From: Bacteroidetes bacterium GWA2_31_9
GTDB lineage: Bacteria > Bacteroidota > Bacteroidia > Bacteroidales > GWF2-33-38
Direction of reading: 5' to 3'
NCBI GenBank assembly: GCA_001768975.1
Contig: MEND01000230.1
Span: forward strand, 13,311 to 46,645
Length of the DNA: 33,335 nucleotides
The notes beneath the pieces were generated by a model. That model searched no databases. It was not told the DNA's origin and saw only the letters and a list, made by a program, of their open reading frames with translations. A program made the translations under genes and the position numbers. This document shows, one piece after another, positions 1 to 33,335 of the stretch (position 1 is the first letter of the stretch; every line of letters starts with the position of its first letter).

Positions 1-10
1 AAATATTCTA

Positions 11-1648
11 ATGAAAATAGTCTTTTTTTTAATTTTAGTTTTTAGCGTTTCAAGTTCTGTAATTTCACAGAATTCAAAAAAAATTCCACCAGAAAAACCT
101 AAGTTAATTGTTGCTTTGGTTGTTGACCAAATGAAAAACGAATACATAAGCAAGTATTGGAATAAGTTTGAAGATAACGGATTCAAACGATTAATAGGAG
201 AGGGAGCTTATTGCAGAAATACTAATCTTGATTATATTTTCACACAAACTGCTGTTGGTCACGCTACGATTTTTACCGGAGCTATGCCATCTTATCATGG
301 CATTATAAGTAATTATTGGTATAATAGTACTAAAAGTTTAAAAGTTTATTGTGTTGACGATGATAAAGTTAAGTCTGTTGGAATTAAAGGAGATTTTGGT
401 AAAAAGTCGCCACGAAAATTACTCACAACAACTATTGGAGACGAAATAAAACTTTCAAATGCCGGAAAATCCAAAGTTATTTCGATTTCACTAAAAGACA
501 GAGCTGCGATACTTCCAGGAGGTCATACAGCAAATGGAGTATTTTGGTTTGATACTGAATCGGGAACATGGATTACAAGCTCATATTACATGGATACTTT
601 GCCAAAATGGGTAAAGGAGTTTAACCAAAAGAAATACCCTGATTTATATATTGAGCGTCAATGGACACCAATGTTGCCAATTGAACAATACACAGAAAGC
701 CTAGAGGATAAAAATAATTTTGAAGTTGGTTTTGTTGGGAATAAAACCACTTTCCCATACGATTTAAAACTAATGCGTGGAGAAAGCAAAAGTTATGAGT
801 TATTGTTGAGTACGCCTTATGGAAATACTCTTACAAAAGACTTTGCTTTAGCTGCAATTGTAAACGAAAATCTTGGAATGGATGCATATCCTGATTTTCT
901 TAATGTAAGTTTTTCAGCAACTGATTATATTGGTCATGCTTTTGGCCCATCATCAATAGAAACAGAAGATACATACCTTCGTTTGGATAAAGAAATTGCT
1001 CATTTTCTTGAATTTATTGACAGCAATTTTGGGAAAGAAAATGTTTTGGTTTTTCTAACTTCTGACCACGGTGTTGCTGAAGTTCCAAAATATTTAATGG
1101 AGCAAGATATTCCTGCCGGATATTTCAACTATAATTATGCTATTACGCTTCTGAAATCATATTTGAATGCAGTTTATGGTTATGGCGATTGGGTTAAAAC
1201 ATACATGACTAAGCAAATTTATTTGAATCATATTCTGATTGAAGATTCAAAGCTCGACCTTGTTGATGTTCAGAATAAAGTTGCACAATTTTTTGTTCAG
1301 TTTACAGGAGTTGCAAATGCTACAACTGCTACAGCTTTGCAAAACAACAACTTCACTAATGGCATTAACGAAAAAATGAAAAATAATTATAATCAGAATC
1401 GTTCGGGAGATGTAATAATTAACCTTGAACCGGGCTGGCTCGAAGAAACTTCAGAAGCTACAAATCATAATTCTGCTTATACGTATGATACTCATATTCC
1501 TTTAATTTGGTACGGTTGGAAAGTTACACGTAAAACAATTACCAGAAGAGTTTCTGTTACCGAAATTGCACCAACTATTTCTACATTATTGAATATTCCT
1601 TTTCCGAATGGATGTATGAGTCAACCAATTATTGAGTTGACGGAGTAA
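11..1648 (+). CDS. Alkaline phosphatase family protein (PafA-like, type I phosphodiesterase/phosphatase superfamily)
   Basis: 545 aa with signal peptide; metal site LIVALVVDQMKNEY, nucleophile region TQTAVGHATIFTGAMPSYHGI, SLKDRAAILPGGH (PafA Lys/Arg motif), LTSDHG. Confidence 0.9.
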   Translation: MKIVFFLILVFSVSSSVISQNSKKIPPEKPKLIVALVVDQMKNEYISKYWNKFEDNGFKRLIGEGAYCRNTNLDYIFTQTAVGHATIFTGAMPSYHGIISNYWYNSTKSLKVYCVDDDKVKSVGIKGDFGKKSPRKLLTTTIGDEIKLSNAGKSKVISISLKDRAAILPGGHTANGVFWFDTESGTWITSSYYMDTLPKWVKEFNQKKYPDLYIERQWTPMLPIEQYTESLEDKNNFEVGFVGNKTTFPYDLKLMRGESKSYELLLSTPYGNTLTKDFALAAIVNENLGMDAYPDFLNVSFSATDYIGHAFGPSSIETEDTYLRLDKEIAHFLEFIDSNFGKENVLVFLTSDHGVAEVPKYLMEQDIPAGYFNYNYAITLLKSYLNAVYGYGDWVKTYMTKQIYLNHILIEDSKLDLVDVQNKVAQFFVQFTGVANATTATALQNNNFTNGINEKMKNNYNQNRSGDVIINLEPGWLEETSEATNHNSAYTYDTHIPLIWYGWKVTRKTITRRVSVTEIAPTISTLLNIPFPNGCMSQPIIELTE

Positions 1649-1655
1649 ATGAAAT

Positions 1656-3146
1656 TTACTTTTGAATTATCAGTTTCTTAAGTGTAATACCTTGTTCTGA
1701 AATGATTTTAATGATATAAATACCATCATTTAATTCAGAAATATTAACCTTAGTTTTCATTGAATCAAATTGTTGCTTCTTTATTTCAGAACCATTGATA
1801 TTTGTTAAAATTATAGTCCCTGAAGCAATTTTATAATTATCTAAAAATTCAATTTCAATAAAATCTTTTGCAGGATTAGGAAAAATATTTACTGTATAAT
1901 TTTTTTGTTCTTTTAAATTTCTAGAAAGTATTATTCCATCAGTTGAAACAGTGCCTTTTGTATCTCCATTTTTAATGTAGCCTTCTAGGGTTTCAGAACC
2001 GCCATTTTCAAAAAACATAAAACTACTATAAATTGCTCCCAATCCTAAACTATAATTTGTTAAGGTAGTTTGATATCCATTATAATTTAAAGTCGAATCA
2101 TAATTTGTAATATAAACATTTTCATTTCTGCTTTTAATAATTTCATTTGTATTACAAGAAATATATTCGGTTTTTGAAAAGTAAATATTTTCATGTTCCC
2201 ACATTTCAAAACAATTAAAATCATAATAAATTGAGTATTTACAATTAAATATCCAACATGGTTTTGTAGGTTCATTATTAAACTTATTTGCACTATGATT
2301 TAGAGAATCAGTGAAAATTATCGTGCTATCTCCAGCATGTTCATAATGATATGTAGAAGGATCCCAAAATCCAAAATAGTTAGTATAATAAGAAATATTA
2401 TAAATATAGCTGGAATCAGTTGTTGATTTAGAGTTAATAATAAATTTATATGTCCAAAAATCATTACCACCAGGATTCCCAGATGAACCTTTATATTGAA
2501 AAACATCGCCAACATTAAAATTGAAAATATCCCAGAAATTTGGAACTTTAATTCCTAAATTTCTGTTTTCAATTCCAAATAATTTGTAGTAAATATCAGA
2601 ATTATAATGATATGGAAATTGAATAATTCCAAACGACTTTGAAAGAACAATTGTATCTCCAGTTGATAATAATATTGTTTTAAACGAATCTGTTATCCCA
2701 AAATATGAAGCAGAATATTGTGAAGAAATAGTAGCATTAATATTATTTATAGTATCGAAAATCCATGTGTCATTTATATTCGCTAATGATTTTAATACGA
2801 AAGTTGAAGTGTCAGAAAATATAAAAATTCCATTATCTCTAAACCTGACTTTTTTTTGAAGAAATTGAGGATAATTTATATTCAAAATTGGAGAGTAGTA
2901 CGGTATATTACAAGTATCACACTCGTGAGCAATTCTGTTTAAGTGATAAATACTGTCATTTCCATTTGTAGAAACAGAATCAACCCAAATTGTATTTGTA
3001 ATGATTGTATTAGTATCAATTTTAAAATTGTAAATATCACCTTTATTAATAGGTTTCCAATTTTGAGAAAAGCTACTGGAAGTGATAGCTAAAAAAAAAG
3101 TAACAACAAGAGCTATAGCATTAATATGTTTGGTTTTATTATTCAT
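1656..3146 (-). CDS. Secreted protein with C-terminal T9SS type A sorting domain; N-terminal part of unknown function
   Basis: Signal peptide; C-terminus VNIFPNPAKDFIEIEF...LNDGIYIIKIISEQGITLKKLIIQK is a typical type A sorting domain. Confidence 0.85.
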   Translation of the reverse strand: MNNKTKHINAIALVVTFFLAITSSSFSQNWKPINKGDIYNFKIDTNTIITNTIWVDSVSTNGNDSIYHLNRIAHECDTCNIPYYSPILNINYPQFLQKKVRFRDNGIFIFSDTSTFVLKSLANINDTWIFDTINNINATISSQYSASYFGITDSFKTILLSTGDTIVLSKSFGIIQFPYHYNSDIYYKLFGIENRNLGIKVPNFWDIFNFNVGDVFQYKGSSGNPGGNDFWTYKFIINSKSTTDSSYIYNISYYTNYFGFWDPSTYHYEHAGDSTIIFTDSLNHSANKFNNEPTKPCWIFNCKYSIYYDFNCFEMWEHENIYFSKTEYISCNTNEIIKSRNENVYITNYDSTLNYNGYQTTLTNYSLGLGAIYSSFMFFENGGSETLEGYIKNGDTKGTVSTDGIILSRNLKEQKNYTVNIFPNPAKDFIEIEFLDNYKIASGTIILTNINGSEIKKQQFDSMKTKVNISELNDGIYIIKIISEQGITLKKLIIQK

Positions 3147-3263
3147 AACACTAATGATTAAATTACTTTTACAAAAGTAAAAATATTTTACTTAATAATC
3201 AACGTTTTAAAAAGAATTTATCTTTCTAAAATATACATTCACATAAATATAAAGAAATCATTC

Positions 3264-3380
3264 GGCTAAAGCCATGTTTGAAGTTTTATTTGTCCACGAC
3301 CTAAAGGACGTGGCAATTTTTTTAGCCCCGAACTTTAGGTCGGGGAATATTAAGAGAAATAAATTTAGGGCTTTAGCCCT
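3264..3380. repeat. Nested palindromic intergenic element (REP/BIME-like)
   Basis: Outer arms ggctaaagcc / ggctttagcc; inner arms cgacctaaag / ctttaggtcg; local hairpins ccacg...cgtgg and ccccga...tcgggg. Confidence 0.75.
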
Positions 3381-3401
3381 TTTTAAATTTAGATATTCAA
3401 A

Positions 3402-6400
3402 CTAATCCTTAACAACCTTCATCCACTGTTTGCCGTTTTTGCCATCAAGGCTTATGAAATACAAGCCGGAACTTAATTCTTTTCCGTTCCATTCGTAAGT
3501 ATAATTTCCTGGAGTTAGATTACTATTCAGGCTTTTAATAAGCGATCCTTCTGCATTATAAAAATTCAAACTATAATTTCCTTTTTCAAGAATATTATAA
3601 TTAATTGTTGTTGTTTCTGCAAATGGATTTGGATAAGGATATTGTAAATAATAAGCAAAAGATTGAGTATTTTCTATTCCATTATACTGATTATCATTAG
3701 CAATAACTAGAATATCATTGCTTCCGTTCCATAAATACTTAACAAATAAAACCTGATTTGGACTGTCGAAATATGCTCCTGTATCGGCTTGTGCGAAATC
3801 TTGAAGGCTTGTATAAATGGTAACATTAATACTATTTAAAAGTACCGCAAAAGGTGTTGTAGTCTGGCGTTGAACTTCAAAAGTTGTACTTCGAGTTAAT
3901 GGAGCAGCACTGTAACCGTTTCCAGATTTTGAAAGTCGAATATTTGTCTGATGTGTAAGAACTTCGCCCGAAAAAGTAAGCAAATCATAATCGCCAGAAA
4001 TGTTTGTTGAAGGAGTTTTTCCATCGTCTTCATACATTGTAAAATTTGAGTTAGGAGTGGAGTTATCTGGATAATATTTTACCGATAAAGTATCTGTTTT
4101 ATAATTACTTGTGTGATAATAAACAGGAACCATTGGAATAAAACTTCCAGCTTTTACAAATAATGGCATTTTATCAAGCGGAGCACTTACTGTAGAAGAT
4201 GAATTGCCTGTGTAAGATTGATTTGTCCAATAGTTTATCCAGTTTCCCGATGGAAAAAGAACTGTACGGCTTGTTTGTCCAGCACTCATGACTGGAGCTA
4301 CCAACATATTTTCGCCCCATAAAAATTCGTCGTTTACATTTGCAATTGAAGAATTTGTTGGTTCAAAATAGTTAATCGGTAAAGCCAAAGGACGACCAGT
4401 TGCAGTGTTTTTCCATGCAAGTGTGTAATTATAAGGCATTAATTGATACCTCAATTTTACATAATTACGAACTATATCTTTTTCATTTGCTGGATAATAA
4501 ATGGGTTCTGGAGCAACACCTTCGCCATGTGGACGCATGATTGGACAAAATGCACCGAATTGTAACCAGCGTGTATAAAGTTCAGGATTATAGCTTCCAC
4601 CAGTAAATCCTCCCAAATCGGAGTGCATATAACCAACTCCGCTCATTCCCATTCCGAGCATTATTGGAATTTGTGCCTGAAAACCTTCAAAACTTCTGTT
4701 CACATCGCCCGACCACGGAAAAGTTGAATAACGTTGCATTCCGGCATATCCCGAACGCATTAAATCGAAAAGTCGCTGATTTGGATATTCTTGTTTATAT
4801 TTATTGTATAACAACGAAGCCCATTCTAGTGCATAAACATTGTGAACCTGACGAGCAGTTCCTGCAACATGTTTTATTCCAGATGGATGATTTTCTGGTT
4901 CGCCCACATCGCACCACCAGCCTGCTATACCTTCGTCGGTGCGAGCTTTATATTTGCTCCACATCCAGTTTTTGGTTTCGGTTTTAAAAATATCTAATAA
5001 ACCTGACGATCCAGCATAAAAATCAGGAACAATATAAGTGTAATTGCCCGAAGCATCAGTTCCGAAAAGTAATTGAGAATCGCAATAACTGTAACTTGAC
5101 GAGCTTTGTGTTACGTAAGGCTCCGAAATCAAAACTGTATTAACTCCCAAGTTTTTTAAATCGCTAATCATTCCAGTTGGATTTGCCCAATTGTCAGAAT
5201 TCCACGAAAAATTTCCCATATCGCCAAGTTGTCCGAACCAGTATAAATCTAAAATAATTGCATCAATTGGAAAATCTTCTTGCATGATAGAATTTACCAT
5301 ATTTCGGGTTTCAGTTTCGGTTTGATAGCCAAATCTTGATTGCAAATATCCCAAAGACCAGCGTGGGGGCAAGGGTTGTTTTCCAGTTAAGTTTGTATAA
5401 GAATTCAATATTTCGTCAAATGAATCTCCTGTAATTACATAGTAAGACAATTTGCCATCTTCAACTGTGTATTGAAAAACAGAATCTTCGGAGTTCCCAA
5501 TGTTGAAATTTCCTGCAGTTCGATTTTCGATATAAATTCCATACAAACCCGACGACATTATAAATGGAATATTGATATTAAGAGTAGATGAACCATTTGA
5601 GTATGAGTAATGTGCTTCGTTATATGAATAAAGCGATTGACCTTTTTTATTGATTGGAGTTGCCCGTGAGCCAGTTCCATAGAAACTTTCAGAAGGAGAC
5701 ATTTTAAATCGAAGTCCTTTTGAGTCGCTTGTGCTGAAATAGCCTGATTCTTCATTTAATACAGTAGTTCCATTGCTTTTGTACGATAGTCTTATAGGAT
5801 TTTTTTCGATATGAACTTTGAGATTTCCACAATTTAATTCAAGATAATTTGTGCTATCTGATAATGTTGCAGTTGTTGCAGAAGTTGATAAAACTACGCT
5901 GTAAGTTGTGTCAGGACTGACGATTCCAACTGGATAAATTGCAATTTTTGCCATGTTGGAAGCAAATGGTTCAATTGTCATTTTTCCATTTTGAGCTGTT
6001 ATTGTGAGTTTGTTGTTGGTGAATGTGTTTGAAATGTAGTCTTGAAGTTTATAAGCATTTGCAGTAATCAGAATATCGGTGTTGGCAGAAGTACGACCAA
6101 CAATAGAACCATCGGCATTTCTAAATACAAAAGCAAGTTTCAGTACATCAATTCCTTGTGGAATAGAGTAAAATGTGCGGATGTTGAAGGTTTTTCGGTA
6201 TAAATTATTTCCCAGACTTTCCATTGCAACATTGGCATCGGCTGTTCCCCAGTTTCCAACTGTGTATTTCCAGTCGCTGTTATTAATGCTGGTTGTTGTA
6301 ATTACGCCTGTGTGCATGTAAACTGTTCCAGAAAAACCTGATAATGCAGAATTCCCTTTTGAAGCATCAAAAATTACTGTAATATTATTGTCGGTTGATG

Positions 6401-6485
6401 GTAACGATGGGCTTACTGTAACCTGACAATTGCTGTTTTTATAAAATGTCAGAAATAAAAGTGAAAATATTAATAATGATTTCAT
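3402..6485 (-). CDS. Glycoside hydrolase family 31 (alpha-glucosidase/alpha-xylosidase-like) with T9SS C-terminal sorting domain
   Basis: 1027 aa; GH31 motifs PPRWSLGYLQSRFGY, DAIILDLYWFG, GIAGWWCDVGEPE, RPHGEG; C-terminus YPNPFAETTTINYNI...LSSGLYFISLDGKNGKQWMKVVKD. Confidence 0.93.
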   Translation of the reverse strand: MKSLLIFSLLFLTFYKNSNCQVTVSPSLPSTDNNITVIFDASKGNSALSGFSGTVYMHTGVITTTSINNSDWKYTVGNWGTADANVAMESLGNNLYRKTFNIRTFYSIPQGIDVLKLAFVFRNADGSIVGRTSANTDILITANAYKLQDYISNTFTNNKLTITAQNGKMTIEPFASNMAKIAIYPVGIVSPDTTYSVVLSTSATTATLSDSTNYLELNCGNLKVHIEKNPIRLSYKSNGTTVLNEESGYFSTSDSKGLRFKMSPSESFYGTGSRATPINKKGQSLYSYNEAHYSYSNGSSTLNINIPFIMSSGLYGIYIENRTAGNFNIGNSEDSVFQYTVEDGKLSYYVITGDSFDEILNSYTNLTGKQPLPPRWSLGYLQSRFGYQTETETRNMVNSIMQEDFPIDAIILDLYWFGQLGDMGNFSWNSDNWANPTGMISDLKNLGVNTVLISEPYVTQSSSSYSYCDSQLLFGTDASGNYTYIVPDFYAGSSGLLDIFKTETKNWMWSKYKARTDEGIAGWWCDVGEPENHPSGIKHVAGTARQVHNVYALEWASLLYNKYKQEYPNQRLFDLMRSGYAGMQRYSTFPWSGDVNRSFEGFQAQIPIMLGMGMSGVGYMHSDLGGFTGGSYNPELYTRWLQFGAFCPIMRPHGEGVAPEPIYYPANEKDIVRNYVKLRYQLMPYNYTLAWKNTATGRPLALPINYFEPTNSSIANVNDEFLWGENMLVAPVMSAGQTSRTVLFPSGNWINYWTNQSYTGNSSSTVSAPLDKMPLFVKAGSFIPMVPVYYHTSNYKTDTLSVKYYPDNSTPNSNFTMYEDDGKTPSTNISGDYDLLTFSGEVLTHQTNIRLSKSGNGYSAAPLTRSTTFEVQRQTTTPFAVLLNSINVTIYTSLQDFAQADTGAYFDSPNQVLFVKYLWNGSNDILVIANDNQYNGIENTQSFAYYLQYPYPNPFAETTTINYNILEKGNYSLNFYNAEGSLIKSLNSNLTPGNYTYEWNGKELSSGLYFISLDGKNGKQWMKVVKD

Positions 6486-6653
6486 TTTTTATGAGATTAA
6501 TGAAATATAAAAATAGTGATAATTTTTAAAGTTCATCATAGCTTTTAAATTCTATTTTTTTTATTGTTTATTTAATAATGTGTTATATCTTTATATTGAT
6601 AATAAATAGTTATATAAACATCATTCATTTATCTAATTTAAAATAACTAATCA

Positions 6654-7397
6654 ATGAAATTATTATACGTATTAGTATTGCTTATTTTTATAGTACTTGA
6701 TTCATTTTCTCAAGATATTATTTTTAAAAAAAATAATAGTGATTCAATAAAATGTAGAATTATTGAAGATAAGATTACTTCTTTGAGATATAAATTGAAT
6801 AATTCAAACGATACAACAATTTATGAAATTAAGCAAAATGACTATGATTATTATGTTGATAAACCTGATGAATTAAATGATGTTGTTAGTTCTGTAAAAT
6901 CAATTGAAAGTACTAACGAAAATTTGAAAGATGGATTTAAAACTGATTTTGGAATTGGTTTAGGTCTTGATTATAGTGGAATTTTTGGAGTGAAATATAC
7001 TTTTTTTCCAATTAAATATGCAGCAGTTTTTATTTCTGTAGGTTATATGAATGTTGATGCTGGATATAACGTTGGTTTACAGCTTAATATTTTACCTTAT
7101 GGAACTGAATTTAATCTTCGTCCACACATAAAATTTATGTATGGAGCAAATTCTTCAATACATATTAATGGTGCTTCGCAATATAACAAAGTTTATTATG
7201 GATACACTTATGGAGGAGGATTTGAGTTTAGATTTGGTAGATTTAAAGATGTTGGGTTCGATATTGATTTTAGTGTTCCTTTGCGGTCAAATGATTTTGT
7301 TAAAGATTATAATAAAATATTGAATAATAAAACTATTATCGTTTATAATTATCCTCCAAAATTAACAATTGGTATTGGATTTCATATTCAACTTTGA
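6654..7397 (+). CDS. Hypothetical secreted/outer membrane beta-barrel-like protein
   Basis: 247 aa with signal peptide; N-terminal 'DIIFKKNNSDSIKCRI' domain common in Bacteroidetes; glycine/aromatic-rich beta-strand pattern at C-terminus. Confidence 0.65.
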   Translation: MKLLYVLVLLIFIVLDSFSQDIIFKKNNSDSIKCRIIEDKITSLRYKLNNSNDTTIYEIKQNDYDYYVDKPDELNDVVSSVKSIESTNENLKDGFKTDFGIGLGLDYSGIFGVKYTFFPIKYAAVFISVGYMNVDAGYNVGLQLNILPYGTEFNLRPHIKFMYGANSSIHINGASQYNKVYYGYTYGGGFEFRFGRFKDVGFDIDFSVPLRSNDFVKDYNKILNNKTIIVYNYPPKLTIGIGFHIQL

Positions 7398-7410
7398 GTT
7401 TTTTAAAATT

Positions 7411-7830
7411 TTAAATATTTCTAAAACTCTCCACTGCTAATCTATACGAATCCAAGCCAAAGCCACAAATAGAGCCTTTGCATTTTCCGGCTATTAACGA
7501 TTTGTGTCGGAATTCTTCACGAGAATAGATATTGCTAATGTGAACCTCTATCGAAGGGCATTTTACAGCAGAAATTGCATCCATAATCGCCACCGAAGTA
7601 TGAGTATAACCACCTGCATTTATGATAATTCCATCGAAACTAAAACCAACCTCATGAATTTTGTTAATTATTTCACCTTCAACGTTCGATTGAAAATATT
7701 CTAATTGAAAATTAGGAAATTTCAGTTTCAATTTTTCAAAATATACCTCAAAAGTTTCATCTCCGTAAATGCTTTTTTCACGAACACCCAATAGGTTCAG
7801 ATTTGGACCGTTTATAATTTGTAGTTTCAT
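7411..7830 (-). CDS. aroQ: 3-dehydroquinate dehydratase, type II
   Basis: 139 aa; [63 protein letters not shown] are diagnostic. Confidence 0.97.
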
Positions 7831-7862
7831 GAGTAAAATTTTAAGTATTACAATTTATTTTT

Positions 7863-7959
7863 TGCCACAGATTACACTAATTTACACAGATTTCTTTCGC
7901 AGATTTAAAAATACCAGAGGTAGTTTTTTAATCTGTGGGAATCTGTGCAATCTGTGGCA
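7863..7959. repeat. Long imperfect inverted repeat (GCCACAGATT...AATCTGTGGC family)
   Basis: tgccacagatt (7863-7873) pairs with aatctgtggca (7949-7959); cacagatt near 7885 pairs with aatctgtg near 7940; cagatttaaaaa pairs with tttttaatctg. Confidence 0.8.
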
Positions 7960-8083
7960 TATTCTTTTATTGAGTTTGTCAAAATATTATTTTAATTATT
8001 TTCCAATGTTGTTAACTTAAATTTGCATGGATATATCATTGGTTTAATTTATCTTCACAAAGTTAAGAATTTGATTTGAATAT

Positions 8084-8983
8084 ATGAATTGGCTTACAAC
8101 AATAAAAGAATTTGAATCGTATCTGAAAATTGAACGCTCGCTATCGGTCAACTCTGTAGAGGCTTATGAGGACGATATGTATAAATTATATCAGTTTATT
8201 CAGTTTAAATATCCTGAATTGAATCCTGAAAAAGTTACACTTAAAATTTTGCAGGAGTTCATTTTATGGATTAACGAACTTGGAATGTCGGCACGCTCAC
8301 AAGCAAGGGTTTTATCTGGTATTCGGGCTTTTTACAAATATCTGATTATGGAAGATTTGATTGATTCAAGTCCAGCCGAACTACTCGAATTTCCCCGAAT
8401 TGGTCGAAAACTTCCTGAATTTCTTTCAATTACTGAAATTGATAATTTAATTGCAGCAATAGATTTAAGCAAAGCCGAAGGACATCGTAATCGAGCAATT
8501 TTGGAAACACTTTATAGCTGTGGATTAAGGGTTTCGGAGTTAGTAAATCTGAAAATTTCGCATATTTATTTCGACGATGGATTTATAAAAGTAATGGGCA
8601 AAGGGAGCAAGGAGCGACTTGTGCCAATTAGTCCAAAAGCAATAAAGGAAATTAATAATTATAAAATTTCGTATCGCAATCATATAGCAATTGCAAAAGG
8701 GCATGAGGACTTTTTGTTTTTAAATCGTCGTGGCAAAAAACTTACTCGTGTGATGATTTTTACAATAATAAAAGGACTTGCAACCAAAATCGGACTTCAA
8801 AAAACAATAAGTCCACATACATTTCGCCATTCGTTTGCAACACATTTGGTTGAAGGTGGAGCCGATTTACGTGCAGTTCAAGAAATGCTTGGACACGAAT
8901 CAATTATCACAACCGAAATTTACACACATTTGGATAGAGAATACTTGCGAGATGCGATTATTCGATTTCATCCGAGGTCTTAA
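8084..8983 (+). CDS. xerD: Tyrosine recombinase XerD
   Basis: 299 aa; SAM-like N-terminus, YSCGLRVSELVNL, SPHTFRHSFATHLVEGGADLRAVQEMLGHESIITTEIYTHLDREYL. Confidence 0.95.
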   Translation: MNWLTTIKEFESYLKIERSLSVNSVEAYEDDMYKLYQFIQFKYPELNPEKVTLKILQEFILWINELGMSARSQARVLSGIRAFYKYLIMEDLIDSSPAELLEFPRIGRKLPEFLSITEIDNLIAAIDLSKAEGHRNRAILETLYSCGLRVSELVNLKISHIYFDDGFIKVMGKGSKERLVPISPKAIKEINNYKISYRNHIAIAKGHEDFLFLNRRGKKLTRVMIFTIIKGLATKIGLQKTISPHTFRHSFATHLVEGGADLRAVQEMLGHESIITTEIYTHLDREYLRDAIIRFHPRS

Positions 8984-8985
8984 AT

Positions 8986-9324
8986 CTATAAATTTAGATT
9001 TTTGTTAAGAAATTTTTTTAACTCAGGAATTTTAGTCTGGATAACTTGCCAAACAACTTTATCATCAACACCGAAATAATCGTGAACTATAATGTTTCTA
9101 AATCCTTGAATCTTAAACCAATCTATTTCGGGATATTTGTTTTTAAATTCTTGACTTAATTTTACAGTCATTTCCCCAATTACAATAAAGTTCAGCATTA
9201 CAGCATCATAAGGAATATAATCCTTTTTTAACTCATCAATTGTGGAAAATTTACTTGAAATTTCTTCAATCTTCTTGACAGAATCAAGAATATTAAAACA
9301 TAATAAGTCATCTTTGCTATACAT
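8986..9324 (-). CDS. hepT: HepT-like RNase toxin (DUF86) of a type VII toxin-antitoxin system
   Basis: 112 aa; R-x4-H-x-Y motif RNIIVHDY; follows an MntA-type nucleotidyltransferase with 8-nt overlap. Confidence 0.88.
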   Translation of the reverse strand: MYSKDDLLCFNILDSVKKIEEISSKFSTIDELKKDYIPYDAVMLNFIVIGEMTVKLSQEFKNKYPEIDWFKIQGFRNIIVHDYFGVDDKVVWQVIQTKIPELKKFLNKNLNL

Positions 9325-9616
9325 AAATAGCGTCTTTAAGAATTATTGATTTAAAAATTGGTTTAATCGCACCCTCACGACATAAATCTATATTCATTTT
9401 AAACTGCGAAATTAGATATTCACGAAGCTCAAATTTTTTATCGTAAAGATTCTCAGTATTTTCCTCAAATTCGACTATAATGTCTATATCACTTTTCAGA
9501 GTCTGTTCTTCTCGTGCATACGAACCAAAAATTCCAATTTTAATTACATTAAATTTAGTTTTAAAATAAGTTTTATTATCTTTTAAATATTTCAATATTT
9601 CGGCTCTTGAAATCAC
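9317..9616 (-). CDS. mntA: MntA-like minimal nucleotidyltransferase antitoxin
   Basis: 99 aa; GSYAREEQTLKSDIDIIVEF nucleotidyltransferase motif (GS...SDxD). Confidence 0.88.
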   Translation of the reverse strand: MISRAEILKYLKDNKTYFKTKFNVIKIGIFGSYAREEQTLKSDIDIIVEFEENTENLYDKKFELREYLISQFKMNIDLCREGAIKPIFKSIILKDAIYV

Positions 9617-9725
9617 TTATTAAGTTATTTAATACAAATTTATACTTTTTATCAGTAGTATCTGACTAATTTATTAATTTATTTTACTTATTTGAAATAA
9701 CCAATACATTTGCTAAATTTTATTT

Positions 9726-10904
9726 ATGAATAATCCGAAAATTACAATCTGGTCAAAAAGCTTTATATTACTGACATTGTCAGTGCTTTTTATGGCAATT
9801 TCGTTTTATTTTCTGATTCCAACATTGCCTTTATACATAAGTCAGGTATTACATGCCGATAACAGTACCGTTGGTTTTGTTATTGCTATGTTTACAATCT
9901 CGGCACTTATTATTCGACCATTTGGTGGATATTTTTTAGATAGAATGGGAAGAAAAATTATTTTTATTATTTCATTCGTTTTTATGGCAATTTTTTTCAA
10001 TTTATACCTTGTTGCATCAACAGTTGTATTAATGGCTGCTTTCAGATTTATTCACGGTTTGGCTTGGGGAGTTACTTCAACATCTGGAGCTACTCTGGCA
10101 GTTGATATTTTGCCATGCGAAAAGAGGGGCGAAGGGCTTGGGATTTATGGTTTATCTATGCCAATTGCAATGTCGATTGGACCATTATTAGGATTTTATA
10201 TTTTGCATGTTTCGAATTACAATATATTATTTATTTCGGGCTTTGTACTTTGCTTAATAGGTCTGATTCTAACACTATTTATAAAATATCCACATTATGA
10301 AAAGCCAAAAAAAACAAGAGGTTTAGGATTTCATTCTTTAATTGAAGTAAAAAGTTTGCCTCTTTCAATTAATGTATTATTTACATCATTGCCTTATGGA
10401 GGATTGGTTTCTTTTGTTGCACTTTATGCAGCAGAAGCAGGAGTTCAAAATGCAGGTTTGTTTTTTCTGATTTTTGCAGGCGGAATAGCTATTTCAAGAA
10501 TATTTGCAGGAAAAATATTTGATAAATTCGGACCTAAAAATTTATTTTTATCAGGTATTGTATTGTTAATTATTGGCTTACCAATTCTGGCATTGTTTAA
10601 AAATCCTTATGGTTTTTTTATATCAGCAGCTATTTTAGGAATTGGCAATGGAATAATTTTTCCTGTAAGTCAGGCTATGATTAACAATATGGTATTAATA
10701 AATCGTAGAGGAGTGGCAAATTCTACATTATTTTTAGCTTTCGATTTAGGAATTGGTTCAGGTATGATTCTAACAGGATTTTTAGCCGATAAAATTTCTT
10801 TATCAAATACATTTTTATTGAGTTCTGCCATTTGCATACTAGGCTTGATTTACGCTTTGTTTTTTGTTTTTAAACATTATGAGAAGAACAAGATAAATAT
10901 ATAA
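9726..10904 (+). CDS. MFS transporter
   Basis: 392 aa, multiple TM segments, MFS motif A-like FGGYFLDRMGRKI between TM2 and TM3. Confidence 0.92.
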   Translation: MNNPKITIWSKSFILLTLSVLFMAISFYFLIPTLPLYISQVLHADNSTVGFVIAMFTISALIIRPFGGYFLDRMGRKIIFIISFVFMAIFFNLYLVASTVVLMAAFRFIHGLAWGVTSTSGATLAVDILPCEKRGEGLGIYGLSMPIAMSIGPLLGFYILHVSNYNILFISGFVLCLIGLILTLFIKYPHYEKPKKTRGLGFHSLIEVKSLPLSINVLFTSLPYGGLVSFVALYAAEAGVQNAGLFFLIFAGGIAISRIFAGKIFDKFGPKNLFLSGIVLLIIGLPILALFKNPYGFFISAAILGIGNGIIFPVSQAMINNMVLINRRGVANSTLFLAFDLGIGSGMILTGFLADKISLSNTFLLSSAICILGLIYALFFVFKHYEKNKINI

Positions 10905-10945
10905 ATATGTTTGTAGTTTGTTGTTTCTGGTACGATTGTGTTTTA

Positions 10946-10953
10946 TATCTTTG
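10946..10953 (+). promoter_or_regulatory. Possible Bacteroidetes -7 element (TAnnTTTG)
   Basis: TATCTTTG about 40 bp upstream of the ATG at 10994, with a TTG at 10921-10923 (22-nt spacer, slightly long). Confidence 0.35.
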
Positions 10954-10993
10954 AGCTTTATAATGAATTTAGTAATTAATTAAATATATAATT

Positions 10994-13057
10994 ATGAGAA
11001 TTTTAACTGTAATTTCAATTGTTATGATAATGTTTTCATGCAATAATAATTTTAAAGCTCCTGATTTGATGAATAAAAATGAAGGAATTGATAAAAACGC
11101 TGTGAGTGCTATAATAGACAGTATGATAGCTAAATTTGGAACTGATAATCAAGAACGAATTAAAAAAGCTGTTAGCCAAGTTGCTGAGTTATGGAAAGAA
11201 AGTGATGGTAATTCAGACGAATTTAAACAATTCTGTTTGTCGAATTTTTATAACGATGATAAGGAATTAGACTTATTATTCAACAAAATATCAAGAAATT
11301 ATGAAGTTTTAAATGGTTATTTCAATAAAATAAGTATTGAACTTAAAAAGCCTTTACATCTTGATATGGGCGATATAAATGCCATTGACGAACTTTTTGG
11401 AAGTTATGAGCCAAGTTCACATTTAACCGAAGATTTTTTTGTAAATAAATTGGCGTTTATTGTAATGCTGAATTTTCCACATTATAGCCTTTCTGAAAAA
11501 GCCGAAAACGGAAAAAGCTGGACGAGCAAACAATGGGCTTATGCAAGAGTTGGAGATATGTACACATCACGAGTCCCTGCTGATTTATTACAAAATTATT
11601 CAAATAAAACTACATCGGCAGATACTTATATTTCAGAGTATAATATTTATATGGGAAATCTGATTAATTTAGACAAAAAAACACTTTTTCCTGCTGAATT
11701 AAAACTAATTACACACTGGGGTTTAAGAGACGAACTTAAATCGAATTATAATGTCGAAAATGGTTTCGATAAGCAAAAAATGATTTATGCTGTTATGAAA
11801 AATATTATTTCTCAAGAAATTCCTGAAAGTGTTATCAATTCAAACGAAAATTTGTGGAATCCTTTTGAAAATAAGTTATTTAAAAATGATGGAACTGAAA
11901 TTAAGTTCAAACCTGAGCCTAATGTTCGTTACCAGCATATAATTGAAGTTTTTAATGCACAAACAGAAATTGATAAATATAATCCGTTAGAGCCATCTTA
12001 TATTCAACGAAAATTTGACGGCGAAATGGAGCTACTTCAGGACGAAGTTGAAAAATTATTTATTGATTATATTTCTTCGCCAACAATTAAAGAAGTTGCA
12101 GAATTAATTAAAAAGCGATTAGGTCGAAATCTTGAACCATTTGATATTTGGTACGATGGATTTAAGTCGAGAAGCAGCATAAACGAAGAAGAGTTAAACA
12201 AAATAGTTTCTGCTAAATATCCTAGCAAAGATGCGTTTGAAAAGGATTTGCCTTCAATTTTAGTTAAATTGGGATTCCAACAGGAAAAGGCAAACTTTAT
12301 AACTTCTAAAATTGTTGTTGACGCATCACGTGGAGCAGGACATGCTTGGGGTGCAGAAATGAAAGACGATAAATCTCGATTAAGAACAAGGGTAGGAGAT
12401 AAGGGCATGGATTATAAAGGTTATAATATTGCAGTTCACGAATTTGGACACAATGTGGAACAAACCATATCGTTGCATGATGTTGATTTTTATAGCCTTA
12501 GAGGTGTTCCGAATACTGCTTTTACCGAAGCTTTGGCTTTTGTTTTTCAGGAAAGAGATTTAGAATTATTAAATATTAAAAGCACTGACGAAAATAAAAA
12601 ACATTTAATGGCACTTGACAATTTTTGGTCAACTTATGAAATAATGGGCGTTTCGCTTGTTGACCAGAAAGTTTGGAAATGGCTTTACGAGCATCCAAAA
12701 GCAAATGCTGAAGAATTAAAAGTTGCTGTAAATTCAATTTCAATTGAGGTTTGGAATACATATTATGCAGATGTTTTTGGCATTAAAGACCAGCCAATTT
12801 TGGCAATTTATTCTCACATGATTGATGCTCCACTTTATCTTTCGGCTTATCCAATTGGATTGTTAATTCAATTCCAGCTTGAGAAACATTTTGAAACTCA
12901 CGATTTTGCAACAGAAGTACAACGAATTTATAAAACCGGAAGATTAATTCCTCAAATTTGGATGAAAAATGCAGTTGGAAGTGAAATTTCTGCACAACCT
13001 ATGATTGATGCAGCTTCTGAGGCTGTCAAAGTAGTTGAAAGTGGAAAGATGGAATAA
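10994..13057 (+). CDS. Zinc metallopeptidase-like lipoprotein (gluzincin, HEFGH)
   Basis: 687 aa; lipobox-like IVMIMFSCNNN at N-terminus; IAVHEFGHNVEQ plus downstream NTAFTEALAFVFQ, resembling the M3-type arrangement of a third Glu ligand. Confidence 0.75.
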   Translation: MRILTVISIVMIMFSCNNNFKAPDLMNKNEGIDKNAVSAIIDSMIAKFGTDNQERIKKAVSQVAELWKESDGNSDEFKQFCLSNFYNDDKELDLLFNKISRNYEVLNGYFNKISIELKKPLHLDMGDINAIDELFGSYEPSSHLTEDFFVNKLAFIVMLNFPHYSLSEKAENGKSWTSKQWAYARVGDMYTSRVPADLLQNYSNKTTSADTYISEYNIYMGNLINLDKKTLFPAELKLITHWGLRDELKSNYNVENGFDKQKMIYAVMKNIISQEIPESVINSNENLWNPFENKLFKNDGTEIKFKPEPNVRYQHIIEVFNAQTEIDKYNPLEPSYIQRKFDGEMELLQDEVEKLFIDYISSPTIKEVAELIKKRLGRNLEPFDIWYDGFKSRSSINEEELNKIVSAKYPSKDAFEKDLPSILVKLGFQQEKANFITSKIVVDASRGAGHAWGAEMKDDKSRLRTRVGDKGMDYKGYNIAVHEFGHNVEQTISLHDVDFYSLRGVPNTAFTEALAFVFQERDLELLNIKSTDENKKHLMALDNFWSTYEIMGVSLVDQKVWKWLYEHPKANAEELKVAVNSISIEVWNTYYADVFGIKDQPILAIYSHMIDAPLYLSAYPIGLLIQFQLEKHFETHDFATEVQRIYKTGRLIPQIWMKNAVGSEISAQPMIDAASEAVKVVESGKME

Positions 13058-13192
13058 AGGAATAATCTATATGAAATAGATGTTTCTATGCTATTTCTAA
13101 TTAGAAGTAAATTTTTTTGGATTTTTCAAAACTAGATTCAAATTTTTAATTGAAAAAAAATATTAAATTTGTCAATAACTATATAGAAATTA

Positions 13193-14404
13193 ATGATAAA
13201 ATCAATTCAAATAAAAAACTTTAAATCTGTAGTTGACCTTTCTCTTGATTTGGGTGTATTCAATGTTTTGATAGGAGAAAATGGTTGTGGTAAGTCAAAT
13301 GTTTTAGAAGCAATTGCCTTTGGAGCAGCAGCTAGCAATGACAAGCTTGATTATGAGTATTTTGGAAACAGAGGCATTAGAGCTACAAATCCTGAATTTA
13401 TGTATTCAGCATTTACGAATGGTAAAAAAAAGAAGTCAATTGAAGTTAACATTACTACTGATGAAAGACAATATCCGTATAATTTAGAGCATGAACAAAA
13501 CAATACTAAAAGATGGGTAAACAAAAATAAAGAAGTTGCGTTGAAAGAAATTGAAAAGATTTTTAAAACGTTATATCTTGAAAATGATGAAGAAAAAAGA
13601 GCAAAAGTTTTAGCTGAAATTAGCGAAGGCAAAGATGAAATACTTTTGATTTCTGAATTATTAAAACCCTATAGAAGTGAAAATGATTTAAAAGAATTTT
13701 TTGGCAAACTTTATCCAACATTATTAGAGAAAGCATTTTCTAATAATGAGATTTCTGAATACATGATTTATTCTCCCGAACAAAGTCATTTAAGAAAAAC
13801 TGACGAAACAACACCTATTTATCCACTTGGAAATAAGGGAGAAGGACTTTTTCAATTCATTAAGGAACTTGCTTATGACAAGAAGAACAAGATAACATTA
13901 AGTAATATTAAAAATAATTTAAATCTTCTTGATTGGTATGAAGACTTTGACTTACCTGAAAATTTAATGACTAATGAATTTTCTCTGAAAATAAAAGACA
14001 AATATCTTTACGAAAATCTTAAATACTTCGACCAACGTAGCACTAACGAAGGTTTTTTGTTTTTGCTTTTTTATTCTACATTATTTATTTCTAAGATAAC
14101 TCCTTCTTTTTTTGCTATTGACAATATTGATGCATCATTTAATCCAAAATTATGTATGCAGTTGACAATGAATCTTGCAACTTTAGCAAAAAAACATAAA
14201 AAGCAAGTAATTGTTACAACGCAAAACCCTGCTATCTTAGATGGTTTGAATTTAAAAGACGACAATCAACGTTTATTTGTAATAAGTAGAAATAGTGATG
14301 GACATACAAGAGCAGAAAGAATAAATTATAATGAAAAACGAACGATGAGATTATCTGAGGTTTGGACAAAAGGTTTCATTGGAGGACTACCCGAAAATTT
14401 CTAA
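13193..14404 (+). CDS. AAA family ATPase (OLD/RecF/SMC-like), putative defence component
   Basis: 403 aa; IKSIQIKNFKSVVDLSLDLGVFNVLIGENGCGKSNVLEAI (Walker A), Walker B-like SFFAIDNIDASFNPKL, C-terminal VIVTTQNPAIL. Confidence 0.88.
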   Translation: MIKSIQIKNFKSVVDLSLDLGVFNVLIGENGCGKSNVLEAIAFGAAASNDKLDYEYFGNRGIRATNPEFMYSAFTNGKKKKSIEVNITTDERQYPYNLEHEQNNTKRWVNKNKEVALKEIEKIFKTLYLENDEEKRAKVLAEISEGKDEILLISELLKPYRSENDLKEFFGKLYPTLLEKAFSNNEISEYMIYSPEQSHLRKTDETTPIYPLGNKGEGLFQFIKELAYDKKNKITLSNIKNNLNLLDWYEDFDLPENLMTNEFSLKIKDKYLYENLKYFDQRSTNEGFLFLLFYSTLFISKITPSFFAIDNIDASFNPKLCMQLTMNLATLAKKHKKQVIVTTQNPAILDGLNLKDDNQRLFVISRNSDGHTRAERINYNEKRTMRLSEVWTKGFIGGLPENF

Positions 14405-14418
14405 TTATATAATTGTAA

Positions 14419-15090
14419 ATGAAATTTGCACTAATCACAGAAGGAATATCTGAGCATAGAATTATTAGACATATTCTTGAGAAATTTTTCAAAGATAAAG
14501 TCCCATTTATTAGACAAATTCAACCACAAATATTTAATGAAAAACAAATTTCAATTGGTAGTTGGAATGAAGTATTGAAGTATTGTGGAAGAACAGATGA
14601 TTTAAAAGAAATTTTTAACAATAATGATTATTTAATAATTCAAATTGACACCGACAAATCACAAACAAAACCATTTAGCATTAGTCATTCAAAGATAGAT
14701 AATACATTAAAATCAGTTGATGAATTATGCAATGAAGTTATTGTGAAGTTAAAAAGTATTATTAGCCTTGAAATTATTAAAGAACACGGTAATAAGATTT
14801 TCTTTGCAATTTGCGTACATTCTATTGAATGTTGGTTACTACCTTTATTATATACAAACAATCTTAAGTCAAAAACACATGGTTGCATTGATACACTTAA
14901 CACTGAATTAATAAAAAAAAATATTCATATAATTCCAAATGGAAATAAAAACAATCATAATGCAATTAGAACTTATGAGACAATATTAAAAATTTGGAAA
15001 AGAAAACAAGATATAATTGAATCATCTAAACATAATGAGGGATTTAAAAAGTTTATTAATTCGCTAAAAACAATTGATTTAACAAAATAA
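14419..15090 (+). CDS. TOPRIM-like protein (DUF4276/RloB-like), partner of the upstream ATPase
   Basis: 223 aa; N-terminal ALITEGISEHRIIRHIL (motif Glu), YLIIQIDTDKS (DxD), ICVHSIECWLLPLLY; 14 nt downstream of the ATPase. Confidence 0.65.
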   Translation: MKFALITEGISEHRIIRHILEKFFKDKVPFIRQIQPQIFNEKQISIGSWNEVLKYCGRTDDLKEIFNNNDYLIIQIDTDKSQTKPFSISHSKIDNTLKSVDELCNEVIVKLKSIISLEIIKEHGNKIFFAICVHSIECWLLPLLYTNNLKSKTHGCIDTLNTELIKKNIHIIPNGNKNNHNAIRTYETILKIWKRKQDIIESSKHNEGFKKFINSLKTIDLTK

Positions 15091-15136
15091 AATGTTTTCG
15101 TTATTCTACTAATATACGTTAAAATAATCTTAAAAA

Positions 15137-17164
15137 ATGAGTTTTTTATACCCATCAATGCTTTTTGGATTATTGGCAGTTTCGATTCCAATAATTGTTC
15201 ATTTATTTAACTTCCGAAAATATAAAACTGTTTACTTCAGCAATATATCTTTTCTGAAAAATATAAAACAAGAAACTAAAGCTAAATCGCAGTTAAAGCA
15301 TTTATTAATTTTATTTTCAAGAATTTTAGCAATTATATTTTTGGTTCTCGCTTTTGCACAACCCTTTATTCCTGTTAGCACGCAGCACGAATCAAATGCA
15401 GGTTTGGTTTCGGTTTATGTTGATAATTCATTTAGTATGGAAGCCGATGGCGAAACTGGAAAAATTCTGGAAGCAGCCAAGAGCAAAGCAAGCGAAATTG
15501 CTGAAGCATATCCAGCATCGACAAAGTTTATTTTGGTAACAAACGATTTTTATTCTAAGAATCAGCATCCTGTGAGCAGAGACCAATTCCAATTGAATGT
15601 TTCTGATATTCAATCGTCTCCAATAGTTAGAAATACTTCTGAAATTATTTCAAAATTCAATTCTTTTAAGGATTTTGGAATTAAACAGATGAATTATTAT
15701 TTGTCTGATTTTCAAAAGTCGAGTACCGATTTTTCAAATGTATCACCAGATACTTCAATGGATTATTATTTAATGCCTTTTGAAAATACAAATTACAACA
15801 ATTTATATATTGATTCCAGTTGGTTCGAGACTCCAGAGCATAAGCTTTTGCAAACAGAAAACTTTAATATCAAAATTGTAAATAAATCGGAAGAAACCTA
15901 TCAGAATATTTCACTAAAACTGTTTATAAACGACACATTAAAAGCCGTTAATAGCTTCAATATTGATAAAGCCAGCGAAAAAACGATAAGCCTTTCGTAC
16001 ACCAATACAACAAATAAAATTATCAAAGGAAAGGTAGAAATTACTGATTATCCTATTGTTTATGACAATGTCTTGTATTTTAGTTATTTAATTCCAGAAC
16101 AAATATCTGTACTTTCAATTTTCAGTAAAGAACCAAATTTGTTTATAAATAGCCTGCTAGACGATACACTTTATAAGGTTTCATCTGAAAATGTTAAGAA
16201 TCTGAATTATTCGGAGTTTAAAACTTATGATGTAATTATTTTAGACCAGATTGATGAGTTTTCTACAGGTTTGACTCACGAAATTGAACAATATGTTGCA
16301 AACGGCGGAACTTTGGTGTTTTTTCCTTCAAATAAAAGCAATTTAAGTTCGTACAATTTATTTTTTGAAAAACTTAATTTGCCTCAGGCTTCGGGAGTTG
16401 ATACTGTAAAAACTCAAATTCGATTTGTTAATACTGAAAATAATATATTTAAAAACGTATTTAAAAAGCTAAAAGAAAACTCTGATTTGCCAATTGTGAA
16501 TTCGCAATTATTGTATCAAAAGTCGAATTCGTTGAGCGAAGTGATATTGGAAACAAAAAATAATATGCCCGTATTGGCTTATTATCCATTTAGTAAAGGG
16601 AAAATCTATTTGTTTAGCATTAACCTGACAAAGGCATCTGGCAATTTTGCAACTCATCCGATTTTTATTCCAACTATGATTAACATTATCAATAATAGCT
16701 CGACACTAATGCCTATTTATTATTCTTTGGGCGATAATGTTAATGTTGATTATAGCTACAATAGTGAAAATGCAAATACAGTTTTTAAAATTAAAAATGA
16801 ATCAAGCGATTTTGAATTTATTCCATTTTTTAAATTACAAAGCTCAGGATTAAACATCAATATAAGCAACGAAATAAGCTCGTCTGGCAATTATATAGTG
16901 TTTGACGATAAATCTGCCCTGTTTCCATTATCTTTCAATTACAAGCGATCTGAATCCGATTTAGCTAGTTATAGTTTTGATGATATTCAGAATTGGATAA
17001 ATACAAAAGCAAATAATTGTTTTTATCTTTTTGAAAATAAAAACATTCAAATTTCAAAGCAAATTAACGAAATCAATTCAGGATTAAAGCTTTGGAAGTT
17101 TGCTTTAGCACTCGCATTATTATTCCTTATTGTTGAAATGTTGTTGATTCGATTTTTGAAGTAA
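15137..17164 (+). CDS. BatA (aerotolerance) domain-containing membrane protein with VWA-like region
   Basis: 675 aa; N-terminal FLYPSMLFGLLAVSIPIIVHLFNFRKYKTVYFSNISFLK is the BatA N-terminal domain; DNSFSM resembles MIDAS DxSxS; C-terminal TM segment. Confidence 0.88.
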   Translation: MSFLYPSMLFGLLAVSIPIIVHLFNFRKYKTVYFSNISFLKNIKQETKAKSQLKHLLILFSRILAIIFLVLAFAQPFIPVSTQHESNAGLVSVYVDNSFSMEADGETGKILEAAKSKASEIAEAYPASTKFILVTNDFYSKNQHPVSRDQFQLNVSDIQSSPIVRNTSEIISKFNSFKDFGIKQMNYYLSDFQKSSTDFSNVSPDTSMDYYLMPFENTNYNNLYIDSSWFETPEHKLLQTENFNIKIVNKSEETYQNISLKLFINDTLKAVNSFNIDKASEKTISLSYTNTTNKIIKGKVEITDYPIVYDNVLYFSYLIPEQISVLSIFSKEPNLFINSLLDDTLYKVSSENVKNLNYSEFKTYDVIILDQIDEFSTGLTHEIEQYVANGGTLVFFPSNKSNLSSYNLFFEKLNLPQASGVDTVKTQIRFVNTENNIFKNVFKKLKENSDLPIVNSQLLYQKSNSLSEVILETKNNMPVLAYYPFSKGKIYLFSINLTKASGNFATHPIFIPTMINIINNSSTLMPIYYSLGDNVNVDYSYNSENANTVFKIKNESSDFEFIPFFKLQSSGLNINISNEISSSGNYIVFDDKSALFPLSFNYKRSESDLASYSFDDIQNWINTKANNCFYLFENKNIQISKQINEINSGLKLWKFALALALLFLIVEMLLIRFLK

Positions 17165-17171
17165 CAAATTT

Positions 17172-18560
17172 CTAATTGTTAATCAATTTATTAAGAATAA
17201 CAGATAAATATTCTACCCCTATTTTTTTAGCAATAATTCGTTTGTCTTTATCAAGTATAAAAATAGAAGGAGTAACTGTTAAATCGTAGTAATTCTTATA
17301 ATTGGAAGTATTAAATGGGTCGTAAACATTCAAAAATGAGTTTAAATCATTTTCTTTTATAAACTCCGACCATAAAGGATAATTTTCACCGATATAGACA
17401 GCTAAAACCTTCAATTTATCATTATCAAATTTTTGATACATTTCCTTCAGCTCAGGAATTTCATCTCTGCAATGGTCGCAATCTGGATCCCAAAAAAATA
17501 AAATTGTAAAATCTGCACTAATTTCAAGCATTGAAATATTGTTTCCGGCATAACTTTGCATTACAATTTCAGGAGCTTTTTCTCCTAATAAAGTTGGTCT
17601 GAGTTTATCGGTTCTTTTTTTTAAGTTTAATAAAAAATTAATATCGCCCCATAGGTCTTGTTTGCTTATAAAATACTTATCAGCAATGTTTACAAATAGT
17701 TCATCTGTATTAAAGTTATAAGTAGTTTCTGCCATATTTATCAAATAAACAAGTGCATATTTGTAAATATCTATATTAATATTTGGATTTGAAAGTAGCT
17801 TTTCTGATTCAAAATGTATTGAATCCTGACTTTGAAAAACTACGTTTTTAAAAAAAATATCTAATTTATTGTGAAGTACAGGCGAACGTAGGATTCTGGA
17901 ATCGCTAAAATCAAAATTGTCGAAAAAATGTTCTTTATAATAAAAGGTTTCTAAAACTTTATTTTTTTTCTTTTTTATTGATTTTGGAATTTCAGGCTCA
18001 AGCATTGAATTAAGAATTAATCCAAGAAGAGAGCCTTTGTTCTTAATTGCAGTTTCTTTCCAATAATCGTAAATTATATCTTGAGTCTTTTCAATTTTAG
18101 AGTCAATAACACTAATTTGTAATGAATCAGTAATTCCTTTTTTTTCACTAACCAAATTATAGATTTCAATTTGTTGTTTTCTCACATATTTCTGATAGTC
18201 ATTGAATTTAGAATTTTCAGGTGAATTTTTGAAATCTAGATTTTCAACTAAATTTAAAGTATCAGTAAAAATTGAAAAGTGTTGATTTTCTGAGATTAAT
18301 ATTTCAACAAATTTTTTTGTAGGAGTAATAATTAAATAAACACCTTGTAATAATTTTTCATTACCAATAAAATTACCTTCTCCATTTTCGTTCAATAAAA
18401 TAGTATCAATGACATATTTTCTAATACCATAATGATATCCCAAATAAACGGGATTATTACTTAGGTTTTTAATTGAAATCTTAATATTATGCCCTGTTTC
18501 TTGGCTATATAATATTGTTGATGATATAAATATTAAAAAAACTGCTAGAAAAAGTTTCAT
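17172..18560 (-). CDS. TlpA-like thiol:disulfide interchange/thioredoxin-domain protein
   Basis: 462 aa; signal peptide; FTILFFWDPDCDHCRDEIPELKEMY (CxxC) and VTPSIFILDKDKRI (cis-Pro). Confidence 0.88.
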   Translation of the reverse strand: MKLFLAVFLIFISSTILYSQETGHNIKISIKNLSNNPVYLGYHYGIRKYVIDTILLNENGEGNFIGNEKLLQGVYLIITPTKKFVEILISENQHFSIFTDTLNLVENLDFKNSPENSKFNDYQKYVRKQQIEIYNLVSEKKGITDSLQISVIDSKIEKTQDIIYDYWKETAIKNKGSLLGLILNSMLEPEIPKSIKKKKNKVLETFYYKEHFFDNFDFSDSRILRSPVLHNKLDIFFKNVVFQSQDSIHFESEKLLSNPNINIDIYKYALVYLINMAETTYNFNTDELFVNIADKYFISKQDLWGDINFLLNLKKRTDKLRPTLLGEKAPEIVMQSYAGNNISMLEISADFTILFFWDPDCDHCRDEIPELKEMYQKFDNDKLKVLAVYIGENYPLWSEFIKENDLNSFLNVYDPFNTSNYKNYYDLTVTPSIFILDKDKRIIAKKIGVEYLSVILNKLINN

Positions 18561-18568
18561 TTCAAATC

Positions 18569-19690
18569 TTACTGAAATATCTGATTAATAAGGATTTTAA
18601 TGTTTTTTTTGTTAGAATAATATTTATTCAAAATGGTTTTGCGATTTTCTATAAGCTCATCAGTAATTTCAACATGCATTAATTGATTAATCGATTCAAT
18701 TATATCTTCAGGAGTATCTTTAATGTAGCATAAGTCATCAAGTTCAGTATTATTAACCATTGTTTTATTAACTAAACAATGTCGTCCTAAATATAACGAT
18801 GATAATAGTTTTAGTTTAATTCCTGTGTCCTGAAATGTAATAAGTAGATTTATTTGAGCATTTTCGATCAGGTTTTTCATTTCTGCATCGTCAGGATTTT
18901 TAATTATTTCAACATTTTTATGCTTTAAAAGTAGCTTTGTGAAAGATTTTGAAGGATTATTACCTGCAATTTTAATTTTATAATCTATATTATCAAGAAC
19001 ATTATCAGCTAAATATTGTAATGCTTGAATATTTTCATTTACAGATAAGTTGCCATGATATAAGATATAATCACCAATTCCCTTTTTTGTAGTAACTTTT
19101 TCATTTGGATGAAAAGCAGGCAAATAAAACGATTTATTGTATTTTGAGAAAAGATAATCATTGTCGTTTTTTGAAATTGCAGCTATGTTGTTAGCATACA
19201 GAACATTTTTTTCATAGTTATTTAGTTTCTCAGATTCTTTTTTAAAAAATATTTTCTTTAAAATATTAGTTTCATTTAAATATAATTCATAATAGTAATG
19301 ATGTTCAATATTATGAGATCTTATTATTTTCATTCTGTTTTTCAATAATTTATCTCCGATGAAATATGTTGTATGTATCCCTTCAAATAAAATAGGGTAA
19401 TCATCTTTGATTAGATTATCAAGTAATTCTTTATTTGATCGAGTATTTACAATAAAAGGTAAGTTAGAAAACGCTTTTGATATTTTTTTTGGACGCTTAT
19501 AATAATAAACCTGTTCGCAATAGTTCAATAATTCATCATTATGAGCTCTACCATATTCAAAACAGTGAAGAATTACTTTGATTCCCTCATCCTTGAGTGC
19601 TTTGAGTTTATAAAAAACATCAATAATGCCACCGTAATTAGCAGGTAATGGGATATTAAACGAAACTATGTGAATGAATTTGTCAGCCAT
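18569..19690 (-). CDS. Glycosyltransferase (GT4/GT1-like)
   Basis: 373 aa; N-terminal HIVSFNIPLPANYGGIIDVFYKLKALKDEG, IIRSHNIEHHYY, C-terminal Rossmann YILYHGNLSVNENIQALQYL. Confidence 0.85.
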   Translation of the reverse strand: MADKFIHIVSFNIPLPANYGGIIDVFYKLKALKDEGIKVILHCFEYGRAHNDELLNYCEQVYYYKRPKKISKAFSNLPFIVNTRSNKELLDNLIKDDYPILFEGIHTTYFIGDKLLKNRMKIIRSHNIEHHYYYELYLNETNILKKIFFKKESEKLNNYEKNVLYANNIAAISKNDNDYLFSKYNKSFYLPAFHPNEKVTTKKGIGDYILYHGNLSVNENIQALQYLADNVLDNIDYKIKIAGNNPSKSFTKLLLKHKNVEIIKNPDDAEMKNLIENAQINLLITFQDTGIKLKLLSSLYLGRHCLVNKTMVNNTELDDLCYIKDTPEDIIESINQLMHVEITDELIENRKTILNKYYSNKKNIKILINQIFQ

Positions 19691-20013
19691 ATTTATGATT
19701 TAAGATTAGATTAATTATTAAGCATCTGATTTAGACAGTTATAGTCCAGATGTTTTTGTTTAATTGAATATTTAAGAATCAATATATTTTTTAATAATTA
19801 AAAACTTAGCAAACCTAAAGGATTTTTTTCACATGACAATAACTTTAATGTAAGTTATTAGCAATTTTTGAAATTTAGCGTAAATTAACATATCGCATTA
19901 AGTAGTTTAAAAACAATGCATTGGAATTGTTTTAATTAATTGTGAGAAAAAATAATTTAAAGCACGGAAACTTTTAGAGCAAGTCGATTGTCTAGTATTT
20001 AAAAAAGGGAAAA

Positions 20014-21039
20014 ATGGACGCTTTAAGCAACATATCACAAATAAGTTTTACGCAAATCATATTGCCTTTTTTGGTTGCACTAACTTCTACATTAGTAATA
20101 TTGCCTTATGTAATAAAAGTTGCCAGAGATAAAAAATTATTTGATATACCAAACGAAAGAAAAATTCATACTGCATTAATTCCACGTTTTGGAGGTTTTG
20201 CAATATTCTTTGGATTAATTGTCTCTGTATTAATGTTTATGGATTCATTTGGAAGCTTTAGCTTCTTTTATTTATTTACCGCAATCATAATATTATTTTC
20301 AATAGGAATAATAGATGATGTTAAAGGAATGAGAGCAATGGACAAATTTTATGTTCAAATTTTAGCCGCTTTCATTGTAGCCTATGGAGGATTTCGTTTA
20401 GAATCATTATATGGATTATTTGGCATATATGAATTACCTATTGGAGTTCAGTATATTCTTACAACTTTAATAATTGTTGGTGTTACTAATGCCTATAATT
20501 TAATTGACGGAATTGATGGATTAGCCGGAGGAATTGGACTAATAAACTTTGTAGTACTAGGAATGATATTTTTACATCTTAATAACTTATCATTTGCTAT
20601 CATATCATTCGTTTTTGCTGGGTCAATTCTTGGCTTTCTTACTTTCAATTTTCAACCTGCAAAAATATTCATGGGCGATGCAGGATCGTTAATAGTTGGT
20701 TTTTCGATGATTTCAATAGGCATATATGCTATTAATAACAATGAGATTGTAAGCAATATGCGATATGTTACAAACATCAATATTATCATTGGGAGTATTG
20801 TGTTTTTACCAGTAATAGATACTTTAAGAGTTTTCTTTTTACGTTTAATTCACAAAAAATCACCATTTACACCAGATAAAAATCATATTCATCATATATT
20901 ACTAAATCAAGGATTAAATCACAGAAATAGCTCATTGATGCTATATGCTGCAAATATATTAATCATAATAATGGGCTTTATTTTAAAAGATATATCAATT
21001 GACAAAAGCTTTGTTAATCTATTTTATTTATCACACTAA
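20014..21039 (+). CDS. MraY/WecA-like undecaprenyl-phosphate sugar-1-phosphate transferase
   Basis: 341 aa; IPNERKIHTALIPRFGGFAIF, GIIDDVKGM, TNAYNLIDGIDGLAGGIG, FMGDAGSLIVGF, HHILLNQGLNHR. Confidence 0.93.
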   Translation: MDALSNISQISFTQIILPFLVALTSTLVILPYVIKVARDKKLFDIPNERKIHTALIPRFGGFAIFFGLIVSVLMFMDSFGSFSFFYLFTAIIILFSIGIIDDVKGMRAMDKFYVQILAAFIVAYGGFRLESLYGLFGIYELPIGVQYILTTLIIVGVTNAYNLIDGIDGLAGGIGLINFVVLGMIFLHLNNLSFAIISFVFAGSILGFLTFNFQPAKIFMGDAGSLIVGFSMISIGIYAINNNEIVSNMRYVTNINIIIGSIVFLPVIDTLRVFFLRLIHKKSPFTPDKNHIHHILLNQGLNHRNSSLMLYAANILIIIMGFILKDISIDKSFVNLFYLSH

Positions 21040-21050
21040 AAATTAAAATT

Positions 21051-21488
21051 ATGGGACAGCAAGATATTATAAGTATGATAGTCAATAATGATGTTAAAGC
21101 ATTACAAGTGTTTTTTAGTGATGTTGCCGGAAACGAAAAGCAAGTATCATTAGAAACAAATGATATTGACAACTTAATGAACAACAATGTTTGGGTTGAC
21201 GCATCAGATGTTACAGGATTACTTAATATTTGTGAAGACGAATATCTTTTAAAGCCTGACTTAAAGTCGTTCAGATTAGAAAGTATAAATGGAAATGGAA
21301 AGAAAAAAGCTATTTTCAGATGTACTGTTTTTGAGCAAAATGGTTCATTACATGAATTAAATATAGAATCAACTTATGTTGATTTATGCAAAATTGCAAA
21401 AAATACAGGCATTAATGAAATTGATTTCTTTAATGTTAATTTCAGCAATAACATGGTTACTCCAATTATAAAAAAAATAAATAATTAA
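21051..21488 (+). CDS. Standalone glutamine-synthetase N-terminal (beta-grasp)-like domain protein, no catalytic domain
   Basis: 145 aa; VKALQVFFSDVAGNEKQVSL, VWVDASDVTGLLNICEDEYLLKPDLKSFRL, AIFRCTVFEQNG, IAKNTGINEIDFFNVNF follow the GS-I N-terminal order VKFVDLRFTD.G..., FDGSSIGGW.GI.ESDM.L.PD, IRCDI.EP, YLRSTGI.D...F. Confidence 0.7.
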   Translation: MGQQDIISMIVNNDVKALQVFFSDVAGNEKQVSLETNDIDNLMNNNVWVDASDVTGLLNICEDEYLLKPDLKSFRLESINGNGKKKAIFRCTVFEQNGSLHELNIESTYVDLCKIAKNTGINEIDFFNVNFSNNMVTPIIKKINN

Positions 21489-21492
21489 GATT

Positions 21493-21633
21493 ATGATAAC
21501 GTTAATGGCGAATGTAGATTTTTTTGTTTTAGTAGTAATTACACTATTAGGAAGCTTAATAACTATTAAGACTACAATTAAAATAATAGGCTATTTATTA
21601 AGCAAGTTTTCTAGAAAAAGTCAGAAGATTTGA
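21493..21633 (+). CDS. 46-aa putative single-TM membrane microprotein
   Basis: ATG at 21493, TGA at 21631-21633: MITLMANVDFFVLVVITLLGSLITIKTTIKIIGYLLSKFSRKSQKI; starts 5 nt after the 145-aa CDS; hydrophobic core with basic C-terminus. Confidence 0.55.
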   Translation: MITLMANVDFFVLVVITLLGSLITIKTTIKIIGYLLSKFSRKSQKI

Positions 21634-21736
21634 AATTCATAGCTAAGGTTCTTTAAAATATTGTGATTTGTTGTTATTTGATTAATATAGTTAATAAAAT
21701 GAATAACTATAATCAATAAATTTAATTTAATTTTAT

Positions 21737-21744
21737 TAATTTTG
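21737..21744 (+). promoter_or_regulatory. Possible Bacteroidetes -7 element (TAnnTTTG)
   Basis: TAATTTTG 28 bp upstream of the sigma factor ATG; no convincing -33 TTG. Confidence 0.3.
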
Positions 21745-21771
21745 ATAGTAGAATAACCCAAATTAATAATA

Positions 21772-22332
21772 ATGCATCAAGCAGAAGAAACAGAATTAGT
21801 TAATAGGTGTCTGAAAAATGATGTAGAAGCTCAAAATAAGCTTTATAAAACTTATGCAAGAAAGATGTATGCTGTAAGCTGGAGGTTTGCAAGAGTAGGA
21901 GCAGAAGCAGATGATATTCTTCAAGAAGGTTTTATAAAAGTTTTTACAAAGCTAAATACATATAGACACGAAGGTTCTTTAGAAGGTTGGATTAGAAGAA
22001 TAATTGTTAATACCGCTTTAACTTATATAAAAAAGCATGGCGAGTATAAACAAGAGATTGACATTGAGAATATTGGCAATTGCGATATTGTAGAAGATGA
22101 AGCAATTGCAAATTTATCAAAAGAAGACATTTTGAAGTTAGTTCAGGAATTACCTGATGGAAAAAGAATGGTGTTTAACCTTTATGTTTATGAAGGATAT
22201 AGCCATAAAGAAATTGGCGAAATGTTGAATATAAATGAAGGAACTTCTAAAGGGCAGCTGTCAAAAGCAAAACAAATATTAAAAGAAAAATTGGAAAAAA
22301 TTAATATAAAGCTTTATGAAAGAGTATATTAG
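21772..22332 (+). CDS. RNA polymerase sigma-70 factor, ECF subfamily
   Basis: 186 aa; ADDILQEGFIKVFTKLNTYRHEGSLEGWIRRIIVNTALTYIKK (region 2), LPDGKRMVFNLYVYEGYSHKEIGEMLNINEGTSKGQLSKAKQILKEKL (region 4). Confidence 0.95.
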   Translation: MHQAEETELVNRCLKNDVEAQNKLYKTYARKMYAVSWRFARVGAEADDILQEGFIKVFTKLNTYRHEGSLEGWIRRIIVNTALTYIKKHGEYKQEIDIENIGNCDIVEDEAIANLSKEDILKLVQELPDGKRMVFNLYVYEGYSHKEIGEMLNINEGTSKGQLSKAKQILKEKLEKINIKLYERVY

Positions 22333-23041
22333 AAAAGATGTTGGGGATTATTTTTTCGATCGTACAAACGATTTCGAAATGTCTCCTCCTGAGCATATTT
22401 GGGAAAATATTCGTAAGGAAATTACTATACCTCAAGCCACTGTTAAACCACATTTTATTAGGTTTTGGCAATACTATACTATTTCTGCTATAGTTGGAAT
22501 AATTGCTATTTCAGCTTATTATTATTCAAATAATAGTAATAATTCTAATGTTATTGCTGAAAATATTGCTGTTACTACTCAAGAAACTACTGTTAATAAT
22601 ATTTTAAACGAATCATCTTCAAATACAATAGTCGAAGCTGAGAATAAAGAAGAAGTGCCAGAAATTAAATCAGAGATTGTTAAAGTTAAAAATGAAGATG
22701 CAGTTATTAAAAACGATTATATTGCACCAGTTGAGAAAGTTGTATCAAATAATTCAAATACAGAAAAAGCAAATGTTGCTTTAAATACTAAAGTAAGTGA
22801 AACTCAACCTTCAGTTATTAAAAGTGTTAAAAAATATAATATAAGTGCATCTGCTTTTGAAAATGTTAAGCAAATATTATTTGTAAATAATTTAGGCGAA
22901 AAAAGCATTATCGTAAATAATCCTAACCCAAATAAATTTGGCTTTTTTGAGGTTGATGTTACTAAATTAGTATCAGGTAGATATGAGATTAGAGTTGTTA
23001 CAGATAAAGAAGAAATTAAGCATAAAATAGAAAACTTTTAG
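22316..23041 (+). CDS. Putative transmembrane anti-sigma factor
   Basis: 241 aa; 17-nt overlap with sigma gene; cytoplasmic N-terminus (PPEHIWENIRKEI), single TM YYTISAIVGIIAISAYYYS, extracytoplasmic beta-rich C-terminus. Confidence 0.75.
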   Translation: MKEYIRKDVGDYFFDRTNDFEMSPPEHIWENIRKEITIPQATVKPHFIRFWQYYTISAIVGIIAISAYYYSNNSNNSNVIAENIAVTTQETTVNNILNESSSNTIVEAENKEEVPEIKSEIVKVKNEDAVIKNDYIAPVEKVVSNNSNTEKANVALNTKVSETQPSVIKSVKKYNISASAFENVKQILFVNNLGEKSIIVNNPNPNKFGFFEVDVTKLVSGRYEIRVVTDKEEIKHKIENF

Positions 23042-23046
23042 AATTT

Positions 23047-24132
23047 CTATATTTTAAGTTTACATATTTTAACTTCATCAAAATATTCCTCTTCATTTTT
23101 ATTTGAAACTGTACGTCTGAATTTTATGTTCTTAACCAAAAGAGAAATATAATAAGAAGACTCTATATCATTTGCTTCTGATTCAGTTACTTTTAAATAA
23201 ACTTTACCTTCAATTGGATTAAAAAAATTATTATCAGAATTAATTTCTTTTAAATAATTTTCACACTGTTCAGAGTTAATATTATTTGCTTCTATCAAAT
23301 AAACATTAATAATTTTATTTGGAAAGCTATCAATGCTAAATGTCGCTATAATATCTTTATAATCAGCAATATCGTGATGTAGCTTGATGAAAATAAATTT
23401 ATTTGCACTGATTTGCTGATAAACGCAAAGTTCGTTACAATAACCTCTTATAATTTCTGAATTTTGTGTAAAATCAGTACAATAATCTTTTGATAAATTT
23501 TCTTTGATTTCTGTTATTGCATTTTCAGAATTTGCCTCATTAACAGTATCTTTATCTTTCTTTTTCTTTTTCTTTATGAATGATTGTAATTGATAAAGAT
23601 TAATTCCAAAACCAACGTTTGCCGAAAGATGAAAATTTGAATCATAGTAAGGATGTTTACTTTTATCAAGTATTGCAAAACCTGGGTCAATTGTAAAGCT
23701 GAATCCAAAATGTAATAAATTTTCGGAAATTTCAACACCTGCTTTTAAAGCACTACCATAAACAAAGGGAGAGTATGGTTCAAAGCCAATTTTTTCGTTA
23801 TAATAATTATTTAACCATCCTAAATGAATTCCTAAAAATGGCTTAAACGAACTTCTTATATCAAAAAAATAATAGTTTGTTCCAAATCCAAAGTTATAGC
23901 TTTCATTAATTTGTAAACCATTTGTGGTAGTGTAGTGTGGACTGTAGCCTATACATAAATAATTTGCTAAATGATTTTTTCGATATTCGGCATTAATTCC
24001 ATATCCACTATATGCAGTACCTCTTCCACCCTTTATTACAAATAATTTATCGAAATAATTAGCCCCCTGACTAAAGCAAAAATTAGCAATTAATACTAAA
24101 ATTATTATATGTATGAAATACTTAAAGTGCAT
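23047..24132 (-). CDS. Hypothetical outer membrane/secreted protein
   Basis: 361 aa; signal peptide; GTAYSGYGINAEYRKNHLANYLCIGYSPHYTTTNGL beta-barrel-like pattern; KKKKKKDKD linker. Confidence 0.6.
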   Translation of the reverse strand: MHFKYFIHIIILVLIANFCFSQGANYFDKLFVIKGGRGTAYSGYGINAEYRKNHLANYLCIGYSPHYTTTNGLQINESYNFGFGTNYYFFDIRSSFKPFLGIHLGWLNNYYNEKIGFEPYSPFVYGSALKAGVEISENLLHFGFSFTIDPGFAILDKSKHPYYDSNFHLSANVGFGINLYQLQSFIKKKKKKDKDTVNEANSENAITEIKENLSKDYCTDFTQNSEIIRGYCNELCVYQQISANKFIFIKLHHDIADYKDIIATFSIDSFPNKIINVYLIEANNINSEQCENYLKEINSDNNFFNPIEGKVYLKVTESEANDIESSYYISLLVKNIKFRRTVSNKNEEEYFDEVKICKLKI

Positions 24133-24235
24133 TAATTCAAATATTTCACAAACCTAACAGAAAAATTACATATTTAAAAGTTTTTTATATCATACTTATA
24201 ATTTGTTAATTTGCAACAAATTCAATCCTTAATAT

Positions 24236-26011
24236 ATGAATGAAACTTATTTAATTCAACAAGTAATAAAGGCAATTAAAGGCTTATATCAGCATGATAT
24301 TCTCGAAAAGAATGTTCAAATTTCAAAAACCCGAAAGGAATTTTCTGGAGATTACACTCTTGTTGTATTTCCATTATTATCAATTAGTAAGAAAAGTCCA
24401 GAATCGACAGCGAATGATATTGGTGAGTATTTAAAAAATAATTATTCTGCACTAGAATCATTTAATATTGTAAAAGGCTTTTTGAATTTATCACTTAAAT
24501 CTGAATTTTGGATTGAAAAATTAAAATTATTTAATTCATTAAATGATAATTTAAGTTCGGCCAATAATAAAGTATTAATTGAATTTTCTTCTCCAAATAC
24601 TAATAAACCTCTGCATTTAGGACATATTAGAAATAATTTGATTGGGCATTCAGTTTCAGAAATATTAAAAAAAGCTGGAAATGAAGTAGTTCGTGTTAAC
24701 TTAATAAACGATAGAGGCATTCATATTTGTAAGTCGATGTTGGCATGGCAAAAATGGGGAAATGGAGAAACGCCTGCAAGTTCAAGCTTAAAAGGCGACC
24801 ATTTAATTGGGAAATATTACGTTTTATTTGATGTTGAATTAAAAAATGAAATTGCCGATTTAGTTTCTAAAGGAAATTCTGATGAATTTGCAAAAAACAA
24901 TACCTCATTGATGAAAGAAGCTCAAGAAATGCTTCAAAAATGGGAGAGGGGCGATATTGAAATTATTAGCCTTTGGAAAAAAATGAATTCATGGGTTTAC
25001 GAAGGCTTCGAACAGACTTATAATGCTTTAGGAATATCATTTGATAAAATATATTATGAATCTGAAACATATTTACTCGGAAAAAATATTGTTGCTGAAG
25101 GTTTAAAAAAAGGAATAGTCGAAAAGAAAACAGATAATTCAATTTGGGTAAATCTAACAGATGATGGATTAGACGAAAAACTACTTTTACGTGCCGATGG
25201 AACATCGGTTTATATTACTCAGGATTTGGGCACTGCAATTATGAGATACAATGAATATAAACCCAATAAAATGATTTATGTCGTTGGAAATGAGCAAAAT
25301 TATCATTTTCAGGTTTTAAAGCTAGTTTTAAAGAAACTTGGAAATGAATTTTCAGATTCTATTCAGCATTTATCGTATGGAATGGTCGAATTGCCCGATG
25401 GAAAAATGAAATCTCGTGAAGGAACTGTTGTTGATGCTGATAACTTAATTGATGAAATGATTGATACAGCACGACAGATTTCTGTAGAATTAGGCAAACT
25501 TGATGGCTTTTCAGATGATGAGAAAAATCAAATTTACAAAGCAATAGGCTTATCAGCTTTAAAATACTACATTTTAAAAGTTGACCCTAAGAAAAATATG
25601 ACTTTCAATCCGAAAGAATCTATTGATTTTAATGGCAATACCGGTCCTTTCATTCAATATACTTATGTGAGGATTAACTCTATTTTAAGAAAAGCTAACG
25701 ATTCAAATATTGAATATAAAAAAGTTGACAACAATTACGATTTAAATGAAAAGGAATTAGAATTAATAAAGTTATTAAATCAATATCAGTTAGTTATAAA
25801 CGAAGCTGCATCAAGTTTAAGTCCTGCAATTATTGCAAATTATACTTATGAATTAGCTAAAGAATTCAATCAGTTTTATCACGATTTTTCGATTTTAAAT
25901 GCAGAAAATGAAACAATAGTAAAATTCAGACTTTTACTAATATCTTTTTATAAAAATGTTTTAAAAGATGCAATGAGTTTGCTTGGAATTGAGATGCCTG
26001 AAAGGATGTAA
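24236..26011 (+). CDS. argS: Arginine--tRNA ligase
   Basis: 591 aa; IEFSSPNTNKPLHLGHIRNNLIGHSVSEIL (HIGH motif), RADGTSVYITQDLGTA, GMVELPDGKMKSREGTVVDADNLIDEM, C-terminal DALR domain. Confidence 0.97.
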   Translation: MNETYLIQQVIKAIKGLYQHDILEKNVQISKTRKEFSGDYTLVVFPLLSISKKSPESTANDIGEYLKNNYSALESFNIVKGFLNLSLKSEFWIEKLKLFNSLNDNLSSANNKVLIEFSSPNTNKPLHLGHIRNNLIGHSVSEILKKAGNEVVRVNLINDRGIHICKSMLAWQKWGNGETPASSSLKGDHLIGKYYVLFDVELKNEIADLVSKGNSDEFAKNNTSLMKEAQEMLQKWERGDIEIISLWKKMNSWVYEGFEQTYNALGISFDKIYYESETYLLGKNIVAEGLKKGIVEKKTDNSIWVNLTDDGLDEKLLLRADGTSVYITQDLGTAIMRYNEYKPNKMIYVVGNEQNYHFQVLKLVLKKLGNEFSDSIQHLSYGMVELPDGKMKSREGTVVDADNLIDEMIDTARQISVELGKLDGFSDDEKNQIYKAIGLSALKYYILKVDPKKNMTFNPKESIDFNGNTGPFIQYTYVRINSILRKANDSNIEYKKVDNNYDLNEKELELIKLLNQYQLVINEAASSLSPAIIANYTYELAKEFNQFYHDFSILNAENETIVKFRLLLISFYKNVLKDAMSLLGIEMPERM

Positions 26012-26012
26012 C

Positions 26013-26037
26013 TCTAAGAAAACAGTGTGTTTTTAGA
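26013..26037 (+). terminator. Candidate hairpin terminator after argS
   Basis: tctaagaaaaca-gtg-tgtttttaga immediately after the argS stop; AT-rich stem with one bulge. Confidence 0.4.
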
Positions 26038-26054
26038 AATCCCACATTTTAACC

Positions 26055-26084
26055 GAGCTTGCGAGCTCAACGAAGTTAAACTTC
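26055..26084. repeat. Tandem short hairpins
   Basis: gagct-tgcg-agctc (26055-26068) followed by gaagtt-a-aacttc (26072-26084). Confidence 0.6.
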
Positions 26085-26210
26085 AAAAATCAAATAAATC
26101 TCAAATTACATTTCGACAAGCTCAATGTATCGCAATAGCGTAATATACAAACTGTTTTGAGGATTGGAATTTGTTTGACATTTGTTTTATCGCTCAAACA
26201 GCTTGCAAAT

Positions 26211-28283
26211 TTATTTTGAAGTTATCACAAATTCTGTTCTACGATTCAAGGCACGGTGTGCATCGGAATCGTTTTTTGCAACTGGTTTTGTTTCGCCTAA
26301 ACCTTTGTAGCTTATTCTCGAAGGATCAATATCCATTAAAACCAAATAATTGTAAACGGACTTTGCTCTTTCGGTAGATAATATCATATTTTGTGCATCA
26401 TCGCCAACATCATCGGTATGTCCTTGAATTATAAACTTAATTGTCTGGTTTTCTTCCAAAAACTCTATAAAATTATCAAGCACAACAATACTTTCTGGTT
26501 TAAGGTTTGCAGAGTTAGTTTCAAAGTAAATGTTATTCAATTTAATCGTTGTACCAACTTCAATCTTTTTTACTTCAAAATTCAGTTTGGCTGGGATATC
26601 AATTCGCACTTCCATAGGCTTAATATCGGCAACAACATCAAGATGTGTCTGAGTTTTTGATACAATTGGTTTGATATACTGCGAAGCAAATGCATAACCG
26701 TCCTTTTTTACAGTAACAACAACATCTTCATCTTTTTTAACTGCAACAGCAAGAGCATATTCTCCTGTATTTTTATCGACTATTCCTTCGGTAACTTTTG
26801 CAGTTTTGATATTTTTTACAACAATTTTGGCATCGGTTAGGGCATCCCCTTTGTCGTTAACGAGTTGACCTTTCAGAAAAACTACATTTTCGGGACGAGC
26901 TTTTTCGTACAAATCAAATGAGTAAATGTCCCATCCTCCTTTTCCTGATAATTTATTCGACGAAAAGTAAGCCTCATGTCCATCGGTACTTACAACAAAT
27001 CCCAAATCATCATCTTCTGTGTTTATAGGGAATCCAATATTTTCGGGCTCGCTCCACTTCCCAAAATCGTCCATTTTTGAAAAATAAATATCGTAACCAC
27101 CAAGTCCAAAAAGACCATCAGAAGAGAAATACAAAGTTTGACTATCTGTATGAATATAAGGCGATTTATCATTTCCAGCTGAATTAATTACATTCCCAAG
27201 ATTTTCAGCTTTCGCCCAATTTCCTAAGTTATCTTTTAAAGTTCGGTAAATATCAATACCTCCCAATCCTCCTTCTCTTGCACTTGCAAAATACAAAACT
27301 TTGCCATCGGGCGAAATCGACGGTTGCCCCTCCCATGTTGACGTTCCGTTAATATTTGTACCCATATTTATTGGAACAGTCCATTTGCCATCTTCATAAT
27401 TTGATGAATATAAATCGCAGTTTTTGTATGGTTGACCTCCAACTCTAGTAAACTCACACATAGAGATGTACAGATTTTTATTGTCAATTGTTATAGTAAC
27501 TCCTCCTTGGTCTTTCCCTGCATTAAAAGGCGAAGGCATTGCCATGCCATCATCAAAAATGGTTATTTCGGTTCCGGGCAGACTTAATAATTTGCTAAAA
27601 GAAAACTCATCAACATCGCAGGCTGCAATACTGTTCATATCTTGTTTCAAATACCTTCGTGTATAAAACGCCATTTCTCCATCAGGCGATATTAAAGGCA
27701 AAAACTCATCTTTACCTGACGAAACACCTTCCAACGTTTTTGGCTTAAAAGGAACAGGATGACTTAATAAAAATTTATATTTTTCGATGTTTTTAATGTA
27801 TTCTTTTGACTCAGCAATTTCAACACTATTTTTATTGTTTCGGGCAACAAACTCTTTTAAATTAGTAAGTGCTAACTCATTTTTATGGTTTGTATAATAA
27901 TATTTACCCAAATAATAATATGAAATATAGTCGTAAAATGCTGGACAATACTCAATAACTTTTCCATAATATTCGACTAGCTTATTTGTGGTTCTTTCAA
28001 TTTTCCTTAGTTCATTAATATTTGCAGGAATTTTATCAAGTTTATCGAAACTAATTCCACCTAAAGTGAAATATGCATCAACAAATTCAGGTTCTACCTT
28101 TGTAGCCTCAATAAGTATCTGGATTGCCTCTTCCTCATTTGACTTTAATTTAGCAATTGCCTCATCGTATAATCGTAAAGCCTTTTTGTTTTTTATGGTT
28201 TTGCAATCGTCGCCACCATTAGTTGCAAATGAACTTACAGTAAGAATGGATAATATGTTTAATATTAAAATTAACTTTTTCAA
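26211..28283 (-). CDS. OmpA family protein with TPR-like N-terminus, PD40 repeats and carboxypeptidase-regulatory-like domain (PorE-like architecture)
   Basis: 690 aa; repeated PD40 motifs (QPSISPDGKVLYFASAREGGLGGIDIYR, LYFSSDGLFGLGGYDIYFSK, AYFSSNKLSGKGGWDIYSFD), KGQLVNDKGDALTDAKIVVKN, C-terminal IIQGHTDDVGDDAQNMILSTERAKSVYNYL. Confidence 0.92.
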   Translation of the reverse strand: MKKLILILNILSILTVSSFATNGGDDCKTIKNKKALRLYDEAIAKLKSNEEEAIQILIEATKVEPEFVDAYFTLGGISFDKLDKIPANINELRKIERTTNKLVEYYGKVIEYCPAFYDYISYYYLGKYYYTNHKNELALTNLKEFVARNNKNSVEIAESKEYIKNIEKYKFLLSHPVPFKPKTLEGVSSGKDEFLPLISPDGEMAFYTRRYLKQDMNSIAACDVDEFSFSKLLSLPGTEITIFDDGMAMPSPFNAGKDQGGVTITIDNKNLYISMCEFTRVGGQPYKNCDLYSSNYEDGKWTVPINMGTNINGTSTWEGQPSISPDGKVLYFASAREGGLGGIDIYRTLKDNLGNWAKAENLGNVINSAGNDKSPYIHTDSQTLYFSSDGLFGLGGYDIYFSKMDDFGKWSEPENIGFPINTEDDDLGFVVSTDGHEAYFSSNKLSGKGGWDIYSFDLYEKARPENVVFLKGQLVNDKGDALTDAKIVVKNIKTAKVTEGIVDKNTGEYALAVAVKKDEDVVVTVKKDGYAFASQYIKPIVSKTQTHLDVVADIKPMEVRIDIPAKLNFEVKKIEVGTTIKLNNIYFETNSANLKPESIVVLDNFIEFLEENQTIKFIIQGHTDDVGDDAQNMILSTERAKSVYNYLVLMDIDPSRISYKGLGETKPVAKNDSDAHRALNRRTEFVITSK

Positions 28284-28382
28284 ATCACACCAACGATTAT
28301 TGAAAACCAGTAAATATTATTAGCTAACTTTCTTAATTTAAATTACTTAATTTTCAAATTTTCAAATCTCCAAATAACTTAA

Positions 28383-31088
28383 TTATTTAAACAATCCATT
28401 CAATTTTTTCTTTGCTTCTTCTTTAGCTTTGTCTTCGGCATCTTTTTTGGCTTTTGCAGCAGCTGCTTCTGCTTCTCGCTTCAATCTGTCGGCTTCGGCT
28501 TTTGCTTTTGCTTCGGCATCGGATTTCAACTTATTGGCTTTGGCTTCTGCATCTGCTTTTAGCTTATCGGCTTGTTCTTTTGCTTTACGCTCAAGTTCAG
28601 CTTTTTGCTTATCTAATTCAGCTTTAGCTTTGTCTTTTAAATCGTCAACTGCATTGCTTGCCTGATCTTTTAAATCGAGTTTAACGGTTGGATTGCTTGA
28701 AGTTCCGCCAATTAAAGCATTAATATCAATTACTTCTGAAGGGTTTATTGCTAATCCAGTTTTACTGCTTACCTGACCAAATAAATCATTAACTACTTCA
28801 TTTGCAGCACCGCCAAGCTCACTTCTAGGGATTTTTAATTTTATTTTGAAATCAAGATTTTGATCTAAATCCATAAATCCACCAATATTTGCAACACTTT
28901 TTGAAAATTTAGTATCGAATGGTTCAACTGAAATTTTCCCGTCTTTAATGCTGAATTTCAAATTAATATCATTCAATGCCAGCTTTTTAAACTGATCTGC
29001 TTTTAATTGCTCGGCTAGTTTATCAAACATTTTTGAATTTGTAATTACTATACTTTTTGTAGCCAAAATTCCTTGACTTTGAAGCGAATTCATAACAGGC
29101 GACATTTCTTTATTGAGCAATGAACTTAAAGTAAACTCAGCAGAAAAAATTCCTGTACAATGCTCCCCAACTGGAGCTATCTTTTGTATAGTATTAAATG
29201 CTGCATAAGTTTTTTGAATATCAAAACCTGTCATTTTTATATTGAAATCAATATTTGGTTTACTAAGGTCTTTGGTGTCGTATTTTCCGCTCAAATTAAT
29301 TTGACCATCGAGTAAATTCATGCTTAATCCTGATAAATCAACAACTCCATCTTTAATTAGAATTAAACCTGATGTATTGGTAATGTCAAGTTTATCGTAA
29401 AGGATTTTTGCAATTTTTGACTGCAATGTAAAGTCCAGATTTTTTGGAACTTCAATTACCGACATTGGAGTTACTTCGGCTGGAGTTGTTGGTGTAGCAG
29501 CAGTTTCATCGTCTGACATAAATTCGTTAAGGTCGAGATATGACGAATTGAAATTAAAATTCCCTTTAAGTAATTCATCTTTAAAGGTGTATGCAAGATA
29601 ATTTTCGATTTTTCCTGTAAGTTCGATATTGCTTTTGCCAATTTCAGAACTAAAGGTTTGTAATTCCAAGTATTGTGGAGTAAAATTCAATAACGCATCA
29701 ACAATTGTAACCCCGTAAGCCAAATCGTTGCTACTGTATTTAAAATTAGTAAGGTGCATGTTTCCAACCGCATTAAACTCTTCGTATTTTTCCTGCTCAA
29801 TCGACGACATTTTTCCTTTAAGCGAAATATCGGCGGTTACTTGTCCGTCCATTGTCATACTATCAAGTGGAACAATGTCTTTTAAAGTTGCAAAGTCAAT
29901 TTTTCCTGTAATTTTTCCGTTGATATCGGCATCGCTTACTGGAGTTTTAATCAACATGCTTATATCTATTGGATTCGATGCAAATTCGATATGAAACTTC
30001 TTAATATCCACAACTGTATGGTCGGTAACTCCATCAGGGTTATTAATGTCGATGTCGATATTTATATTGTCTGCTGATTTTGGAAGGTCGGGATATTTAA
30101 ACATTGCATTTCCGATTTGCAATTTTACACCAAATGCAGGCAATGACGTTTCGTTGTAAATTCCTTTTGCAAAACCATTAAGTGCAAGCGTACCAGATGT
30201 TTTTACCGACTCAAAATCGGTCATGTAAACGGCAGGAACTAATGATAAAATATTTTTAAACTCCGTTTTTTTTGCATCGAATTTTAAATCCATGCTTATA
30301 TCGTCGGTTGGCATTGATACAAAGCCATCTAAGCCAAGTTCAAGTTCGTTTAACTTAAAGCTATTGTTTGTGAATGTGTATTTCGAATCTTTCAAATTTG
30401 CTTCGAGGTCGGCAATAATTTCGATTTTTGTTTTGTTCAAATATTTTATACCGGTAAACACAACATCAATAGCATCCATTGTTGTAACTGTTTTAATATT
30501 AGTTACATCTTGCGTAAAATCACCACTAAGCGAAAAGTTGAAATTTTGAATTTTAGAATTCAAATCCATTGATTTATCGTTGTAAACAATATTTGCAGAA
30601 ACTATTTCAAAAGTTTTTAACGACATTTTGAATTTTGTTGGCTCCGAAGATGCTGTACTTGTGTCGGCTGCCTCGTCTGATTCTTTTGCTATATCCCAGT
30701 TTGCTTTGCCATTGGCTAAAACTTTTGCATTGATATTTGGACTGATTAACGAAATACCATTGATTTTGATTTCATCGCCAAAAACACTCATAATATCGAT
30801 GCTCAATTGAAGCGATTCGAGATTAATCAATGTGTCGTTAACAAAAGTATCGAGCCCAACGGTAGTAAGCTTGTTAAGCTCAAACCTTAAATCGGGAAAC
30901 GAACTAAAAACTGTAAGGTCGTAAGATTGAAACTCAACTGTGGCATTAACATTATTATTAATTTGCTCAACAACAATATCTCTCACTTTGTCTTTAAAAA
31001 TAAAAGGAACAGAGATTACAAAAGCAACTAATAAAATAATAACAACAAAAAACCAAACCAAAAATTTAACTATCTTTTTCATATTCAA
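28383..31088 (-). CDS. AsmA family protein with Lys/Ala/Glu-rich C-terminal tail
   Basis: 901 aa; N-terminal TM then FKDKVRDIVVEQINNNVNATVEFQSYDLTVFSSFPDLRFELNKLTTVG typical of AsmA; AsmA C-terminal-like region and low-complexity helical tail. Confidence 0.9.
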   Translation of the reverse strand: MNMKKIVKFLVWFFVVIILLVAFVISVPFIFKDKVRDIVVEQINNNVNATVEFQSYDLTVFSSFPDLRFELNKLTTVGLDTFVNDTLINLESLQLSIDIMSVFGDEIKINGISLISPNINAKVLANGKANWDIAKESDEAADTSTASSEPTKFKMSLKTFEIVSANIVYNDKSMDLNSKIQNFNFSLSGDFTQDVTNIKTVTTMDAIDVVFTGIKYLNKTKIEIIADLEANLKDSKYTFTNNSFKLNELELGLDGFVSMPTDDISMDLKFDAKKTEFKNILSLVPAVYMTDFESVKTSGTLALNGFAKGIYNETSLPAFGVKLQIGNAMFKYPDLPKSADNINIDIDINNPDGVTDHTVVDIKKFHIEFASNPIDISMLIKTPVSDADINGKITGKIDFATLKDIVPLDSMTMDGQVTADISLKGKMSSIEQEKYEEFNAVGNMHLTNFKYSSNDLAYGVTIVDALLNFTPQYLELQTFSSEIGKSNIELTGKIENYLAYTFKDELLKGNFNFNSSYLDLNEFMSDDETAATPTTPAEVTPMSVIEVPKNLDFTLQSKIAKILYDKLDITNTSGLILIKDGVVDLSGLSMNLLDGQINLSGKYDTKDLSKPNIDFNIKMTGFDIQKTYAAFNTIQKIAPVGEHCTGIFSAEFTLSSLLNKEMSPVMNSLQSQGILATKSIVITNSKMFDKLAEQLKADQFKKLALNDINLKFSIKDGKISVEPFDTKFSKSVANIGGFMDLDQNLDFKIKLKIPRSELGGAANEVVNDLFGQVSSKTGLAINPSEVIDINALIGGTSSNPTVKLDLKDQASNAVDDLKDKAKAELDKQKAELERKAKEQADKLKADAEAKANKLKSDAEAKAKAEADRLKREAEAAAAKAKKDAEDKAKEEAKKKLNGLFK

Positions 31089-31222
31089 TATGTTTTAAAA
31101 ATAATACTGAGCAATTTAATATATGTAAAAATATAAATTTAACTGACTTTGTGGTACAGTTATTAATAATTTGTTAGTAAGTTGATTGGGTTATTTAACT
31201 CTACTGTATAAATATGCTTGTT

Positions 31223-31271
31223 CATCTGAGGCTCTGCCTCAGATGATATTATCTTTACAGGTTGAACCTGT
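31223..31271. repeat. Tandem perfect palindromes (intergenic REP-like)
   Basis: catctgaggc-tct-gcctcagatg (31223-31245) followed by acaggtt-g-aacctgt (31257-31271). Confidence 0.8.
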
Positions 31272-31390
31272 ATTCATAATTTCGAAAGAAGTCAGTACCT
31301 CTGCCAGCAAGTATTTTTTTGTTTAAGGAGCTTGTGATAATGGTAGATTTGGAGAGGAGAGGAGAGAAAGAACAGTTGTCAGACTTGTTC

Positions 31391-31413
31391 ATTTATTTAT
31401 TTATTTATTTATT
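31391..31413. repeat. Tetranucleotide microsatellite (ATTT)n
   Basis: attt repeated five times plus partial unit, just 3' of the amidotransferase gene. Confidence 0.8.
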
Positions 31414-31419
31414 CCAATA

Positions 31420-32508
31420 CTAATTTATTCGTTGTTTAATTTTCATTAATCTTGTAAAAAGCCTATTTATCTGGGAAGTATGCTTTTCAAATTTTAATGG
31501 TTGATTATTTATTATTGTTTGTAAATCTTTTTCAGTAAGATTTAAATAATTTAAAACATTTTGATAGTTTTCTGGTAAAGATGTAATGTCATCATTTGAA
31601 TATAATTCTAATGCTTTTTCTCTTGAAATTTCGTCTCGTCTAATCATATTGCTATATTGACATAGCCTTCTCTCGTAACCATATATTTTATTTCTCACAT
31701 AATTTGTTAGTGGTTCTGCAATGCAATCAAAATGTTTTGAATATTCTTTACTTTTATCTTCTTTCCAATCTAATTCCTTTGCAATAATTTCTCCCATTTC
31801 TTTGTCAGTTGGATTCTTGATATAAAACAATGGTTTAACTTCTTTAGCCATTTTTCCTAACTTTTTATTAATTGATAATAGAAAAAGATTGAGATTTGGA
31901 TAAATTAAAAAATCATTTATTTCTTTTTTTGTCAAATCTGTATATTTTCTTAATATGTATTTAAATCTAACAATATCTTGTATATTATCTGGAACAAAAG
32001 AATCTTCTTCTAATGGAGATGTACCATAAAGAATAATTGGACAAGAATAATTTTTTGCTACCTTTATGATATTGGCCTTTGTCCCTATATCACAAGCACC
32101 ACAAATGTCCCCTGAATATAAAAGTGTATTTCTATAAATCTTTTTTTGAACTTCTTTATCTGGTTTACAAAAAACATGTTTTACTTTTGTAATTTCAATG
32201 GCTCTTTGTATATTTTCTAATGCTATTGGACTAAATAATCCATTATCATATGTCATTGCTACTACATTTAGATTATAAACATTTACCGCTAAATGAAGGA
32301 TATAAGTACTGTCCTTACCTCCGCTTAATGGGACTAACGCATCATATTTAGTTGCTTTATTTTTTGCGTTTTGCAATATATTTAAAAATTGATTTTCACC
32401 TATTGGTTTATATTTTTTTTGTACTACACACAAGGAACATGCTCCGTCCTCATTGAAAGAAATTCCTGGATATTTGTCATTTATAATACATTTACTACAA
32501 ATTTTCAT
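31420..32508 (-). CDS. N-acetyl sugar amidotransferase (WbpG/PseA-like, PP-loop ATPase)
   Basis: 362 aa; N-terminal Cys-rich MKICSKCIINDKYPGISFNEDGACSLC, PP-loop ALVPLSGGKDSTYILHLAV, ICGACDIG. Confidence 0.88.
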   Translation of the reverse strand: MKICSKCIINDKYPGISFNEDGACSLCVVQKKYKPIGENQFLNILQNAKNKATKYDALVPLSGGKDSTYILHLAVNVYNLNVVAMTYDNGLFSPIALENIQRAIEITKVKHVFCKPDKEVQKKIYRNTLLYSGDICGACDIGTKANIIKVAKNYSCPIILYGTSPLEEDSFVPDNIQDIVRFKYILRKYTDLTKKEINDFLIYPNLNLFLLSINKKLGKMAKEVKPLFYIKNPTDKEMGEIIAKELDWKEDKSKEYSKHFDCIAEPLTNYVRNKIYGYERRLCQYSNMIRRDEISREKALELYSNDDITSLPENYQNVLNYLNLTEKDLQTIINNQPLKFEKHTSQINRLFTRLMKIKQRIN

Positions 32509-33154
32509 TTTATCAAGTTTTAAGTTTTTTTCAAAAAATTAGTATTGAGATTTTTATTGCAAATTTCATGGAACTGAATGGTAACTAGTTACTAAAAGTA
32601 ACTGCCGATTTATTTTACTATTTTACAATCAATTGCTATTCGTTTTTAATTGAGTTTAAATGTTTACAAACGTTTACACTCATATTTTGCAAAACTAACA
32701 AAACTTTGTACCATAAAAATATAACAAAGTTTAAAACAAACAAAATTAATTCATTCTGTGTAAGTAAATTTAGGCAATACAATACTTATTAATTTTGTAC
32801 CCTCAGTTTGTAAATAATTGCAAGCGTTTCACCGCTTTAATAAATGATATAATTTTTTGAAGTCTGGCATATATAAAGAGTTTTAACCCAATATATATAA
32901 GTTAGATATATAATATAATTAGTAAAATTTCAAATTGAACTTATCAAAATTTGAAAAAAAATGGCTCTTAAAGTTAATATGAAAGTTAGTTTTTTTATTG
33001 ACGAATGTAGCGTATTACTTGACTAAAATTTCATTTAGACAATAATTACACTAATTTTCACTAATTGCACTCTGTCTCATATGATTAGATGAACCTGCAA
33101 TTATAAAAATCAAACGAAGGCAGTGATTCAACCGAGCTGAAAAGTTTACAAATG

Positions 33155-33335
33155 TTAAGCTTTTCTAACAAATTCAGATTTTAATGCCATTGCACCAAAA
33201 CCATCAATTTTACAATCAATATTATGGTCGCCTTCGACTAAACGAATGTTTCTAACTTTGGTGCCAGCTTTTATAGGTCCGGCGGCTCCTTTTACGGGTA
33301 AGTTTTTAATAACTATAACCGAATCGCCATCTTGC
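33155..33335 (-). CDS. PhnA/YjdM-like protein, 5' truncated by window edge
   Basis: Reverse complement reads ...[59 protein letters not shown], matching the conserved PhnA C-terminal domain. Confidence 0.85.

Follow-up and report, generated by a model that had tools for sequence, protein, structure and literature searches.

What does the N-terminal domain of glutamine synthetase (GS) do when it is encoded by itself? The question is raised by a 145-aa open reading frame of Bacteroidetes bacterium GWA2_31_9, located in a 33,335-nt stretch of contig MEND01000230.1 (hereafter, the window). In an earlier note this frame had been described as an orphan GS N-terminal domain that retains an active-site Asp and stops before the catalytic half. 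Profile and structure comparisons bear out that description: judged by its sequence and predicted fold, the frame encodes a freestanding GS-I N-terminal beta-grasp domain, termed the orphan below.

21051..21488, plus strand: orphan GS N-terminal beta-grasp domain, 145 aa (PF03951 at 1.9e-10, AlphaFold2 and Foldseek, dN/dS, five orthologues)

The frame has an ATG start and begins 11 bases past the stop of a WecA-like gene. Residues 14-95 matched positions 1-81 of the 82 in the Pfam Gln-synt_N profile (PF03951) with an E-value of 1.9e-10 and 40.7 bits, above the curated cut-off of 33.4 bits. An orthologue from a sister genus scored 47.6 bits, and the three orthologues from a second family were either below the cut-off (29.3 and 24.5 bits) or gave no match. 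Among the NCBIfam models, just the first 94 of the 462 positions of GlnA were covered, and a search of PDB sequences returned exclusively GS enzymes, headed by B. subtilis GS (1.8e-8, residues 3-121). AlphaFold2 models, predicted without templates and possibly leaning on the program's GS training, reached a pLDDT of 85.3 and a pTM of 0.80 with six orphan sequences, and a pLDDT of 71 with three. All 50 of the Foldseek matches listed for the orphan model were GS chains (E ~1e-8 to 5e-7, probability 1.00, TMq ~0.6), with GS-I chains of Paenibacillus, Methanosarcina, Staphylococcus and Bacillus at the top. The rmsd over the whole model was large (~8-9 A), probably owing to a differing placement of the C-terminal helices; one alignment confined to 102 columns gave 2.2 A. 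The profile and Foldseek comparisons with GS, which the earlier note had proposed as checks, are thus in agreement with it. Among its motif correspondences, the pairing of 'IAKNTGINEIDFF' with 'YLRSTGI' is weak: it lies beyond the residues that Pfam matched and is not conserved in the second family. Its mention of an 'ATP-grasp-like' catalytic domain needs correcting, as the catalytic domain of GS does not have the ATP-grasp fold.

The orphan carries PF03951 alone, without the catalytic C-terminal domain (PF00120). No catalytic domain was found 3' of it and, as had been observed before, the next ORF (21493-21633) encodes a 46-aa membrane peptide instead. In the window genome (288 contigs, ~91% complete), the sole Gln-synt_C match sits on contig C234, inside a complete GlnA with an N-domain of its own.

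1390-2895 of locus L001 (G000:C234): full-length divergent GlnA, 501 aa, the one Gln-synt_C match genome-wide

This GlnA is divergent, scoring 206.6 bits, below the type I equivalog cut-off of 429 bits; frames of a length close to its 501 residues are widespread across the order. The orphan was 21% identical to its N-domain across 38 residues (E 0.8) and was nearer to Bacillus-type GlnA (24% over 123 residues). As an enzyme (glutamine synthetase type I), the orphan was rejected: PF00120 is absent, and the DGSS signature and the Arg62 position are lost, the D50-loop Asp being retained.

Orphans were detected in all three genomes examined from the family of the window, namely the window genome (G000), G001 of the same genus and G002 of a sister genus, in the same place and with the same length (86% and 34% identity to the window copy in G001 and G002, respectively). 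These are the same-length homologues for which a search had been suggested. In a second family of the same order, three genomes of one genus (G455, G645 and G711) encode divergent orphans of 97-122 aa (25-27% identical). An intact glnA at this locus, which would have marked the ORF as a fragment, was never found in relatives; the same short gene was present there instead. As the matches of an order-wide PF03951 search were listed only in part, orphan profiles were also run across the order (393 and 374 genomes, ~200 genera), and it was these that brought up the three second-family orphans. Each of the shorter frames that were read in the PF03951 search was either a GS-II (311-343 aa) or a broken glnA (G024 and G054), and none was an orphan. 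Samples drawn from the whole class (395 and 375 genomes) contained no further orphans save one probable chance match, in G085 (E 9e-5), which lies within a frame of 1024 aa that Pfam did not recognise. A match in G683 (E 8e-17) was rejected as a full-length Bacillus-type GlnA. A scan of genome contigs returned the G001 contig (Bacteroidetes bacterium GWA2_30_7) as its sole match. Plasmid records gave just weak matches to GS, which carried glnA or GS-family annotations; the matches from phage records were likewise weak ones to GS, in unannotated faecal contigs, and a scan of IMG/VR for the orphan found nothing.

Between G000 and G001, dN/dS was 0.065 for the orphan, 0.077 for wecA, 0.124 for the sigma factor gene and 0.27 for the membrane peptide, and the orphan is kept intact by purifying selection. 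In the sample of six genomes from two families, the orphans form one clade separate from all GS N-domains (support 100/99), and the catalytic half was probably lost once, in their common ancestor.

The conserved residues of the orphan are concentrated in the region of the former D50 loop.

21189..21257, plus strand: D50-loop region, residues 47-69 (VWVDASDVTGLLNICEDEYLLKP), with invariant D50, D53, G56, L57, C61, L67 and P69
21231..21233, plus strand: codon of invariant Cys61, orphan-specific, Cys being absent here from the aligned GS sequences
21321..21323, plus strand: codon of invariant Cys91, where Cys is also common in GS

Ten columns are invariant over the six orphans (D24, D50, D53, G56, L57, C61, L67, P69, C91 and V93), and seven of them fall between D50 and P69, a stretch of 20 residues. 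The loop Asp of GS-I, said earlier to be retained, corresponds to D50 and is among them. The DGSS of GS is replaced by DA(S/C)D in the orphans (DSSD in G001), G51 and S53 being lost in all six, and the Arg62 position is occupied by Asn, Ser or Phe. In GS, the D50 loop is the sole active-site element supplied by the neighbouring protomer (PMC11957540), and the loop Asp serves to bind ammonium and to remove a proton from it (PMC7948447); the Arg that is replaced in the orphan touches both the catalytic Glu304 and GlnR in B. subtilis GS (PMC9249791). A re-used binding surface would be expected to look like this, with the one-time contact loop conserved but its chemistry altered.

The immediate neighbours of the orphan are constant as well. 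In all six genomes, the gene order was a WecA-like phosphotransferase, the orphan, a membrane peptide of 43-55 aa, an ECF sigma factor and an anti-sigma-like protein. This conserved unit was absent from the earlier note.

20014..21039, plus strand: WecA/MraY-family phosphoglycosyltransferase, 341 aa (Glycos_transf_4, 6e-39), first gene of the unit
21493..21633, plus strand: single-helix membrane peptide with a basic tail, 46 aa, 3' of the orphan in six of six genomes
21772..22332, plus strand: ECF sigma factor, 186 aa (Sigma70_r2 1.9e-14, r4_2 2.1e-13, TIGR02937 2.7e-29)
22316..23041, plus strand: anti-sigma-like single-pass membrane protein, 241 aa, overlapping the end of the sigma gene and following it in six of six genomes

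The WecA-like gene was located upstream of the orphan in every case, the two being adjacent or overlapping. Its product matched the TIGR02380 WecA model at 4.8e-51, below the model cut-off. In a WecA tree, in which the program flagged one long branch, the proteins linked to orphans lay on one side of a branch (96/89); on the other were 24 WecAs from the order that have no orphan beside them, among them the second WecA that G455 encodes. Together, the orphan clade and the linked-WecA clade point to a single origin of the five-gene unit. The membrane peptides consist of a hydrophobic segment followed by a tail with a net charge of +5 to +6 and a core (I/L/V)(K/R)T..K, and are 63% identical within the genus. 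The window copy reached 19.9 bits against Pfam DUF3149, below the cut-off of 23.2, and the peptides constitute a previously undescribed family; their profile detected no copy beside paralogous sigma genes. The anti-sigma-like protein, for which no Pfam match exceeded the cut-off, has an N-terminal PPExxW motif, one transmembrane segment and a conserved C-terminal domain; similar proteins come after other ECF sigma genes of Bacteroidota. No orphan lay next to any of the further WecA genes (~30) and sigma genes (25) whose surroundings were inspected.

The spacing and surroundings of the unit differ between the two families. In the window, G001 and G002, the sigma gene starts only after a gap of somewhat more than 100 bases beyond the membrane peptide. 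In the second family, the five genes are probably transcribed together, since they follow one another with almost no gaps. Promoter and terminator scans gave results at about the level of chance. Flanking genes in the first family encode a divergent glycosyltransferase, a thioredoxin-like protein and argS; those in the second, as read from the sequences by eye, encode a sodium-solute-type transporter with ExbB/ExbD/TonB-type proteins (G455), cytochrome bd-type proteins (G645) and others (G711).

The reading that we favour, at a probability of roughly 45%, is that the orphan would have been repurposed: it would serve the WecA-like enzyme and the membrane peptide as a cytosolic subunit, accessory or regulatory in role, with the former D50 loop as its binding part. 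A soluble cytosolic protein, it would be kept at the membrane through the small peptide; its loop (D-A-S-D...C) would bind either a small ligand or the WecA-like enzyme, at the cytosolic face that holds the active site, and this binding would tune the first step of the lipid-linked glycan. The active sites of WecA-family enzymes face the cytosol, so that a soluble domain could reach them. Preference is given to this reading because the coupling with wecA is the closest, the orphan-linked WecAs group together and the peptide occurs only with the orphan; the constant linkage to wecA, in six of six orphan genomes, supports it. We infer a binding of the orphan to WecA or the peptide, a working role for the loop, and regulation rather than stabilisation. 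A simple salt-bridge tether is not supported by the charges, because the second-family orphans are slightly basic, in contrast to the acidic window orphan (pI 4.6).

Membership in the operon fits a link to the sigma pathway equally well. The main rival to an accessory role at WecA is a role in the sigma/anti-sigma circuit, where the orphan, with the peptide, would be a cytosolic adaptor modulating anti-sigma release in response to envelope state or a ligand. The sigma and anti-sigma genes downstream of every orphan, and the probable single transcript of the second-family genes, accord with such an adaptor; the gap before the sigma gene in the window, G001 and G002, however, places the tight coupling with wecA, and paralogous sigma/anti-sigma pairs of the same order manage without orphan or peptide. 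We regard the adaptor as unlikely. Unlikely as well is a stand-alone small-molecule or redox sensor, in which the loop with Cys61 and Cys91 would bind a metal, an amine or an oxidant and the output would be WecA or sigma. It would account for two invariant Cys residues, one of them orphan-specific, near the retained ammonium-binding Asp, and the wider beta-grasp assemblage, GS-N included, has been proposed to bind solutes (PMC1949818), but the cytosol is normally reducing. A more novel reading is also unlikely: the GS loop, freed from the enzyme, might have become the part with which a regulator tethered to the membrane senses a ligand or partner, and this regulator would link the nitrogen or redox state of the cell with the first surface-glycan step, with its own sigma and anti-sigma in the operon.

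Other readings keep the orphan closer to GS. It might bind GlnA in place of a subunit N-domain, as an inhibitor, decoy or reader of nitrogen status, the coupling with WecA then being a nitrogen check on glycan synthesis. The Asp that enters the active site of the next subunit in GS is retained, and small GS-binding regulators (sP26, GlnK1 and the cyanobacterial inactivating factors) are known from published papers. Yet the orphan scarcely resembles the N-domain of its own GlnA; G51 (to A or S), S53 and the Arg62 position are altered in all six orphans; nitrogen genes are absent nearby, the constant neighbours being envelope genes; and a lone domain must replace the ring contacts that hold the N-domain in GS. 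Binding to GlnA is thus distinctly improbable. The GS-binding regulator or decoy of the earlier note is not supported by the dissimilarity to GlnA, the loop changes and the envelope neighbours, whereas none of the findings conflicts with its 'repurposed scaffold'. The retained Asp50 would also suit a split GS, assembled from the orphan and a separate catalytic-domain protein; the only Gln-synt_C domain of the window genome is, however, inside the full-length GlnA, and a gap left by ~91% completeness would not explain the altered loop, which leaves a split enzyme very improbable indeed. That the orphan is a decaying fragment of a former glnA is refuted by its dN/dS of 0.065, its conserved length and place in a second genus, the same operon in a second family and the absence of an adjacent remnant, and its probability is next to nil, even though truncated or frameshifted glnA genes do exist in relatives. 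The latter were observed at loci L014 and L015 (in G024 and G054): G054 encodes parts of 147 and 351 aa side by side and G024 an N-terminal piece only, reflecting either assembly error or pseudogenes.

The orphan was compared with the closest known systems. With the N-domain of GS-I (PF03951), it shares the fold, the motif order, the F.D..G hairpin, the D50-loop Asp, the post-loop L.P and the Cys-bearing strand; it differs in lacking the catalytic domain, in the DA(S/C)D sequence, the lost Arg62 position, Cys61 and the operon. The gamma-glutamylmethylamide synthetase GmaS is a GS relative likewise with a changed D50 loop (PMC7948447). GmaS, however, is of full length, with its catalytic domain kept and the Asp lost, the reverse of the orphan. 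Like the orphan as proposed here, sP26 and GlnK1 of Methanosarcina and the cyanobacterial inactivating factors are small proteins that act via protein contact; to our knowledge, none of them is a GS domain. The partner protein retains the DD, NLIDGIDGLAGG and HIHH motifs of the WecA/TagO/MraY phosphoglycosyltransferases, and no accessory GS-N domain was described for that family in the literature searched.

Elsewhere in the window, three further loci were recorded.

13193-15090, plus strand: AAA_21 ATPase, 403 aa, followed by a DUF4276-like protein, 223 aa
8986-9616, minus strand: HepT-like RNase, 112 aa, and nucleotidyltransferase, 99 aa, in overlapping genes; the latter matches PADLOC PDC-S09
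31420-32508, minus strand: 362-aa protein with a PP-loop-type 'PLSGGKDSTYIL' motif and Cys pairs, only a weak QueC match

The first pair matched PADLOC PDC-M31A (2.2e-71) and PDC-M31B (8.7e-11) and is a candidate two-gene anti-phage system. The second looks like a HEPN/MNT toxin-antitoxin pair, and the 362-aa protein is possibly similar to N-acetyl sugar amidotransferases (WbpG/PseA).

GS is among the most ancient enzymes and its N-domain has been regarded as inseparable from it, and in a 2007 survey of the beta-grasp fold GS showed little diversity of domain architecture (PMC1949818). The domain itself is known; a stand-alone, selected form in such an operon was not described in the literature searched, an absence that weighs little, as few subscription papers were covered. 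A conserved freestanding lineage, strictly linked to a WecA-like enzyme and to a membrane peptide not described before, would show that the GS N-domain can live alone with another job, and the unit would hint at an unknown control of lipid-linked glycan synthesis in Bacteroidota.
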